A stretch of DNA of 64,000 nucleotides. It comes from Natrinema sp. DC36 (GTDB lineage Archaea > Halobacteriota > Halobacteria > Halobacteriales > Natrialbaceae). A program made the translations under genes and the position numbers. Numbering within the stretch: position 1 is the stretch's first letter; every line of letters starts with the position of its first letter. Below the pieces are notes generated by a model. It searched no databases and was not told the DNA's origin. It saw only the letters and a program-made list of their open reading frames with translations. Where the stretch lies: assembly GCF_020405225.1 (NCBI RefSeq), contig NZ_CP084472.1:1-64000 (forward strand), given 5' to 3'. Below are positions 1-64,000 of the stretch, one piece after another.

Positions 1-114
1 TCGCTTCGTTTCCGATACTCGCGGTCCCAGGGTGATACACCGAGGCTCCCCACCCGTCGTCGAGTTCGTGACGGAGGGATCGACAACGCGGCGATAATCT
101 GCCGATTCAGGCCT

Positions 115-150
115 GTACACGCGGTGTACCGGCAGTTTCCACGCGTGTAC
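115..150. promoter_or_regulatory. Inverted repeat upstream of the orc1/cdc6 gene
   Basis: GTACAC-GCG-GTGTAC at 115-129 is a perfect 6-bp-arm inverted repeat, and a third GTGTAC half-site sits at 145-150. It lies before the Orc1/Cdc6 gene and could be an operator or part of an origin region. I could not match a full haloarchaeal origin recognition box in bases 1-269, so an origin here is not claimed. Confidence 0.3.
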
Positions 151-238
151 CAGCGACGCGAATTTTCCTCCGATAAATGGTATACTGCGATACCGAATCA
201 GGGCCAGTTTCGGAAGTTTCGGAACCGGCCCGGCGTCG

Positions 239-245
239 TTTAATA
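239..245 (+). promoter_or_regulatory. Box A (TATA) element of orc1/cdc6
   Basis: TTTAATA sits about 28 bases before the GTG at 270. That is the usual spacing for a leaderless haloarchaeal transcript and supports the GTG over the ATG at 177, which lies upstream of this box. Confidence 0.5.
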
Positions 246-269
246 TCCTCGAGACCCAACCGATTCGGT

Positions 270-1292
270 GTGATCGTCGACGGCCGCGTCCTGCGCGAGG
301 ATTTCGTGCCCAGCGAGGTGGTCCACCGCCACGACGAGGTGAACCTCCTCTCGGAGACCCTCGAGCCGCTGCTGTCCGACGGTCGACCGGATCCGGCCTT
401 TCTCTTCGGGCCGACGGGCGTCGGCAAGACCTGTATCGCTCGCTACACGCTGGCCCAGTTGTGCAAACAGGAGCCGGCGGTGCGGGTCGCCTACGTCAAC
501 TGCTGGCAGGAGTACACGCGGTTTCGGGTCCTCTACCGGATCCTCGAGGGGGTCGACCGAGCCGTCGACGTCCACCGCTCGACGCCGAAAGACGAGCTGT
601 TCGAGCGGCTCTCTCAGACCGACGACGAGCCGATCGTCGTCATTCTGGACGAGGTCGACCAGTTAGAGGAGACGGCCGCATTGTACGACCTCCACCGATT
701 GGGCCACGTTTCGCCCGTGTTGATCGCCAACCGCGAGGAAGAGCTGTTCGCGAGCTTCGACGATCGGGTGCGCTCGCGGTTTCACGCCGGTACTCGGGTC
801 CGGTTCGACCGGTATGGCACCGACGAACTCGCGGCAATCCTCGCCGAACGAGCCGAGAAAGCCCTCGAGCCGGGCGTGGTGACAGATTCCCAGCTACGGA
901 CGGTCGCCGACGCCGCCTCGGGCGACGCCCGCGTCGGAATCGGCGTGTTGCGGTCGGCCGCCCGCCGCGCGGAGCGCCAGGGGTTGGCGACGATCACCGA
1001 CGACGCGCTCGAGGCGGCGATTCCGGACGCGCGGACGGCGATCCGGCGAAAGACCGTCGAGGGGCTGATCGAACACCAGCGGGTGCTCTACGACGTGATC
1101 GACGACGCGGGCGAGATCGAACCCGGCGAGCTCTACGAGGAGTACGAGCGTCGGGTCGAGGAGCCGAAGACGAACCGCACCCTGCGGAACTACCTGACGA
1201 AGATGGTCCACTACGATCTGATCGAGGCCGTCGGCAAGCGTCGCGGCCGAACCTATCGGCTTGTCGACGAGGACGACGAAACCGAGGAATGA
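270..1292 (+). CDS. Orc1/Cdc6 family replication initiation ATPase
   Basis: AAA+ initiator of the archaeal Orc1/Cdc6 family, about 340 aa from GTG 270. Walker A GPTGVGKT is at about residues 47-54, Walker B VVILDEVD at about 122-129, followed by the AAA+ lid and a C-terminal winged helix ending around KRRGRTYRL. The frame is open back to an ATG at 177, but box A at 239-245 and the typical N-terminus (VIVDGRVLREDFVP) favour GTG 270. The protein is short for the family, like the many accessory Orc paralogs of haloarchaea, so it may bind its own origin or only regulate. It stands alone; the next genes are unrelated. Confidence 0.9.
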   Translation: MIVDGRVLREDFVPSEVVHRHDEVNLLSETLEPLLSDGRPDPAFLFGPTGVGKTCIARYTLAQLCKQEPAVRVAYVNCWQEYTRFRVLYRILEGVDRAVDVHRSTPKDELFERLSQTDDEPIVVILDEVDQLEETAALYDLHRLGHVSPVLIANREEELFASFDDRVRSRFHAGTRVRFDRYGTDELAAILAERAEKALEPGVVTDSQLRTVADAASGDARVGIGVLRSAARRAERQGLATITDDALEAAIPDARTAIRRKTVEGLIEHQRVLYDVIDDAGEIEPGELYEEYERRVEEPKTNRTLRNYLTKMVHYDLIEAVGKRRGRTYRLVDEDDETEE

Positions 1293-1302
1293 CCGAATTC
1301 GG

Positions 1303-1443
1303 ATGACCGACGGCAAGTGGACGCAGTGGATGCACAACGGCGAGTGGACGGCAGCGAGCGACGACTGCAGGATGAAGGCGGCCGACCGGTGTTACCGGCC
1401 GAAAGAGCCACTTGCGGGGGCCACCCCCGTACGACATACATGA
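1303..1443 (+). CDS. Possible small protein coupled to the VOC gene
   Basis: 46-codon reading frame from ATG 1303, Trp- and Cys-containing (MTDGKWTQWMHNGEW at the start), with high third-position GC over its first 30 codons. Its TGA overlaps the ATG of the next gene (ATGA at 1440-1443), a typical translational-coupling arrangement. I do not recognise a family. It could be chance, since the frame continues from inside the Orc gene. Confidence 0.3.
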   Translation: MTDGKWTQWMHNGEWTAASDDCRMKAADRCYRPKEPLAGATPVRHT

Positions 1444-2336
1444 GCACTTCATCGGCGCTCCCGGCCGACACGCGCCTCGGTCGAGCCGCACTTCGCGTCG
1501 CCGACCGCGCGGCGACGGTCGAGTTCTATCGCGACGTAGTCGGCCTCGCCGTTCTCGAGCGGGATCGCGACGAGACGAGAGTATCGCTCGGCGTCGACGG
1601 AACGCCGCTGCTCGTCGTCCGCGAGGACCCGACCGCGGAGCCGCGCGACGAGCGGGGAACGGGGCTCTATCACAACGCGTTCAGGGTCCCCTCGCGCGCG
1701 GCGCTTGGGGCCGCGCTGAACCGCATTCGAGATCGGTGGACGCTCGAGGGGGCCTCCGATCACGGGATCAGCGAGGCGCTATACTGTACCGATCCCGAGG
1801 GGAACGGCGTCGAGATATACTGCGACCGGCCGCGGGACGCGTGGCCGCGAGCCGACGACGGGACCCTCCGGGCGACCGGCGGGCCCCTGGATCTCGAGAC
1901 GCTGGCGTCCGCGGCGGACGATGCGACGGAGTCGACCGACGACGACGCCGCGGAGCCGACCGATCGACGCGCTGCGCCCGCGGGGACGACCCTCGGCCAC
2001 GTTCATCTCGAGGTCTCCTCGCTCGAGGCGGCCCGTGAATTCTACGCGGAGACGCTGGGATTCGACGTGTCGATGGAGTTCGCACCGGGTGCGCTCTTTT
2101 TCGCGGCGGGCGGCTACCACCACCACGTCGGCGCGAACGTCTGGAACCGGCGGTCGACGCCGGTCGACGGGCTGGGGATGGCGTGGTTCGAACTGCTCGT
2201 TCCGGACGCCGAGGCGTTCGACGCGGTCCGGAAGCGAGCGACGGCCGACGACGACGCGACGGTCGCCGAAATCGACGACGGTATCGAAATCGCGGATGCG
2301 GACGGGATCAGCGTCCGAGTTCGGCACGCGGAGTGA
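1440..2336 (+). CDS. VOC (glyoxalase/extradiol dioxygenase-like) family protein
   Basis: About 298 aa with two vicinal-oxygen-chelate modules, residues about 10-135 and 185-295, resembling the CatE/YfiE branch of ring-cleavage dioxygenases and glyoxalases. The second module keeps LGHVHLEV with a possible His ligand and GGYHHHVG; the first keeps YHNAF and GNGVEIYCDRP, but its opening strand reads LGRAALRV where His is usual, so metal binding may differ. The linker is Asp/Thr-rich. The reaction cannot be assigned. ATG 1440 is preferred over upstream in-frame starts because it begins the conserved module and overlaps the preceding small frame. Confidence 0.8.
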   Translation: MSTSSALPADTRLGRAALRVADRAATVEFYRDVVGLAVLERDRDETRVSLGVDGTPLLVVREDPTAEPRDERGTGLYHNAFRVPSRAALGAALNRIRDRWTLEGASDHGISEALYCTDPEGNGVEIYCDRPRDAWPRADDGTLRATGGPLDLETLASAADDATESTDDDAAEPTDRRAAPAGTTLGHVHLEVSSLEAAREFYAETLGFDVSMEFAPGALFFAAGGYHHHVGANVWNRRSTPVDGLGMAWFELLVPDAEAFDAVRKRATADDDATVAEIDDGIEIADADGISVRVRHAE

Positions 2337-2416
2337 TGGATTCGGCGCGCGGAACGATGTGCCTGGCAGACAGAACGACGCGCTCGGAAGACAGAGTGAC
2401 GCGTTCGGCGTCCCGG
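2320..2416. repeat. 21-bp imperfect tandem repeat over the 3' end of the VOC gene
   Basis: Units begin at 2320, 2341, 2362 and 2383, with a partial unit at 2404; each has the form TTCGGCRCGCGGARTGAYGNR or a close variant. The first unit contains the VOC stop codon at 2334-2336, so the gene's 3' terminus appears to have been multiplied downstream. Confidence 0.6.
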
Positions 2417-2566
2417 CGTCGCCGTCGCCCGTTTCGGAATCCGTAACGGAAACCGTCCGTCTTCTCGAGCGGCCCGAACGCCGCCGATTAGAGCAGTCGG
2501 TGCGGTATCGGAACTATCGGAAACGGTGTTCCGTCGCTTATGGGGCGCTCGCTCGAGGCTGCACGT

Positions 2567-3274
2567 ATGCACCGACTCGAACTCGAGCCCGGCGTAACGC
2601 TGTTACAGGTTCCGTCGTCCCGGTCGGGTATCGTCCACCGACTGGTCTGCGATCGGCTGGCAGACAGTGCGACCGGCGATGACCGCCCCGGGCGAGCCTA
2701 CTGGATCGACGCGCGGAACGCGGCCTCGACCCACGCGCTGTACGATGCCGCGTCGAGTCCGCGCGTCCTCGAGGGGCTGCGGGTCGCGCGGGCGTTTACC
2801 GCTTACCAGCACCACTCGCTGGTGCGGACCGTCGCGCGGCGGGCGGTGCCGGCGACCGAGTTGCTCGTCGCGCCGAACGTGGCCGCCCTCTACCGGGACG
2901 ACGACCTCGCGGCGTGGGAGCGCGAGGACCTGCTGACCGCGAGCCTCGAGATCCTCTCCGAACTGGGGGCCGTTCTCGACTGTCCGGTACTCCTGACGAG
3001 CGCCGGCGACGGGAGCGACTCTGACGCTGCCACCGCCTCGGAGACGGTCGCCGACTACGCCGAGACGGAAATCGAGTGTACGCGCACGCGAGAAGGGCTC
3101 CGACTCGAGGCCGCGGGCGACGGTTCGAACGCGGCGAGCGCGACGGCGGGCTACTGGCACGGCGACGTCTGGCAGACGACGATCCCCTACTGGGTCGAAC
3201 TCTGTGGTGCCGTCGACGCGGTCGATCCCGCCGTCGCCGCCCACGACCGGGGGCTGCTCGAGGTGGGTCCCTGA
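2567..3274 (+). CDS. RecA/RadA-like (ImuA-like) protein of the PolB2 operon
   Basis: 235 aa from ATG 2567. It is the first gene of a three-gene operon; its stop overlaps the next start (TGATG at 3272). The layout matches the RecA-superfamily partner that accompanies archaeal PolB2 genes. The N-terminus aligns in style with a RecA core, but where a Walker A lysine is expected the sequence reads VPSSRSGIVHRL, so the P-loop looks degenerate. A later hydrophobic strand (LDCPVLLTS) could be the Walker B region. By analogy with bacterial ImuA it may recruit or position the polymerase at damaged DNA. The family assignment leans on context. Confidence 0.65.
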   Translation: MHRLELEPGVTLLQVPSSRSGIVHRLVCDRLADSATGDDRPGRAYWIDARNAASTHALYDAASSPRVLEGLRVARAFTAYQHHSLVRTVARRAVPATELLVAPNVAALYRDDDLAAWEREDLLTASLEILSELGAVLDCPVLLTSAGDGSDSDAATASETVADYAETEIECTRTREGLRLEAAGDGSNAASATAGYWHGDVWQTTIPYWVELCGAVDAVDPAVAAHDRGLLEVGP

Positions 3275-3588
3275 TGGGGCGGACGAACCCGACCTACCGC
3301 GACGCGCTCCGGCGACTCGAGTCGGAGTGGGAGCCGATGGGCCGCGCGCTGCGCCGGGAGCACCAGGAGGACTTCGACCGGCTGTTCGACCGGGCCCGGG
3401 CGTTCGCCGACGCGGCGGGGTACGCCAACCCGCCCGAGCCCGAGCGGGCGTTCGTCCTGTCGCTGTTGCTCGCCCACGAGGCCGAACTACGTCGGTTGCG
3501 CGAGGCGCTCGCGGCGCTCGAGGACGAGTCGGATCGCGACCCTCGCGAGTCACGAGAGCGCGACCCCACCGGAGAGTCCGACGAATGA
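3274..3588 (+). CDS. Small charged helical protein in the PolB2 operon
   Basis: 104 aa, rich in Arg and Glu and predicted mostly helical (ALRRLESEWEPMGRALRREH). It is conserved next to this polymerase type in haloarchaea as far as I recall. Start ATG 3274 overlaps the stop of the RecA-like gene, and its own stop overlaps the polymerase start (ATGA at 3585), so all three are translationally coupled. No catalytic motif is visible; a scaffold or adaptor role is inference. The acidic/basic C-terminal tail (DESDRDPRESRERD) is low complexity. Confidence 0.75.
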   Translation: MGRTNPTYRDALRRLESEWEPMGRALRREHQEDFDRLFDRARAFADAAGYANPPEPERAFVLSLLLAHEAELRRLREALAALEDESDRDPRESRERDPTGESDE

Positions 3589-5843
3589 GCCCCTACACCG
3601 TCGAGTTCGAGGACGGCACCGTTCGCGAGTGGACCCTGACCGAATCGGGTGCCGAGCCCGCGGTCGTCGAGGATTACACCCCGTCGGTGTTCGTCTCCGG
3701 CCCGAACGACGCGCTCGCGGACCTGCGAGAGCGCCTCGAGGCGGATCCCAAAGTCGTCACGACTCGTTCCGAGCGGCGGCCGACGAGCCTCCACGAGGCC
3801 CACGCGGGCGAGCGAAGTCGAGTCCTGTGTGCCGACCTCGAGCGCGTCGGCGAGGTCCGGACGCTGGCCCGCGAGATTCGGGGCGTCCACGCACGCCGGA
3901 CGCACGCCCCCGGAACCGTTCGACTGTTCGACGTGGACCTCGCGCCGGGGTTTCGCTACTGTCTCGACCGCGGGCTCGATCCGACGCCGACGCGCGACCT
4001 GCGGACGCTCCGGCTCGCCCTCGACGAGGCCGCGCTGGCCAACGATGACGTGTCGGCGCTGGAAGTCGGGGGTGAGCCCGTCGACGGCGATGCGACGCGC
4101 GCGCTTCGGACGTGCCAACGCCGCCTCGAGCGGGCGGACCCTGACATCCTCGTCGTGAGCCACGCCGCGTTGATCCCGCTCCTCGAGCGCCGTGCCGAGG
4201 CACTGGGGCTCGCGGACTTTCATCTCGGACGGCTGCCGGGGTGGACCGCGCTCGCGGGCGAGAATACGTACGCGAGTTACGGGCGGGTGGGCCACTCGCC
4301 CGCGCGGTACCGGATTCCGGGGCGGGCGATCGTCGATACGTCGAACAGCTTCCTCTGGCACCAGTCGGGGCTGGCGGGGATCCGCTACATGGTCGAGCGG
4401 ACGGGTCGCCCGCTACAGGAGGCCGCGTGGGGAAGTATCGGCACGTTATTGACCTCGAGACAGATCCGGCTGGCCCGCGAAAAACGGGGCGTGCTCGCGC
4501 CGTGGAACAAGTGGGAACCCGAGCGCTTCACCGACGTCGAGACGCTGCACGCGGCCGACCGCGGCGGCTTCACGTTCGCCCCCGAGGTCGGCTTTCACGA
4601 GGACGTCCACGAGATCGACTTCGCGTCGCTGTATCCGCGGATCATCTGCGAGCGAAACGTCAGTCCGGAAACGGTCGGCTGTGACTGCGGGGCCGGCGAC
4701 GGGGCGGCTGCGACCGACGAGTCCGCCGCCGACGGGACGGCTGCGACCGACGAATCCGACGCCGGGACGCACCGCGTCCCCGAACTCGAGTACGAGATCT
4801 GCGAGACCGACGGTTTTCTCCCCGCCGTCCTCGAGCCTCTGATTGCCGACCGGGCCGAGATCAAGGGGCGACTCGAGGCCGATCTCCCCGAGGAGGAGGC
4901 CGCTCGGCTCCGGGCCGAGTCGGGCGCGATCAAGTGGGTCCTCGTCTCCTGTTTCGGCTATCAGGGCTACCGAAACGCCAAGTTCGGTCGGATCGAGTGC
5001 CACGAGGCGATCAACGCCTACGCTCGGGAGATCGCTCTGACCGCCAAACGCCGGCTCGAGGACGCGGGCTGGCGGATCGTCCACGGCATCGTCGACAGCC
5101 TCTGGGTGACGCCGCGAGTCGCCGAGCCGGAGCCGCTCGAGGCCGTGATCGGCGCGATTTCCGAAACGAGCGGGATTCCCCTCGAGCACGACGGCAGTTA
5201 CGAGTGGGTGTGTTTCGTGCCGCTGCGCGACTCGATCGGGAGTGTCGGCTCCGTCGAGGAAACCGGTGCCGACTCGACGCGTGCGAGCGGGGCGTCCGCG
5301 GGTGCGTTGACGAAATACTTCGGCAAGCGAACGAGCGGCGAGTACAAATTCCGCGGGATCGAACTGCGCCAGCGGAGCACGCCGGCGTTCGTCGCGGACG
5401 GTCAGCGGGCGTTCGTCGAGGCGCTCGACCGCGAGCGCGATCCCGGAGCAGTCTGTGATGTGCTCGGCCGACGATTGAACGAACTCCGGGAGGGACGCGT
5501 CGATCCGGCGGCGCTCGCGATCACGAAACGCGTCTCGAAGTCCCTCGCCGACTACGGCCGGCGGACCCACACCGTGGCCGCGCTCCAGCGGTACGACCGC
5601 CGCGGGATCGATCGCCATCCCGATCAGTCCGTCGAGTACGTCGTCACGGACGACGATTCGCGCGGCCCCGAGCGCGTCCGACTCGCGCTCGAGGATCCCT
5701 CGGAGTACGACGCCGACTACTACGCGACGCTGCTCGTGCGGGCCTGCGAGAGCGTCGTCTCGCCGCTGGGCTGGGATCGCGCCCGGATCCGGCGGTCGTT
5801 GCGCGACGGCCGGGCGGTGCGGCTGTCGACGTTCGTCGACTGA
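3585..5843 (+). CDS. B-family DNA polymerase, PolB2 type (motif C altered)
   Basis: 752 aa. Palm motif A DFASLYP is at residues 345-351 and motif B KWVLVSCFGYQGY at about 450-462. Motif C reads HGIVDS at 500-505 instead of YGDTDS, so one of the two catalytic aspartates is replaced by Ile while the second (D504) remains. The exonuclease I region reads FDVDLAP rather than FDxE. Such erosion characterises the archaeal PolB2/Dpo2 group, which in Sulfolobus is damage-inducible. An in-frame 11-residue duplication (4698-4763) lies after motif A. As last gene of a coupled operon with a RecA-like protein it resembles a mutagenic repair cassette. It could be weakly active or structural. Confidence 0.88.
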   Translation: MSPYTVEFEDGTVREWTLTESGAEPAVVEDYTPSVFVSGPNDALADLRERLEADPKVVTTRSERRPTSLHEAHAGERSRVLCADLERVGEVRTLAREIRGVHARRTHAPGTVRLFDVDLAPGFRYCLDRGLDPTPTRDLRTLRLALDEAALANDDVSALEVGGEPVDGDATRALRTCQRRLERADPDILVVSHAALIPLLERRAEALGLADFHLGRLPGWTALAGENTYASYGRVGHSPARYRIPGRAIVDTSNSFLWHQSGLAGIRYMVERTGRPLQEAAWGSIGTLLTSRQIRLAREKRGVLAPWNKWEPERFTDVETLHAADRGGFTFAPEVGFHEDVHEIDFASLYPRIICERNVSPETVGCDCGAGDGAAATDESAADGTAATDESDAGTHRVPELEYEICETDGFLPAVLEPLIADRAEIKGRLEADLPEEEAARLRAESGAIKWVLVSCFGYQGYRNAKFGRIECHEAINAYAREIALTAKRRLEDAGWRIVHGIVDSLWVTPRVAEPEPLEAVIGAISETSGIPLEHDGSYEWVCFVPLRDSIGSVGSVEETGADSTRASGASAGALTKYFGKRTSGEYKFRGIELRQRSTPAFVADGQRAFVEALDRERDPGAVCDVLGRRLNELREGRVDPAALAITKRVSKSLADYGRRTHTVAALQRYDRRGIDRHPDQSVEYVVTDDDSRGPERVRLALEDPSEYDADYYATLLVRACESVVSPLGWDRARIRRSLRDGRAVRLSTFVD
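4698..4763. repeat. 33-bp tandem duplication inside the PolB2 gene
   Basis: Two adjacent 33-bp copies (4698-4730, 4731-4763) differing at about four positions encode DGAAATDESAA and DGTAATDESDA. They form an acidic loop between motif A and the finger region, probably surface-exposed and tolerated. Confidence 0.75.
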
Positions 5844-5958
5844 CCGCGGGAACCGGCGATCACCGATTATCCGTTGAGGCTCTCACTAAAACGTGAATTA
5901 CCGGCTCGAAAAGGGTTCAGCGCTAGGCTTACACCCTCTGCCCGTGTGGTGATCGTAC

Positions 5959-6567
5959 ATGGCTGTCTCCGATTCTACGGCAGGTGTTCTCCGTTCCCGC
6001 GTCCGCCGGCAGGCCCCCCTCGCGGAACTCGGTCAGCGGGCCCTCGAGTCGACCGATCTCGACGGGCTGCTGGCCGCCGATCTCGAGGTGCGGATCGACG
6101 AGACCGATGCCGAGATCAGCGTCGACTCGCTGCCGCGGGTCTACGGCGATCCCGGACAGCTCCGCCAGCTGTTCCAGAACCTGCTCGATATCGCGATTAC
6201 CTATTCGGGCGATGGAACCCCACGTATATCCGTATTCGCCGAGAACAATGGGGCAACATGGCAGGTCTCAGTTCGCGATCGGGGGATCGGGATCGACTCG
6301 AGCGACACGGATCGCATCTTTCAGGTGTTCGATCGGCTTCACAGTCACGAGGAGTACGACGGCACTGGTATCGGACTCGCGCTCTGTCAGCGAATCGCCG
6401 AGCGCCACGGCAGCCAGATCAGCGTCGATTCCCAGCCCGGAAAGGGGTCGACGTTTCCGATCGAGCTACCGACGGTGCCCGAGGCGGACGACGCGATGGA
6501 ACGCGCGCCGGCCAGCGAAGCCGACACCGAGACCGATTCGACGACGGACCCAGTGACCGATGAGTAA
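5959..6567 (+). CDS. Truncated histidine kinase-like ATPase, sensor deleted
   Basis: 202 aa. Residues about 18-40 ([20 protein letters not shown]) look like the start of a GAF sensor domain in haloarchaeal kinases. They run directly into the HATPase lead-in ([18 protein letters not shown]), so the rest of the GAF/PAS region and the HisKA phospho-acceptor helix are missing. HATPase motifs remain: DRGIGI at 107-112 and GTGIGL at 135-140. The N-box reads [11 protein letters not shown], with Ile78 where the Mg-binding Asn is expected. It is therefore probably not an autokinase; it may be a decaying gene or a binding partner for the overlapping response regulators. The C-terminus is Thr/Asp/Glu-rich. 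Confidence 0.8.
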
Positions 6568-7021
6568 GCCAGAGCGACTCCGGTCCGAGCCGGCACAGAT
6601 CCTGTTAGTAGAGGACAATCCCGGCGACGTCCGCCTGACCAAGGAGGCGTTCAAACGGGGTCGGATCGAGAACGACCTCCACGTCGTCTCCGACGGCATC
6701 GAGGCGCTGGCGTTTCTCTCCCAACAGGGCGAGTACGCCGACGTACCGCGGCCGGACCTCATCCTTCTGGATCTCAATCTGCCCGGCAAGGACGGCGAAG
6801 AGGTCCTGGAGGAACTCAAGGACGATCCGGCGCTGCGATCGATCCCGGTGATCGTGCTGACGAGTTCGCGCGCGGAAGAGGACGTCGTCAAGTCCTACGA
6901 ACTCCACGCCAACGCCTACCTCACGAAGCCGGTCGATCCGGACGAGTTCATCGAGACGGTCCGCGCCTTCGAGAAGTTCTGGTTCTCGGTCGTCCGACTC
7001 CCGCCGGAGGGCGACAACTGA
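6560..7021 (+). CDS. Single-domain response regulator (Rcp1-like)
   Basis: 153 aa CheY/Rcp1-type receiver with no output domain. Visible motifs: acidic pocket LLVEDNPGD, phospho-acceptor Asp in [10 protein letters not shown], Thr in VIVLTSS and Lys in YLTKPVD. The C-terminal extension [16 protein letters not shown] is typical of the haloarchaeal family. It overlaps the kinase remnant by 8 bases and the next regulator by 1 base, so the three are co-translated. It may relay phosphate from an unlinked kinase, since the one beside it looks inactive. Confidence 0.93.
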
Positions 7022-8712
7022 TGAGCGAGACGAACACCCAGACCATCGATGTGGAGGGCGCGGATACCGAGGACGCACTTCACATCCTCCTGATCGAGGA
7101 CAACCCCGGCGACGCCCGTCTCATACAGGAGATGCTCCGCGGAACCGAAGAGCTCGCCCAGCGGGTCAGCCCCTCCGAGACAGCGGGCCAGACGCCCGAA
7201 ATCACCCGCGAAACCCGCCTCGAGGAGGGGCTCGAGACGATCGAATCGGCGCCCACAGATATCGTCCTGCTCGACCTGAACCTCCCCGATAGCGAGGGGC
7301 TCGACACCCTCGAGACGGTCCACGAAGCGGCGGGAGAGACGCCGATCGTCGTCCTGACCGGCGTCCGCGATCAGCAGGTCGGCGTCGAGGCGATCCAGCG
7401 CGGTGCCCAGGACTTCCTCGTCAAAGACGAGGTGACCAGTGAACTCCTGGTGCGAACGATCCACCACGCGATCGAGCGCGCCCGCCAGCAGCGCGAACGC
7501 CGCCAGCAGCGCGAGCAACTCGAGGCGCTCAACCGGCTCAACCGGATCGGCCACGACATCACCCACGCGGTGATCACGACCGAGACGCGCGCGGAACTCG
7601 AACAGGAGGTCTGTGACCGACTCGCCGAGTCCGACGCCTACCGGTTCGCGTGGATCGGCAGCGTCAACCCCGGCAGCGACCGCGTCGTCTCGAAGGCGGC
7701 GGCCGGCGTCGAGGACGGATATCTCGAGGAAATCGACGTCACCGTCGACGAGGACGACGAGAGCGGACGGGGGCCGGCGGGAACGGCGATTCGAACCGGG
7801 GAGGTTCAGGTGATGAACGACGCCGGCACGGATCCCGAGTTCGGACCGTGGCGGGAGGCGGCACGCGCCCGCGACTACCGATCGTCGGTCTCGATCCCGA
7901 TCACCCACGAGGATCTCGTCTACGGCGTGTTGAACGTCTACTCGTCGTCACCGCGGTCGTTCGAGGGCCCCGAAACCGACGTTCTCGGCCGGATCGGCGA
8001 CGTCATCGCCCACGCGATCACCGCGATCGAACGCCGGGACGCACTCGTCAGCGACGCCGTCATCGAACTCGAGTTCCGCGTCGAGGCGATGGCCGAGGAA
8101 CTGGTCGAACTCTCGACGACCGAGTCGTGTACGATCGAGTTCGAGCAACTGGTCGGCAGCGACGAGACGCTTCTGGCCTACGGCTCGGCACACGGCGTCT
8201 CGCAGGAGACGTTCACCGAAGCCGTCGACCGAACCGACGGCATCACTGACGTTCGGTTGCTCACGGCCCGACGCGACGAGTTCGAGTTCGAACTCGTCGC
8301 ACCCGCCGCCGTCAGCCTGTTCGAGACGATCGCCACCCACGGCGGCCGCGTCGCTGAGGCGACGATCGCCGACGGGGAGTTCCGGTTCGTCGTCGAACTC
8401 CCGCGCGGCCGGGACACCCGCCAGATGATCGAACTCATCAGGACCCAGCGCGACGACGTCACCTACCTCGCACAGCGGACCACCGAACGCAGCGAGCGCA
8501 GCGACAGCGGCTCGTCGTCCGTCCTCGAGGACGACCTGACCGAGAAACAGCGGGCCGCCCTCGAGACGGCCTACTTCGCGGGCTACTTCGACTGGCCGCG
8601 GGGCAGCACCGGCGAGGAGATCGCCGAGCGCCTCGGTATCGCGCCCGCCACCTTCAACCAGCACCTCCGGACGGCAGAACGGAAGTTCTTCAACTCGGTA
8701 TTCGGAGAGTAG
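7021..8712 (+). CDS. REC-GAF-bat/HTH_10 transcription regulator
   Basis: 563 aa. Order: receiver at about 20-150 (LLIEDNPGD, IVLLDLNLPD, FLVKDE), coiled linker rich in Gln/Arg, GAF at about 175-330, bacterio-opsin-activator middle domain at about 335-490, and C-terminal HTH_10 at about 510-562 (LTEKQRAALETAYFAGYFDW, then GIAPATFNQHLRTAERK). The family is DNA-binding and responds to oxygen, light or redox. The receiver suggests input from the same operon. The C-terminal HTH is intact. Target genes are unknown. Confidence 0.93.
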   Translation: MSETNTQTIDVEGADTEDALHILLIEDNPGDARLIQEMLRGTEELAQRVSPSETAGQTPEITRETRLEEGLETIESAPTDIVLLDLNLPDSEGLDTLETVHEAAGETPIVVLTGVRDQQVGVEAIQRGAQDFLVKDEVTSELLVRTIHHAIERARQQRERRQQREQLEALNRLNRIGHDITHAVITTETRAELEQEVCDRLAESDAYRFAWIGSVNPGSDRVVSKAAAGVEDGYLEEIDVTVDEDDESGRGPAGTAIRTGEVQVMNDAGTDPEFGPWREAARARDYRSSVSIPITHEDLVYGVLNVYSSSPRSFEGPETDVLGRIGDVIAHAITAIERRDALVSDAVIELEFRVEAMAEELVELSTTESCTIEFEQLVGSDETLLAYGSAHGVSQETFTEAVDRTDGITDVRLLTARRDEFEFELVAPAAVSLFETIATHGGRVAEATIADGEFRFVVELPRGRDTRQMIELIRTQRDDVTYLAQRTTERSERSDSGSSSVLEDDLTEKQRAALETAYFAGYFDWPRGSTGEEIAERLGIAPATFNQHLRTAERKFFNSVFGE

Positions 8713-8746
8713 GAGTCGCTTCCGGCTCGAACACGTCTGTTCCCTC

Positions 8747-8941
8747 TTAGAGATCGAACCCGTCTGCGAGGAGTTCGTGCGAACGTAGTACGTCGTCGTG
8801 ATCGGCGGTGATATTCTGGCCGATCACGTCGTCGACTCGGTCCGTCAGTTGCACGAGCAGACCAGCCACCGTTGTCGCGGTGTTCTCGAAGAGGAAGTCG
8901 GCGTCTCGTTCGATTGATAGGGTATCAGAGACGGCGCAGTG
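8747..8941 (-). pseudogene. Truncated coding remnant, C-terminal part only
   Basis: A frame with normal haloarchaeal codon use ends in DDVLRSHELLADGFDL and stops at 8747. It has no convincing start: upstream of about 8941 it runs into the palindrome array at 9022-9157. The peptide (DTLSIERDADFLFENTATTV...) looks coding, but I do not recognise the family. It was probably cut off at its 5' end when the repeats arrived. Confidence 0.4.
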
Positions 8942-9296
8942 ATTTTGTAGGGAACCACTGTATTGCTCAGTAGAGGCGAAGGCGTTACTGCGACGTTGCG
9001 AACGGAGTGAGCAGTTTGCTACGAGAGAGCATCGCTCTCTCGGCATCACGAAAGCGCGCTGAGCGCTTTCGAACGACACCGTCGAAGCGGGCGAAGCCCG
9101 CGGAGGCGGCCTTTTTAGCGTGGTTTTTTGCGCCAGCGCGGGACCTCCGGTCCCGCGGGTCATGCGAACGGGCGCTACGAACCCGAGGCGGAAAAGGTAC
9201 GTATGCATACGGACGACTCGGCCGATCTGCAGAGACTCGAGTGAAACCGATTCCTGAATTCGACTCTACCCAGCCCGTTCGAACGGGCAAAAAGGA
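8942..9296. repeat. Array of GC-rich palindromes (REP-like), no gene
   Basis: Four hairpin-forming palindromes stand in a row: 9022-9042 (CGAGAGAGC-ATC-GCTCTCTCG), 9050-9070 (GAAAGCGC...GCGCTTTC), 9087-9101 (GCGGGC-GAA-GCCCGC) and 9138-9156 (GCGGGACC-TCC-GGTCCCGC). The last palindrome and the bases after it (GGTCATGCGAACGGGCGCTA) match the inverted-repeat arms near 31.4 and 33.8 kb. No reliable gene lies in this stretch. Confidence 0.6.
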
Positions 9297-9899
9297 TCAC
9301 GCGCCGCGAGGTTCGGTCGCGGGCGGGGTCACGTCGTCCATCGGACGCCGAGCGGCCATCGCGACGGCCACCATCGAGAGCCCGGTCACGAGGAGGTTCG
9401 CGCCCACGAGCAGGCCGATAGCCCACGCCGCGGTGGCCGGAAAACCGACCCAGAGGAATCCGGCCAGGACGAGCGCGATGACGCCGCTGACGGCAATCGA
9501 GGTTCGACCGCGAGATCCGGGCATCCGCACGGCCATCGCGAGTTGTGCGATCCCGTCGATGGCCAGGTACGCTACGAGCGCGATCGTCAGCGTGACGAGG
9601 GCGATCGCGGGGGCCGCGAGGACGGCCAGTCCGGCGAGCACCGAGACGGCCGCGAGCGTCGTCTGCCAGACCGAGCCGCGCCAGCCGCGCGCCGTGAACG
9701 CGTGGACGCCGTGGACGATGCCGCCGACGACGAGCAATGCGCCGAGCGCGATCGACACCGAGAGCCCGGTGACGGCCGGGGCGGCCATCGCGAGGATCCC
9801 GATCAGTCCGACGATCCCGCCCGCGATCGCGAGGGGTCGCCAGTCGTTCTCGAGGGCGTAGCCCTCGTCGTCTCCGGTGGTTGCTGTGATACTGTTCAT
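9297..9899 (-). CDS. HdeD/DUF308-like six-helix membrane protein
   Basis: 200 aa from ATG 9899, six hydrophobic helices in three pairs (for example LAIAGGIVGLIGILAMAAPA), matching the HdeD/DUF308 family, which is tied to acid or envelope stress in bacteria; the role in archaea is unknown. A good TATA element at 9931-9940 supports this start over frames extending to 10064. The N-terminus is short and acidic and the C-terminus ends cytoplasmic with Arg/Pro. It stands alone. Confidence 0.88.
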   Translation of the reverse strand: MNSITATTGDDEGYALENDWRPLAIAGGIVGLIGILAMAAPAVTGLSVSIALGALLVVGGIVHGVHAFTARGWRGSVWQTTLAAVSVLAGLAVLAAPAIALVTLTIALVAYLAIDGIAQLAMAVRMPGSRGRTSIAVSGVIALVLAGFLWVGFPATAAWAIGLLVGANLLVTGLSMVAVAMAARRPMDDVTPPATEPRGA

Positions 9900-9930
9900 C
9901 TGCGTCACCGGTACTACGTACGTCGTGTAA

Positions 9931-9940
9931 GTATATAATA
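9931..9940 (-). promoter_or_regulatory. Box A of the HdeD-like gene
   Basis: On the minus strand TATTATATAC lies in an AT-rich island (9930-9956), giving a predicted transcript start near 9910 and a leader of about 10 bases. Confidence 0.55.
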
Positions 9941-10083
9941 CAAATATACGATTTGACAGTCGGTCGCGGAAACGGACCGGTCCGAAACCGGGACGAACGG
10001 CGTTTCGGGGTCTCTCGGGGCCGTATCGGACGCCGCTCAGACGACGGAAATACGGGCGAAGCACGGCAGTTATTTCGATGGGA

Positions 10084-10215
10084 ATGACATCACGGGTCGT
10101 GACCGACGATCGCGACGGCGACGTCCGCGAGTGTGATCTCTGCGGGGAACGGGTCCCGGCGGCCGTCTATCACGAGCACCTGCTCAAGTCGTGTCCCAGC
10201 CGTTCCGGGGAGTGA
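10084..10215 (+). CDS. 43-aa zinc-finger microprotein
   Basis: ATG 10084 to TGA 10215. The peptide contains ECDLCGERVPAAVYHEHLLKSC, written here only as its ligands: CxxC, then H-x2-H and a last Cys, a one-finger Zn site. Haloarchaea carry many such very short zinc-finger proteins, several of which act in stress or biofilm control. Codon use is normal for the genome. No partner is evident. Confidence 0.65.
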   Translation: MTSRVVTDDRDGDVRECDLCGERVPAAVYHEHLLKSCPSRSGE

Positions 10216-10472
10216 TCCGCCTCGAGCGACTCGGCTTTCCGGACTGTTCCGGGCCGAAGGCGAACGATAGCGACGTTTCCGGGAGACCGATCTCAGACGC
10301 CGGCGTTCGAGGACGATTCCGTGTCGCGCTCGAGACGTTCGTAGAGATAGTACGAGTACGCGGTAGTGATCGCGGCCGTCCGTCGCTACCGACGACTCCG
10401 GCGTCGGGTCGGTTTTCTCGAGCCGAGACGGTGGGAAACACCTTTCCGTCCCGTCGGAATCAGGGCGTGACA

Positions 10473-10619
10473 GTGACGGGAACGCAGAATTCAACCATCT
10501 GGGACTGTCCGAAGTGTGGCCGTTCCGTCAACCGATTTGTGAACGGCTGTCGGTGTCCGTCCTGTCGAGAGAACGTCTCCGAGCGCTGTGACTGCTGGTC
10601 CGACGCGACGAGCCGGTAA
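10473..10619 (+). CDS. 48-aa CPxCG-related double zinc-ribbon microprotein
   Basis: Starts at GTG 10473 (or GTG 10467, two codons longer). The sequence has four Cys pairs or clusters: CPKCG, then CRCPSC and CDC, matching the haloarchaeal small CPxCG zinc-finger group. The open frame extends upstream to 10191 but loses coding character there. Function unknown; nucleic-acid or protein binding is likely from the fold class. Confidence 0.6.
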   Translation: MTGTQNSTIWDCPKCGRSVNRFVNGCRCPSCRENVSERCDCWSDATSR

Positions 10620-10735
10620 CCCGGCCGCCGACTGAGAGGGTGTATCGGAGACGATCAGGGAGTCGGAAGACAGGACCGAGAGACACGACCGAGTCGAGAA
10701 TCACGAACCGTCCCGGTCGCGACGGATACACCCTC

Positions 10736-12487
10736 TCACTTCTCCTCGACGTGGCGGATCTCGGAGGCGACGCCGCGCGTGCTCTCGGCCATTTCGCGGC
10801 CGAACATCTCGGCGCGGCCGACGGCGAACGCCTTCGGTCCCTCGACGACCACCTCGTCGCCGACGCGGATGTCCTCGTCGGCGTCGACGACGCCCGGCGC
10901 GAGCACGCTGCCGTGGGGGACGAAACCGTCGATCTCGACGCGCTTCGTCGGCGCATCGCTCTCGAGCCACCGCCTCGCCCCCGCGAGCGTGAAGGAGAGG
11001 GTGCCGTACTGGGGAACCATCGTCGCGAGCTGGGTGTCCTCGTTATCGCGGACCTGGATCTTGGGGTACCGACTCGTGGTCTGGATGTCCTCGAAGAGGT
11101 CGTCGCCGGCTCCGTCGCCCAGCAGGTAGTCCGCGATCGCGCGGACGGTGTTGTGCTCGCGCTCGCGCTTGGAGTACTTCAGTTCGCCCGACAGCGCTTG
11201 CGAGAGGGTCGCGAGCGACTCGTCGTCGGTCGGATGCCGGTCGACTGTATAGGTAATATCGAGCTCGAGTCGGTCCTCGACGCGTTCGACGATGTCGCGG
11301 TAGCCCTCGTCGGGGACGTGGGCGATGATCTCCGGATAGTCGTTGCGCTCGAGGTAGCGCTGCAGGACGTCGGCGACGAACTGCTTTTCGTCTTCGGACC
11401 AGCGGCCGGTCACGACAGTGTCGTAGTGTTGGGCGGGGTAGGTCGTCTCGAGTTCCTGCGGGACGACGCCGATTGGGCTGGTCATCGAGACGAGGTGGGC
11501 GCGCCACTGAATCGCGTCGTGGAACTGGCGGTGGCTCTGCGACTCGCTGTAGGGCTTTGCGGCCGAACACGGAACGAGCACGAGCGGATTCTCGAACCGG
11601 TTGCGGTACCGCGTCGTCACCCGGTCTGCGAAGCGCTGGATCTCCACCCGGCGAAGGGTGTCCGCGGACGCGGCGTCGATCTGGGCGTCCCGAAGGATAG
11701 GCGTGCGCTCCTCGAGGTAGCCCCACTGCGAATCCAGTTCGCGCATCGCGGCGGTGAGCCACTGGTCGTGGCGGGCCTGTCCCTCGACGTAATCCCGGAG
11801 GCGGCCGTCCCGGATCCGACGGCGGACGATCGCCAGTTCTGACTCGAGGGCGTTGACGTTGTGTTCCGCACAGTCCTCGCGGGTGAACTCCTCGCGGGGC
11901 CGTTGGCAGGCGGGACACGAGCAGGGGAGCTCCTCGAGATCCTCGAGGAAGTACGCCTCGTCGGTCGTCAGATAGCGGCCCTCGGTGCCCTTCACGACAG
12001 CGGCGGTCTCGTCGAACAGATCGACGCCGGCGTAGGCCAGCAGGGCGACGTTCCGCGGCGTCGCGACGCCGGAAAACAGCAGGGCGGTGTCGGCGGGAAT
12101 CGCCTCCCGGACGGTCACGACGGCCTCGACCAGCGCAGCGCCGTGGCCCATCACCGACTGGACGTTCGAGAGGGCGTAGGCGTCCGTCCCCTGGGATTCG
12201 ACGCTCTCGCTCGAGACGACCGCGACGCTGGGATACTCGACGTCGGGGGAGTCGACGGCGAACGACTCCTGAACTTCCTCGGCGGTGCCGCCGGGGAACG
12301 CCCGGTGGGGGAGCACCGTGAGCCGCGACTCGTCGCCCGCGGGAATCCCGCGATCCTCGCTCCAGAGCGAGCCCGCGTCCTCGAGGACGTCGTCGACGAG
12401 TGCGGGCGTCGTCACCGGCGAAGAGAGGCGGAGTTCGCCCACGCGCGCGGCCCCGTCGCGCTCGTGTACTTCGAAATACTCGGTCAT
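10736..12487 (-). CDS. arcS: Archaeosine synthase, alpha subunit ArcS
   Basis: 583 aa. ArcS is a TGT paralog that, with RaSEA, converts preQ0 at position 15 of archaeal tRNA to archaeosine; it attaches lysine to preQ0. Seen: an N-terminal TGT-like barrel at residues about 1-330 with the zinc motif LPCSCPACQR, a central DUF5591-like region (NPLVLVPCSAAKPYS), and a C-terminal PUA domain at about 505-580 (KRVEIDGFVPHGSVLAPGV). Full length for the family. Its partners tgtA (16.1 kb) and raSEA (17.7 kb) are close but not in one operon. Confidence 0.93.
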   Translation of the reverse strand: MTEYFEVHERDGAARVGELRLSSPVTTPALVDDVLEDAGSLWSEDRGIPAGDESRLTVLPHRAFPGGTAEEVQESFAVDSPDVEYPSVAVVSSESVESQGTDAYALSNVQSVMGHGAALVEAVVTVREAIPADTALLFSGVATPRNVALLAYAGVDLFDETAAVVKGTEGRYLTTDEAYFLEDLEELPCSCPACQRPREEFTREDCAEHNVNALESELAIVRRRIRDGRLRDYVEGQARHDQWLTAAMRELDSQWGYLEERTPILRDAQIDAASADTLRRVEIQRFADRVTTRYRNRFENPLVLVPCSAAKPYSESQSHRQFHDAIQWRAHLVSMTSPIGVVPQELETTYPAQHYDTVVTGRWSEDEKQFVADVLQRYLERNDYPEIIAHVPDEGYRDIVERVEDRLELDITYTVDRHPTDDESLATLSQALSGELKYSKREREHNTVRAIADYLLGDGAGDDLFEDIQTTSRYPKIQVRDNEDTQLATMVPQYGTLSFTLAGARRWLESDAPTKRVEIDGFVPHGSVLAPGVVDADEDIRVGDEVVVEGPKAFAVGRAEMFGREMAESTRGVASEIRHVEEK

Positions 12488-12743
12488 ACTCGATATGACC
12501 GCGGCGAGCGAAAGAGGTTGTCGATAGCGAGCGGTCCCGCGGCCGGACTCCGAGCGTGCTCGAGCTGCCGGTGAACGTCTCGAGGCGAGCGAATCTGGAG
12601 ACTCCTACGGGCGATTCACGAGCTGCATACCCGTCGTTTATCGTGAATATTTCGGCGTGGATTACTGAGTATCAAAACTGAATCCATTGCAGGATAGTTG
12701 GGAAAATTAATCTTTATGCTCTTGCAGTTGGAGGTCACCCTAT

Positions 12744-14753
12744 ATGTCATCGGAAACAAAACTGCGATCGACGGACGGGTTCAGAGCGTTTCTGGCCGTG
12801 TTCCTGGTCGCAGTCGTTGGGGTAGCGACGATCGGACTGCCGATCGTCTTCGGGGGAATGACGACGACCGTCGAAGCGACCGAGCCGGAGCCAGAGTTCG
12901 AATCGTACGACTCGATCTCGCAAGCCGAATCGCAACTCGGTTCGGCCGACGAGATCTATCTCGGGGAGAACGGCAGCGCCGTCCTTCGCTATGACGATGA
13001 AACGAACGTCGACACGCTCGAGGTGGGGATGGACGTCAGCGAAGGACTGGTCCACGTGCTGGTGGTCGACGACGTCGAGAACCCCGACGACGAACTCGAG
13101 TCGGCGAATTTCTCGACGATCCTCGATAAGCAGGGGCTCTCCGGGAGCGGTTCGATGGTCATGCAGCAACCCGACGACCTCGAGAACTTCGAACTCGACG
13201 TCTCCGGCGAAGTCTCCGAAGAGACGAACGAGTTCGAGGGCTCCGCGTCCGGCACGTTCGACAGCGAAGCAACGACGACCGGAGCGGTCAGTACGAACGG
13301 TCACGTCACTGCAACTGCAGACCGACTCGAGACGAGCGGGAGCGTCTCGGTCGACTCGTCCGAAGCGTCGGGTGCCGACGGGGCCGACGAGTATCTCGAC
13401 GTCTCGCTGCAGGAGACGAGCGACGGCTACGAGGTCGACGTCGCACGGGAGATAACCGTCGACGCCACGTCGGCCGATCAGTGGTCGACACAGGAACAGG
13501 CCGAACGGACGCTCTGGCGGAACTATGGCGTCTACGCCGCGTTGTTGGGCGGGTCCAGTGAGATCGACGTCACGAAACACGATTTCGAGGAGAGATCGAA
13601 CGGCGAACACCGGCTCGACATCGAATTCACCGTCGAGTACACGGGTGTCGACGGCGGCATCGAAGAGCGACTCACGGATCAGCTGGCGAGCGATCCGACG
13701 ATGGATCTGAGTCGATCGGAGGCGCAGGCGATCGCGACCAGCGTCACCGACGTCGATATCGAGACGCTCGAGTTCATGATCGACGAACGCGGTAGCTCGA
13801 CGGCCGTCGAATGGGATGTCGCGATCGCAAACTACGACGAGCTGACGGTCGAACTGCTCGATCTGGCGGAAGCGACCAGCACGAACGACCAGCTCCCGGC
13901 GGAGGACCTCGAGAACGCACGGACGGCCTTCGAAGCCCAGCAAGCGGCTGCTCTCGAGATGAATCTCGACTGGGACGGCTCGATCGAACAGACGTCGTCC
14001 GACGAGATGACGCTCGACGCCTCACTGACGAGCGACACCGAAAACTGGGACGCTTACATCGACGAACTCGAGTCTCGAGGCGTCGAACCCCCGAACGACG
14101 TTACGTTCGACCTGTCGGCCGAAACCGACGGCGACCAGCTCGCGATCGACGGCGAGTTCGAACTCGGGGCCGAGGATCTGGCCAGTCAGGCGGTCAAAAA
14201 CTGGGCGCAATCGGCCCAGACCGGACCGATGTCGCCGACGTCCCCGGAAGCCGATCAGTTCGTTTCGGCGCTGGCAGAATCCGAACTCGAGGTCCTCCGC
14301 GTCGACGCGGGTATCGACGACGGCACGGTGCGCGTCGAAGGCGGGGCGCGGTTCGACGACATGAGCACGCTCACCGAGACGGTCAGCGAGAGCATGGCTA
14401 TCAGCGGGATCGCGACCGAACAGGACGGAGAGACGGCGTCGATGTACGTCTACGTCGACGACATGGGCGAGGTCGACACCGCGTCGGCGACGAAATCCGA
14501 TCTCGAGCAGTTCAGTGTGGTCGATTCCGAGACCACCGTCCACCGAGCCGGCGAGTGGGACGACGACCTCCCCGCGATCGAGACCGAGGAAATGAGCGAG
14601 TTCCTCGAGACCCAGGACGACGAAAACACGGCGGAAAGCGGTGACGAGGACGAAGACGACGGTTCCGATAGCGTTCCCGGCTTCGGAATCGGAATCGGAC
14701 TCGCGTCGATCGCCGGGCTGCTAACGGCGCTCGTGCTCCGACGGCGAGCGTAA
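12744..14753 (+). CDS. Secreted PGF-CTERM surface protein, function unknown
   Basis: 669 aa. An N-terminal hydrophobic segment (residues about 14-36, AFLAVFLVAVVGVATIGLP) acts as signal or anchor. The long acidic Glu/Asp/Ser/Thr-rich ectodomain has no recognised enzyme motif. The C-terminus is a PGF-CTERM tripartite signal: acidic stretch, PGFG, a transmembrane helix and RRR, a substrate pattern for archaeosortase A and lipid anchoring. A TTTATG box A (12713-12718) suggests a leaderless start, although GGAGGT at 12730-12735 could be an SD site. The repeated beta-rich character suggests a cell-surface role. Confidence 0.85.
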   Translation: MSSETKLRSTDGFRAFLAVFLVAVVGVATIGLPIVFGGMTTTVEATEPEPEFESYDSISQAESQLGSADEIYLGENGSAVLRYDDETNVDTLEVGMDVSEGLVHVLVVDDVENPDDELESANFSTILDKQGLSGSGSMVMQQPDDLENFELDVSGEVSEETNEFEGSASGTFDSEATTTGAVSTNGHVTATADRLETSGSVSVDSSEASGADGADEYLDVSLQETSDGYEVDVAREITVDATSADQWSTQEQAERTLWRNYGVYAALLGGSSEIDVTKHDFEERSNGEHRLDIEFTVEYTGVDGGIEERLTDQLASDPTMDLSRSEAQAIATSVTDVDIETLEFMIDERGSSTAVEWDVAIANYDELTVELLDLAEATSTNDQLPAEDLENARTAFEAQQAAALEMNLDWDGSIEQTSSDEMTLDASLTSDTENWDAYIDELESRGVEPPNDVTFDLSAETDGDQLAIDGEFELGAEDLASQAVKNWAQSAQTGPMSPTSPEADQFVSALAESELEVLRVDAGIDDGTVRVEGGARFDDMSTLTETVSESMAISGIATEQDGETASMYVYVDDMGEVDTASATKSDLEQFSVVDSETTVHRAGEWDDDLPAIETEEMSEFLETQDDENTAESGDEDEDDGSDSVPGFGIGIGLASIAGLLTALVLRRRA

Positions 14754-14857
14754 CGCATCGGCGATCGGTGCGACCGTTCTTTTGGCGACGTCGGTACCAG
14801 CACCCGACAGCAGCGCCGGGTGTGCGATCGGACGATCGTTCGGACGGCGAGACGCGG

Positions 14858-15214
14858 CTAAACGGTCTCGAGGAACGTCGCGGTCGCCGACGTGTGCCCG
14901 CGGTTGAACGAGAGGATCTTGATCCGGATCACGTCGGTCGGCTCGCAGCCGCCGGGGACGTCCTCGACGAAGACGACGAACCCTTCTATTTTGCCGACCG
15001 CCTGTCGCTCGCCGGAGTGGTGGTCGGTAAATTCGCTGATAGCGACGCTCTCGACGTCGCCGATCTCAACCGGTGGGTCGCGCTTCTGGGCCGCTCTGTG
15101 ACGGTCCCGGGATCGCCGCTCGTCCGCGGAGCCACCGCGGATCCGTTTGAATACCCACGAGCCGAACACGAGGACGACGAGCAGGCCGATACCGAGCACC
15201 GCTTGATCGAGCAT
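14858..15214 (-). CDS. Membrane-anchored TRAM-domain protein
   Basis: 118 aa from ATG 15214. A single N-terminal transmembrane helix (LDQAVLGIGLLVVLVFGSWVF), an Arg-rich linker and a C-terminal TRAM domain at about 50-118 (VAISEFTDHHSGERQAVGKI, then GHTSATATFLE). TRAM is an RNA-binding beta-barrel found in tRNA-modifying enzymes and as an archaeal RNA chaperone. Its position between arcS and tgtA is suggestive but unproven. It is divergent from the HalOD1 gene. Confidence 0.85.
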   Translation of the reverse strand: MLDQAVLGIGLLVVLVFGSWVFKRIRGGSADERRSRDRHRAAQKRDPPVEIGDVESVAISEFTDHHSGERQAVGKIEGFVVFVEDVPGGCEPTDVIRIKILSFNRGHTSATATFLETV

Positions 15215-15382
15215 ACTGAAACGGGCCGGCGCGTGGGGCTTCCGTGTTCCGATTCCGACGGCGCGTCGGTGACCGGGATCGATCACCGCGGGTCGGAAAC
15301 GCTTTTCGCCGACGGTGCGACGGTCGAGTACGGCTCTCGAATCGCCGCTGCCCTTTTACCTCCCCGTCCGTTCGAATACGTC

Positions 15383-15706
15383 GTGACCTTCTCATTCAGC
15401 GGATCGACCGGTGACGGCAGCAGCGAGCCATTACATATCGCCGTCATTCGCGCGGTTGCAGCGCACCGGAAGGTAGATCCGATCGAGTTGCCACCCCTCT
15501 ACGAGTGGATCGACCCCGATTCGCTGGACGCCCTCTTCGAGCCGACGCGACGCAACGGCCCCCGACGTGGTCGTCTCGAGTTCACATACGATGGCCACGC
15601 GATCACCGTGGACTGCACCGACGACGTCACGATTTCGGTCGATGGCTCGCCGGCCGCCGAATCAATCACGGCCGGATCCGACCGCGGGACCCCCACCGGC
15701 GCGTAA
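15383..15706 (+). CDS. HalOD1 output-domain protein
   Basis: 107 aa from GTG 15383. The HalOD1 domain fills it: an N-terminal helix (HIAVIRAVAAHRKVDPIELP), PPLYEWIDPDSLDALFEPTR, then a beta-pair ending in DDVTISVDG. In longer proteins HalOD1 is attached to receivers, so it is thought to be a signalling output; the mechanism is unknown. A TTTTAC box about 28 bases upstream supports the leaderless GTG. A paralog lies at 23596-23910. Confidence 0.8.
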   Translation: MTFSFSGSTGDGSSEPLHIAVIRAVAAHRKVDPIELPPLYEWIDPDSLDALFEPTRRNGPRRGRLEFTYDGHAITVDCTDDVTISVDGSPAAESITAGSDRGTPTGA

Positions 15707-16065
15707 CTCGAGTTGTCGGTCACCCCGCGTCCGACTGCCGGACGACGATTTCACTTCGTACTGGAATCCGCCCGACTGGAATACATTCGACCCGCAGCGT
15801 GATTCGATTCGAGCGGTGCGCTCGGCTCGAGTGACCGACCGAACGGTAGCGAAAACGAATCCGAAACCGATCCGAGCGGAAACGAATCGGCTACCGGAGC
15901 GGACGAAGCGCCGAATCCGGTGCCTTCAGTACCCTTGTCGGCACGGCCGGCGGTGCGGTTCTCGCTGCTCGTCGGCTCGCCTCGAGCGATGCCGATCAAC
16001 CGAACGACGACTGACGCTGCGCGCGTCGGCCGTGGCGACGCGAGTTCGGCAGTGGGAAACCGTCG
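15707..16065. other. Intergenic, no feature recognised
   Basis: 359 bases between the HalOD1 gene and the tgtA stop. Short frames on either strand have poor codon character. No palindrome array or RNA structure stands out. Confidence 0.5.
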
Positions 16066-17550
16066 TCACCGGCCGTCGTTACCCCGGAGATCGACGAAAT
16101 CGACAGAGTCGGGAACGCGCTCGAGGACGCCCGCGGGCCATCCCCGATGCGCGAGCGTGACCGCAGCGTCCGGATTCACCTCGACGAGCCGAGCGACGCC
16201 GTCGGCCGCGGCCTCGAGCGCCGCCCGATCGGTCCGCTCGGGGACTTCCGCGGTGAGCGGGTAGCTCCTCGAGAGCGCCCGCGGGAAGGGACCGAACGGC
16301 GGCTCGACGCGCCAGGCATCGTCGAACTCGTCGCTTCGCGGGGAATCCCCCTCCGTGAGCAACAGGGAGTCGGGGACGGACAGCCGCTCGAGGCGCTCGT
16401 GGTGGCGGACGACCTCGGGCCGGCGCGCGCTCTCGTGGGAGGTGTAGAAAAACGACCCCTTCGAGACGGGATCCGAGCGCTCGAGCTGGGCGGCGTGATC
16501 GAGCAGCGTGCGATAGCCGTCGAGCATCGTCGGGTGGGCGCGGGCGCGCTGCTCGACGAGTTCGAGCAGGTTTCCGGCGCGGATCGCCTCCTTGATCCGG
16601 CGGATCTCGGCGAAGGTGACGTGGAGGTTGTGCGCGGCCAGTTCCGACTCGCGTTCGTCGTCGGGGAGCGCGCGGAGTTCGTCGGGCGAGTACTCGGTAC
16701 AGACGGCACAGGAACAGGGGAGGTACTCGAGGTCCGCGAGGTGACGGGTTCCCCGAACCGTCAGATAGCGGTCGTCGCGGGCGTAGAGCGCGTAGGCCGC
16801 CGAGTCGAACAGGTCACAGCCCATCGCGACGGCGAGCGCGAACATCATGGGGTGACCGGCACCGAAGAGGTGGACCGGCGCGTCGGCTCCCAGCCCGCGT
16901 TTGGCGGCGGCGACGACGTCGATCATGTCGTCGTAGCGGTAGTCGTTCATAAGGGGGACGACCGCGCCGACCGGGAACACGTCGAGATCGGTCCCGTCGG
17001 CGTGTCGACCGGCACGCTCGCGGAGGTCCGGATAGGTCGACCCCTGGACCGGCGCGCTGACGAGCATCTCGCCCGTGTCGGCGGCCTCGGCGATCTCGAG
17101 TCGCTCCTGCGTCGTCTCGAGGTCTGCGTCGGCCCGTTCGTGGGGGACGTCCGGCGGAGTCGGGATGTCGACCGGCGTGGCGATATCGGAGCCGATCTCG
17201 CGCTGAAAGGCGAGGATTTCCTCGGTCGTCACGTCGATCTCGCCGTATTCCGACAGCTGAAAGGAGCCGGAGTCAGTCATGATCGCGCCCGGGAAGTCCA
17301 GAAGTTCGTGCAGGCCCTTCTCGAGGGCGCGTTCGTGAAGGGTATCGTCGCCGTGGATGATGTATGAGTTCGTGATCAGGATTTCCGCGCCGAACTCCGT
17401 GGCGAGCCGGCGAGGGCTGATCGTATCCAGATTCGGATTGATCACCGGCAGCAGCGCCGGGGTTTCGACGGTGACGTCGGCACGGGGGACGGTGAGTTCC
17501 CCGATACGACCGCCGGCGTCGGTATCCCGGACTTCGAAGCACTCGCGCAT
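16066..17550 (-). CDS. tgtA: tRNA-guanine(15) transglycosylase (archaeosine TGT)
   Basis: 494 aa. Exchanges guanine-15 of tRNA for preQ0, the first tRNA-level step to archaeosine. Seen: the substrate-binding loop MTDSGSFQ, the nucleophile region [20 protein letters not shown], the zinc site [11 protein letters not shown], and the archaeal C-terminal extension of about 150 residues. ATG 17550 matches the family N-terminus ([20 protein letters not shown]) and is preferred over an in-frame start at 17595. The gene is divergent from raSEA, with 183 bases between them that probably hold both promoters. Confidence 0.95.
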
Positions 17551-17733
17551 TGACCCTGGGTTGGACCGTCGGACGTAAGTCGTGACGGTTTTCACCTGGC
17601 TGACCGGAGCGGCACGACTCGTTCCGAACCGTTTGCGCGAGGCTTTCGAGACGAAGATAGCCGAGAACGATCCCGTGATCAGTGAGGAGGGGAGACGAAG
17701 GCGCTTTACGCTGCGGGCCGCTTTCGTCCCCTA

Positions 17734-18834
17734 ATGAGTAAACCCACGCCCGAAGTCTACGAGCAGGGCAAGGGCATGGACGCCCACAATCAGGCGATGC
17801 GGGAGATCCGCTCTCGCAAGGAGGCCAGCTACGATCCCCACGAGCCCACGCGCGTCTGGCTCGACGAGGACAACACTCCCGACGGCGTCAAGACGAGTCT
17901 GACGATCATTCTCAACACCGGCGGCTGCCGGTGGGCCCGCGCCGGCGGCTGTACGATGTGTGGCTACGTCGCCGAGAGCGTCGACGGCGGCTCCGTGAGA
18001 CACGACGCCCTGATGGATCAGATCGATATCTGTCTGGAACACGAGGAAGACAACGCCGAGGAGCCGGCCGACCTGATCAAAATCTACACCTCCGGGTCCT
18101 TCCTCGACGAGCGCGAGGTCGGCGCGGAGAGCCGCCGAGCGATCGCCGACACCTTCGCCGACCGCGAGCGCATCGTCCTCGAGTCCCTGCCCGATTTCGT
18201 CGACCGCGAGAAGATCGGCGACTTCACCCGGCACGGCATCGATACGGACATCGCGATCGGCCTCGAGACGGCCACCGACCGCGTGCGCCACGACTGCGTG
18301 AACAAGTATTTCGACTTCGCGGACTTCGAGGACGCCTGTGCGGAAGCCGCCGTTGCAGACGAGAACGCTGGCGGCGACACGGCGGCCGGGATCAAGGCCT
18401 ACCTCCTGATGAAGCCGCCCTTCCTCACCGAGTCCGAAGCGGTGGCGGACATGATCTCCTCGATCGAACGCTGTGCGGACGTCGACGGCTGTCACACCGT
18501 CTCGATGAACCCGTGTAACGTCCAGCGCTACACGATGGTCGACGACCTCTACTTCAACGACGGGTACCGCCCGCCGTGGCTCTGGTCGGTGGCACACGTA
18601 CTTGAGGAAACGGCTGATGTCGACGCCATCGTCGTCTCCGACCCCGTGGGCCACGGCTCCGATCGCGGCCCGCACAACTGCACGGAGTGCGACGACCGCG
18701 TCCAGAAGGCGATCAAGGACTTCGACCTGCGGCAGGATCCGTCGGTCTTCGAGCAGGTCTCCTGCGAGTGCGAACTGACCTGGGAGACCGTCATCGAGCG
18801 CGAACGGAGCTTCAATCAGCCGCTGACTCGATAG
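17734..18834 (+). CDS. raSEA: Archaeosine synthase radical SAM subunit RaSEA
   Basis: 366 aa. RaSEA cleaves the lysine adduct made by ArcS to give archaeosine, using a radical SAM reaction. The cluster ligands are spaced CRWARAGGCTMC (Cx7CxxC), followed by GSFLDEREV and GLETATDRVR, typical of the Elp3-like branch in which TIGR01210 proteins fall. A C-terminal Cys-rich segment (CTECDDRV, SCECELTW) may bind zinc or tRNA. It starts on the opposite strand next to tgtA, so the enzymes of the pathway are neighbours. Confidence 0.92.
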   Translation: MSKPTPEVYEQGKGMDAHNQAMREIRSRKEASYDPHEPTRVWLDEDNTPDGVKTSLTIILNTGGCRWARAGGCTMCGYVAESVDGGSVRHDALMDQIDICLEHEEDNAEEPADLIKIYTSGSFLDEREVGAESRRAIADTFADRERIVLESLPDFVDREKIGDFTRHGIDTDIAIGLETATDRVRHDCVNKYFDFADFEDACAEAAVADENAGGDTAAGIKAYLLMKPPFLTESEAVADMISSIERCADVDGCHTVSMNPCNVQRYTMVDDLYFNDGYRPPWLWSVAHVLEETADVDAIVVSDPVGHGSDRGPHNCTECDDRVQKAIKDFDLRQDPSVFEQVSCECELTWETVIERERSFNQPLTR

Positions 18835-18889
18835 CGAAACCACCGATAGCTGCCGACTCGATGGCTTCTGGTTGTAGAAGCCGGCCGCA

Positions 18890-18896
18890 CTTATTT
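18890..18896 (+). promoter_or_regulatory. Box A of the 54-aa membrane protein gene
   Basis: CTTATTT lies 26 bases before the ATG at 18922, consistent with a leaderless transcript. Confidence 0.5.
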
Positions 18897-18921
18897 GACC
18901 GCAGTCCCGGTACCGTTCCGC

Positions 18922-19086
18922 ATGGCACTCCCGTCGTTTTCTGACTACTGGAACGAACTCGAGCCCGCGCTGTTGATACTCGTCGGATTCCTCCTGTTCG
19001 TCTTTCCCGAGCCCGCGACCTCCGCGCTGGGCGCGGGGCTCATGCTACTCGGTGTTAGCTGGTGGTTCTACGAATGGGGGCGCTGA
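18922..19086 (+). CDS. 54-aa two-helix membrane protein
   Basis: Two hydrophobic segments (LEPALLILVGFLLFVFPEPAT and LGAGLMLLGVSWWFYEW) fill the peptide. Similar mini membrane proteins are common and conserved in haloarchaea, with no known function. The start is fixed by the box A at 18890. It converges on the kinase gene, only 3 bases apart. Confidence 0.7.
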   Translation: MALPSFSDYWNELEPALLILVGFLLFVFPEPATSALGAGLMLLGVSWWFYEWGR

Positions 19087-19089
19087 GCT

Positions 19090-22000
19090 CTAATCGCCGG
19101 TCGCCGGTTCGTCCACTGACGCTCGAACTGCTTCCGTGTCGGCGCGGGGCACCTCGAGCGTGACGACGGTGCCGCGGGGGTCGTTGTCCGCGAAGGAGAG
19201 CCGCCCGCCGGCCTGTCTGACGATCCAGTTGACCAGCCAGAGCCCGAGGCCGCTCCCGTGGCGAAGCTGCGTAATCTCCCGGTCGCCCTCGAGCAGTTCT
19301 CGCTCCTCGTCCGGCATGCCAGGACCGTCGTCGGCGATGGACACGGTCACGATCTCGTCGTCCGATCGATCCCGGAGCGTTACGTCGATCGTCGGCCGCG
19401 CCCGATCGCTGTGCTCGACGGCGTTTTCCAGGATCTGGAAGACGGCCGTCTGAAGGTACTCGTCGGCTCGGGCGAACGTTCGGTCCGGCAGCGAGCAGTC
19501 GATATCCACTTCGTGGGCGCGCTCGAGGCGGTCGGCCGCTCGTTCGACGGCCGCGGAGAGGTCGATCGGTCCGGCCGGGACCTCCTCGCGGTCGAGTACC
19601 CGTTCGACGGCGCGAGTCTTCTCCGCGAGGCCAGTGAGTTCGCTCGCACGATTTCGGATGGTCTCGACGTACTCGCGGTTCCCGTCGGCGATGGTGTCGG
19701 GGAGCATCTCGGCGCAGCCGTTGATGATGTTCATCCCGTTGCGCAGGTCGTGGCGGAGAACGCGATTGAGGATCTCGAGGCGTTTCTCCCGCTGTTTCTG
19801 GGCGGTAATGTCGGTGTAGAGTCCGAAGGCGCGATCCGACGACCCGTCCATCTCCATCGGAACGACGCGAAGCCGGAAGTCACGTAGCCCGTTCGCGGTC
19901 CGCCGTTTAACCTCGGCGTCGCCGATCTCACCCCGGCTTCCGCGGCGATTGAGCGTGTCGGCGTCGGCCGTTCTATCGGTCGGAACGACGTACTGATCGA
20001 GCGGATTCCCGACGAGGTCATCCTCGTCGTAGCCGAAGATCCGCTCGAACGACGGATTGACTTCCTCGACCACGGGGCCGTCCTCGAGCTGTGTAACGCT
20101 GACGACGCCGTCGGGGACGTTTTCGAACAGCGCCGCGAATCGGTCGCGCTCCGCCCGGAGACGCTCCTCGAACGCGATTCGATCGAGCGCGTCGGTGACG
20201 TGGGAGAGTAACAGTTCCGCCAGTTCCTCGTCGGCCGGCGTGAACGCGTCGGGTTCCGTCGAACCGGCCAGAAACACGCCGCGGTCACCGATCGGAACGC
20301 TCAGGGCGGACTGGCAGTCGTCGCCGTTCCGGATCGAGTCGTGATCCGCGTCGATCCTCTCGACTCGAACGGGCTGTCGCGTCCGATAGCACCGCCCTGC
20401 GAGGTCGTCGTCGATCGGTATCGTCGCGTCGAGGTCGATCTCGAGGGTCGACGAAACCGCCTCCGGAACGAGGGACTCCCCTCGAGCCAGCGCGACGCAG
20501 CAGGCGTCGAAGTCGAGGACGTCTTCGGCCGCTTCGACGGTCAGGTCGTATATCTGCGCGTGGCTCTCGCAGTCGTCGAGCCGGGAGGCGACGCCGTGGA
20601 GGCCCTCGATCTTCGCCTTGCGATCGACGAGTTTCCGTTCCATGCGTTTGCGGTCGCTGATATCGCGTGCGATCCCGACCGTCCCCTCGATCTCGCCGTC
20701 GGAGCGCAACAGCGCCATGTTAACCTCGCTCGGGATCCGCTCGTCGTCGGGGCCAGTCAGCGTGACCTCGTAGGTCGCGACGCGTCGGGAATCGTCGGAC
20801 AGGAGCGCCCGAGCGTGTCGTCTGCCGCGCTCGATACTCGCGTCCGTGAGGATCATCGAGACGTGTTCGCCGATCAGTTCGTCGCGGTCGTAGCCGGTCA
20901 CGCCCATCATCGTCTCGTTGACGGTGACCAGATACCCCTCGCTATCGAGCTGGTAGACGCAGTCGCCGACCGTCTCGACGACCGTCTTCGTCCGCTCGAG
21001 TTCTCGTTGGCGCGCCGCCCGATCGAGCGTCGCTTCGGCGGTCGTGGCGAGGACCTGAATGAGGTGTCTCTCCGCGTCGTCGAGTTCGTCGTCGCCCGAC
21101 GACGCGACGGTCAATAGCCCGTGCTCGCCGAGCGGCTGGATGACCGCGTTTCCGACGCTGGCCTCGATGTCGTACGGGATGCGGCCCGTCGAGACGGTGT
21201 CGACGACAACCGGCTCGCCGTCGGTGTAGGCGTCCCAGAGGGTGGTATACTCCGGGCCGATCGTCGAGATGTCGTCGGTGGACTCGTCGAGCGCCGCCGT
21301 CGTCCCGGCGAGTTCGAGCGTCTCCGTCTCCTCGTCGTAGAACCTGATCGCGGCCAGGGACCGATCGATCACGTCCTCGGTCGCCGTTATCACGATGTCG
21401 GCTATTTCGTCGGTTGACTCCGCTCGCAGCAGCTCGTGAGTGGTCTCCTGAAGCGACTCGAGCGCGTTCGCGCGCTTGCGCTCCGCGGTAATGTCCTGTC
21501 CGAAGGAGAGGACGCCGACGATTTCCCCGTTCTCGACGAGCGGCGTATTGACCCACTCGCAGGTTATCGGCGTCCCGTCCCTGTCGACGTTGCGATTCAC
21601 TCGTCGGGACGGCAGTCCGTCGGCGTCGCCGCTGGTGAGGGCGTCCCAGTACTCGAGTACCTCTTGACGTTCGTCGTCCCGAACGAGCAGATCCATTGCC
21701 GATTCGCCCCTCGCCTCGTCGGCGGTGTAGCCGAATAGTTCGGTCGCCGCGGGGTTCCAGCTGCGGACTTCGAACGCGAGATTCCACTCGACGATCGCGA
21801 GCGGCGACTGCTCGACGAGTAGTTCGAGGCGGCTCGAGGGGTCCTCCGCCGGCTCCGGCGTGTGGGTATCGACCGCGTCGGTGGCCGACGACCGGTCGTC
21901 GAGCACCGCTTCCAGTCGCGTCACGAGCGTGTCGACGCCCTGATCGCGAGGGACGTAGCCGTCGGCTCCCGCGGCGACGACCGCGCCCGCGAGCGCTTCG

Positions 22001-22257
22001 CTGCCGTCGGCGGGAAAAACGACGATCGGCACGTCGGACCGCTCTCGGATCGCCCGACAGCACTCGACGGGGTCAGCGTCGCGGGCCGATCCGGCGATCA
22101 CGACGCAGTCGACGCTCTCGAGGCGCGCCAGACGCGCGTCGGCCGACCGAACAGTTTCGGTCGCGACGCCGCGCTCCTCGAGGGCGCGGTCGACGGCGGC
22201 TCCCGCATCGGCAGTAGCGCCGATAATGCGGGCGCTCGGTCGGCTATCCTGTCCCAT
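19090..22257 (-). CDS. Multi-PAS/GAF sensor histidine kinase
   Basis: 1055 aa, no transmembrane segment. Order: degenerate receiver-like domain at about 10-120, PAS at about 140-255 (PLAIVEWNLAFEVRSWNPAA), GAF at about 265-415, PAS at about 425-540, GAF at about 550-690, PAS at about 700-825, phospho-acceptor helix with His836 in LRHDLRN, and HATPase at about 930-1040 with LENAVEHS, DDGPGMP and GSGLGLWL. All catalytic boxes are intact. The soluble GAF/PAS array suggests sensing of a cytoplasmic ligand, redox state or light. No response regulator is adjacent. Confidence 0.93.
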   Translation of the reverse strand: MGQDSRPSARIIGATADAGAAVDRALEERGVATETVRSADARLARLESVDCVVIAGSARDADPVECCRAIRERSDVPIVVFPADGSEALAGAVVAAGADGYVPRDQGVDTLVTRLEAVLDDRSSATDAVDTHTPEPAEDPSSRLELLVEQSPLAIVEWNLAFEVRSWNPAATELFGYTADEARGESAMDLLVRDDERQEVLEYWDALTSGDADGLPSRRVNRNVDRDGTPITCEWVNTPLVENGEIVGVLSFGQDITAERKRANALESLQETTHELLRAESTDEIADIVITATEDVIDRSLAAIRFYDEETETLELAGTTAALDESTDDISTIGPEYTTLWDAYTDGEPVVVDTVSTGRIPYDIEASVGNAVIQPLGEHGLLTVASSGDDELDDAERHLIQVLATTAEATLDRAARQRELERTKTVVETVGDCVYQLDSEGYLVTVNETMMGVTGYDRDELIGEHVSMILTDASIERGRRHARALLSDDSRRVATYEVTLTGPDDERIPSEVNMALLRSDGEIEGTVGIARDISDRKRMERKLVDRKAKIEGLHGVASRLDDCESHAQIYDLTVEAAEDVLDFDACCVALARGESLVPEAVSSTLEIDLDATIPIDDDLAGRCYRTRQPVRVERIDADHDSIRNGDDCQSALSVPIGDRGVFLAGSTEPDAFTPADEELAELLLSHVTDALDRIAFEERLRAERDRFAALFENVPDGVVSVTQLEDGPVVEEVNPSFERIFGYDEDDLVGNPLDQYVVPTDRTADADTLNRRGSRGEIGDAEVKRRTANGLRDFRLRVVPMEMDGSSDRAFGLYTDITAQKQREKRLEILNRVLRHDLRNGMNIINGCAEMLPDTIADGNREYVETIRNRASELTGLAEKTRAVERVLDREEVPAGPIDLSAAVERAADRLERAHEVDIDCSLPDRTFARADEYLQTAVFQILENAVEHSDRARPTIDVTLRDRSDDEIVTVSIADDGPGMPDEERELLEGDREITQLRHGSGLGLWLVNWIVRQAGGRLSFADNDPRGTVVTLEVPRADTEAVRASVDEPATGD

Positions 22258-22387
22258 TCCCTGTATTCCAGTCGACTCTAACGAACGCCGACACTATTAC
22301 TGTTCGACTCGACTCAGATTCTGAGTCGTCGGCCGCTATCTTCGGTGTAGCTCTCGAAAAGAGATGCCTCAGTGGATCTCTACCGTG

Positions 22388-23068
22388 TTAGGGAGATTCG
22401 AAACCGCGAAGGACTCCCTGCCCGTCGGTCGGACCGACGTCGGGAAGGGTCGCGCGCTCGGGGTGGGGCATCAACACCGCGACGGACTCGCGCTCGCCGA
22501 GGATGCCGGCGACGTTGTGCTTGGACCCGTTCGGGTTCACGTCGGGGCCCGTTTCGCCGTTTTCGTCGCAGTACCGGAAGAGAATCCGTCTCTCGTCCTC
22601 GAGTTCGGCCAGCCGATCGTCGTCGATTTCGTAGCGCCCCTCGCCGTGGGCGATGGGAACCTCGATGACCTCGCCCTCGTCGTAGGCGGCGGTCCAGGGC
22701 GTGTCGTCGCGCTCGACGCGTAGGTAGACGTGCTCGCACTGGAAGCGGGCGCTCTCGTTGGTCGTAAACGCACCTTCGGTCAGACCGGTCTCGCACCCGA
22801 TCTGTGCGCCGTTGCAGACGCCGAGCACGGGAACCCCCTCGGCCGCGGCCTCGCGGACCTCGGCCATGATCGGCGAGCGGGCCGCCATCGCCCCCGCGCG
22901 GAGGTAGTCGCCGTAGGAGAACCCGCCCGGAAGGACGATCCCCGTCGCGTCCTCGGGGAGCCCGTCCTCGTGCCAGACGATTTCGGCGTCGATCTCGAGG
23001 TGTGCGAGGGCGCGTTCGGCGTCGCGGTCGCAGTTCGAGCCGCCGAAGCGGACGATCGAGACCGTCAC
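22388..23068 (-). CDS. purQ: Phosphoribosylformylglycinamidine synthase glutaminase PurQ
   Basis: 226 aa from GTG 23068. PurQ supplies ammonia from glutamine to PurL for step four of purine synthesis, with PurS as bridging subunit. Class I glutaminase: catalytic Cys in GVCNGAQIG, His/Glu in MPHPER, start motif FGGSNCDRDA. A GTG three codons upstream (23077) is possible, but the family begins with (M)TVSIVRFGG. The start region is duplicated upstream (23113-23139). It follows purS on the same strand with a 118-base gap. Confidence 0.95.
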   Translation of the reverse strand: MTVSIVRFGGSNCDRDAERALAHLEIDAEIVWHEDGLPEDATGIVLPGGFSYGDYLRAGAMAARSPIMAEVREAAAEGVPVLGVCNGAQIGCETGLTEGAFTTNESARFQCEHVYLRVERDDTPWTAAYDEGEVIEVPIAHGEGRYEIDDDRLAELEDERRILFRYCDENGETGPDVNPNGSKHNVAGILGERESVAVLMPHPERATLPDVGPTDGQGVLRGFESP

Positions 23069-23139
23069 AGGCGACACCCCCCGGTGTTTCGGCCGACGGA
23101 CTCGGTCGTCGTGATCGAAACCGTCACAGTCGCCACCCC
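23054..23139. repeat. Direct repeat covering the purQ start
   Basis: A 27-base segment at 23054-23080, which includes the purQ GTG start, recurs at 23113-23139 with three mismatches, 59 bases upstream. The upstream copy carries a decoy GTG-ACG-GTT-TCG-ATC that would also begin as MTVSI. Confidence 0.65.
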
Positions 23140-23186
23140 GTGGGGTTGCGACAGACGGTTTCGATCAGTGTATATGCGACGGTCAT

Positions 23187-23438
23187 CTACCGCTCGTCGA
23201 CCTCCACGTCGTAATCGTGGATCGTCGGGTTCGCAAGCAGCCGTTCGGCCATCTCGTCCGCTCGGTCGCGCGCGCCGTCCGCCGAATCGGCCTCGAGGTC
23301 GACCTCGAACCGGTCGGCCGCCCGCAGCTCCTCGAGTTCGAAGCCCAGCCGCTCGAGGGCTCGCTTCGTGGTCTCGGCCTCGGGATCGAGAACGCCCCGT
23401 TTGAGTCGAACCGTTACCGTCGCGGTGTAGGCGGTCAT
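23187..23438 (-). CDS. purS: Phosphoribosylformylglycinamidine synthase subunit PurS
   Basis: 83 aa, full length for PurS. Begins MTAYTATVTVRLKRGVLDPE and continues with the family sequence TKRALERLGF. It forms the dimeric bridge between PurL and PurQ. ATG 23438 matches the family start; an in-frame extension to 23495 lacks support. Co-directional with purQ downstream. Confidence 0.93.
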   Translation of the reverse strand: MTAYTATVTVRLKRGVLDPEAETTKRALERLGFELEELRAADRFEVDLEADSADGARDRADEMAERLLANPTIHDYDVEVDER

Positions 23439-23595
23439 TATCTGATACCCCGTAACCGTGCTCAAAAACGCTTTCGCCTTGGCCCCGTAATGCACGTTCG
23501 TGGATACCGGTGAACCGATGAGGGCGGACGGGCCGCGTCGCCGGTTTCCGGTCGGCAGTCGCCCGGCGGCCGATGGTAGTCGCCCGACGGCCGAG

Positions 23596-23910
23596 TTACG
23601 TTATTCGCGCGACGACGATGTCTCCCGTCGCGTGAACGGTGACCGTGTACGCGTCCAACTGGAACGATACCTGTCCGGTGTTGCGACCCGCGGTTCCGTT
23701 CGTCGGCTGGAAGAGCGTCTCGAGGCTTTCCGGGTTGATCCGGTCGTAGAGTCGTTCGACCTCCGTCGGGTCGATTTCCGAGAGCTCCGCGACCGTCGAG
23801 ACGATCGTGTTGGTAAGCGAGTCGGTTCCCGTCCAGTCGTGTGAGACGAACGCCGTCTCCCGGTCGCGATCGATACGTGATTGGCCGTGATCGTGTGGTG
23901 TTACCGTCAT
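23596..23910 (-). CDS. HalOD1 output-domain protein
   Basis: 104 aa from ATG 23910 (GTG 23919 is three codons upstream). It has the HalOD1 pattern: LTNTIVSTVAELSEIDPTEV, then INPESLETLFQPTNGT, and a closing beta-pair GQVSFQLDAYTVTVHATGDI. Paralog of the 15383-15706 gene. A TTTTATG element at about 23976-23982 may be its promoter, giving a leader of about 40 bases. Role unknown; signalling output is the family expectation. Confidence 0.82.
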   Translation of the reverse strand: MTVTPHDHGQSRIDRDRETAFVSHDWTGTDSLTNTIVSTVAELSEIDPTEVERLYDRINPESLETLFQPTNGTAGRNTGQVSFQLDAYTVTVHATGDIVVARIT

Positions 23911-24445
23911 TGTGTTCACCCTTCGGCTGGCGACTGTCACTGTGAGTGACTGGAAAATCGTTCCACAGTAACCGGCATAAAACCCTGTCAGACATGTTAC
24001 AGGGAGTTGTACGACAAAATAAACGAATTCAGGAGACGGGTGAGGGACTGACAGTGACCGTCCGTCATACGTCTGACGAACGCGGTCTCGTGACCGAAAA
24101 CTGTGCCTCCCGCGGCGAGTCGTCCGTCGATGAACCGGTGCGATGACCGGCCGCTGATACGCGTTGAGCAGCCGTTTTAGCTCTCGAGCGGGCGGAATCA
24201 GTTGTTGACGTGCTGATGACATGACGATCGGGGCCTGCTGTCGACACTTCGCTACCACACTGTCCGCAATCGAATCGACCGTCAGCTTCACGGACTCTCC
24301 GCATCATTCCAGAAACGATCGTGCCATCCGAAGCCCGCCTCGCGGGCGATTCTCACGGACCTCCACGGAAAGCAGGACTTTTAGCCGCTCGTGGACTGAG
24401 TTTCGTCGTGATGACGCGACACTCGCTCGAGCGGAGGTGGCAGCG
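23911..24445. other. Long intergenic region before purU
   Basis: 535 bases with lower GC than the genes. It holds the HalOD1 upstream region and, near 24377-24382, a TTTTAG box that may drive purU. A minus-strand frame at 24065-24307 contains one CxxC pair but has poor codon bias, so I do not call it a gene. Confidence 0.45.
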
Positions 24446-25396
24446 GTGACGACCGACGTAACTGAGATCACGGTGATCGGAGACGACGACACCGGGCTTA
24501 TCGCCCGGGTGACCAGCCTCCTGTTCGAGCGCGGGATCAACATCGAGGACCTCGATCAGGCGGTTCGCGACGACGTCTTCCGGATGTATCTCGCCGTCGA
24601 CACCGCCGACATGGTCTGTACGGAGGAGACGCTTCGGGACGACCTCCACGACCTCGGCGACGACCTCGGACTCGACGTGCAGGTCCGATTCCCCGCCGAC
24701 CGCGAGAACCAGCAGATCGCCGTCCTCGTCACGAAGGAGAGCCACTGCCTCGAGGCGCTGTTCGAGGCGTGGGCCAACGACGAACTCGGTGCGGACATCG
24801 GCGTCGTCATCGGCAACCACGACGACCTTCAGCCGCTGGCCGAGCACTACGACGTGCCGTTCCACGATATCGGCGACGAGGGCGGCCAGCAAAACGAAGA
24901 CCAGTTGCTCGAACTCCTCGCTGAGTACGACGTCGATCTGATCGTGCTCGCGCGATACATGCGGATTCTCAGCCCGAACGTCGTCTTCCGCTACGAGGAT
25001 CGAATCATCAACGTCCACCCCTCGCTGCTGCCGGCGTTCCCCGGCGCGGAAGCCTACCGACAGGCCGTCGAGGAGGGCGTCCGCGTCGCGGGCGTCACCG
25101 GCCACTACGTGACGACCGACCTCGATCAGGGGCCGATCATCACCCAGCGCGCGTTCGACGTCCCCGACGACGCCGACCTCGAGGAGATGAAACGCCGCGG
25201 CCAGCCCCTCGAGGCCGACGCCCTGCTCGAGGCCGTCCAGCTTCACCTGAACGGCGACGTCTCGGTCCACCGCGGCCGAACGTCGGTTCGAGAGAACGGT
25301 ACCGACTACCAGCTCGGTCTCCCCGACGAGATCGAGGAGTTCACGCCCGACCGACCGGTCGACGGGATCGGTAGCGTGGTCGCGAAGGATCAGTAG
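24446..25396 (+). CDS. purU: Formyltetrahydrofolate deformylase PurU
   Basis: 316 aa from GTG 24446 (GTG 24437 is also in frame). Hydrolyses 10-formyl-THF to formate and THF, tuning one-carbon units for purines. N-terminal ACT domain at about 5-85 (ITVIGDDDTGLIARVTSLLF), then formyltransferase fold at about 90-285 with GNHDDLQPL, the catalytic HPSLLPAFPG and GVTGHYVTTDLDQGPII. A haloarchaeal C-terminal extension (about 285-316) is present. Upstream open frame to 24221 is not coding-like. It sits within 1-4 kb of purS, purQ and purC. Confidence 0.92.
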   Translation: MTTDVTEITVIGDDDTGLIARVTSLLFERGINIEDLDQAVRDDVFRMYLAVDTADMVCTEETLRDDLHDLGDDLGLDVQVRFPADRENQQIAVLVTKESHCLEALFEAWANDELGADIGVVIGNHDDLQPLAEHYDVPFHDIGDEGGQQNEDQLLELLAEYDVDLIVLARYMRILSPNVVFRYEDRIINVHPSLLPAFPGAEAYRQAVEEGVRVAGVTGHYVTTDLDQGPIITQRAFDVPDDADLEEMKRRGQPLEADALLEAVQLHLNGDVSVHRGRTSVRENGTDYQLGLPDEIEEFTPDRPVDGIGSVVAKDQ

Positions 25397-25495
25397 TTGA
25401 ACGAACGGCATACCCGCCGGCCGTCCGTCAGTGCGTCGAACTTCCAGACGGCTCTCGGTGACTGGTACCTAAATTGCGGTGCTACTGCCTCTTCC

Positions 25496-25660
25496 TCACC
25501 GAGACGACTCCCAGATATCCCGGCAGTCGTCGCTGCAGAAGTGTTTGTAGACGGTCGTCCCGTCTTCGACCGTCGTTATCACGCGCTGTTCGGCGGACGA
25601 TCCAACGGAATCGCCGCAGTGTCGACATTCGGGTGTGTCCTCGTCCGTCGAGTCAGTCAT
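25496..25660 (-). CDS. 54-aa TRASH-like zinc-binding protein
   Basis: From ATG 25660. Ligand pattern CRHCG ... HFCSDDCRDIWE resembles haloarchaeal DUF7576/TRASH-type proteins with a C-x2-C and a C-x3-C pair. The Asp/Glu-rich N-terminus (MTDSTDEDTPE) is usual. Probably a metal or nucleic-acid sensor; evidence is only the ligand pattern. Confidence 0.75.
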   Translation of the reverse strand: MTDSTDEDTPECRHCGDSVGSSAEQRVITTVEDGTTVYKHFCSDDCRDIWESSR

Positions 25661-25791
25661 CGGTTGACAGGTGGGACGTGACACACTTTAACGAATCCAT
25701 TTCGGCCGTATCGGCCACGGGCGGCCAAATTTGCCGGTGCAGGTCCCGGGGCGGACCCCCGTCCGATCGCGCGGTTCGCTTTCGGCGTCGC

Positions 25792-26090
25792 TACGCGTTC
25801 TCTCGATCGATCGTTACGCCTTCGAATAGCGGATCGAGGTCGCTGTCGAGCTGGGACTTCGGATCCCGGAGTTCGCCGTCCGTCAGCGCGACTGCCAGCG
25901 CGTCAGTGACGGCGTCGGCGAACTGCGCCGCGTCGTCGGACTCGACGTGGAGGGCCCGAAGCGAATCGACGGGACGCCCCTCGAGGACGAGCCGAAAACG
26001 GACGCGGAGTCGTGGAACGCGTCACTGACGGTCGGCGCCCTGCTCGAGTTCGAACCGCGAACCGCGATCGTCGCGACGACGAGAAAATGC
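25792..26090 (-). pseudogene. Decayed reading frame with stop and frameshift
   Basis: The minus strand codes RFELEQGADRQ, then an in-frame TGA (26022-26024), then continues RVPRLRVRFRLVLEGRPVDS and on to LDPLFEGVTIDRE with typical haloarchaeal codon use. Near 25797 a one-base shift would give a tidy stop (TAG at 25792-25794); otherwise the frame reads into the neighbouring zinc-finger gene. No start codon is present. I read it as the remains of a gene of about 95 codons; family unknown. Confidence 0.45.
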
Positions 26091-26112
26091 AGGGAATTCG
26101 GCTACGCAGCGG

Positions 26113-26772
26113 TTACGCGCCCGTCGCGCCCGACGTCTGGTCCGATCGTGACGTCTGCAAAATCCCGTACGCGCTGACGAGAGACAGGCTCATGATAAGG
26201 ACGCCGGCCGCGGCGTTGATCTGTATCACGAGGGCCCGATTGACCCCGAGGACGAACGGCGCCGCAGTCGTCCACGCGCCGAGCAGCGCCAACACGCCGG
26301 CGAGGACGATGATCGGCTTGTCCTGACTGATCCGAAGCGCGTGGACCGACGCGAGTACGGCCATCGTCGCCCCCAGTAGAACGTTGTGGATCCCCATCAA
26401 GTCGGTGATGGTGAATACGGCCGTCGAAGCCATGACGAACGCGCTGATGGCCGCTGCGAGTCCCACCGCCCGTTCTGCTAGTACTAGCGTGTCGTCGCCG
26501 TTGGTCATGCTCAGTACACCAGTCCGATCGAGGAGTCCCATCCGATTTTGCTCGTCGTTCGATTGATCCGTTTTGTGCCGTCTCGAGGAGTCGGCGGACG
26601 AGGACCGCGCAGGCTGTGCGGGCCCCCAGTCGTCCGACCCCTGCGAGAGGACGGTGAGTCCGAGGATGACGAGGATAAACAGCGTCAGCATCCCGCTCGC
26701 CACGGCCGCGATCCCGCTGGTGAGGCTGAACGCGACGATACTCGCTACGATTGCGCTGGCGGTGAAACTCAT
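26113..26772 (-). CDS. Multi-helix membrane protein, possible two-part fusion
   Basis: 219 aa from ATG 26772. Two hydrophobic helices (ASAIVASIVAFSLTSGIAAV; LFILVILGLTVL), then a 45-residue hydrophilic Ser/Asp/Asn linker (DSSRRHKTDQSNDEQ), then four helices at about 100-205. The second half begins at an internal Met (MTNGDDTLVLAERAVGL) that would make a normal stand-alone start at about residue 88. It may thus be two membrane proteins joined. No family recognised. Confidence 0.75.
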   Translation of the reverse strand: MSFTASAIVASIVAFSLTSGIAAVASGMLTLFILVILGLTVLSQGSDDWGPAQPARSSSADSSRRHKTDQSNDEQNRMGLLDRTGVLSMTNGDDTLVLAERAVGLAAAISAFVMASTAVFTITDLMGIHNVLLGATMAVLASVHALRISQDKPIIVLAGVLALLGAWTTAAPFVLGVNRALVIQINAAAGVLIMSLSLVSAYGILQTSRSDQTSGATGA

Positions 26773-26934
26773 TGACGCTCGGTCGAATGTGTTTCGTCCC
26801 CCGATATGAGGGTTACTTATCTGTTTCGAGCGTGCCACACGGTAGCATCTACCGCATTCTGCGATGGACGACGACGGTCAAGCCGACGCCAGCGTCCGAG
26901 GCGACGGAGCGAGGACCGGCGCGATCGCGTCAGG

Positions 26935-27954
26935 TTACAGCCGCCGGACCGCACCGATCGCGCTCGAAAGCGGCGGCGCGTCGAAGAACTCCTGACCGGT
27001 GTAGGCGTTGGCACCGGCGCAGTACAGGTTGCTGGCGGTCTCGAGGACGTCCGCCTCGAGCGGCTCGGGGTCCTCGTCACAGAGGGACTTCCAGTCGGCG
27101 ACGTCCTCTTGCTTCGCCTGCGCCTTGGCGGCGTCGACGGCACGGACCCACTCGGGCTGGGTGCGCTTGTGATACTGGCGGAGCACCTCCTTCGAGAGCT
27201 GGGTGCCCTCGTAGCTAAAGCGGTTCTCGTCGAAGGTGCCGACGACGTCGGCGACGCGGATCTCGTCCCGATAGAAGCAACACTCGATCTTGCCGTCCTC
27301 GTGGACCAGCCCGGCCGAGTCGGCCTGCTCGGTGACGATCCGGTTGACCTCGCGGGCGAGCGACTCGAGGTCCTCGATCGACGCCGTCCCGGCGATCGAA
27401 TCGGCCTCCTCGCGCTCGAGGTGGCGGTCGCCCTCCTCGTACTTCGTGGTGAACTCGACGATGGGCTCGTCGAGGTCGACGGCCTCGTCGGGCCAGCTAT
27501 CGAGCGCGAGGCCGTGATCGGCGGGCACGGTCCGATCGCGCAGGCTCGAGCCGACGGGAACCCGGTTGCGGAAGACGATCTCGAGGGGGATCAGGTAGTT
27601 CTCGCCGGCCGCGTCGTGGTAGCGCTCGTAGTCGTACTCCCGGCCCTCGTTGGGGAGGTCGGGCACCTGCGTGAGGTCGATGGCCATCTCCCAGGGCGGG
27701 TGAGTCGCGTCCTCGAGGCCGACGACGTCGCCGTTTTCGACGACACCGCGGTAGTGGGTGGGGACGCCTTCGGCCTCGAGCAGTTCGAAGTTGAACGCGC
27801 CCATGGTACAGAGGCTCGCACCCTTCCGGGGAATCTGGTCGGGCATCTTCCCCCAGTCGAACACCGAGTAGTCGTCGGTGAAGACGAACGAGCCGCGGCC
27901 GAGCTCCTCGTCGGTCGCGTCTTCCTCGATGCGGAACTCTTTGACGCTCGTCAC
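26935..27954 (-). CDS. purC: SAICAR synthase PurC
   Basis: 339 aa from GTG 27954 (GTG 27963 also in frame). Ligates aspartate to CAIR in purine synthesis, ATP-dependent. Family motifs: [20 protein letters not shown] at about 20-40, [25 protein letters not shown] and [10 protein letters not shown]. The archaeal-type C-terminus of about 80 residues ends in [13 protein letters not shown]. It belongs with purQ, purS and purU, all within 6 kb but in separate transcripts. Confidence 0.93.
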
Positions 27955-28095
27955 GCGAGACACCTCAGGACGTGTTCGCCGCCGTCGATCATACTCCAGT
28001 TGCTGTGTCCGGACCGTAAGAAGGTTTCAGTATCCGGTCGGCACCTCGAGATCGGTGACGCGCTCGCTCGTTCGGACCGCTACTCTCGCACGATC

Positions 28096-28386
28096 TCAGT
28101 CGTCTTCGACGGTCGCGAGCAGTTCTTCCGCCTCCTGCTTCAGCGGCCCCTCGAGGGGCTCGTCGTGAACGAGTTCCCGGAGCGTCGAATCGCACTGCGG
28201 GGTCGCTAACTCCTCGAGGGCTTGGCGACGATACCGCTCGTCGATGCGCTCCGTTCGGACGAGCGCCTCGAGTTCGTCGCACTCGTTGGCGGTTCTCAGT
28301 TCCCGAATCGCGCCCGCTCGCTTTTCCTCGGTGGCCCCCTCGTCGAGGGCGAGGTCGACGCATTCCTCCGGCGTCCGTGAACTCAT
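28096..28386 (-). CDS. Small HEAT-like helical protein
   Basis: 96 aa from ATG 28386, acidic, made of short helical repeats (AGAIRELRTANECDELEALV; YRRQALEELATPQCDSTLREL), resembling HEAT-repeat fragments. No transmembrane segment or Zn site. Conserved hypothetical in style; interaction scaffold is inference. It lies on the minus strand, divergent from the K+ channel gene. Confidence 0.75.
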   Translation of the reverse strand: MSSRTPEECVDLALDEGATEEKRAGAIRELRTANECDELEALVRTERIDERYRRQALEELATPQCDSTLRELVHDEPLEGPLKQEAEELLATVEDD

Positions 28387-28631
28387 GCGTGATCGTTTGC
28401 GGTCCACACCGATAATTCCGAGACCTGCGTTCGACGGAGGGGTGACCGGGACCGAAGCGGCGGTTCGACGGCAGGGAGCAGCCGGTCGGAGTGTTTTCCA
28501 GCTCGAGACCGAACGCGATAGCGTGCACACACCGATTTCGGACCGGTACGTCGCGCGTCCAACCGCTGCTCGCCTGCGGGCCGACGACCGCGACGAATCG
28601 ACGACTCGTTCGGTCTCGAGGTGGCGATGAG

Positions 28632-29633
28632 ATGGATCCGATTCCGTTCGGTCTCGGGATACTCCTGCTCGCCGTCGTCGTCGTGGATCTCCTGTGGACG
28701 ACGCTCTGGGTCGAGGGCGGTGCCGGGCCGCTCACCTCGTGGCTGATGGCGGCGACGTGGAGCGGGTTCCGGCGGGTTGGCGATCGGGGCTCTCGCCTAC
28801 TCACCCTCTCAGGCCCGTCGGTCCTCGTCGTCGGACTCGTCACCTGGCTCGCCCTCCTCTGGGCTGGCTGGACGCTCGTCTTCGCGGGCGCCGACTATGC
28901 CCTCGTCGATACGGTCAACGGGAGCACGACCTCCTGGTCGGACCGGATTTACTACACCGGTTACACGATATTCACCCTGGGAATCGGCGACCTCGTTCCG
29001 CGCGAGGGACCGTGGCAGATCGCGACGACGCTCGCGGCGGCCAGCGGGATGCTCTTCGTCACCCTGAGCGTCACCTACGTCCTCTCCGTTCTCGACGCCG
29101 TCACGCAAAAGCGGTCGTTCGCGAGCAGCGTGAGCGGTCTCGGGTCGCAAAGCGACGGGATCCTCCGGACGAGTTGGAACGGCGAGGAGTTCGACGGACT
29201 GGCGCTGTCCCTGAACGAACTTACGTCGCAGTTAAACACGCTCACGGCGAACCACAAGGCGTATCCGGTTCTCCACTACTTCCACAGCGGGAAGACCGAA
29301 CGAGCGCCGGTGACGAGCGTCGCCCTCCTCGACGAAACGCTCACGCTGTTGCGGTTCGGCGTTCCCGAACGGGACCGGCCCAGTGACACGATCGTCAAAA
29401 ACGCGCGGGCGAGCGTCAATAGCTATCTCGGAACGCTCGACGACGCGTTCATCGAACCCGCAGATCGGTCCCCGCCGGCCCCGTCGCTCGAGGCGCTGCG
29501 CGATGCGGACGTGCCGACCGTTTCCGACGGGGCGTTCGACGCGTCCGTCGCGGACCTGCGCGAGCGGCGCCGACTGCTGCTCGCGCTCGTCGAATCGGAC
29601 GTCCGACAGTGGCCGACCGCGGAATCGGCGTGA
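28632..29633 (+). CDS. Two-TM potassium channel with cytoplasmic domain
   Basis: 333 aa from ATG 28632. Helices at about 5-27 and 55-85, a pore loop with selectivity filter TLGIGDL at about 115-121 (the usual TxGxGD, here with Ile), and a last helix at about 128-150. The remaining 180 residues are cytoplasmic, with no RCK fold that I can recognise. Ion_trans_2 family; K+ selectivity is inferred from the filter. Confidence 0.85.
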   Translation: MDPIPFGLGILLLAVVVVDLLWTTLWVEGGAGPLTSWLMAATWSGFRRVGDRGSRLLTLSGPSVLVVGLVTWLALLWAGWTLVFAGADYALVDTVNGSTTSWSDRIYYTGYTIFTLGIGDLVPREGPWQIATTLAAASGMLFVTLSVTYVLSVLDAVTQKRSFASSVSGLGSQSDGILRTSWNGEEFDGLALSLNELTSQLNTLTANHKAYPVLHYFHSGKTERAPVTSVALLDETLTLLRFGVPERDRPSDTIVKNARASVNSYLGTLDDAFIEPADRSPPAPSLEALRDADVPTVSDGAFDASVADLRERRRLLLALVESDVRQWPTAESA

Positions 29634-29798
29634 CCGTCGTCTCGCCTCGAGATCAGTTCGGACAGTTCGGCGGGTCCGCTCGATGGCTGACCGGGCGGCG
29701 CGCCTCGATCGGCGCCGGCTTCGAGCGACGGCTGGGTCGGCGTCCCCGCGATTCCACATCCACCATGCTTTTCTCGCTGTACGGGTATCGTTCCCTCG

Positions 29799-31181
29799 AT
29801 GGAGCGACCGGTGACCGAGGCCGACCTCACGTTTGATCACGTTCCCGAGACCGACCAGTCATTCGAGAACGCACTGACAAAGGCACGCGACGGCGACCGT
29901 CTCACGGTCGACGACGCAATCGAGTTACTCACGACGGGAACCGAGAGCGAGGGGATCGACCGGAAACGCAAGGAGCGCGTGCTCGAGGCGGCGGACCGAC
30001 GCCGCGCCGAGCAGGTCGGCGAGGAGGTCACCTTCATCGCGAACCTGAACAACAACGTCACGACGGCCTGTAACGTGGGCTGTCTCTTCTGCAATTTCAA
30101 GGACGCCGCCCACACCTTCGAGCGCGAGACGGAGATCGAGACCGCCGGGTTCACGAAGACGCCCGCGGAGTCCCGCGAAGTCGTCGCCGACGCCGTTGAT
30201 CGCGGTATTTACGAGGTCACGTCGGTCTCCGGGCTTCACCCCGCGTTCGCCCTCGACGAGGAACATCGGGAGATTCTCGACGATCACCCGAACCCGAAGG
30301 CGGTCAACTACAAGCCACCCGAACTGTACGACACCAGTCCCGGCACCTACGCGGACCAGCTGTCCGCGATGAGCGTCGACGAGGTGCACGTTCACTCGAT
30401 GACGCCCGAAGAGGCCTACCACGCCCGGCGGGGCACCGACTGGTCCTACGAGGAGGTCTACCGACGGCTGAAGGAGTCTGGGCTCGATACTGTGCCCGGA
30501 ACCGCAGCGGAGATCCTCGTCGAGGAGGTCCGCGAAGTGATCTGTCCCGGCAAGATCAGTACCGACGGCTGGCTCGAGGCCATGGAGGCCGCCGCGAACG
30601 TCGGCCTCGGGATGACGGCGACGATCATGTACGGCCACGTCGAGAACGAGGCCCACCGCGCGATGCACCTGAAGCGGATCCGGGAGCTGCAGGATCGAAC
30701 CGGGAACATCACCGAGTTCGTCCCGCTCTCCTTTATCCACCAGAACACGCCGCTGTTCGAACACGACGTCGTCTCGGGCGGCGCGAGCATCGACGAGGAC
30801 GAACTGATGATCGCCGTCTCGAGGCTGTTCCTCGATAACATCGACCACATCCAGTCCTCGTGGGTCAAGTACGGCGACGAACAGGGGCTGAAGCTGCTCT
30901 CGTGTGGGGCCGACGACTACATGGGAACGATCCTTTCCGAGGAGATCACCACTCGTGCCGGCGGCGAGCACGGTGAATTCCGCTCCTTTGCGGACTACGT
31001 CGAGATGGTCGCTTCGATCGGCCGCGTCCCGGTCGAGCGCTCGACCGACTACGAGAAACGCCGCGTCATCGACCCCGACGACCCGCCCTTCGGCCCCCGA
31101 CTCGGGCCGAAGGCCGACGGGACCGCGCTGCTGACTCGCGAAGAACAGGACGAACGCGATACCGTCCCCGCCGACGACTGA
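29799..31181 (+). CDS. cofH: FO synthase subunit CofH (F420 biosynthesis)
   Basis: 460 aa. With CofG it makes 7,8-didemethyl-8-hydroxy-5-deazariboflavin, the F420 chromophore, from tyrosine and the flavin precursor. Radical SAM motif CNVGCLFCNF at about residues 88-97; VHVHSMTPEEAYHARRG and TSATIMYGH-like TATIMYGHVE follow the CofH/MqnC pattern. GTG 29811 is an alternative start matching TEADLTFDHVPE. Its partners cofG and cofC lie 3-5 kb downstream on the other strand, separated by the repeat-framed block. Confidence 0.93.
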   Translation: MERPVTEADLTFDHVPETDQSFENALTKARDGDRLTVDDAIELLTTGTESEGIDRKRKERVLEAADRRRAEQVGEEVTFIANLNNNVTTACNVGCLFCNFKDAAHTFERETEIETAGFTKTPAESREVVADAVDRGIYEVTSVSGLHPAFALDEEHREILDDHPNPKAVNYKPPELYDTSPGTYADQLSAMSVDEVHVHSMTPEEAYHARRGTDWSYEEVYRRLKESGLDTVPGTAAEILVEEVREVICPGKISTDGWLEAMEAAANVGLGMTATIMYGHVENEAHRAMHLKRIRELQDRTGNITEFVPLSFIHQNTPLFEHDVVSGGASIDEDELMIAVSRLFLDNIDHIQSSWVKYGDEQGLKLLSCGADDYMGTILSEEITTRAGGEHGEFRSFADYVEMVASIGRVPVERSTDYEKRRVIDPDDPPFGPRLGPKADGTALLTREEQDERDTVPADD

Positions 31182-31541
31182 TCGGTCGACCTGTATCACT
31201 CAGTCCCGAACTAATTCCTGATAGTCCAGAGACGGTGGGACGTATCCCTCGAGACTGAGCAACCGTCATGCGGTGGCGCACGCTGTCGGCCGTCCGAACG
31301 ACAGTGAGGGCGGGCGTCGATGTCGTGCGAGGGATGAACGAGTGACCGAAGGGAACGAGCGTTAGCGCGGAACCGGGGGTTCCGCGAACCATCCGAACGG
31401 GCGCTTCGCGCCCGTGAGGAGAAATCGGTTGGGGAGGGCGTGGCGATTCCCTGTTGCCACGATTGCAGGGTACACCTCTCTTCACAGTCACCCTCGACTC
31501 GTTCGTGATCTACCTGAGTCTACGAGTCACTCGAGGACACG
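31182..31541. other. Intergenic region holding inverted-repeat arm A
   Basis: 360 bases between cofH and the cyclase gene. The main content is arm A at 31352-31470. Short frames across it are repeat-derived. Confidence 0.6.
31352..31470 (+). repeat. Inverted-repeat arm A of the 2.2-kb block
   Basis: Contains hairpins GCGGAACC-GGG-GGTTCCGC (about 31367-31385) and ACGGGCG-CTT-CGCCCGT-like at 31397-31416, then GGGGAGGGCGTGGCGATTCC and CTGTTGCCACGAT. Its reverse complement recurs at 33706-33870; the shared GGGGAGGG...CACGAT core is identical over 33 bases. Confidence 0.8.
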
Positions 31542-32180
31542 CTATTCGTTCACGACGCCGACGGCCCGAACCGGTGCACCGTCCCCCTCGAGCGCCAGCG
31601 GATACGCCCGGAGCTCGAACCGATCCCCGACCGCCCCGAGGTTCGTCAGGTTCTCGAGGATCAACCGATCGTCGCCCAGCAGCGCACGGTGGGCCTGAAA
31701 CCCCTCCGGCTCGTCCGCACTCGCGTCTTCCGTCGGTGTCGGATCGGGGTTGAGCGCGTCCACCGCGACATCGAATCCCCGATCGATGCACACCTCGGCT
31801 GCGGCCGGTGAGAGATAGGGGTGCTCGAGGTACCGCTCGGTCCCCCAGTGGGCGTCCCAGCCGGTCCAGCACGCGACCAGATCGGCGTCGCTGTCGGGCA
31901 CTCGCGATGCGGGAATCGGCTCGCGGGCCTCGAGGTCGCGACAATCGATCCGGACGGCGTCGAAGACGAACCGCTCGAGCGGGTACGCCTCGAGGGTCTT
32001 CCCGTCGGCTTCGGTGTGGGCGGGCGCGTCGACGTGGGTCCCGGTGTGGCTGCCACACTCGAGGGCCGTGACGCGAACGCCGTGTTCATCGTGGGTCGCG
32101 TGGGGGCAGACGACGACCGCGGGATCGTCGGGATACGTCTGCATCCCCGTCTCGATCGGCTGAGTGAGATCGACGTGCAT
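31542..32180 (-). CDS. Cyclase/kynurenine formamidase-like metal hydrolase
   Basis: 212 aa from ATG 32180. Cyclase family (PF04199): metal motif SHTGTHVDAPAH at about residues 42-53, start DLTQPIETGMQTYPDDP, and later YLSPAAAEVCIDRGF. Members hydrolyse N-formylkynurenine or related amides and cyclic bonds; the substrate here cannot be told. It opens the repeat-framed block. Confidence 0.88.
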   Translation of the reverse strand: MHVDLTQPIETGMQTYPDDPAVVVCPHATHDEHGVRVTALECGSHTGTHVDAPAHTEADGKTLEAYPLERFVFDAVRIDCRDLEAREPIPASRVPDSDADLVACWTGWDAHWGTERYLEHPYLSPAAAEVCIDRGFDVAVDALNPDPTPTEDASADEPEGFQAHRALLGDDRLILENLTNLGAVGDRFELRAYPLALEGDGAPVRAVGVVNE

Positions 32181-32314
32181 ACGGGATTGCCGTCGCCGGA
32201 CGGACATAACGCTGTGCGAACGCGTTCGCGGAGCGACGACCATTCCGTACCCCGAACGGCCGAACGCGGGTCGCCGGATCATATATCATGATTTATGCCA
32301 CCGCTCGACAACGT

Positions 32315-33079
32315 ATGGGCATGCGACTCAAAGGCAAGACGGCATTTATTACGGGTGCAGGGTCCGGCCTCGGCCGGGAAGCAGCGCAGTTGTTCGCCGA
32401 GGAGGGCGCGACGATCGTCGCGGCCGATATCGACCTCGAGGGGGCCGAGGAGACGATTGACTTGGTCGAAAGCGCGGGGCAAGAGGGGACCGCACTCGAG
32501 TTGGACGTTCGGGACGCCGACGCGGTCCACGCGGCCGTCGACGAGGCGGTCTCGGAGTTCGGCCTCGATATCATGGTGAACAACGCGGGCGTGAGCCACG
32601 AGCGCGCGAAGGTCGAGGAGATCGCCGAGGGCGAGCGCGATCGGGTGATCGATATCAACGTCAAGGGCGTCTGGAACGGCTGTCACGCCGCGATTCCACA
32701 CTTCAGGGAACAGGGATCGGGAGCCATCGTCAACACGGCGTCGCTGGCGGGCGTCATCGGCGCGCCGCAGTTGGGAGCCTACTCGCTGTCGAAGGGCGCA
32801 GTCGTCAACTTCACGCGGACCGTCGCGGCGGAGGTCGGCCCCGCCGGCGTCCGGGCGAACGCGGTCTGCCCGGGCGTGACGGACACCGCGATGCCCCGGA
32901 AGAACCACACCGAGGAGGAGTGGGAGGCGACCAAAGAGGAGATGTCCCGCTACTATCCGCTGAAGCGTCTCGGGGAGCCCGAAGATATCGCGAACGCGAT
33001 GTTGTTCTTGGCGAGCGACGAAGCCGACTGGATCACCGGCCAGGCGCTGGTCGTCGACGGCGGCTTCTCATGTACGTAA
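32315..33079 (+). CDS. Short-chain dehydrogenase/reductase
   Basis: About 254 aa from ATG 32315 (ATG 32321 also possible). Classical SDR: cofactor loop TGAGSGLG, NNAGV at about 84-88, catalytic Ser then YSLSK, and the C-terminal WITGQALVVDGGF. Asp at the end of strand two (AADIDLEGAEE) suggests NAD(H) preference. Alcohol/keto substrate unknown. An AT-rich ATATATCATGATTTA promoter region lies at about 32282. Second gene of the repeat-framed block. Confidence 0.9.
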   Translation: MGMRLKGKTAFITGAGSGLGREAAQLFAEEGATIVAADIDLEGAEETIDLVESAGQEGTALELDVRDADAVHAAVDEAVSEFGLDIMVNNAGVSHERAKVEEIAEGERDRVIDINVKGVWNGCHAAIPHFREQGSGAIVNTASLAGVIGAPQLGAYSLSKGAVVNFTRTVAAEVGPAGVRANAVCPGVTDTAMPRKNHTEEEWEATKEEMSRYYPLKRLGEPEDIANAMLFLASDEADWITGQALVVDGGFSCT

Positions 33080-33136
33080 CGGTCTACCCCGTTTCCGGAG
33101 GGGAAGCGTTTCGGGACCGGCGGCCGAACGCCCGCT

Positions 33137-33601
33137 ATGGCCACCGACGAGTCCTACGTGCGGCGGGCGATCGACCTCGCGGAATCGGCGGTCGCGAACG
33201 GCAACACGCCATTCGGCTCCCTGCTCGTCGTCGACGACGCGGTCGTTCGGACGGCCGAGAACACCACGCTCACTGACGACGACATTGCGGCTCATCCCGA
33301 GTTCAAACTGGCTCGGTGGGCCGCGAGCGAACTCGAGCCTGACGAACTCGAGTCCTGTACCATGTACACGAGCACCGAGCCGTGTCCGATGTGTGCGAGC
33401 GCGATTATCTACGCGGGACTCGAGCGGGTCGTCTACAGCGTTTCCGTCGATTCGCTCGTGGACGTTCGGGATGACGGCGTGATCGAGATCCCCTGCGAGG
33501 AAGTCGTCGATCGGGCCGACAGGTCGACGATCGTGGAGGGACCGGTGCTCGAGCGCGAGGGGCTCGCGGTCCACGAGAACTACTTTTCGTCGACATCATA
33601 G
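33137..33601 (+). CDS. CMP/dCMP-type nucleoside deaminase
   Basis: 154 aa. Zinc-dependent deaminase fold: the usual HAE motif reads AHPEFKLARWA (His-Pro-Glu), and the Cys ligands are PCPMCASAIIYAG. This places it with guanine deaminase/TadA-like enzymes rather than pyrimidine-specific ones; the actual base is not predictable. Third gene of the block, same strand as the SDR gene with 57 bases between. Confidence 0.88.
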   Translation: MATDESYVRRAIDLAESAVANGNTPFGSLLVVDDAVVRTAENTTLTDDDIAAHPEFKLARWAASELEPDELESCTMYTSTEPCPMCASAIIYAGLERVVYSVSVDSLVDVRDDGVIEIPCEEVVDRADRSTIVEGPVLEREGLAVHENYFSSTS

Positions 33602-34161
33602 AACAGTCTGCAGAAGTCGACTGCATGCTAATTTCGATGTCTCTGTTGGTAGTACTGCCAGTGAATGGGACGGTGTATTTCGACTGAATCAAGTGAGACG
33701 AAGCGTCCTGCTATCGTGGCAACAGGGAATCGCCACGCCCTCCCCGGCCGATTGCTACTCACGGGCCGAAGGCCCGTTCACCTTGCGGTTCTCGCTCCCG
33801 ACGATCGCTCCGAACCGCGCACCGTTCGTATGGTCCGCGGAACCTCCGGTTCCGCGCTAACGCTCGCTCCTATCGTCGCTCACTCATCCACTGGAAGACG
33901 CAAAGCGTCTTCCAAGCAGTCACTCGCTACACTCGTGACGACCTCGCACGGCTTCGGGCCGCGGCTCACTCGTTAGTTCGCGGTTCCCTCCGGTCACCGC
34001 TCACACTACCGAGGCCGTCACTCCGTTCAGGCCTCGCAGTTCGCCGCGGCACAGCGCGTGCCACCGCACGCCAGTTGACCAATCCGAGGTGATACGTTGT
34101 TCGCCTGTTCCGATCGATTATCGGACCAAATCGAGGGTTACACCGCGCGCCGACGCCCGGT
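33602..34161. other. Intergenic, repeat-rich region
   Basis: 560 bases between the deaminase and the cofG stop. It holds arm B (33706-33870), a further hairpin GGAAGACG-CAAA-GCGTCTTCC-like near 33893, and many short inverted pieces to about 34060. No gene is supported. Confidence 0.55.
33706..33870 (-). repeat. Inverted-repeat arm B of the 2.2-kb block
   Basis: Reverse complement of arm A (31352-31470), with an extra segment of about 50 bases (33778-33831) between the two hairpins. Hairpins: ACGGGCC-GAA-GGCCCGT at 33761-33777 and GCGGAACC-TCC-GGTTCCGC at about 33837-33855. Confidence 0.8.
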
Positions 34162-35325
34162 CTAGTCCGCCGTGGGTATCGTCTCGTCTCGAAGCACCGA
34201 CCGATAGCGCTCGCCGGCCGAGTCCTCGGCCTCGAGCGCGTCCCGGATCGTCGGCGAGATCCACTCGCGACCCCCGTCCGACCCGTCGGCCAGTCGACCG
34301 TCGAACCCGTCCGTTCGCAGGGCTGGCGGCAGGAACCGCTCGTAGACGGGGAGGCGCTCTCCCAGTGGAACGCCCGCGTGGGCCGCGATCTCTTCGAGTT
34401 CGCGCAGCGCGGGCCACGTGTAGTCCGGATTGATGTGGTCGTCAGTAACTGGCGAGACGCCGCCGAGGTCGTCGACCCCGCAGTCGATCAGGTCTCTGGC
34501 GGGGGCGAGGTTCGGCGGTACCTGTACCGAGATTTCCTCGGGCAGGGCGACGCGGGCCATCGCAGTCACCTGTCGCAGCGTCGCGAGGTCGGGCGAGCCC
34601 CCCGACCAGCGTTCGTTCTCCACCACCGGCTGGACGATCAGCTCCTGGATGTGGTCGTATCGGTCGTGCAGTTCGCGGATCGCGAGCAGGCTCTCCGCGC
34701 GATCCCGCCAGTTCTCGCCGATTCCTACCAGAATCCCGGTCGTGAAGGCCACGTCCAGTTCGCCGGCGTTTTTCAGGGTCCGCAGCCGCTGGCCGGGCAC
34801 CTTGCGCCGCGGACCGGCGTGGGCCCCGACTTCCGCGGTCGTCTCGAGCATCACGCCCATGCTGGCGTTGACGTCGGCGACTTCGGCCATCTGCTCGCGG
34901 GTCTGATCGCCCGGATTGGCGTGCGGGAGCAGCCCCTCCTCGAGTGCCACTTCACAGGCCTCGCGCAGATAGGTATGAATCGAGTCGTGGCCCCACTCCG
35001 CGAGCTGGTCGTGAATCTCCGTGTAGCGGTCGTCGGGATCGTCGCCGAACGTGAACAGCGCTTCCGTACAGCCCGCGTCGGCCCCGCGCCGGCAGATATC
35101 GCGGATCTCCTCGAGCGAGAGCAGGGAAGCCTGTCCCGGCGGATCGAAGTAGGTACAGTACGTACAGGTGTAGCGACAGGCCGTGGTGAGCGGGATGAAC
35201 ACGTTTCGCGAAAACGTCAGCGCCGGCGGTGCCTCGACGTCGTTCGGGCTGACCTGCAGGAGCTCCTCGACGGCCCCGTCGTCGACCGCGATATCGACGC
35301 CGTACTCGCTCGCCCCGGGAAACAT
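34162..35325 (-). CDS. cofG: FO synthase subunit CofG (F420 biosynthesis)
   Basis: 387 aa. Radical SAM partner of CofH. Cluster motif CRYTCTYCTYF at about residues 50-60, then SLEEIRDICRRGADAGCTEA, LPHANPGDQT, and the family C-terminus GGVSPVTDDHINPDYTWP. Full length. A CTTATG element before the ATG may be the promoter. It is followed upstream on the same strand by cofC, 72 bases away. Confidence 0.94.
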   Translation of the reverse strand: MFPGASEYGVDIAVDDGAVEELLQVSPNDVEAPPALTFSRNVFIPLTTACRYTCTYCTYFDPPGQASLLSLEEIRDICRRGADAGCTEALFTFGDDPDDRYTEIHDQLAEWGHDSIHTYLREACEVALEEGLLPHANPGDQTREQMAEVADVNASMGVMLETTAEVGAHAGPRRKVPGQRLRTLKNAGELDVAFTTGILVGIGENWRDRAESLLAIRELHDRYDHIQELIVQPVVENERWSGGSPDLATLRQVTAMARVALPEEISVQVPPNLAPARDLIDCGVDDLGGVSPVTDDHINPDYTWPALRELEEIAAHAGVPLGERLPVYERFLPPALRTDGFDGRLADGSDGGREWISPTIRDALEAEDSAGERYRSVLRDETIPTAD

Positions 35326-35397
35326 TACCTCTGGATGTCTTCCCTCGGCACATAAGGGCTGCCTTCCTGCGTGGCGGGCTAACGGGCAGCCACCGGG

Positions 35398-36093
35398 TTA
35401 CTTCGTCGGGACGCTCTCGTCGCGAACGATGTCGACGCGACCGTCCCGATCGTCGAGTTCGAACCCGAACGCCCGGAGACGAGCGGGGGCGCGATTCGTC
35501 TCGAGCCCGTGGACGAGCACCTCGACGAGATCCGTCGGTTCGTCGATGTCGGTCGCCAGTCGGAACGAGTCGACCGTCTCGAGACCGGCACCGACGTTGC
35601 GAGCGATCTCGCGATGGTCGAGATAGGAGGCTCCGTGGTAGTCCACGCGGAAGTCGGGATGTCGAACGACGAGCGCGTTCGTCCCGCCGCCGCGCCCCGG
35701 CGCGATCGCGATATCGGCCGACGTCGTCAGAAGCCGCTCGAGCGCATCGGGGGTCGCCAGCGCGAGGTCGGCCATGACGACGGCGACGGCGTCGGGAACG
35801 TCGTCCGCACGGCCGCGGCACTCGCTTCCCGGGAGTCGCGCGTTGACCGCGTCCGTCAGCGGCCGATCGTCGACCGTCCCTGATACCGACGCGGCGACCT
35901 CGCCCGGGAGATCGAACTCCTCGAGATCGAGTGGCACAGTCGAGACGATCCTCGGCTCGTGTCCCGCGCCGACGATCGCACAGAGGACGTCTGCGAGCAT
36001 GGCGCGGGAAAGTACCTCGCGCTCGGCCGGCGTGAGCACGGACTCGAGGCGAGTCTTCGGCGTCTCGGCGGCGAACGGGACCAGGACGCGCAT
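35398..36093 (-). CDS. cofC: 2-phospho-L-lactate guanylyltransferase CofC
   Basis: 231 aa. Activates 2-phospho-L-lactate (or a related phosphoacid) for joining to FO in F420 synthesis. Nucleotidyltransferase start MRVLVPFAAETPKTRLESVL, then VMADLALATPDAL, and GRGGGTNALVVR with DYHGASYLDH. It precedes cofG on the same strand and is probably co-transcribed. Confidence 0.93.
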   Translation of the reverse strand: MRVLVPFAAETPKTRLESVLTPAEREVLSRAMLADVLCAIVGAGHEPRIVSTVPLDLEEFDLPGEVAASVSGTVDDRPLTDAVNARLPGSECRGRADDVPDAVAVVMADLALATPDALERLLTTSADIAIAPGRGGGTNALVVRHPDFRVDYHGASYLDHREIARNVGAGLETVDSFRLATDIDEPTDLVEVLVHGLETNRAPARLRAFGFELDDRDGRVDIVRDESVPTK

Positions 36094-36278
36094 CTGAATC
36101 TGGTTGCGGTAGTTCGGGCGCGCTCAAAAACACGTCGGAGTGCGCCCGTTCGCCGTCGCGAAATACACGTCGCGAAATACGCGCTGCGAGCAGTCCACGC
36201 CGGGAACGCGAGTGTGTTCCCGGCCTCGTGCCCCCCGACACGAGTCCGGTCGCTCGCGATTGTCGAACGAACGACGGC

Positions 36279-37457
36279 CTAGAACAGCGGCTCGAGTTCG
36301 TCCTCGTCGTCCTCGACGAGTTCCTCGAGGTTCTCGCTGCTGTCTTGCTGGATATCGTCGATATTGTCCTGGGCCTCGATGGCAACCTGTTGCAGTCGCT
36401 TGATCCGCGGGACGTTCGTCACGCCGGAGAGCAAGATGGCTGCAGCCACTTCGGGCTCTCCGCGCGGGAAGTCGCCGCCGCGAACTTCCATGCTTCCCGT
36501 TTCCTCCTCGAGCCACTTCCGCCCGCGCTCGATGCCTTTCCGGTTCAGATACTCCGAGGGTCCGGAGAGCACGAGCAGGGCGCGCTCGGTCCCTTCGATC
36601 TCACACGGGAGCGTGAGTCGGCCGAGTGCGGCCTTGCGGACGAGGCTCGTGATGCGGTTCGTCGTGTTCGCGGCGTCGAGACTGTCGTCGCCGCCGCCGT
36701 CGCCGGTGAACCGGGAGAGCAGGCCGCCACTCGAGTTCACCTCGACGTCCTCCGAGGCGAAGCCGACGGTGGAGACACCACCGCCGGAGAGCGTGTTGAT
36801 GATCTCGGAGGAGTCGACGACGCTCTCGGCGACTTCCTGGCCCTCTCCGACCTCGCCGGCGCCGAAGAGGATGCCGAAGCGGCGGACGATCTCCTCGTTG
36901 ATCTGGTCGTAGCCGCCTTCCATGGACTCGCCGGTCTGTCGCCACGAGTCGTTGTCGAAGACGAGCAGGTTGTCGACCTCGCGGACGAACGTCTGAAACG
37001 ATCTGGCCGCGTTGAGCGTGTAGATCCCGCCTTCGTCCGTCCCCGGCAGGACGCCGAGGCCGTAGACCGGGATCGTGTAGATCCTCTTGAGGTGTTTGGC
37101 GAGGACGGGCGCGCCACCGGAACCGGTGCCGCCGCCCATGCCGGCGACGATCAGAAAGGCGTCGACCTCGTGGGTCGGGATCGAGTCGATGGCGTTCTGT
37201 ACCTCGTCGATGTCCTCCTCGGCGACTTCCGCGCCGAGTTCGTTGTCAGCACCCACGCCGTGGCCCTTGACGCGGGCCTGGCCGATGAGTACGCGATTCT
37301 CCTGTGGTATATTATCGAGACCGATGAGGTCCGCCTTCGCGGAGTTGACGGCAATCGCCGCGCGGACGATTCCGCTACCCGTCCGATCGTCGTAATCGAG
37401 GAATCGATCGACGATTTTGCCACCGGCCTGTCCGAATCCGATCATCGCCAGCTTCAT
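36279..37457 (-). CDS. cetZ: Tubulin-like cell-shape protein CetZ
   Basis: 392 aa from ATG 37457. Tubulin/FtsZ superfamily GTPase of the CetZ group, which in Haloferax controls cell shape and rod development rather than division. Nucleotide loops: FGQAGGKIVDRF (T1), AGMGGGTGSGGAP (T4), and the CetZ-type C-terminal tail, acidic (VEDDEDELEPLF). All GTP loops look intact. It stands alone with its own promoter at about 37502-37508. Confidence 0.94.
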   Translation of the reverse strand: MKLAMIGFGQAGGKIVDRFLDYDDRTGSGIVRAAIAVNSAKADLIGLDNIPQENRVLIGQARVKGHGVGADNELGAEVAEEDIDEVQNAIDSIPTHEVDAFLIVAGMGGGTGSGGAPVLAKHLKRIYTIPVYGLGVLPGTDEGGIYTLNAARSFQTFVREVDNLLVFDNDSWRQTGESMEGGYDQINEEIVRRFGILFGAGEVGEGQEVAESVVDSSEIINTLSGGGVSTVGFASEDVEVNSSGGLLSRFTGDGGGDDSLDAANTTNRITSLVRKAALGRLTLPCEIEGTERALLVLSGPSEYLNRKGIERGRKWLEEETGSMEVRGGDFPRGEPEVAAAILLSGVTNVPRIKRLQQVAIEAQDNIDDIQQDSSENLEELVEDDEDELEPLF

Positions 37458-37501
37458 TGTTTGTTTGGGGGCTCCGTTGAATTGGTACCAGTGCAATGGA
37501 G

Positions 37502-37508
37502 GATATAA
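37502..37508 (-). promoter_or_regulatory. Box A of cetZ
   Basis: Minus-strand CTTATATCC; about 45 bases before the ATG, which predicts a leader near 20 bases containing GGAGCCCCC, unlike the many leaderless genes here. Confidence 0.55.
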
Positions 37509-37703
37509 GTCTTGTGCTGAACTGAATTTCACGTTTTCTTTACTATTCCTCCGTATCGGGTGACTGGAGTGGTATTTGCGCCGATTCTCCGAACTCGAAA
37601 ACGCCGTGTACCCCGTCCCGTACTGTTTTTTAAGTTAGGTTTTCTCTCGACCCGATCGCGACATAATCGGTCGCTGTGAGCGACGACGACACCGATCTAC
37701 TCG

Positions 37704-38627
37704 TCAGACCGTTTTCGCCGATCGTTCCTGACGGTCCGTCCCGTTGCGGCCGAGATACGCGCTGAGTGTCGTCATCGACACCGGGTCCCGGCCGAAGACG
37801 GTCACGTCGTTATCGTCGACGGTGTTGTCGAACTCGAGCGACCGAGCCTGATCGGGGCCGAACGGAACGAACGGTAGCGGACCGATCACCCAGAGCCCGA
37901 GTTTGGCCAGTCCCATCGGGATCGTTCCGATCCTGACGTCTTTTCCCTCGGCGCCGTAAGCGAGCTTTGTCACGTCCGCGAGCGTGACGACCTGCGGGCC
38001 GGCGAGCTCGTAGGTCTCGCCGATATGGGCGTCGTCTTCGAGCGCGTCGGCCAGCACGGGGACGAGATCACCGACCCAGATGGGTTGAAATCGCGTCCGT
38101 CCCCCGGCGGGCAACGCCGTCAGGTACGGCGTCGTCAGCGTCTTCGTGAACCCGACGAACTCGTCGCCGTCGCCGAAAACGACCGACGGCCGAACGATCG
38201 TCCACTCGAGCCCGGAGTCGCGGACCACCGCCTCCGCCTCGCCCTTGGCGCGAATGAACGCGGTCGCGCCGTTCGGATCGGCCCCGAGCCCGCTCATCTG
38301 TAGGAACCGGTCGACGCCGCCGGCTTCGGCGGCGCGAACGAGGTTCTCCGTGCCCCGGAGGTGGACTTCCCGGTGGCTCGTCCCGCGGGGCGGGTCGAAC
38401 AGCGGCGAGAGCGAGACGAGGTTGACGACGGCGTCGTGGCCCGCGACGGTGTCGACGATCGAGTCGTAGGCGCCGACGTCGCCCATCACTGACTCGACGC
38501 CGTCGGGAAACTCGTTATCGTCATCTGGAGACCGGGAGAGCGCCGTCACCTCGTGGCCGCGCTCGGCCAGTTCTGCACACAGGTTCGTGCCGATGAAGCC
38601 GGTGCCACCGGCGACGAGGATCTTCAT
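37704..38627 (-). CDS. NAD(P)-binding NDUFA9/epimerase-like protein
   Basis: 307 aa from ATG 38627. Extended-SDR Rossmann fold: GGTGFIGTNL at about 6-15, then VVNLVSLSPLF, GVDRFLQMSGLG and the WTIVRPSVVFG segment. The catalytic Tyr-x3-Lys is not clear, as in the atypical NDUFA9/complex-I group. In haloarchaea such proteins are linked to membrane or redox processes, role unproven. Divergent from tmk. Confidence 0.88.
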   Translation of the reverse strand: MKILVAGGTGFIGTNLCAELAERGHEVTALSRSPDDDNEFPDGVESVMGDVGAYDSIVDTVAGHDAVVNLVSLSPLFDPPRGTSHREVHLRGTENLVRAAEAGGVDRFLQMSGLGADPNGATAFIRAKGEAEAVVRDSGLEWTIVRPSVVFGDGDEFVGFTKTLTTPYLTALPAGGRTRFQPIWVGDLVPVLADALEDDAHIGETYELAGPQVVTLADVTKLAYGAEGKDVRIGTIPMGLAKLGLWVIGPLPFVPFGPDQARSLEFDNTVDDNDVTVFGRDPVSMTTLSAYLGRNGTDRQERSAKTV

Positions 38628-38651
38628 GGCCGAAACGTGACTTCGCAGCGA

Positions 38652-38658
38652 TAAATAA
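38652..38658 (-). promoter_or_regulatory. Box A of the NDUFA9-like gene
   Basis: TTATTTA on the minus strand, about 28 bases before ATG 38627, indicating a leaderless transcript. Confidence 0.55.
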
Positions 38659-38730
38659 CTGGGCGGCGACGCTGCGTGGCCCGTTCGAGGCTCTCGACAG
38701 ATTGTAGTAGCCGTCCCCACGAGTGGGACC

Positions 38731-39336
38731 ATGCTCGTCACGCTCGAGGGACTGGACGGCAGCGGCAAGACGACGGTCTGGGAGGCCTTGGGCGAGCGCT
38801 ACCCCGAGGCCACGTTCACGCGCGAACCCACGGACGATTCCTGGTACGGTGAGGCCGTCTACCGCTCGATCGAGGACGACGACGCCGATCCGCTGGCGGA
38901 ACTGTTCCTCTACACCGCCGATCACGCCGATCACCTCTCGCGGGTGATCGGGCCCGCCCTCGAGCGCGGCGACCTCGTGGTCTCCGATCGCTACTCCGAC
39001 TCGCGCTTTGCCTATCAGGGCGCGACGCTCGCAGCGGCCGAGGGCTACGACCTCGAGGACCCGCTCGAGTACGTCGTCGACGTCCATCGGCCGTTCTCGA
39101 TCGATCCCGATCTGACGATCTACCTCGATATCGATCCCGAAACCGCCGCGGCTCGCGCGGGGACGACCAACAAGTTCGAACGCGCCGAGTACCTCGCATC
39201 GGTTCGGGACAACTACGAGCGACTGCTCGAGCGCGACCCCGATCGGTTCGTCCGCGTCGACGCGACGCAGTCGCCCGAAGCGGTGCTCGAGGCGGCGACG
39301 GATGCGCTGGCCGAAGCGGTCGGCGAGTCGCGCTGA
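38731..39336 (+). CDS. tmk: Thymidylate kinase
   Basis: 201 aa. Phosphorylates dTMP to dTDP. P-loop GLDGSGKTT at residues about 7-15, [13 protein letters not shown] (DRY motif) and the lid-region [14 protein letters not shown]. The usual long lid is compact. Full length. Confidence 0.94.
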
Positions 39337-39442
39337 CCTCGTCCATCGATTCCTCCGTCCGCCGTTCCACCGCGGCAATTCCCGTCGGAGACGGCGACTT
39401 CGGGCAAAGGCTTTAGTCGTGCCAGGGTGTACCACACCTCCG

Positions 39443-39673
39443 ATGGTCCACGCGTTCATCATGGTGAAGACCGCCGCCGGAAAGTCCGAGGGCCTGCTCG
39501 CGGAGATCGGCGACCTGGAGTCGGTCGCCGACGCCCACATCGTCGCGGGCAACTACGACATCATCGCGGAGGTCGACGCGTCCGAGGTCTACGAGGTGCT
39601 CCAGACCGTCTCCTCGAGCATGCAGGGACTCGACGGCGTCACCGAGACGAGGACGTACATCGCGATGGGCTAG
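39443..39673 (+). CDS. Stand-alone Lrp/AsnC ligand-binding (RAM) protein
   Basis: 76 aa: only the RAM/SAM effector domain (FIMVKTAAGKSEGLLAEI ... VSSSMQGLDGVTETRTYIAM), with no HTH. Such proteins form ring-like oligomers and bind amino acids. It is one of two RAM paralogs flanking the TrkA gene; the ends (YIAMG / YIAMD) and length are near-identical to the one at 40633. Confidence 0.9.
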   Translation: MVHAFIMVKTAAGKSEGLLAEIGDLESVADAHIVAGNYDIIAEVDASEVYEVLQTVSSSMQGLDGVTETRTYIAMG

Positions 39674-39886
39674 CGGTACCGGATCAGTCGCGCGTTTTCT
39701 CGCAATCGCCGTCGGTTCGCGTGTTCTCGCGGACCCTAGCTGTCGGACGCGACCGTCGTGGGAATTCCCTCTCAGTCTCCGAACTCGAGCGTCACGCCGA
39801 ACTCGCGCGTCGGTCGACTCTCGGTCGAACGAATACCGTGCTAGTCGGGGGCAAACTTATTCACCGGGGCGAGCGTACCCCTGTCC

Positions 39887-40633
39887 ATGCGGTTCGTCAT
39901 CATCGGGGCCGGACGGGTCGGGCTGCGGACGGCGCGCGTCCTGCGCGACGAGGACCACGAGGTAACGGTGGTCGAACGCGACGAGCCGACGCTCAGGCGC
40001 GCTCGCGATCAAGGGTTTACCACCGTCGAGGGCGACGGCTCTCGCGAGGATATCCTCGAGGAGGCCGGTATCGCGGCGGCCGACGCCGTCGGTGCGCTGA
40101 CCGGCGACCTCAACGTCAACTTCACCGCCTGCATGATCGCGAACCACTACGGCTGTCGAACCGTCATGCGGATCGACGAGGCCTATCGCGAGGGAATCTA
40201 CCGGAAGTACGCCGATCAGGTCGACGAGATCATCTACCCCGAGCGGCTGGGCGCGATCGGCGCGAAAAACGCCCTCCTCGGCGGGACGATCCGCGCTATC
40301 GCCGACATCGCGCCGCACCTGCAGGTCGTCGAACTCACGATCACCGACGCGGCCCCCGTCAACGGATACACGATCAGCGAACTGCAACTGCCCGCGGACG
40401 CGACCGTCCTCGCCTTCGGCAAGCGCGATCAGGCTCTCGGCATCCCCGACGAGGACCTCTCGCTCGAGGACGGCGACCGACTCGTCGTCCTCGCGGACTT
40501 CGACGTCCTGAGCGAGGTCCGCCAGCTCCTGGTCGGCGAGACGCCGAGCCGGGCGGCCGCTAACGCCGACGGGGGCTCGAGTTCGGCGGCAACGAAACTC
40601 CAGCGCGAAACGGATTCGGGAGGTGTCAACTGA
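39887..40633 (+). CDS. trkA: TrkA-N/RCK potassium-uptake regulator
   Basis: 248 aa. RCK N domain with Rossmann start FVIIGAGRVGLRTARVL at about 3-19 and VVERDEPTL, then a TrkA-C domain at about 145-220 (VVELTITDAAPVNGYTISEL). It binds NAD(H) or ATP and gates K+ transporters. No Trk membrane subunit is in the window. Its stop overlaps the start of the downstream RAM gene (TGATG at 40631), so those two are coupled. Confidence 0.9.
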   Translation: MRFVIIGAGRVGLRTARVLRDEDHEVTVVERDEPTLRRARDQGFTTVEGDGSREDILEEAGIAAADAVGALTGDLNVNFTACMIANHYGCRTVMRIDEAYREGIYRKYADQVDEIIYPERLGAIGAKNALLGGTIRAIADIAPHLQVVELTITDAAPVNGYTISELQLPADATVLAFGKRDQALGIPDEDLSLEDGDRLVVLADFDVLSEVRQLLVGETPSRAAANADGGSSSAATKLQRETDSGGVN

Positions 40634-40863
40634 TGGTTACAGCATTCGTCATGATCAAAGCGAACACGGGCGAGGCGGATCGACTCAGAGACAGCATCGA
40701 ATCGATCGATGGCGTTCGATCGGCCCATATCGTCGCCGGCGACGTCGACCTCATCGCGAAAGCGCAGGTCGACTCGCCGGCCGCGGTCAAGGAGATCGCG
40801 GCGACCCACATTCAGGCTATCGAGGGCGTCGAAGACACGCAGACGTACATCGCGATGGACTAG
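40633..40863 (+). CDS. Stand-alone Lrp/AsnC ligand-binding (RAM) protein, TrkA-coupled
   Basis: 76 aa, paralog of the gene at 39443 (FVMIKANTGEADRLRDSI ... QAIEGVEDTQTYIAM). Overlaps TrkA by one base, so they are made together. RAM plus RCK suggests ligand-controlled K+ transport regulation; this is inference. Confidence 0.9.
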   Translation: MVTAFVMIKANTGEADRLRDSIESIDGVRSAHIVAGDVDLIAKAQVDSPAAVKEIAATHIQAIEGVEDTQTYIAMD

Positions 40864-41162
40864 AGACGAAGTTTTGCGCTGCGGGCGCGGCGAAGCCGCG
40901 CCCTCGGCAAAAATTCGATTAAAAGCACTCCTCCTTCCCCGCCAGCCGCGCGAGCGCGGCTTCCGGGTCAGTCGTCGGCCCGCTCGCTCACCCCGTCTCA
41001 CGGCCTTCGGCCGTTCGACTGTTCGCGGCGCTACGCGCCGCGCACGGCTTCGCTCGCGGTCGGTATCGGGTAGCGGCCTGCCCTCCCCCGAATCGCGTGG
41101 CTCTCGCGTCTGCTCGAGCCACGCTCTCGGCCATACCGGTCGTTCCCAGGCGAAACGACGAT
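40864..41162. repeat. Palindrome array downstream of the TrkA/RAM operon
   Basis: Hairpin palindromes at 40883-40903 (GGGCGCGGC-GAA-GCCGCGCCC), 40945-40960, 41000-41014 (ACGGCC-TTC-GGCCGT) and 41025-41041 (GCGGCGC-TAC-GCGCCGC), followed by CGCACGGCTTCGC. The first could also terminate the operon. No gene is supported in these 299 bases. Confidence 0.6.
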
Positions 41163-41687
41163 CTAGAGTGGCATCCCGCCGCTGTCGCCGTCGGCGGCCT
41201 GCTGGCCCCTGCTCTGGGCGTTCTCGAGCAGCGTCGCCGCTTCGCCGCGATAGTCGTAGCCGGGGATGATCCCCTGGGCGAAGGTGCCTTCGACGAACTC
41301 GATCAGCGCCTTGGCGTCGTCGGCACCGTCGCTAGCGTCCCACGCGGTGTACTCGAGGCGAACCCGGACCTCGTCGGCGTCGCGTTCGACGACGGGCTCG
41401 TCGTGCGTGCTCGTGCGGGCGACCGTGAAGACGTCCTCGAGGCGGCGCTCGAGGGTCTCGAACCAGCCGTTTTCGACGGGGGGCGCGACGACCTCGTCGG
41501 CGACGGCGGCGTCGAGCGTGGGGAGGACGACGGTGACCAGAAATCGGCCGTCGCGCTTTCCCTCGGCGTCGTCGGCCGCGACGGTCGTCTCGAAGACGGT
41601 CGTCGTGAGGTCGTAGCCGTCGTCGGTCCGGGCGAAGGCGTCGTGGGACTCGAGTTCGCGTTCGACGGGAGTCGGGAGATCAGTCAT
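41163..41687 (-). CDS. DUF5813-like haloarchaeal protein
   Basis: 174 aa from ATG 41687, acidic, no membrane segment. Visible: TTVFETTVAADDAEGKRDGR, RLEYTAWDASDG and a C-terminal Gln/Gly tail. I recall this as a haloarchaea-restricted family of unknown function. No motif suggests an activity. Confidence 0.75.
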   Translation of the reverse strand: MTDLPTPVERELESHDAFARTDDGYDLTTTVFETTVAADDAEGKRDGRFLVTVVLPTLDAAVADEVVAPPVENGWFETLERRLEDVFTVARTSTHDEPVVERDADEVRVRLEYTAWDASDGADDAKALIEFVEGTFAQGIIPGYDYRGEAATLLENAQSRGQQAADGDSGGMPL

Positions 41688-41893
41688 TATCCGTCTCACG
41701 GGCGTGGCGGAAAAGGATGTTACGTTATGGTGACCGCCCTGGGCGGGACGCTGGCCGAACGAGAAGTCACTGTGGCAGTACTCGGCGTCGGCGGCTCCAG
41801 TAGTAGTCGCTGGAACCGTTTCACGGGGAAGTAATCCGTTGTTATCGAAAACGAACTGCATAACTACAGGGGAAACAGGATACTGTCCGGGGT

Positions 41894-42082
41894 ATGAGTC
41901 TGGATAAACACGCGGCAGAACGTCGTCGCTTCGCTCATCTCCTCGGAACGGACGGCGACCGCGGCTCCGGCCTGCCGATCGGTGGCCGAGACGCCGACGA
42001 CGAGCCCGAGGCGGACGACGATGACGGCCGCGATCTCGAGCGCTCGAGCGACGGCGACGCTACGAAATCTCGCGCTCGCTGA
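41894..42082 (+). CDS. Possible small acidic protein
   Basis: 62 aa (MSLDKHAAERRRFAHLLGTD then an Asp-rich tail). It overlaps the convergent gene at 42060-42449 by 23 bases. Composition fits the genome, but the tail is low complexity. Not recognised. Confidence 0.4.
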   Translation: MSLDKHAAERRRFAHLLGTDGDRGSGLPIGGRDADDEPEADDDDGRDLERSSDGDATKSRAR

Positions 42083-42449
42083 GGAAGGAATCGAGCGCCG
42101 TCGCGACCTCCTCGAAGTCTTTGACCGTCAGTCCGTCGGTGGTGACGAAGACGCCCTCGCTGTCGTTCGTCACGCGGATCAGGAAGCCGTTCTCGAACAC
42201 GCGGATGGTGTAGTCGTACGCACCGAGCTCCGACCCCTCGTAGGCGGTCTGGGTGGTCTTGAACCCGCGCCACTCGTGGCCGATGAACGTCGAGAGGTCG
42301 GCGTCGCGTTCGAGGTCCTCGCGGAGGTATACCTGCTCGTAGTCGTCGCGCGTGAAGTAGGTGACCGAACGGAGGCTGTCGCCGATGGCCGTTCGACAGG
42401 TCGCGACGATCTGCTCCGACGCCTCTGACGTGAGTATTCCGGTCGGCAT
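42060..42449 (-). CDS. Conserved haloarchaeal protein, function unknown
   Basis: 129 aa. Mixed alpha/beta with YEQVYLREDLERDADLSTFI, AYDYTIRVFENGFLIRV and a C-terminal helix. Style matches a small haloarchaeal domain family; I do not attach a function. Soluble. Confidence 0.72.
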   Translation of the reverse strand: MPTGILTSEASEQIVATCRTAIGDSLRSVTYFTRDDYEQVYLREDLERDADLSTFIGHEWRGFKTTQTAYEGSELGAYDYTIRVFENGFLIRVTNDSEGVFVTTDGLTVKDFEEVATALDSFLSEREIS

Positions 42450-42634
42450 AGCTGACCAGTCGATCCCCGCGACCTTAACGACGAGGGATAGTCACGACGA
42501 GGTGAAACCGCCGGCGGCGACGGCCGGAGTCGGCGGCCCGGATCGGAGTCGTCATTGGTCTCAGACGTCATCCGTCACAGTCGTCGTCTCTCGCAGTCAT
42601 TGCTGTCCGCTACCGCGGTCGTAGCCGGCTCCGT

Positions 42635-43927
42635 CTACACCTGTTCGATCGCCCGATCGAGGTCCGCGATCACGTCGTCGACGTCCTCGATCCCGACCGA
42701 GAGGCGCACGAGGTCGTCGGTGACGCCGCCGGCCAGCTTCTCCTCCTCGGTGAGCTGCTGATGGGTCGTGCTCGCGGGGTGGATGATCAGCGTCTTCGCG
42801 TCGCCGACGTTCGCCAGCAGGCTCGCGAGGTCGACCTCGTTACAGACCGTCTCGGCGGCGTCGTAGCCACCCTCGAGGCCGAACGTGATCATGCCGCCGT
42901 AACCCCCCTCGAGGTACTCGCTGGCTTCCTCGTGTGTCTCGTGGCTCTCGAGGCCGGGGTAGTTGACCCAGTCGACCGCCGAGTGCTCCTCGAGGTACTC
43001 CGCGACGGCCATCGCGTTGTCGCAGTGCTTTTCCATTCGGAGGGGCAGCGACTCGAGTTTCTGCAGGGTCGTCCAGGCGTCGAAAGGGGACTGCTGATTG
43101 CCCAGATCCCGCAGCCCGCGGGTCCGGGCGACGACCGAGAAGGCCATGTCGCCGAACGTCTCGCGGAAGTTGACGCCGTGGTAGGCCGGGTTCGGCTCGG
43201 TGATCTCGGGGTAGTCGCCCTCCTCCCAGGGGAACGAGCCGCCGTCGACGAGGATCCCGCCGACGGTCGAGCCCGCGCCGTGGATCCACTTCGTCGTCGA
43301 GTTCCAGACGAGGTCCGCGCCGTGCTCGAGCGGCCGGCACAGATACGGCGTCGCGAACGTGTTGTCGACGAACAGCGGCACGTCGTGCTCGTGGGCGATA
43401 TCGGCGATGCGCTCGATGTCCGGCGTGATGAGCGCGGGGTTGCCGATCGTCTCGAGGTGGACGAACGCGGTGTCGTCGTCGATGGCCTCTGCGTAGGCGT
43501 CGTAGTCGAGCGTGTCGACGAACTTCGTCTCGATGCCGCGCTTGGCGACGGTGTGGGTGAGGTAGGTGTAGGTGCCGCCGTACAGCGCCGACGAGGAGAC
43601 GATGTTATCGCCAACATCCGCGAGGATGAAGGTTGCGAGGTCGAACGCGGCCATCCCCGACGAGGTGGCGAGCGCGCCGACGCCGCCCTCGAGCGTCGCG
43701 ATGCGCTCCTCGAGCATCGCGTTCGTCGGGTTCATGATCCGCGAGTAGATGTTGCCCATCTCCTCGAGGCCGAACAGCGCGGCGGCGTGGTCCGTGTCGT
43801 CGAAGACGTAGGACGTGGTCTGATAGATCGGCGGTGCGCGGGCCCCCGTGGCCGAGTCCGGTTCCTGGCCGGCGTGGACGCTGTTCGTGGCGAAGCGGTG
43901 CGCTTCCGAGTCGGAATCGTCGCTCAT
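42635..43927 (-). CDS. metY: O-acetylhomoserine sulfhydrylase (MetY-like)
   Basis: 430 aa, Cys/Met-metabolism PLP enzyme. Begins FATNSVHAGQEPDSATGARA, PLP-binding Lys in NSTTKWIHGAGSTVGG, and the MetY-type insert PNPAYHGVNFRETFGDMAF. It makes homocysteine (or cysteine) from O-acetylhomoserine and sulfide. Direct repeats in the promoter (43930-43955) may be a control site. Cystathionine synthase activity cannot be ruled out. Confidence 0.88.
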   Translation of the reverse strand: MSDDSDSEAHRFATNSVHAGQEPDSATGARAPPIYQTTSYVFDDTDHAAALFGLEEMGNIYSRIMNPTNAMLEERIATLEGGVGALATSSGMAAFDLATFILADVGDNIVSSSALYGGTYTYLTHTVAKRGIETKFVDTLDYDAYAEAIDDDTAFVHLETIGNPALITPDIERIADIAHEHDVPLFVDNTFATPYLCRPLEHGADLVWNSTTKWIHGAGSTVGGILVDGGSFPWEEGDYPEITEPNPAYHGVNFRETFGDMAFSVVARTRGLRDLGNQQSPFDAWTTLQKLESLPLRMEKHCDNAMAVAEYLEEHSAVDWVNYPGLESHETHEEASEYLEGGYGGMITFGLEGGYDAAETVCNEVDLASLLANVGDAKTLIIHPASTTHQQLTEEEKLAGGVTDDLVRLSVGIEDVDDVIADLDRAIEQV

Positions 43928-43929
43928 AC

Positions 43930-43955
43930 CGGGTATAGAAACCGGTATACGGTAA
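43930..43955 (-). promoter_or_regulatory. Direct repeats before metY
   Basis: ACCGGGTATA and ACCGGTATA repeat about 14 bases apart within the 30 bases ahead of the ATG, next to a CTTTACC box. The spacing places a regulator over the core promoter. Confidence 0.35.
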
Positions 43956-44019
43956 AGTTACTGGACGATCTTGTTCGGCGTCTCGAACGGCGTCCAGCAA
44001 AAGAACCGATCGAGAGGCG

Positions 44020-44832
44020 TCAGCGGGGCCGCGCGAGCAGGACGGCCGCGAGAACGGCCACCGCACCGATCGCCGATCCGGCGGCGAAGCCGGGAACCGG
44101 TTCCGACGAATCCGATCTATCGGAGTCGTCTGGTCCATCGGATGCAGTCTCGTCCGCCGATTCGGTCCCCTCGTCCTGCGACGACGCGGCTGCCGGTCCG
44201 TTCTCGTCGACGGTGAGCGTCCCGGCCTCGAGCGCCGGCTCGATGCGGCCGCCGTCGTCGGCGTCGACCTGGGAATCCGTCACTCGCAGCGTCGTCGAAC
44301 CGGTCGCAGTCTCGGTGGCGTTCACCTCGACGGTCGCGAGGGTGACGTCGGTCGCACCCGGCGTCACTTCGTCGGTGAGGTCCGCGGCCTCGACGGTCAC
44401 CGATCGGCCGTCGGCGCTCGTGATCGGCTCGGTTGTCAGCCCGTACGCGTCGGGATAGCTGGCGTTCGAGACCGTCGCGGCGTTGCCGGACAGCTCGAGC
44501 GTGAACTCGAAGCCGGCGAGGCCGTCCGGCGCGTCGGTGAGCGCGATCCGGTGTGTCGCGGTGGTCCCGGGCTCGACGGTCGAATCGGTGACGACGAGCG
44601 TGCTCTCGGTCGCTGGCGTCGCTGCGGTGTCCACACCGGAGACGGACGGCGGCACCTCGCTCGCGGCCGCGATCGGAGCCGGAAGGGGCGCCAGACAGAC
44701 CGCGAGCCCGACGACGAGCGCCGCTACTGTCCGTCGCCACGATTTCAGCCACCCGATCGAATCCGACTCGTCAGCTCGGACCCGCCGTGCGGTCGTGGCC
44801 GAATCGGCGTCCGGTCGTTCCATCCGCCTCAC
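44020..44832 (-). CDS. Cell-surface cohesin-like protein with PGF-CTERM anchor
   Basis: 270 aa. N-terminal cytoplasmic stretch then a hydrophobic signal at about 33-57 (RRTVAALVVGLAVCLAPLPA). A cohesin-like domain at about 78-205 (STVEPGTTATHRIAL; DAPDGLAGFEFTLELSGNAA; TPGATDVTLATVEV). Acidic Ser/Asp linker, then PVPGFAAGSAIGAVAVLAAV and a basic end: a PGF-CTERM signal. ATG overlaps the stop of the PhoX-like gene by four bases (44829-44832), so they are coupled. The cohesin resembles that of the upstream protein closely. Confidence 0.82.
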   Translation of the reverse strand: MRRMERPDADSATTARRVRADESDSIGWLKSWRRTVAALVVGLAVCLAPLPAPIAAASEVPPSVSGVDTAATPATESTLVVTDSTVEPGTTATHRIALTDAPDGLAGFEFTLELSGNAATVSNASYPDAYGLTTEPITSADGRSVTVEAADLTDEVTPGATDVTLATVEVNATETATGSTTLRVTDSQVDADDGGRIEPALEAGTLTVDENGPAAASSQDEGTESADETASDGPDDSDRSDSSEPVPGFAAGSAIGAVAVLAAVLLARPR

Positions 44833-47459
44833 AGCTCGTCGTACAGTTCGTCGATGTCGTCGTAGTCGATGCGGCCGTTCTCGTTGAAGTCGTAGGCGTC
44901 GGCGTTGAGCGTCACCGAGTCGTCCTCGATGTGATCGAACAGCAAGACGACGTCGTCGTAGTCGAGTCGACCGTTGCCGTTGGTGTCCTCGAATCGACCG
45001 TCGCCGTCCGGATCGGTCGGTGCCCTGCCGGAACCGCCCGGCCCGCCACCGATCGGCGGTGGGCCGGTAACCACGACGCCGGGACGGCGCTGGGGTTCGA
45101 TAGCGGCCCCGTCGTCGTCGTCCAGCGCCTGCACGTCGACCGTGATATCCGTCGTTCCGGTCCCGACACCCTCGAGTTCGACGCTCGCCAGCGTCACGTT
45201 CATCGCGCCGGGCTCGATCTCCTCGTCGAGATCGGCGAACTTGAACGCGACCGTCGACCCGTCATCGCTGATCGTTGGGCCGGCGGTGAGTTCGAGCGCG
45301 TCGTGGTACGTTGCACCCGTGATTTCGGCGACGTCGGTGTGCTCGAGGCAGACGGTGACGCGACCGCCGGCGAGGCCGTCCGGAACCGACGAGAGCGTCA
45401 GATCGACTTCTCCCGTCACCCCCTGACCGACGGCGACGGAGTCGACGTGCAGCGACGTCGGCGGCTCGTAGACCCACATCGCGTCGTTGGGATACGAGCG
45501 GCCGAAGCTTCCCTTATCCTCACAGAGGAGGACGCGGCCGTCGTCCATCACCATGACGTTGTCGACGTTGATGAGCGAGACGTCTTTCAGGGATTCGGGG
45601 TCGCTCCCGTTCGGACCGACGACGACGGGCTCGAGCCGGGAGACGTCGTACCCGTCCTCGAGTTCGGCGCGATAGAGGACGCCGCTTTCGACCTCGTCGA
45701 ATCGGAGCTCGCCTTGATCGTCGGTCATGTAGCCGCCGAGCGAGGAGATGCCGAAGTAGATGAAGTCGCCGGGCTCGGCCTCGTCGTGGGAGTCGATCCC
45801 TTCGGCCTTGTTGAACTCGATGCTCGCGCCGATCTCCTTGGCGGCCGCTCGGGTCTCGAGGAAAGGGACGCGGCGAAGGTCATCGTCGACGCCGTCGGGG
45901 CCGTGTGCCTCGTACTGAGCTGCCCACTCGACGATCTCCTCGTCGGTGATGTAGTCCCGGTTGCCGTTGATCGCGACTTCCTCATCGGCTTCCGCGAGCG
46001 CGGTCTCGAGATCGGCTTCCCAGTCGGTTTCGGCGTGGGTCTCGAGGTAATCGACCTGCGTGATATCGTCGTAGTCGGCGATCCAGGACTCGACCTCGGC
46101 GTTGCTCGCGGTACCGAGTTCGAGCCACTCGACCTCGAGATCCGTCTCGGCGACCGGCCCCTCGCCGATCTCGCTCGCTTGCAGGGCGTACAGCGTCCCG
46201 CGAACGTCCATTCGACTGTCGTACTCGGGAATCGGCTCGTCGGCGACGAATTTGTAGATCCCCTTCGCGCCGCCGTCGGAGGCGAGGTAGACGGTTCGCT
46301 CGTCGGGCAGGACCTCGGGACACTCCCAGGCGGCCCGACCGAAGACGTGGTGTTTGACCGGCGTCGGCTCTTCGGCGGTCGGGTCGGCGATCTCGACGAT
46401 CTTGCCGTAGCGATAGCGGTTGGGGAACTCGTCGTCGATGGGCGTTCGCGTGTTGCCCGCTTCAGTCCGGTCGACGGGCTCGGCACCGAGATAGTAGGCG
46501 AGCTTCTCGACGCCGCTGTTCGCCCAGAGCCCCATCGGCGACCAGGCGTCGTCGGCGAAGATGTCCTCGAGGGAGTTCCCGACCTCGGTGATGTTGGGAC
46601 GGTTGTAGAACTCGCTGCCCCCGCGCAGGCCGACGCCGCTGCCCTGTTCGACGATGTCGCTTACCGTCGCGAGCCCGTTGACGCGCGGATGACCGTAGTC
46701 TTCCTCAGCGGAGAGGGGCGTCTCCCACGGACTCAGATCGCCGTAGCAGTTGATCTTCGTGCCGCCGATGTCGCGGAACGCCGCCTGGTTCTCGATCTCG
46801 GCCGCGTTCTCGAGATCGGCGTCCCAGCTGCCGTTCGTCCGGCTAATCGGTGTCCGCGTGATGGCTCCGGGTGTGGTCTCGTTGTTCGTGAAGAGGTAGC
46901 CCTCGGTGCCGTCCTCGGTCGTCGAGACGAAGAAGTTCATGTCGGGGTTGTGGCCGACGCCCTCGTAGCTTTCGCCGACGACGTCGGCGATATCGGTCCC
47001 GTCGGGCGTCTCGGGATGGCCCCACCTCTCGGTGCCGCCGTTGATCGGGTCTCCCTCCTGGACGAGGTATGCGTACTCGCCACCCGCCGAGAGCACCCGC
47101 CCCTGTTCGCTCTCGGTGCGCGGCGGCTCGAGTTCGGCGAAGTCGTCGTTACTCCCGTTGAAAGTGAACTGGAACCCCTCGAAGACGCCGATCCCGGCCT
47201 GGTCGAACGGTTCCGGGTTGTCCCGACTCGGATGCTGGACGCTGTAGAGGAGTTCGCCCGTCTCGAAGACGAACGGGCCCGTGACCTCCGCGCCTCGAGC
47301 CGTCGTCGAGAACCGCTTGATGCTCCCCTCGATGTACGGTGCGTCCAGCGTCTCGTGCTCGTCTCTCCCGTCCTGTGCGCCGGCGACGCCGACCGCTCCG
47401 GTGCTGATGGCTGCCGCGACTGACGATGCCATCAAGTTCCGCCTGGTAAATTCGACCAT
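44829..47459 (-). CDS. Tat-exported PhoX-like protein with cohesin and dockerin
   Basis: 876 aa. Twin-arginine signal TRRNLMASSVAAA at residues 5-17. DUF839/PhoX-like propeller at about 40-660 (GGEYAYLVQEGDPINGGTERWG; TVYLASDGGAKGIYKFVADE; RVLLCEDKGSFGRSYPNDAM). Cohesin-like domain at about 670-795 (VTGEVDLTLSSVPDGLAGGR; EPGAMNVTLASVELEG). Dockerin-type C-terminus at about 825-876 with two calcium loops, DTNGNGRLDYDD and DFNENGRIDYDD. PhoX enzymes are Ca/Fe phosphatases; catalytic residues were not verified here, so activity is inferred from family. It is coupled to the downstream cohesin protein, which its dockerin could bind. Confidence 0.85.
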   Translation of the reverse strand: MVEFTRRNLMASSVAAAISTGAVGVAGAQDGRDEHETLDAPYIEGSIKRFSTTARGAEVTGPFVFETGELLYSVQHPSRDNPEPFDQAGIGVFEGFQFTFNGSNDDFAELEPPRTESEQGRVLSAGGEYAYLVQEGDPINGGTERWGHPETPDGTDIADVVGESYEGVGHNPDMNFFVSTTEDGTEGYLFTNNETTPGAITRTPISRTNGSWDADLENAAEIENQAAFRDIGGTKINCYGDLSPWETPLSAEEDYGHPRVNGLATVSDIVEQGSGVGLRGGSEFYNRPNITEVGNSLEDIFADDAWSPMGLWANSGVEKLAYYLGAEPVDRTEAGNTRTPIDDEFPNRYRYGKIVEIADPTAEEPTPVKHHVFGRAAWECPEVLPDERTVYLASDGGAKGIYKFVADEPIPEYDSRMDVRGTLYALQASEIGEGPVAETDLEVEWLELGTASNAEVESWIADYDDITQVDYLETHAETDWEADLETALAEADEEVAINGNRDYITDEEIVEWAAQYEAHGPDGVDDDLRRVPFLETRAAAKEIGASIEFNKAEGIDSHDEAEPGDFIYFGISSLGGYMTDDQGELRFDEVESGVLYRAELEDGYDVSRLEPVVVGPNGSDPESLKDVSLINVDNVMVMDDGRVLLCEDKGSFGRSYPNDAMWVYEPPTSLHVDSVAVGQGVTGEVDLTLSSVPDGLAGGRVTVCLEHTDVAEITGATYHDALELTAGPTISDDGSTVAFKFADLDEEIEPGAMNVTLASVELEGVGTGTTDITVDVQALDDDDGAAIEPQRRPGVVVTGPPPIGGGPGGSGRAPTDPDGDGRFEDTNGNGRLDYDDVVLLFDHIEDDSVTLNADAYDFNENGRIDYDDIDELYDEL

Positions 47460-47752
47460 GCAAGCGGAGCAACCCCCGATTAATTAATGAGATTTTATAA
47501 TAGATGCACGTAGGACGGTATAGAATCTACTAGTCTACTGCTGATACTATAGTCGATCGAGCGCTCTAACGACTATTGGTCGATATATAGGCAAACGGTG
47601 AGCAGTGTTCCGGTGAGCAGTGTTCAGACGATGATTCCGGACGTCGTCCAAACCGATGGTAGTTGCTCCAATAACCGATCGGTGAATCAATCGAATCGAG
47701 TGTAACGGTGGTGCGGAAAAGGAGTCGTTCGTGACTGCGGACCGTCGCGGGC
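47460..47752. other. Intergenic region with PhoX promoter and a 15-bp duplication
   Basis: 293 bases, AT-rich near the PhoX start. Box A at 47491-47500 (minus strand TTATAAAATC) gives a short leader. CGGTGAGCAGTGTTC is perfectly duplicated in tandem at 47596-47625. No gene seen. Confidence 0.55.
47491..47500 (-). promoter_or_regulatory. Box A of the PhoX-like gene
   Basis: TTATAAAATC on the minus strand, about 36 bases before ATG 47459; the strongest TATA-like element in the window. Confidence 0.6.
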
Positions 47753-48175
47753 CTACTCGAGGCCTCGTTCGGCCGCTTCGGATCGGATCTCGGCAGCACG
47801 CTCGCGGACCCACGAGAGGTAGCGCTCGATCTCGGTCGGCGTGGCACCGTAAAACGAGGCGACCCAGTTGACATCCGACCAGGGACACGTGACGAGGTAC
47901 GCGGCGAGGGTGTCCTTGCCGGCCTGGACGACCTCCGGCGGGACGCCGCGCTCACCGGTTCCCTCCTCGACGAAGCCGTTGACGTCGAAGTAGACGTCGG
48001 CGTAGAGGCGGGCCGTCTCGAGGTCGTCGAACGCGATCTCGGTGTGATCGGGCGCGTCGAACCGGTAGCGCAGGTCATCGCCGTCGGCGGTGCCGGTTTC
48101 GACGATACGAACGCCCAGAATGTACTCCTCGACGATAGTGTCGTCGGGTACGGGGACGGTGTCGGGTGTAGCCAT
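47753..48175 (-). CDS. Conserved hypothetical haloarchaeal protein
   Basis: 140 aa from ATG 48175. Acidic, soluble: YILGVRIVETGTADGDDLRY, ETARLYADVYFDVNGFVEEG and SWVRERAAEIRSEAAERG. No motif recognised. It precedes gpmI on the map but is separated from it by 305 bases. Confidence 0.75.
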   Translation of the reverse strand: MATPDTVPVPDDTIVEEYILGVRIVETGTADGDDLRYRFDAPDHTEIAFDDLETARLYADVYFDVNGFVEEGTGERGVPPEVVQAGKDTLAAYLVTCPWSDVNWVASFYGATPTEIERYLSWVRERAAEIRSEAAERGLE

Positions 48176-48480
48176 GTGAGGATTCCTTGCTCTCACTCGC
48201 TCCCGTAACGGTATTGAACGTTGATATGAGCACTACTGTGTGCTCGTGAGCGTTTCATACCGGTACTGTTTCGATCGGACCGTCGTTGACGAGCGCCAGC
48301 ACGGAGTACAGTCGAATTCGACCAAGCACACCGTGTTCGGGGGAAACGAGTTGCATCCGCCGACGGACGGCTGAGGGCTCAACCGACTCCCACGGTCGAA
48401 TCACTCACAACTGAACGCTGAAGTTGCTCACTCTCACGTCAAACCGGATCGCAAAAAACTGAATCGTCGCAGCCCCGCGA
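48176..48480. other. Intergenic, little seen
   Basis: 305 bases. Only a small inverted repeat GAGCAC...GTGCTC at 48228-48245 stands out, in the region upstream of the 140-aa gene. Confidence 0.4.
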
Positions 48481-50112
48481 TTACTCGAGCAGCGACTGGC
48501 CGGTCATCTCGGGGGGCTGGGCGAGGTCGATAACCTCGAGCATCGTCGGCGCGATGTCGGCGAGGGTGCCGTCCTCGCGGATCGTCCGCCCCCCTGCAGT
48601 GCCGTCGGGTGCGACGTAAACGAGCGGAACGAGGTTGTACGTGTGTGCAGTGTGAGGATCTTCCTCGGTTCCCATGTCGTCGGCGTTCCCGTGATCGGCG
48701 GTGACGAGGACGTGTGCGCCGGCGGCCTCGAGCGTCTCCACCAGGCGACCCAGCTGTTCGTCGACGGCTTCGACGGCCGCGATCGCGGCCTCGTAGTCCC
48801 CAGTGTGGCCGACCATGTCGGGATTGGCGTAGTTGAGCACGAGGACGTCCGGGTCGTCGCTCTGCTCGCGGGTCGTCCCTCCCCGCTCGCTTTCTCGAGG
48901 CGCTCGCTCCGATCGCGCCTCGCCCTCGATCGTCTCGATCGCCGTGTCCGTCACTTCCGGCGCGCTCATCTCCGGCTGCAGGTCGTAGGTCGGCACGTCG
49001 GGACTCTCGACGATCTTCCGGATTTCGCCGTCGAACTCGACCTCGCGGCCGCCGTTGAGGAAGTAGGTGACGTGGGCGTACTTCTCGGATTCGGCGATCC
49101 GGAGCTGGGTTCGGCCCGCGTCGGCCAGCACTTCGCCCAGCACCTGTTCGGGCTGGTTCGGCGGGTAGGCTACGGGAAGGTCGAACGTCTCGTCGTACTG
49201 GGTCAGCATGACGACTTCCGCGTCCGGCGGTTTCGTCTCGACCTCTTCGGCCCAGTCTTCGGGCCGAATGTCCGCCAGCATCCGAGTCAATTGTCGCGCC
49301 CGATCGGAGCGGAAGTTGAACCAGACGACCGCATCGCCGTCCTCGAGCGCCGGCCCGCCCTGCTCACGGCTTCGCCGTTCGCTCTCCGAGGCGCGTAGCG
49401 CCTCGCTCTCTATCACGGTGGGTTCGACGAACTCGTCGGTCTCGCCGCGGTCGTACGATTCCTCGACGGCGTCGACGGCCGATTCGGCGGTCCACTCGGC
49501 CTCGTGAGACACGATGGCGTCGTAGGCTCGCTTCGTCCGCTCCCAGTTCTGGTCGCGGTCCATCGCGTAGTAGCGGCCGGAGACCGTCGCCACGTCGCCC
49601 GTGCCGTGGTCCGAAACGACGTCCTCGAGCGTCTCGAGATACTCGCGACCGCCGGTCGGCGAGGTGTCCCGCCCGTCGGTGATGGCGTGGGTGACGGCCT
49701 CGACGTCGCGGTCGGCCGCCAGTTCGATCAGCGCGTGGAGGTGCTCGTGGTCGGAGTGGACCCCGCCGTCGCTGACGAGTCCGACGAAGTGGACGCGCCC
49801 GTCGTTCTCGCGAGCCTGGTCAAAGGCGCTGTTGATCGCGTCGTTCTCCCGAAAGGAGCCGTCCGCGATCGAGTCCGAAATCCGGGTGTACTCCTGATAG
49901 ACGACGCGCCCCGCGCCGATGTTGAGGTGCCCGACTTCGCTGTTGCCCATCTGGCCGTCCGGCAGACCGACGCGTCGGCCCGCGACCTCGAGCCGCCCGT
50001 ACGCGCCCGATTTCGACAGTCGATCGAAGACCGGCGTCTCGGCCGCGGCGACCGCGTCTCTGCCGCCGGTACCGAGCCCCCAGCCGTCGAGGACGATCAG
50101 CGCAGCTTCCAT
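48481..50112 (-). CDS. gpmI: Phosphoglycerate mutase, cofactor-independent
   Basis: 543 aa. Converts 3- to 2-phosphoglycerate with two Mn. N-terminal LIVLDGWGLG, catalytic Ser in GQMGNSEVGHLNIG at about 53-66, VWFNFRSDRARQLTRML and the HGNADDM metal site. Two insertions stand out: about residues 232-250 (IESEALRASESERRSREQ) and about 396-416 (GEARSERAPRESERGGTTRE), both encoded by palindromic GC DNA like the intergenic arrays. Core motifs are intact, so it is likely functional. Confidence 0.92.
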   Translation of the reverse strand: MEAALIVLDGWGLGTGGRDAVAAAETPVFDRLSKSGAYGRLEVAGRRVGLPDGQMGNSEVGHLNIGAGRVVYQEYTRISDSIADGSFRENDAINSAFDQARENDGRVHFVGLVSDGGVHSDHEHLHALIELAADRDVEAVTHAITDGRDTSPTGGREYLETLEDVVSDHGTGDVATVSGRYYAMDRDQNWERTKRAYDAIVSHEAEWTAESAVDAVEESYDRGETDEFVEPTVIESEALRASESERRSREQGGPALEDGDAVVWFNFRSDRARQLTRMLADIRPEDWAEEVETKPPDAEVVMLTQYDETFDLPVAYPPNQPEQVLGEVLADAGRTQLRIAESEKYAHVTYFLNGGREVEFDGEIRKIVESPDVPTYDLQPEMSAPEVTDTAIETIEGEARSERAPRESERGGTTREQSDDPDVLVLNYANPDMVGHTGDYEAAIAAVEAVDEQLGRLVETLEAAGAHVLVTADHGNADDMGTEEDPHTAHTYNLVPLVYVAPDGTAGGRTIREDGTLADIAPTMLEVIDLAQPPEMTGQSLLE

Positions 50113-50193
50113 GTCTGTTCGGATTCCGGCGCGGCCTAACTAGCTGTCGTTGTCAGCCGAGATGGGGGTCATACGGACTCCTGTAAGCCATTG

Positions 50194-50229
50194 CCGGCGC
50201 AACCCCTGAGCGGTCGGGGGTTGCGCCGG
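50194..50229. terminator. Perfect hairpin between the HTTM gene and gpmI
   Basis: A 13-bp stem (CCGGCGCAACCCC / GGGGTTGCGCCGG) with a 10-base loop, 22 bases past the HTTM stop on the minus strand. It likely ends the HTTM transcript or insulates gpmI. No U-tract follows on the minus strand, so classical termination is not shown. Confidence 0.5.
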
Positions 50230-50251
50230 TAAATCGTTCCAGTAATCCGTC

Positions 50252-51811
50252 TCAGTCGCGCTGGATGAACTCGCCCGAACAGTCGTACTCGAGCAGTTCG
50301 TACTTGGCAATGTCCGGGTCTTCGGACGGGCCGGCCCGATCGGTCAGTCCGTAGACGGTGAGCCGATCGACGCCGGTCTCGTGGGTGGCGTTCCAGCGCC
50401 CGCACAGGTGGTTGGCGAAGTACGAGCGGTGGTTCTCGTTGTCGGTGTAGCGCATCGTCGCGATATACTTGCGCCACCGCGAGGTCTCGTAGGTCTCGTC
50501 GACCGACGGCGGTCTGTCCCAGTCGACAGCGGACCCGTGGAGGACGTCGGTTTCCGTCCCGTCCTCGAGTTCGCCCGGCACGACGAGCCACCGGGCGTTG
50601 GAAATCGGGTTGGGGGCGAACATCCGCCAGCTCTGCTCGGCGTGGGTCGTCTCGAGGACCTGTTCGGCGGGGTCCGGGACCTCGGTGTAGTCGACCGCCT
50701 GTGCGTTGGCGAGGACGACGAGGACGAGGAAGAGCCACGGCACGACCGTCGAGAACAGGACCCGACCGCGAGACGTGATCGCCGCGGGTGAGGGCGAGGG
50801 CACGGCCTGCCGAACCGACGGGAGCAGTGGGAGCGAGAACTGCGGGAAATCTCGCTGGAGCCGGATCAGGCCGCCGTGGAGTCGGGGTGCGATCCCAACT
50901 CGAGTCGCGAGCGCGGTCAGGTCGTCCCAGACGGCGGACGGATAGAACAGGAGGAGCCCGGCGACGGAGATCAGTGGGAAGAGGCCGACCTGGATCGTGA
51001 CGAACATGCCCAGGTGCATGCTGACGAAGAGCGACGCGAACACCGCCCGCCGGTAGCCGACCAGTACGATGAGCAAGGGTGAGAGCAGGATGAGCACCAT
51101 CCAGAGGTGGGTGAACGCGCGCAACAGCGGCACCTGATCCGCGATGGCGTTGCCGAGCAAGATCGTGAACTGATCGGCCTGAAAGATTTCGACGACCGCG
51201 TTCCCCGACATCCACGCGTCGCTTCTGCTCTTGTGGATGGCGTTGGTCGCGTACATGAGCAACACCTGCGTGAGGACGGCCATCGTTCCGACGGAAGATA
51301 CCGTCGCCCGATTCCGCTCGATCCGGCGGGCGTCGATCGACCACCGTTCTCCGAGCGGGAGGAAAATTCCCCAGAGGAGGAGCATTCGCAACATGATGTC
51401 GCCGCCGTTGAGGATCATCGGATTCCGGACGTGCAGCGAGATCAACAGGAGCCACGAGACGATCGTCGCGAGCCTGGTCCGATAGCCGACGAGCATCGCG
51501 AGCGCGAACGCGCCCGCGACGAAAAATAGGAGAACCTGTGCCCACGCCTCACCGGAGATCGCGTGGAGGGAGTAGACCGACGAGTAATCGGAGAACAGCG
51601 CCTCTCGAGGAAGGACGCCGTCGTCGGTATAGAACGCCGTGAGGTTCCGCGAGCGCAACAATAAATCGACGATCAGCAGCGTTCCGACCGCGATACGGAA
51701 CGCGGCCAGCGCTCGGAGATCGATCTCGAACCGCCGCTCGATCGCTCCCGCGGCTCGATCCAGCGTAGTCGTCACCCGGTCCCGCGCGTTCGCAGAGGAG
51801 GCCTGAGACAT
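50252..51811 (-). CDS. HTTM-domain (gamma-carboxylase-like) membrane protein
   Basis: 519 aa. Horizontally transferred transmembrane (HTTM) domain, related to vitamin-K gamma-glutamyl carboxylase: LRALAAFRIAVGTLLIVDLL, NPMILNGGDIMLRMLLLWGIF and about ten helices to residue about 390. The C-terminal 130 residues are extracellular or soluble (WRMFAPNPISNARWLV; DENYF-like YFANHLCGRW). Catalytic Lys of VKGC cannot be mapped with confidence. Role in haloarchaea unknown. Confidence 0.85.
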   Translation of the reverse strand: MSQASSANARDRVTTTLDRAAGAIERRFEIDLRALAAFRIAVGTLLIVDLLLRSRNLTAFYTDDGVLPREALFSDYSSVYSLHAISGEAWAQVLLFFVAGAFALAMLVGYRTRLATIVSWLLLISLHVRNPMILNGGDIMLRMLLLWGIFLPLGERWSIDARRIERNRATVSSVGTMAVLTQVLLMYATNAIHKSRSDAWMSGNAVVEIFQADQFTILLGNAIADQVPLLRAFTHLWMVLILLSPLLIVLVGYRRAVFASLFVSMHLGMFVTIQVGLFPLISVAGLLLFYPSAVWDDLTALATRVGIAPRLHGGLIRLQRDFPQFSLPLLPSVRQAVPSPSPAAITSRGRVLFSTVVPWLFLVLVVLANAQAVDYTEVPDPAEQVLETTHAEQSWRMFAPNPISNARWLVVPGELEDGTETDVLHGSAVDWDRPPSVDETYETSRWRKYIATMRYTDNENHRSYFANHLCGRWNATHETGVDRLTVYGLTDRAGPSEDPDIAKYELLEYDCSGEFIQRD

Positions 51812-51949
51812 CGTCTACTCCTGACCGTTCGCTCTCGGGTCTCGTATCGACCGGCATAAGTTTGTTGTTAACTGAAACGTCGATTCTCGTCGCCGTCACG
51901 CTCGCCGCTGTCGGTCGAAGACCGAAAATAGTCCGGCCGCCGTGCTCCG

Positions 51950-52228
51950 TCACTGCGACGACCGGGTCGCGTCCTCGTCGTGTTCGAACGTCGCACCGCA
52001 GTCGCCACAGGTCGTTCCGTTTCCGGGCTTTACTCGCTGTGCGAACACGCCACCGCACTCGTCACAGATCATGAACAGGCGGTGTTCCGGCGCGACGCCG
52101 GCTTCGAAGTCGGCGCGGATCCAGGCGTCGCGATTCCCCTCCTCGTAAAGAGTGACGCCGGAACTGTCCTGTCGCCAGTTGGTCGCGCGATCGTCGCAGG
52201 TGACGGCTGCCGGTTCTCGCTCGGACAT
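51950..52228 (-). CDS. DUF7129-like zinc-binding protein
   Basis: 92 aa from ATG 52228. Zn ribbon CDECGGVF ... CGDCGATF at about 60-80. The N-terminal part (WRQDSSGVTLYEEGNRDAWI) is as in the haloarchaeal family I recall as DUF7129. Divergent from nurA. Confidence 0.8.
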   Translation of the reverse strand: MSEREPAAVTCDDRATNWRQDSSGVTLYEEGNRDAWIRADFEAGVAPEHRLFMICDECGGVFAQRVKPGNGTTCGDCGATFEHDEDATRSSQ

Positions 52229-52354
52229 CGAGATAGTTCCGGACTCGACGCGCCCATACATACGTTTTCTGATAGTAATTTACTCGGCCTCGAGTTCCCG
52301 TTCGCTCGAGTGGCGACCACTGGCTTTTTGCAGGTCGGGTGGGAGCCACCTGTC

Positions 52355-53632
52355 ATGACGCTCGATCCGGTCCACTTCGACGGCATCGCGCGGCTCGCAG
52401 GGCGGATCGATCACGGGACCGACGAGCGCGACCGCCGCGCATTCGCCGAGACGGTCTGGGCCGAGTTCCTCGACCCGCTAGTTTACGACGGACGGACGGT
52501 CCTGGAGCCGGTCGACGAGCGGGCGCGACGGCTGGTCGACTGCGAGGCGGTCGCGTTGCGCGATCGCGAGTTCCCGACCGAACACGGCCTCGACGCCGGA
52601 ACGATCAACCCGACGACGTTCAAAAACGGGCTCGTCATCGACATCGCACAGGCGGCGATGAGCGCGACCCCGAGCGATCTCGACCGCCACCGGTCGCGGA
52701 CGACCGTGATGACGGTCCACTCCAACGACGAGACGATGACCGTCGACGAGACGTGGGGAACGTTCGACGAGGGGTACAGCCGGAGTCGCGCGGTCAAGAT
52801 CCCGCCGCTGCCCCGCTTCGCCGAGGGGGTCGTCCACGCGCTCGCGCTCTACCTCGCCGAGAGCACGCACGCTCGCGACCACGCCGACGCGGTCTCGGAC
52901 CTGCTCGTCCTCGACGGCCCGTTGTACCCGCGGGGCCTGCTGCGCTGGGCCGACCAGCATCCCGACCTCGCCGATTTCCTGCTCGACGATCCGCGACCGA
53001 CGACGGTCCTCGAGAACTACGTCCGGCTGGTCGAGGACTTCGTCGAACGCGACGTCCCGCTCGTCGGCTTCGTCAAGAACCCCGCGACGCGCGTCCTCAC
53101 GCGGACTCTGAAGTCGAAGCGCGATATCGATATCAGCGTCCCGTGGAGCGACGACTCGGCGCTCTTCACCCGCCTGCTCGAGCGCGGCGAGTACGTCGAC
53201 GACGTCGAGGGAGATCGCTGGGAGCGGGATACCTCGGCGCTCACCTACACGAACTGGTTCCGGTCTCGAGGCGGCGTCGATTTCCCCCTCTCGGCCGAGG
53301 GCGATGCGCTCGGCGTCGAGCGACGCCTCGAGCCCGAGGCCTACGAGGTCACCTTTTTCGTCCTCTACGATCCGCGCGACGACCTCTGCTATCGGATCGA
53401 GGCTCCCTACGCGTTCACGAAGGATCCGGAGACGCGCGAGCGGCTGACGATGCAACTGTTACAGAACGTTGCCGTCGCCCACGGGCCGCCGACGATCGTC
53501 GCGAAAGCCGACGAACTCGCCCGGATCAGCAACGCCGAGAAGGCGTCGCTCCGCGAGACGCTCGAGGATCGCTTCGACGCGGCGCAGGACCGGACCTACG
53601 ACGACCATCGGTGGGACGACCAGCCCTATTAA
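52355..53632 (+). CDS. nurA: NurA-domain nuclease
   Basis: 425 aa from ATG 52355. NurA is the 5'-3' nuclease that works with HerA, Mre11 and Rad50 on DNA ends. Motifs: NGLVIDIAQAAMSATPSD with conserved Asp, LLVLDGPLYPRGLLRW, and KRDIDISVPWSDDSALF. It is longer than Sulfolobus NurA, as in other haloarchaea. herA lies 4.3 kb downstream on the same strand instead of adjacent. Confidence 0.88.
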   Translation: MTLDPVHFDGIARLAGRIDHGTDERDRRAFAETVWAEFLDPLVYDGRTVLEPVDERARRLVDCEAVALRDREFPTEHGLDAGTINPTTFKNGLVIDIAQAAMSATPSDLDRHRSRTTVMTVHSNDETMTVDETWGTFDEGYSRSRAVKIPPLPRFAEGVVHALALYLAESTHARDHADAVSDLLVLDGPLYPRGLLRWADQHPDLADFLLDDPRPTTVLENYVRLVEDFVERDVPLVGFVKNPATRVLTRTLKSKRDIDISVPWSDDSALFTRLLERGEYVDDVEGDRWERDTSALTYTNWFRSRGGVDFPLSAEGDALGVERRLEPEAYEVTFFVLYDPRDDLCYRIEAPYAFTKDPETRERLTMQLLQNVAVAHGPPTIVAKADELARISNAEKASLRETLEDRFDAAQDRTYDDHRWDDQPY

Positions 53633-53673
53633 GGGGCACGTAACTGCGATCATCGAAAAATAACTCCGGGCCA

Positions 53674-54213
53674 CTAGGCCTCAGTGTTCTCGTCGGTTTC
53701 CGCCAGCCGGGGTTCGGATCGGACTCCGCTGAAGGCGAGGACGGCTCCCGCCACGAACACGATCGTCGCGAGGTAGATCGGCCCGAGGTGCGTCACCCAG
53801 TTGTGTGCGAAGAGATCGGCGTAGTGCATCGGAAGCGCGATGGCCAGCCCGATCACGGCGGCGACGATCGCCGTCGCCCACGCCCATAACTGCCCGCTTC
53901 GGACGCCGTACCACGCGAGCGCCGCGATGGCGATCCCGGTGGCGATGATGAACGCCGCAGTCGCGACGTGGAGATGGTTGATGTAGTGCATGATCGCCGG
54001 ATCGATCGCATCGAGTTGCGCCGGCGTAACGCCGTTCAGGGTCGCGACGCCGAGTTCGAATCCGGTGCCGAAGAACGTTCTCGCGAGGAAGACGACCCCG
54101 TACCCGACGAAGGCGACGCCCGCGAGCGCCATCATGAGGGAGCCGATCCGCAGCCCCCGTCCGGGCTCGTAGTCGGTCCCGTGTCGCTCAGCCGTTGCCC
54201 GTTTTAGACTCAT
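53674..54213 (-). CDS. Four-helix membrane protein, unknown
   Basis: 179 aa, four transmembrane helices (LMMALAGVAFVGYGVVFLA; AFIIATGIAIAALAWYGV; WAWATAIVAAVIGLAIALP; GPIYLATIVFVAGAVLAF). Its start overlaps the DUF1059 gene by 26 bases, so the two are probably one operon. Not assigned. Confidence 0.82.
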   Translation of the reverse strand: MSLKRATAERHGTDYEPGRGLRIGSLMMALAGVAFVGYGVVFLARTFFGTGFELGVATLNGVTPAQLDAIDPAIMHYINHLHVATAAFIIATGIAIAALAWYGVRSGQLWAWATAIVAAVIGLAIALPMHYADLFAHNWVTHLGPIYLATIVFVAGAVLAFSGVRSEPRLAETDENTEA

Positions 54214-54445
54214 TGCTCTCCCCCGTCTCGATTTCGACCTCGACTTCCTCCACGTGTTGTTCGTCGATCTCCTCGAGCGAGTACGTCTTCCCGTGCTGTT
54301 CTTTCACGTGCTCTCGCGTGATTTCGAGCAAGCGTTCCCTGTCGTCCGCCTCGGTACGCATGCGGAAGACACAGCCCGAAACCGCCGTGTCACACGCTAC
54401 TTGTAGTGCTGTCGTCCTATCTTCCGTTTGCAGATCGTTCGCCAT
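54188..54445 (-). CDS. DUF1059-like small protein
   Basis: 85 aa from ATG 54445. DUF1059 pattern: VACDTAVSGCVFRMRTEADD then LLEITREHVKEQHGKTYSLE. Two Cys could bind a metal. It overlaps the membrane-protein gene by 26 bases downstream. Confidence 0.85.
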   Translation of the reverse strand: MANDLQTEDRTTALQVACDTAVSGCVFRMRTEADDRERLLEITREHVKEQHGKTYSLEEIDEQHVEEVEVEIETGESNESKTGNG

Positions 54446-54558
54446 AGTCTCGTTTCGCCTCCCGGCGAGAGGGGCTACGATGCGGAGGGTCGTGTAGGCA
54501 TCCGATGAGTTTTGCGCAGCCGGTGACTTCCGCGCGGACGATGACCGGCGGTCACTGG

Positions 54559-55377
54559 TCACTCCGTGGTCGGTTCGGAAACGAGTGGCCGGGACTCGCG
54601 CCGATAGGACTCGTACGTCGATTCAGCCCAGTCGCGCGTGTCCGGTGCGTCGGTATCGATCAACGCCCGAACCGTCCCGCTGTCGGGACTATGGCCACTG
54701 ATCCCGACTCGCTGATCGAAGAGAGCGATTCCGTACGGCGGCACGTCGTCGTGGACTCGGACCGCGAGATTCCCGCTCTCGAGCGGCTCGGAACAGTGCT
54801 CCGGGTAGGTCGAGAGGATGTGTCTGGCGGCGCGCGGCGGATCGATGATCTCCGTTCGCATCCCGTCGACGATTTGCCGAGCGAGTTCGTCCTTACACGG
54901 CTCGAGCAACCCCAGGTCGAATCCGACGAACCGAAACTGGTCCGTCTCCCGAAGCAACGACGCGAATCGATTCACCGGGCGGTACGGATCGTCGGTCCGG
55001 GCGGCCGTCACGACCGCATCGGACCCCATCTCGATCGAGAAGCCGCTCGCCTCGACCGGCAGCCACTGCCAGACGTCGCGGAGCTTCCGCTCGGTCTCGA
55101 GTCGATCGATCAGTTCCCGCAGTCCCGACGCGACGAACCCGCCCAGCTGTGTCGCCTCGTACTGATGTCCCTCTCTCCTGATCCAGCGTCGCGCTTCGAA
55201 CTCGCGGAGCGTTCGCCCGACCGTGGACCGCGAGACCCCGGTCAGCTCCCGGAGGTCTGTCCGGCTCTGTGGACGCGTGGCCAGTGCGTCGAGTGCGGCG
55301 ACGCGGTGGTCCGAGCGCGCGAGGAACTCGATATCGTCGAGCGGCGAGTGTTCGCCTCTGCTTATCATGGTACTCAT
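54559..55377 (-). CDS. Winged-helix transcriptional regulator (haloarchaeal type)
   Basis: 272 aa from ATG 55377 (ATG 55368 also possible). N-terminal wHTH at about 12-80 (ALATRPQSRTDLRELTGVSR, STVGRTLREFEARRWI) and a C-terminal effector region (DUF1724-like), typical of haloarchaeal one-component regulators. A gene of unrelated function follows; targets unknown. Confidence 0.87.
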   Translation of the reverse strand: MSTMISRGEHSPLDDIEFLARSDHRVAALDALATRPQSRTDLRELTGVSRSTVGRTLREFEARRWIRREGHQYEATQLGGFVASGLRELIDRLETERKLRDVWQWLPVEASGFSIEMGSDAVVTAARTDDPYRPVNRFASLLRETDQFRFVGFDLGLLEPCKDELARQIVDGMRTEIIDPPRAARHILSTYPEHCSEPLESGNLAVRVHDDVPPYGIALFDQRVGISGHSPDSGTVRALIDTDAPDTRDWAESTYESYRRESRPLVSEPTTE

Positions 55378-55504
55378 ACGCACGCGAGTAGCATAGCTAT
55401 GGCCCTCGATACGCAAGCGACGGTATCACTCTGGAACGCCACGCATCGCTCGAGGACGCCGATGTGGGTGGCGAAAACCGGACTCCGCGGGCCGGGGCCG
55501 GGTA

Positions 55505-55837
55505 TCAGCCGTCGTTTTTCTCGACCTCGAGGGCGACGTCGTCGGGGTCGATTCCGATTCGGGCGAACTGCGTCCGGACGTGTTCCTTGGCCCCCTCGAC
55601 GGCACGTTCGCGGGTGTCGAAGCCGCGGGGCATGGGTGACTCGAAGGCGAGATTCACCTCCCGGCCGTCGACCAGCTGGGTCGACCCACCACTGTCGACC
55701 TCGTAGAATTCGTCGCAGACCCAGACGTACGCGGCGTCTTCGTCGGGTGCGCCGCGGAACGAGGGGGATCGTTCGCCCCGTTCGTACAGCGTGCCGGTGA
55801 GTTCCGTCCCGCCGGCACGACCGCGTACCAGAAGCAT
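55505..55837 (-). CDS. Conserved small haloarchaeal protein
   Basis: 110 aa from ATG 55837. TYERGERSPSFRGAPDEDAA-like start (LYERGERSPSFRGAPDEDAA), YVWVCDEFYEVDSGGSTQ, and a helical C-terminus with Arg/Lys (AVEGAKEHVRTQFARI). I recall this as a conserved haloarchaeal DUF; function unknown. Confidence 0.75.
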   Translation of the reverse strand: MLLVRGRAGGTELTGTLYERGERSPSFRGAPDEDAAYVWVCDEFYEVDSGGSTQLVDGREVNLAFESPMPRGFDTRERAVEGAKEHVRTQFARIGIDPDDVALEVEKNDG

Positions 55838-56326
55838 ACGAGATGGTACGCCTCGCGGACGCAAAAGTACCGTGCTATCCACCGAACGATGAGAATTATC
55901 GCGGCGGCCGGCCGGAAGTTTCAGTCGTTATTCGTTGCGATCGGTGTCTCCAGCCAATAGCGAGGGTTCTCCGGACCACCCGACCCGTGATCGGTCACTC
56001 GTTTCGGTCGAGGACGCTCTCGGAACCAGTTCTCGAGTACCCGTCTACGCGCTCGGGTTTCCGACGCCGGTCGACGCCGAGGTGGTCGGTATACTGATCG
56101 TACTCCGCGGTACAAGACGACGGGAGCGGTATTTGGAACGTATGTGTATTCCTAGTAGGAATGCGACTTATAGAATTACTATTATGTAACTAACGGCAAT
56201 TTCCGTTATTTGCCGTTTACGGGCTGTTCACTGGGTTACCCAGTTGTTAAGCGAGTAACGATCGATCTTCCGACCCAAATCGTTTTGGAAATGACCTTAT
56301 CCCTATTGCAAGGGTGGATATGCGTA
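55838..56326. other. Intergenic region upstream of the DUF7344 gene
   Basis: 489 bases, unusually AT-rich from 56140 on. It holds the palindrome cluster (56148-56244) described separately. Frames from 55843 to 56189 have poor codon bias and are not called. Confidence 0.55.
56148..56244. promoter_or_regulatory. Cluster of operator-like palindromes
   Basis: ATTCCTA-G-TAGGAAT at 56148-56162, AACGGCAA / TTGCCGTT at 56192-56199 and 56210-56217 with TAACGG / CCGTTA nested inside, and ACTGGGT-T-ACCCAGT at 56230-56244. All are perfect. They lie 80-180 bases before the regulator at 56327 and look like binding sites, perhaps for its own product. Confidence 0.55.
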
Positions 56327-56956
56327 ATGAGTTCGGACGCACACCTCGGCGGCGACACCTTGCCCGATCCACTCTCTGACGTTCCGACGGAGTGTTACGA
56401 GATTCTTCGCCATCCCCGCCGACTTCGGATCCTCGAGGTACTCGGGATCCGGGGAGCGCGGCTTTCCCTACCGGAACTGACGACGGAACTGATCGACCGG
56501 ACGGAACTGTCTCCCTCGAACGGGCGGGCGCGACACGACGTTCGTATTACCCTCGTTCACAATCACTTGCCGCGACTCGCGGACTACGAGATCGTAGACT
56601 GGGACGAAAACGGCGTCGCGCTCGTAGACGACTCCCCGGTCCACCCCGCAGACCTTGCCGCTCTCCTCGAACTGTGCGAGGCGGACCACGCCGAGGGGCT
56701 GCTCGAGGCGATCGTCGATCCCGTCCGGATGCGCCTGCTCGCCGCCCTCGAGGACGACGACCGCCCGCTCTCGCTCGAGCAACTCGCGGCTCGTCTCAGC
56801 GCACACGACGGGGGGCCGTTTTCCGATCCCGATCGGGCGGCGGTCGCGCTGCACCACTCCCACCTCCCCGCGCTGTCGGACGCCGGCGTCGTCAACTACG
56901 ACTCCGAGTCGAAGCTGGTCACTCGGTCCGACGGCGTCGTCTCGATCGTTCAGTAG
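56327..56956 (+). CDS. Tandem DUF7344 winged-helix regulator
   Basis: 209 aa from ATG 56327. Two copies of the haloarchaeal DUF7344 winged-helix unit at about 10-105 and 112-205 (ILRHPRRLRILEVLGIRGAR with HNHLPRLADYEIVDWDENGV; IVDPVRMRLLAALEDDDRPL with HHSHLPALSDAGVVNYD). The duplication could let one chain bind a palindrome. The palindromes upstream suggest autoregulation (inference). Confidence 0.87.
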   Translation: MSSDAHLGGDTLPDPLSDVPTECYEILRHPRRLRILEVLGIRGARLSLPELTTELIDRTELSPSNGRARHDVRITLVHNHLPRLADYEIVDWDENGVALVDDSPVHPADLAALLELCEADHAEGLLEAIVDPVRMRLLAALEDDDRPLSLEQLAARLSAHDGGPFSDPDRAAVALHHSHLPALSDAGVVNYDSESKLVTRSDGVVSIVQ

Positions 56957-57089
56957 CCGTCGACGGTTCGGGCACCTCGACCGTTCGATCTTCTCTCTTC
57001 GACTCGAGCCGCCAGTCTGCACGCTCTTCGCGTTTCAGGCCGTCGGAACGATACAGTGTTCCCGTTCCCCCGCGTAGGACCAACGCAAA

Positions 57090-57884
57090 ATGCCTCCCGA
57101 ACGCGAGGACGGTGGCCGCGATGTCCCGACGAGCGTCGCTCGCATCGCTGTCAGTATCGGTCTCGCCGTCCTGCTCGTTCTCTCGATGACGGGCGTCGCG
57201 GGAACGGCCGCCGCGATCGATCAGGTTGCGATCCTCTCGCCGGAGCAGCGGACGGTCGAAGCCGCACCCGGCGAGACGATCGAGATCGACGTCGTCCTCC
57301 GGAGTCAGGGCGGCCACGGTGGCGAGGGCGTTTCGGGAGTCGCGCTGGTCGCTCAGTACCATCCCGACTACGTCGAGATCACCGACGTCGAACGGGGGCC
57401 GTGGCTCGAGGGCGACGGGACCGAAATCCGGACGACGGAACGGATCGCCCCCGAGCGGGGGACGGCGGTCCTTGACCAGCGCCGCGAGCCAGCCGCGGGC
57501 GGGACGACCGGAGCGGGGACGATCGCGACCCTGTCCGTCCGGGTCGCCGACGACGCACCCGCCGGCGCGACGACGATTTCGTTCGACGGGACAGACGTGG
57601 ATCTCACCGGCGACTGGCCGATCGCCGTCGTCGACGAATCCGTGACCGTCGCGATCGACGGCGGCGACGAACCGCTCGAGACGTTCGCCCACCCCGATCC
57701 GGACGGACTGGACCTCGAGGCCGAGGGGGGTGGGAGTGAGAAGGACTCGAGCGACGCTGACGGACGGGCGGCCGATAGCGGGGACGATCTGCCTGTTCCT
57801 GGCTTTACGATCGGGGCCACGTTGGTGGCCGTTGTGCTCGCGGTGCTCCGGTTGACAGCCGCTCGTGACGGTCCTCCCAGATAA
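57090..57884 (+). CDS. Cohesin-domain protein with PGF-CTERM anchor
   Basis: 264 aa. Signal segment at about 15-42 (VARIAVSIGLAVLLVLSMTG), cohesin domain at about 45-190 (VEAAPGETIEIDVVLRSQGG; SGVALVAQYHPDYVEITDVE; TGAGTIATLSVRVADDAPAG; DLTGDWPIAVVDESVTVAI), Asp/Ser linker, then PVPGFTIGATLVAVVLAVLR, a PGF-CTERM signal. The sequence differs from the 44.0-kb cohesin. Possible surface acceptor for dockerin proteins. Confidence 0.85.
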   Translation: MPPEREDGGRDVPTSVARIAVSIGLAVLLVLSMTGVAGTAAAIDQVAILSPEQRTVEAAPGETIEIDVVLRSQGGHGGEGVSGVALVAQYHPDYVEITDVERGPWLEGDGTEIRTTERIAPERGTAVLDQRREPAAGGTTGAGTIATLSVRVADDAPAGATTISFDGTDVDLTGDWPIAVVDESVTVAIDGGDEPLETFAHPDPDGLDLEAEGGGSEKDSSDADGRAADSGDDLPVPGFTIGATLVAVVLAVLRLTAARDGPPR

Positions 57885-57912
57885 ACACTCCGTCCAGCTG
57901 GAGGGAAACGCG

Positions 57913-57918
57913 TTTTAG
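57913..57918 (+). promoter_or_regulatory. Box A of herA
   Basis: TTTTAG, about 28 bases before ATG 57941, consistent with a leaderless herA transcript separate from the gene before it. Confidence 0.45.
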
Positions 57919-57940
57919 GGATGGGCCGGATGGGGTTGGT

Positions 57941-59794
57941 ATGAGCGATCTGGGAGACTTCGGCGATTTCAACGTCGACGCCGATACCGAAGACGGCGTA
58001 TCGGCCGACGCGGGCGGCTCGTCGCCGTCGTCCTCGGGTGAGGAAGAACCGGCAACCACAGGTTCGACGGCCAACGGAACGAGCGCCGAGTTCGAACCGA
58101 CGACCGTCGAACCGAGCGGCGACGACGTCGGTATCGGCGCGATCTGCGTCTCCCAGGGACTGCGCGTCGACGAGGACGGCGAGGAGACGACGCTACGGGC
58201 CTACGTTACCCGCGGCAATCGATCGTCGATTCGTATCGGAAGCTACCTGCTCGCACCCTACCCCGACGGGGAAACGCTGTTCTGTCGCATAACTGGACTG
58301 GAGTATTCCCAACAGTACCACGCCGACGACGCGACGGAGATCCACGCCCGACGGGCGATGCGAACCGACGAAATCGACGAGTCCGATTACAAGTTCGTCG
58401 CGGGCCTCGAGCCCGTCGCCGTCCTCTACGACGATGATGGCGAACTCAAACGGCGGATGACCGACCGCGTGCCGAAACCGAAGACGGTGATCCGCCAGGC
58501 CGACGACACCGAGGAGATCAAAACGGGGCTGAAGATGCCCGACGACGGCGTCTTCCTCGGCCACCTCTCGGTCGGCGGCGAGAAGGTGCGGACAGCGGCC
58601 ACCCCGCCGACCATCGATTACCGGCTGAAAGACGATTACGACGCGGGCGATCCGCTCGTCTTTCGGCACTCCCTGATCGCCGGCGGGACCGGCTCGGGGA
58701 AGACCCACGGCGCGAAGAACATTCTCCGTCAGTACCTCGACGACGAGCGGACCTATCCGATGGACGACGGCCGCGAGGTCACCCCCGCCGTCGTCCAGTT
58801 CGACCCGCAGGACGAGTACGCCCAGATGCACGACGACAACCCCGATCTGGACGACGAGTTCGCGCGCCGGCTCGAGCGCGAGGACATCGCCTACGGCGGT
58901 CACGACGACACGACCGCCTTCGTTCCGAAAGTGGGGTCGGCGTCGTACGCCGCGGGCCACCACCGCGCCCAGCAGGTCGAGTTCACGATTCCGTTCGCGA
59001 TGGTCCACGACAATCCGTGGCTGGTCGCGGGCAGCGGACTGAACGACAACCAGTACGGCGCGCTGGTCAGCGTGCTCCTGCCGCGATTCCGGAAGCAGTA
59101 CGGCAACGGTGGCACCTACGAGGAGTTCACGACGTTCCTCGACGACCCCGCGCTCAGGGAGGAACTCGACGAGTCCGGCCGGGTCCACGAAGCGACCTTC
59201 GACGCGGTCCGGCGGCGGGTGCTCGGCTTCGGCCACGTCTTCGATCAGGACGCCCGGCCGATCACCGACCTCGTCCACGAGTTCGTCCGCCCCGGCGGAC
59301 TCACCGTGGTCCCGACCTACCACATCAACGACACTCGAGCGACGGAGGCCATCGTCCTCGCGGTCTCCTCGCTCATCATCGACCAGAAGCTCTCGAACGA
59401 CCCGGACTACGACCGGATCAAGGAGACGCCGCTCGTCCTCGGGATGGACGAGGCCCACAACTTCCTGACCGACGCCGACTCGGTGCAGGCGGGAAAGGTT
59501 ATTAACAAGTTCACCGAGGCCGCCAAACAGGGCCGGAAAGAGCGACTCGGCCTCTTTCTTATCACGCAGGACCCGCAGGATATCCACGATGCGGTCTTCA
59601 AACAGATCAACACCACCGTCGTGTTGAATCTCGGCGACAAGGAGGCCATCAAGAGCGTGAACATTCCCAGTAACCTCGAGTCCAAGGTCCCCTACATGGA
59701 GAAGGGCCAGATGGTCGTCTACTCGCCCGATAATTCGGAACCGGTCGAACTGATCGGGCTTCCGAAGTGTCTGACCCGGCACGGCCGGGACTGA
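57941..59794 (+). CDS. herA: HerA-type DNA translocase
   Basis: 617 aa. Hexameric ATPase that pumps DNA with NurA in end resection. Acidic N-tail of about 60 residues, HAS-barrel at about 65-180, Walker A AGGTGSGKTHG at about 246-256, Walker B LVLGMDEAHNF around D503-E504, and a C-terminal FxxQDPQDI motif (ITQDPQDIHDAVFKQINTTV). Full length. nurA lies upstream on the same strand. Confidence 0.94.
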   Translation: MSDLGDFGDFNVDADTEDGVSADAGGSSPSSSGEEEPATTGSTANGTSAEFEPTTVEPSGDDVGIGAICVSQGLRVDEDGEETTLRAYVTRGNRSSIRIGSYLLAPYPDGETLFCRITGLEYSQQYHADDATEIHARRAMRTDEIDESDYKFVAGLEPVAVLYDDDGELKRRMTDRVPKPKTVIRQADDTEEIKTGLKMPDDGVFLGHLSVGGEKVRTAATPPTIDYRLKDDYDAGDPLVFRHSLIAGGTGSGKTHGAKNILRQYLDDERTYPMDDGREVTPAVVQFDPQDEYAQMHDDNPDLDDEFARRLEREDIAYGGHDDTTAFVPKVGSASYAAGHHRAQQVEFTIPFAMVHDNPWLVAGSGLNDNQYGALVSVLLPRFRKQYGNGGTYEEFTTFLDDPALREELDESGRVHEATFDAVRRRVLGFGHVFDQDARPITDLVHEFVRPGGLTVVPTYHINDTRATEAIVLAVSSLIIDQKLSNDPDYDRIKETPLVLGMDEAHNFLTDADSVQAGKVINKFTEAAKQGRKERLGLFLITQDPQDIHDAVFKQINTTVVLNLGDKEAIKSVNIPSNLESKVPYMEKGQMVVYSPDNSEPVELIGLPKCLTRHGRD

Positions 59795-60011
59795 GTTTGT
59801 CGGCGCTGTCGAGAGGTCCTTCGGACGAATACTCCCCAAACAGCCGCTCACAACGCCCTTTCGTTGATAACCCAGCTTCTGCCCGATCCGAGACGTGTTC
59901 TCGGAGTTGCGAATACGTCGTGCGTCTCTCGTGCACGCTTCCGTTTCACTGGTCGATCAATATATGAATGTCGTCAGAATGCTTTTCGCTTGGTGAATTG
60001 TATACGCGAAT

Positions 60012-60434
60012 ATGGGTCAGGAAACGAACCTCTCGTCGTCGTCCAGAACGCCCTCCGACAGAGATATCGCGCTATCGGGGGCGGTAGCGCTCGTCCTGTC
60101 GCTGCTCATCAACTGGCTCATCGTGTTCGGGGCGAACACCGGCGGTATCGCCCCGGATTTGATGGCACTGAATTACGGCCCCGTCTCGCTGTTTACTACC
60201 CTCGGCGTCGTCGGTGCGATCGTGACCTACGGTGTCCTCACTCGAGTCGCCGCCAACCCCGATCGACTGTTCGCAGCCGTCGCGGCGATCGTCCTCCTCA
60301 TCTCGTTGGTTCCCGATTTCACCGTCATCCCCGGTGAGCCCGGCGGCAGCCTCGTCGCCGGTGCTATCCTCGGCGCGATGCACGTCGCGACGGCGGTCGT
60401 TTGCGTGGGAGCGCTAACCGATCTCCGGAACTGA
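60012..60434 (+). CDS. DUF6069-like four-helix membrane protein
   Basis: 140 aa. Helices at about 22-40, 55-72, 80-98 and 110-135 (SGAVALVLSLLINWLIVFGA; FTTLGVVGAIVTYGVLTRV; AVAAIVLLISLVPDF; GAMHVATAVVCVGAL), matching the DUF6069 pattern including the LVPDFTVIPG loop. Function unknown. Confidence 0.85.
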   Translation: MGQETNLSSSSRTPSDRDIALSGAVALVLSLLINWLIVFGANTGGIAPDLMALNYGPVSLFTTLGVVGAIVTYGVLTRVAANPDRLFAAVAAIVLLISLVPDFTVIPGEPGGSLVAGAILGAMHVATAVVCVGALTDLRN

Positions 60435-60449
60435 CGCTACTCTCACCGT

Positions 60450-61370
60450 TCACCCGCTCGAGTCACTCCCCGACTGCGGCTGATAGTACTGCTTGAGCCA
60501 CGTCGCCAGTCCCTCGAGGCCGGGGAACAGCGTCCGGTGGTTGACGTTCAACTGATCGAGCTTGTCCCGGAACTCGAGTTTTCGATCACCCGGAATGATG
60601 ATTTTCCGATAGCAGTCGGGGCGATCCTCGAGCCACTGACCGAGGACTATTCGCGGATCCGACTGGAAGGAGAAGACGGCCGACTGGTCGACGATGCGGT
60701 CGTCGATCGCGGGCGGCCGGAAGAACATGACGTACTCCTCGTCGGACTCGCCGGCGTCGGGTGCCCACAGCTCCTGCCACAGTTCGTGTATCCGAGAGAC
60801 GTCGTCGAGATCGCGTGCCGGCGCGGGTCCGTCGCCATCGGCACGGTCCTCGCTCATCTCGTATTCGAGGATCGCGTTCGAGAGGAGGTGCGTGTCGAGC
60901 ATGTTCGTCTCCGTCATCTCGAGGACGGACTGGTAGTAGTCGGGCAGGTCGGCGTGGAGTTTCCGGTAGTCGACGGCCCAGATCGCACCGTCGTGGTCAG
61001 TGTTGCCGGTGCGAGTGGCGAAGTACGCCGCGACGAGCGGCGAGAACGACCAGTCGAGCAGCCGAGTCGGCAATCCGTAGTGCTGGGCGATCGCCAGCAG
61101 GTGCCAGACCGACTGGGGTTCTTCCATCTCGCTCGCCGCGTACTGGGCGAAGTTGCGTAGCAACAACGGCTCGAGGGGCCACTTCCGGGAGTCGCCGACG
61201 AACCGGGTGATCGAGGTCTCGAGGCTGAACGACTGGTTCGGGACGCCGCGGAAGACGTAGGGGGAACGGTGCCGGCCGATGTCGGACATCCACATCTCCT
61301 GGGTGATCAGTTCCTGGAGCTCGGTCCACGTGTCGGCCCGCTGGACCGAGTCGGGACGGTCTGCCGTCAT
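60450..61370 (-). CDS. FRG-domain protein
   Basis: 306 aa. FRG domain, named for the motif seen here as YVFRGVPNQSF; further conserved QHYGLPTRLLDWSFSPLVAAYFA at about 115-137. The C-terminal half carries VMFFRPPAIDDRIVDQSAVF. FRG proteins occur in phage-defence loci, often beside toxins, but the domain's chemistry is not established. No defence genes are around it. Confidence 0.87.
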   Translation of the reverse strand: MTADRPDSVQRADTWTELQELITQEMWMSDIGRHRSPYVFRGVPNQSFSLETSITRFVGDSRKWPLEPLLLRNFAQYAASEMEEPQSVWHLLAIAQHYGLPTRLLDWSFSPLVAAYFATRTGNTDHDGAIWAVDYRKLHADLPDYYQSVLEMTETNMLDTHLLSNAILEYEMSEDRADGDGPAPARDLDDVSRIHELWQELWAPDAGESDEEYVMFFRPPAIDDRIVDQSAVFSFQSDPRIVLGQWLEDRPDCYRKIIIPGDRKLEFRDKLDQLNVNHRTLFPGLEGLATWLKQYYQPQSGSDSSG

Positions 61371-61448
61371 CGGTGCGCACGGCCGTGTCGGCCTCGGTCG
61401 AGCATCGGTTCCACAGTGTCCGGCCTACTCGCGGCGCGGAGAAAACGA

Positions 61449-61517
61449 TTACTCGAGTTCGACGGTGACTGTCTTCCCCTCGAGAGTCCCGTCGATTCCG
61501 ACTGATCGTCGCACCAT
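61449..61517 (-). CDS. Possible 22-aa peptide coupled to the hydrolase gene
   Basis: ATG 61517 overlaps the stop of the hydrolase (TGATG), giving MVRRSVGIDGTLEGKTVTVE plus LE, with haloarchaeal codon use. It looks like a C-terminal tail of something longer or a genuine micropeptide. Could also be chance. Confidence 0.25.
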   Translation of the reverse strand: MVRRSVGIDGTLEGKTVTVELE

Positions 61518-62131
61518 CACACCGACTCGAGTAGCGTCCGCTCGAAAAACCCGCCGACTGCGCCCGCGATCTCGTCGTGCTCGCCGCCGAAGAAGTGATC
61601 GCCCGATAGCGCGGTGACCGCGTCGCCGCGTTCGCGTGCACGTTCGACGATCGGTTCCCAGTCGACGGTCGTATCTCGCTCGCCGGAGAGCACGTGAACG
61701 GGCACCTCGAGGACAGAAAGCGCCGCGAGTGCGTCGAGGTCCTCACCCAGTTCCACTGTCGGTGCGAGGACGGCGACGGCGTCGGGATCGGCGTCGGCAG
61801 ACGCGAGCAGGGCGAGCGTTGCGCCGAAGCTGTAGCCGAAGACGCCGACCGGGAGCCTCTCGTCGCTGCCCCACTCGCGAGCCCACCGGACGGCGTTTCG
61901 AACGTCTTCTCGCTCGCCGCGACCCTCGTCCCACGGGCCGTAATCGAAGCGCAGACAGGCGATTTCGGCGTCGACCAGCACGCCGCTGACGGCGACGAGT
62001 CGCCGATCGCTTCGCGAACCCCCCTGTTGTGGATGTGGCGGACAGGCGACGACGATCGCCCGCGGGTCGTCGGCCGGCTCCTCGAGCGTCCCGCGAACGT
62101 CGCGACCGCCGGGGATCAGGACGTCGGTCAT
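61517..62131 (-). CDS. Alpha/beta hydrolase
   Basis: 204 aa from ATG 62131. Nucleophile elbow GYSFG at about 100-104, Asp in LSGERDTTVDWE and His in LSGDHFFGG. Oxyanion region CPPHPQQGG resembles dienelactone hydrolase/YfhR-like members. Substrate unknown. ATG 62131 fits the family start (MTDVLIPGGRDVRGTLE). Confidence 0.87.
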   Translation of the reverse strand: MTDVLIPGGRDVRGTLEEPADDPRAIVVACPPHPQQGGSRSDRRLVAVSGVLVDAEIACLRFDYGPWDEGRGEREDVRNAVRWAREWGSDERLPVGVFGYSFGATLALLASADADPDAVAVLAPTVELGEDLDALAALSVLEVPVHVLSGERDTTVDWEPIVERARERGDAVTALSGDHFFGGEHDEIAGAVGGFFERTLLESV

Positions 62132-62218
62132 GGACGGTCGTTGTGAGCGACCGATAATCAAGCCTTCTCCGGGATACTCACTCCAGGGGGTACTCGAGGT
62201 GGCCGGAACGCGCTCCGC

Positions 62219-62446
62219 TCAGGAGAGATGCGTGCCGATGCGGTCGCGGAACGTTCGGCGCATGCGAACTCCGTCGTACTCGCCGAGCCCAACGTAGCTC
62301 ACGAGCCCGGCCAGGACGGCCGATGTGTCGAGAGCCAGCAGTCCGGTCCAGTGACCGATACCGTCCACCTCGAGCGCGACGTGAGCCGCCAGCGCCTCGA
62401 GGTCCCTCGGAGACGTGACTGGACCGGGACGGCGTCGGTCTCTCAC
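62219..62446 (-). CDS. Small protein, possible haloarchaeal gene
   Basis: 75 aa. The stretch LEVDGIGHWTGLLALDTSAV and LAGLVSYVGLGEYDGVRMRR looks like real protein; the first 10 residues are less certain and a start may lie downstream. It is divergent from pspA. Not recognised. Confidence 0.45.
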   Translation of the reverse strand: MRDRRRPGPVTSPRDLEALAAHVALEVDGIGHWTGLLALDTSAVLAGLVSYVGLGEYDGVRMRRTFRDRIGTHLS

Positions 62447-62490
62447 TGCAGGGTTCGTTCCGTTCGTCGCGGACTGTTACCGAAGTGATG

Positions 62491-62497
62491 TTTTTAA
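62491..62497 (+). promoter_or_regulatory. Box A of pspA
   Basis: TTTTTAA, 28 bases before ATG 62523, consistent with a leaderless transcript. Confidence 0.5.
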
Positions 62498-62522
62498 GGC
62501 CGGGGAACGATACGTTGCGAGT

Positions 62523-63401
62523 ATGGGCATCCTCTCTCGGACTTCCTACGTCATCCGGTCGAAGCTCAACTCGGTGCTCAACCGGGCGGAGGATCCGACC
62601 GAAACGCTCGACTACTCCTACGAGCAGATGCGCGACCAGCTCCAGCAGGTCAAACGGGGCATCGCCGATCTGACCACGCAGAAAAAGCGCCTCGAGATGC
62701 AGAAACGCCGCCTCGAGGAAAACGTCGAGAAACACAACGGGCAGGCCCGAACGGCGGTCCAGCAGGACCGGGAAGATCTGGCGCGAAAGGCCCTCGAGAA
62801 GAAGAAGACGAAGATGAACCAGATCGAGGACCTGGAGCGGCAGATCTCGGACCTGCAGAACCAGCAAGACCGGTTGATCGAACAGAAAGACGAACTCCAG
62901 AGCCGCATCGAGGAGTTCCGGACCAAGAAAGAGACCATGAAGGCCCGTCACGAGGCCGCGAAGGCCAGTTCAACGGTTTCGGAGGCGATGACGGCCACCG
63001 GCGAGGAGTTCGAGGACGTCGGCCGCGCCATCGAGCGCGCCGAGGAGCAGACCGAGGACATGGAGGCCCGCGCTGCCGCGATGGACGAACTCCACGAGTC
63101 CGGCGCGTTCGAGGACGTCCTCTCCGACAAGGACAACATCGACCGCGAACTCGAGCAGCTCTCGACCGACAGCGGCGTCGAAGCCGAACTCGAGACGCTC
63201 AAATCCGAGGTCGGAGCGGGCGAATCCGAAGCCGCCGGCGAGACCGACGCGGCGGTCGACTCCGAGACCGAGTCCGACGCCGCTGCCGACTCCGATGCCG
63301 ACGGCGAGGTCGACGAGGAGGAACTCACGGAGCTCGAGGGCGAGGATCAGGAAGAGGTCGAGGCCGAACTCGCGGAGTTACAGGACGAAGAGAACGCTTA
63401 A
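62523..63401 (+). CDS. pspA: PspA/IM30 membrane-stress protein
   Basis: 292 aa. Coiled-coil PspA/Vipp1 family: MGILSRTSYVIRSKLNSVLN start, heptad-rich region at about 25-190 (QMRDQLQQVKRGIADLTTQK), a LEEL-type helix, and an acidic Glu/Asp-rich tail of about 70 residues. It coats and repairs membranes under envelope stress in other organisms. Start is fixed by box A 62491. Confidence 0.92.
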   Translation: MGILSRTSYVIRSKLNSVLNRAEDPTETLDYSYEQMRDQLQQVKRGIADLTTQKKRLEMQKRRLEENVEKHNGQARTAVQQDREDLARKALEKKKTKMNQIEDLERQISDLQNQQDRLIEQKDELQSRIEEFRTKKETMKARHEAAKASSTVSEAMTATGEEFEDVGRAIERAEEQTEDMEARAAAMDELHESGAFEDVLSDKDNIDRELEQLSTDSGVEAELETLKSEVGAGESEAAGETDAAVDSETESDAAADSDADGEVDEEELTELEGEDQEEVEAELAELQDEENA

Positions 63402-63553
63402 CCGGGACCGGTTGACGATGTCGGGCCGTAGAAGGGGCGAGGCGTCGATACGCCGGTGAGCGGGGCGTCTATGCGTTCCTGGCGAGGAACTGCGATTCTG
63501 TCTCTCTGGGAGGGAGAGAAACGGTTACCATCGTTCATGATCAAGTGTGTCCT

Positions 63554-63901
63554 ATGAGCAACGAGTCGCCGTTCGAATCCATCTCGCTGACCAATCAGGT
63601 GATCCTGCTCGCGGTCACCGAACTCGCCAGCGAGGACGAGACGCCGGTCCAGACGCACGAACTGCGACGGCACTGCCAGCGACACCTCCCCGAGGTCGAC
63701 ACGGAGGTCGTCGGGACGATCACCGAGGCAGACGTGATCCGATCGCTGTACCGACTCGAGGACGAGGGTCTCGTCGACGAAGTCAGCCCGGCGGAAACGT
63801 CGCCGACGGGGAAGGGGCGACCGGCGTACACGCTCGCCGTCAGCGCCGAGACGGTCTACGAGGAAGTCGCCGACGAACTACTGAACGGATCGCCCGACTG
63901 A
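63554..63901 (+). CDS. Winged-helix regulator (PadR/MarR-like)
   Basis: 115 aa from ATG 63554. HTH at about 28-60 and wing at about 65-95 (TEADVIRSLYRLEDEGLVDE; GRPAYTLAVSAETVYEEVAD), as in PadR-like haloarchaeal regulators. Follows pspA by 152 bases on the same strand; a link to pspA control is only positional. Confidence 0.85.
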   Translation: MSNESPFESISLTNQVILLAVTELASEDETPVQTHELRRHCQRHLPEVDTEVVGTITEADVIRSLYRLEDEGLVDEVSPAETSPTGKGRPAYTLAVSAETVYEEVADELLNGSPD

Positions 63902-64000
63902 TCGCAGGTTGATACCGTCTCGCTGGGGCAGCCTGAACGCCCAGAATCAGGACGTTCAGGAGGGCGTACCCAGAACGGTGATATCGTAGCTTGCGACGTC

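Follow-up and report, generated by a model that had tools for sequence, protein, structure and literature searches.

A PhoX-family enzyme with a cohesin–dockerin tail and its adjacent anchor-cohesin gene: probable cellulosome-like retention of phosphatases at the surface of haloarchaea

AF2375 of Archaeoglobus fulgidus is said (Bayer 1999, Voronov-Goldman 2011) to possess both a cohesin and a dockerin. Its dockerin binds tightly to the cohesin of AF2376, the two genes being neighbours (PMC9705933). The gene pair described here resembles AF2375/AF2376 in that a protein with both modules is encoded beside a cohesin protein in a non-cellulolytic archaeon; it differs in that here a PhoX enzyme bears the two modules, its partner carries a C-terminal membrane segment and many genera have kept the pair. 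An Archaeoglobaceae pair (L098) was compared with the solved A. fulgidus cohesin as a possible close relative, but the sequences did not match. With the C. thermocellum cellulosome (CipA/OlpA/SdbA) the haloarchaeal cassette shares an enzyme-borne dockerin, a surface cohesin and type I-like modules, whereas it includes neither a multi-cohesin scaffoldin nor carbohydrate enzymes, and the enzyme itself carries a cohesin. Cohesins inside secreted non-cellulosomal enzymes are also present in GH84C and GH33 of C. perfringens (2w1n, 2vo8 and 2jh2), which match the anchor cohesin with Z of 15-15.6; the matched constructs, however, have the cohesin without a cohesin–dockerin tandem, and their catalytic domains are unrelated to PhoX. 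For ANME archaea, the available part of one account proposes that cohesin–dockerin proteins bring functional domains together on the cell surface and, unlike the present case, describes no phosphatase pair (PMC9012536). An arrangement like ours does exist in ANME-2, in which a subtilase gene with the same tail is followed by a cohesin gene (L097).

A PhoX fused to a cohesin and a dockerin was not found described in the open-access literature, and a subscription paper could exist. The statement of the preliminary description that a phosphatase-like enzyme fused to both partners had not been reported therefore stands for PhoX within open-access sources, but the architecture of a cohesin- and dockerin-bearing protein beside a cohesin protein has its precedent in AF2375/AF2376. 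Given that the single annotated relative inspected lists the anchor protein only as hypothetical, and that Pfam misses both cohesins, the system appears to have been overlooked. Archaeal cohesin–dockerin modules have been puzzling since 1999, and the system would assign them a definite, conserved task, that of holding extracellular phosphorus enzymes at the haloarchaeal surface; it further predicts that enzyme chains can form with no separate scaffold, and may be a source of salt-stable binding modules.

In the window (the whole stretch of 64,000 nucleotides that was analysed, from Natrinema sp. DC36), both open reading frames are present as had been described, the enzyme being followed by a second cohesin protein. 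The PhoX-cohesin-dockerin gene (44829..47459, minus strand) encodes 876 aa, with a Pfam PhoX domain and full-length homologues in many haloarchaea. The anchor-cohesin gene (44020..44832, minus strand) encodes 270 aa if translation begins at GTG 44832. A start at ATG 44823, which comes shortly after the PhoX stop codon, would give 267 aa. The former start gives a 4-nt overlap (GTGA) with the PhoX gene, and the latter removes the overlap that the preliminary description had reported; overlap is likely, not certain. A TATA-box-like element, TATTATAAAA (47493..47502, minus strand), precedes the PhoX start by 34-43 nt. Comparison of 20 related upstream regions found its core, TATTATAAA, in every one.

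The enzyme starts with MVEFTRRNLMASSVAAAISTGAVGVAGAQ and has a Tat-type signal peptide, TRRNLM... (47376..47459, minus strand), whose R6, R7 and L9 are invariant in 25 homologues. The catalytic domain (aa 35-665; 45465..47357, minus strand) passed the cut-off of Pfam PF05787 (PhoX) with E of 3.8e-26 (92.8 bits against a cut-off of 24), which agrees with its first reading as a Tat-exported PhoX/DUF839-like protein; the NCBIfam search of this protein matched no family. C238, E253, E379 and D395, invariant in 25 homologues, align with C179, E194, E273 and D292 of the solved P. fluorescens PhoX (3zwu, 4a9v), a member of the same catalytic family, the remaining metal ligands being not alignable; overall similarity is nevertheless low, and the aligned chain has no cohesin or dockerin match. 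From the PhoX structure, we take C179, E194 and E273, and with them the aligned C238, E253 and E379, to be iron/calcium ligands. D292 has been treated as an active-site residue (PMC11098088). Judging by family and conserved residues, the protein of the window likely acts as a phosphatase.

The catalytic domain is followed by a cohesin module (aa ~667-800; 45060..45461, minus strand), and another makes up the centre of the anchor protein (aa ~76-210; 44203..44607, minus strand). Neither window protein matched Pfam PF00963 (cohesin), and neither module was identified as a cohesin by sequence against the PDB, the search with the anchor alignment giving no hit at all. AlphaFold2 models of the PhoX and anchor modules, built from 25 and 23 relatives, respectively, the latter with pLDDT 84.9, were compared with solved structures. 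Against solved cohesins, the PhoX model reached a Foldseek E of 2e-10 and, in VIA, Z of 15.3 (rmsd 2.1 over 130 residues), and the anchor model a Foldseek E of 1.9e-9 and Z of 16.1 (rmsd 2.1 over 130 residues). Among the Foldseek matches listed, all for the PhoX module and 49 of 50 for the anchor module were cohesins, and the A. fulgidus cohesin 2xdh was among the best matches of both models (VIA Z 15-16). Since the predicted fold matches solved cohesins, which outweighs the absent Pfam match, we assign both modules to cohesins, with the β-sandwich fold predicted by the models. The two are 39% identical to each other (E 1.5e-14 in the genome search), in line with the close relationship claimed for them at first sight.

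The C-terminal dockerin module (aa 818-876; 44832..45008, minus strand) is weak by single sequence, with E of 0.035 and 14.7 bits against a cut-off of 22.9 for Pfam PF00404, and good by profile and conservation. Its two calcium loops of 12 residues each, DTNGNGRLDYDD (aa 825-836, nt 44952-44987) and DFNENGRIDYDD (aa 857-868, nt 44856-44891), both on the minus strand, have D-N-N-D-D ligands at positions 1, 3, 5, 9 and 12, kept in 40/40 relatives in one loop and in 39-40/40 in the other. A profile of 25 relatives matched the C. thermocellum CelS dockerin with E of 0.001, EF-hand proteins scoring about equally, and homologous tails on other enzymes (L083, L086, L106, L167 and L170) pass the PF00404 cut-off. 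The pair of dockerin-type loops noticed at the C-terminus is thus borne out, and the profile and structure searches together left both module assignments standing.

The spacer between the cohesin and dockerin profile matches is 8-16 residues in 49 PhoX proteins and 7-17 in nearly all others. Such a short connection, in this fixed order, would suit a dockerin that folds onto the cohesin of its own chain as a stabilised C-terminal cap, to be opened or replaced by the anchor cohesin, and some genomes have no other cohesin that could be found. We consider this unlikely: it leaves the conserved adjacent anchor cohesin unexplained, and the model, with pTM of 0.64, is too poorly resolved for docking to be judged.

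The anchor protein has an N-terminal hydrophobic segment, a probable signal peptide (44671..44727, minus strand; mean hydropathy 2.25 over 19 residues), and ends with a Ser/Asp-rich linker, a PVPGF motif and a C-terminal hydrophobic helix of PGF-CTERM-like type (44023..44202, minus strand; hydropathy 2.32, linker pN/pS 0.80). The search for a PGF motif, helix and basic end located EPVPGFAAGSAIGAVAVLAAVLLARPR at this C-terminus; there was no NCBIfam PGF-CTERM match, the NCBIfam hits of the protein being weak and chance-like. The PGF-type terminus is present in the window genome and close relatives, and several homologues keep only the hydrophobic C-terminal helix. The PGF-CTERM anchor proposed in the preliminary description may accordingly apply here and to close relatives, but to other homologues only as a hydrophobic segment; on this comparison of sequences we regard it as a lineage-specific detail.

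Among Natrinema relatives, the three modules of the PhoX-cohesin-dockerin and anchor proteins have pN/pS of 0.33-0.44, against 0.37 for the enzyme core and 0.80-0.87 for two nearly unconstrained parts of the anchor protein, its linker and its N-terminus. The observation is not due to chance: constraint on the modules is about as strong as on the enzyme core, and they are conserved across haloarchaea. The same pair occurs in Natrinema gari (L034), a genetically tractable relative, genome editing being reported for strain J7-2 (PMC10433800). As far as sequence comparison goes, the PhoX/anchor pair is a unit of selection. Of 49 tailed PhoX genes in named genomes, 44 have an anchor-cohesin gene as their downstream neighbour, one of the 44 being followed by a second PhoX-cohesin-dockerin copy and then the anchor. 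In a second, partly overlapping set it was found downstream of 34/37 tailed and 0/46 tail-less PhoX genes, one of the three exceptions (L005) being the first of two copies in tandem. The suggested coupling of enzyme and scaffold thus extends over many genera.

These counts also bear on the reading that the tail binds substrate or a cell-surface glycan, or merely stabilises the enzyme. Substrate binding is asserted for dockerins of haloarchaeal polysaccharide-degrading enzymes in the available portions of two papers (PMC10963439, PMC13260240); the partner cohesin gene, however, adjoins the tailed PhoX only, and both partner folds are present, which makes this reading quite improbable.

Tail and anchor also disappear together. 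Natronococcus PhoX proteins (L022, L221), 79-80% identical to that of the window, end at the module boundary and have neither tail nor anchor. In N. jeotgali, the ORF after the tail-less PhoX is the cystathionine-lyase homologue located next to the anchor gene, on its far side, in the window, and the simplest reading is therefore a single deletion by which tail and anchor would have been lost together. Some tail-less PhoX proteins end in a C-terminal hydrophobic segment of their own (L235, L258, L261 and L269), which is what a role of the tail in surface retention would lead one to expect; the cohesin–dockerin tail therefore seems to be one among several means of keeping PhoX at the surface.

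Altogether, we think it fairly probable that the cassette tethers an extracellular phosphatase to the cell surface, with the PhoX dockerin seated on the anchor cohesin. PhoX would be exported via the Tat route; the anchor protein would be exported as well, its C-terminal segment holding to the membrane and its one cohesin displayed. The calcium-bound dockerin of PhoX would then plug into the anchor cohesin, keeping the enzyme at the surface although it has no covalent anchor itself, and the cohesin of PhoX would stay free as a socket for a second PhoX or, where present, for other enzymes bearing this tail, PhoD and 5'-nucleotidase among them. Binding of the dockerin to the anchor cohesin is likely, and the docking of a further enzyme on the PhoX cohesin, which would lead to chains, is plausible. 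The tether is the most economical account, and its precedent is A. fulgidus, in which the AF2375 dockerin binds the cohesin encoded by the adjacent gene. As the pairing recurs in many haloarchaea, these cells probably fasten enzymes that scavenge phosphate to their exterior, much as some bacteria assemble cellulosomes.

In the window genome, a profile search identified only two cohesins of this type, those of PhoX and the anchor protein, and no multi-cohesin protein (scaffoldin), and with the A1 profile at E <= 1 there was no dockerin besides that of PhoX. The window also encodes a third cohesin at 57090-57884 (PF00963 match at 57252-57596), divergent and ending in a tail of PGF type, and this weakens the notion that the window dockerin has only two possible partners. 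The third cohesin is probably not part of the cohesin–dockerin system, because a PF00963 cohesin occurs also in a genome without any cohesin–dockerin proteins (G315); it could bind the PhoX dockerin too. Divergence of the dockerin followed that of the cohesins beyond the enzyme core, with partial r of 0.57 for its own cohesin and 0.45 for that of the anchor (permutation p 0.0005), and this distance correlation does not separate the two as dockerin partners. Linkage and shared transfer, too, can make trees correlate.

Tethering cannot be the only role of the tail, since five tailed PhoX loci have no adjacent anchor cohesin (three in Halegenticoccus, one in Halocatena and one in Halalkalicoccus), and the same is true of L026. 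In profile searches of the Halegenticoccus soli, Halocatena and Halalkalicoccus genomes, the PhoX-cohesin-dockerin protein was the only cohesin found, as was a PhoD phosphatase with the same tail in N. jeotgali. A sole cohesin in three genera therefore suggests homotypic binding there, whether in trans as chains or in cis within one molecule, and hence self-association of PhoX in these genera. The preliminary description had called the complex possibly self-assembling, which fits both these genomes and the lone dockerin found with the A1 profile in the window genome. They are consistent, too, with each tailed enzyme being its own scaffold, its dockerin reaching the cohesin of the next subunit while the anchor only starts a fibre of mixed phosphorus enzymes. 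A tandem of PhoX-cohesin-dockerin genes with a single anchor after it (L040), and tandems in G022, G055 and G267, point the same way; closure in cis, on the other hand, would block dockerin–cohesin binding in trans. We regard such fibres as a serious possibility that falls somewhat short of being probable.

Six loci encode haloarchaeal PhoD phosphatases with the tail, and none of the six has an adjacent anchor gene; yet six of the seven genomes with such a PhoD (7/293) are among the 65/293 that have a tailed PhoX, as would be expected of mixed fibres, the seven belonging to four genera and being not independent. In haloarchaea the tail is also present on a glycerophosphodiesterase that has an anchor gene of its own alongside (L077), on 5'-nucleotidases (L086, and L167 with an adjacent cohesin gene) and on SNase-domain (nuclease-domain) proteins with adjacent anchors (L081, L089, L100 and L159). 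We tentatively envisage, with some doubt, scaffoldin-free multi-enzyme phosphorus assemblies in haloarchaea, in which PhoX, PhoD, 5'-nucleotidase, glycerophosphodiesterase and nuclease-domain proteins would each be a unit of enzyme and scaffold and a membrane cohesin would start the chain; if true, such assemblies would be the equivalent of the cellulosome for phosphorus, though constructed on another principle.

The cohesin–dockerin tandem is widespread in archaea, as seen in targeted scans and in one that covered 84,980 species genomes. A hand tally of the rows listed for 116 evenly sampled genomes gave about 21 phosphorus enzymes among about 35 proteins with the tandem. An exclusive association of the tail with phosphorus enzymes was rejected, the others being Glug, PKD/CARDB and multi-cohesin proteins.

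The two-gene order of the window, in which a gene for a protein ending in a cohesin–dockerin tandem (Coh-Doc) precedes a cohesin gene, was also identified at loci of ANME-2 (L097), Archaeoglobaceae (L098) and Thermoproteaceae (L094), where the first gene encodes, respectively, a subtilase, an LVIVD β-propeller and an unknown protein, each with Coh-Doc; the cassette therefore extends beyond haloarchaea. A 481-aa protein of the bacterium Candidatus Fraserbacteria (L105, 4884-6326) consists of Coh-Doc-Coh-Doc with no further modules.

In three genomes (loci L021, L023 and L041) the PhoX-Coh-Doc reading frame is broken by apparent frameshifts, which may reflect either sequencing error or decay, and the downstream anchor gene is intact. 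PhoX proteins without the Coh-Doc tail (L235, L258, L261 and L269) possess their own C-terminal hydrophobic segments, PGF-like in some, which look like another route to surface retention.

Scaffoldin-like proteins with three cohesins and one dockerin are encoded by haloarchaeal loci L165 (genome G115, 2626-4272), L099 (3876-5582), L173 (1494-3452) and L164 (1076-3385), although a statement in PMC9012536, after a 2009 survey, has multi-cohesin scaffoldins absent from non-ANME archaea. Dockerin-bearing proteins adjoin them in several of these loci; the neighbour in L099 is a 3-keto-disaccharide hydrolase/malectin.

Genome G315 encodes a cohesin of Pfam family PF00963 and no Coh-Doc protein. Separately from the PhoX cassette, window 57090-57884 (+) encodes a protein with a signal peptide, a cohesin that Pfam matches at E 1e-6, and a PGF-type tail; a HerA-like ATPase gene lies directly downstream.
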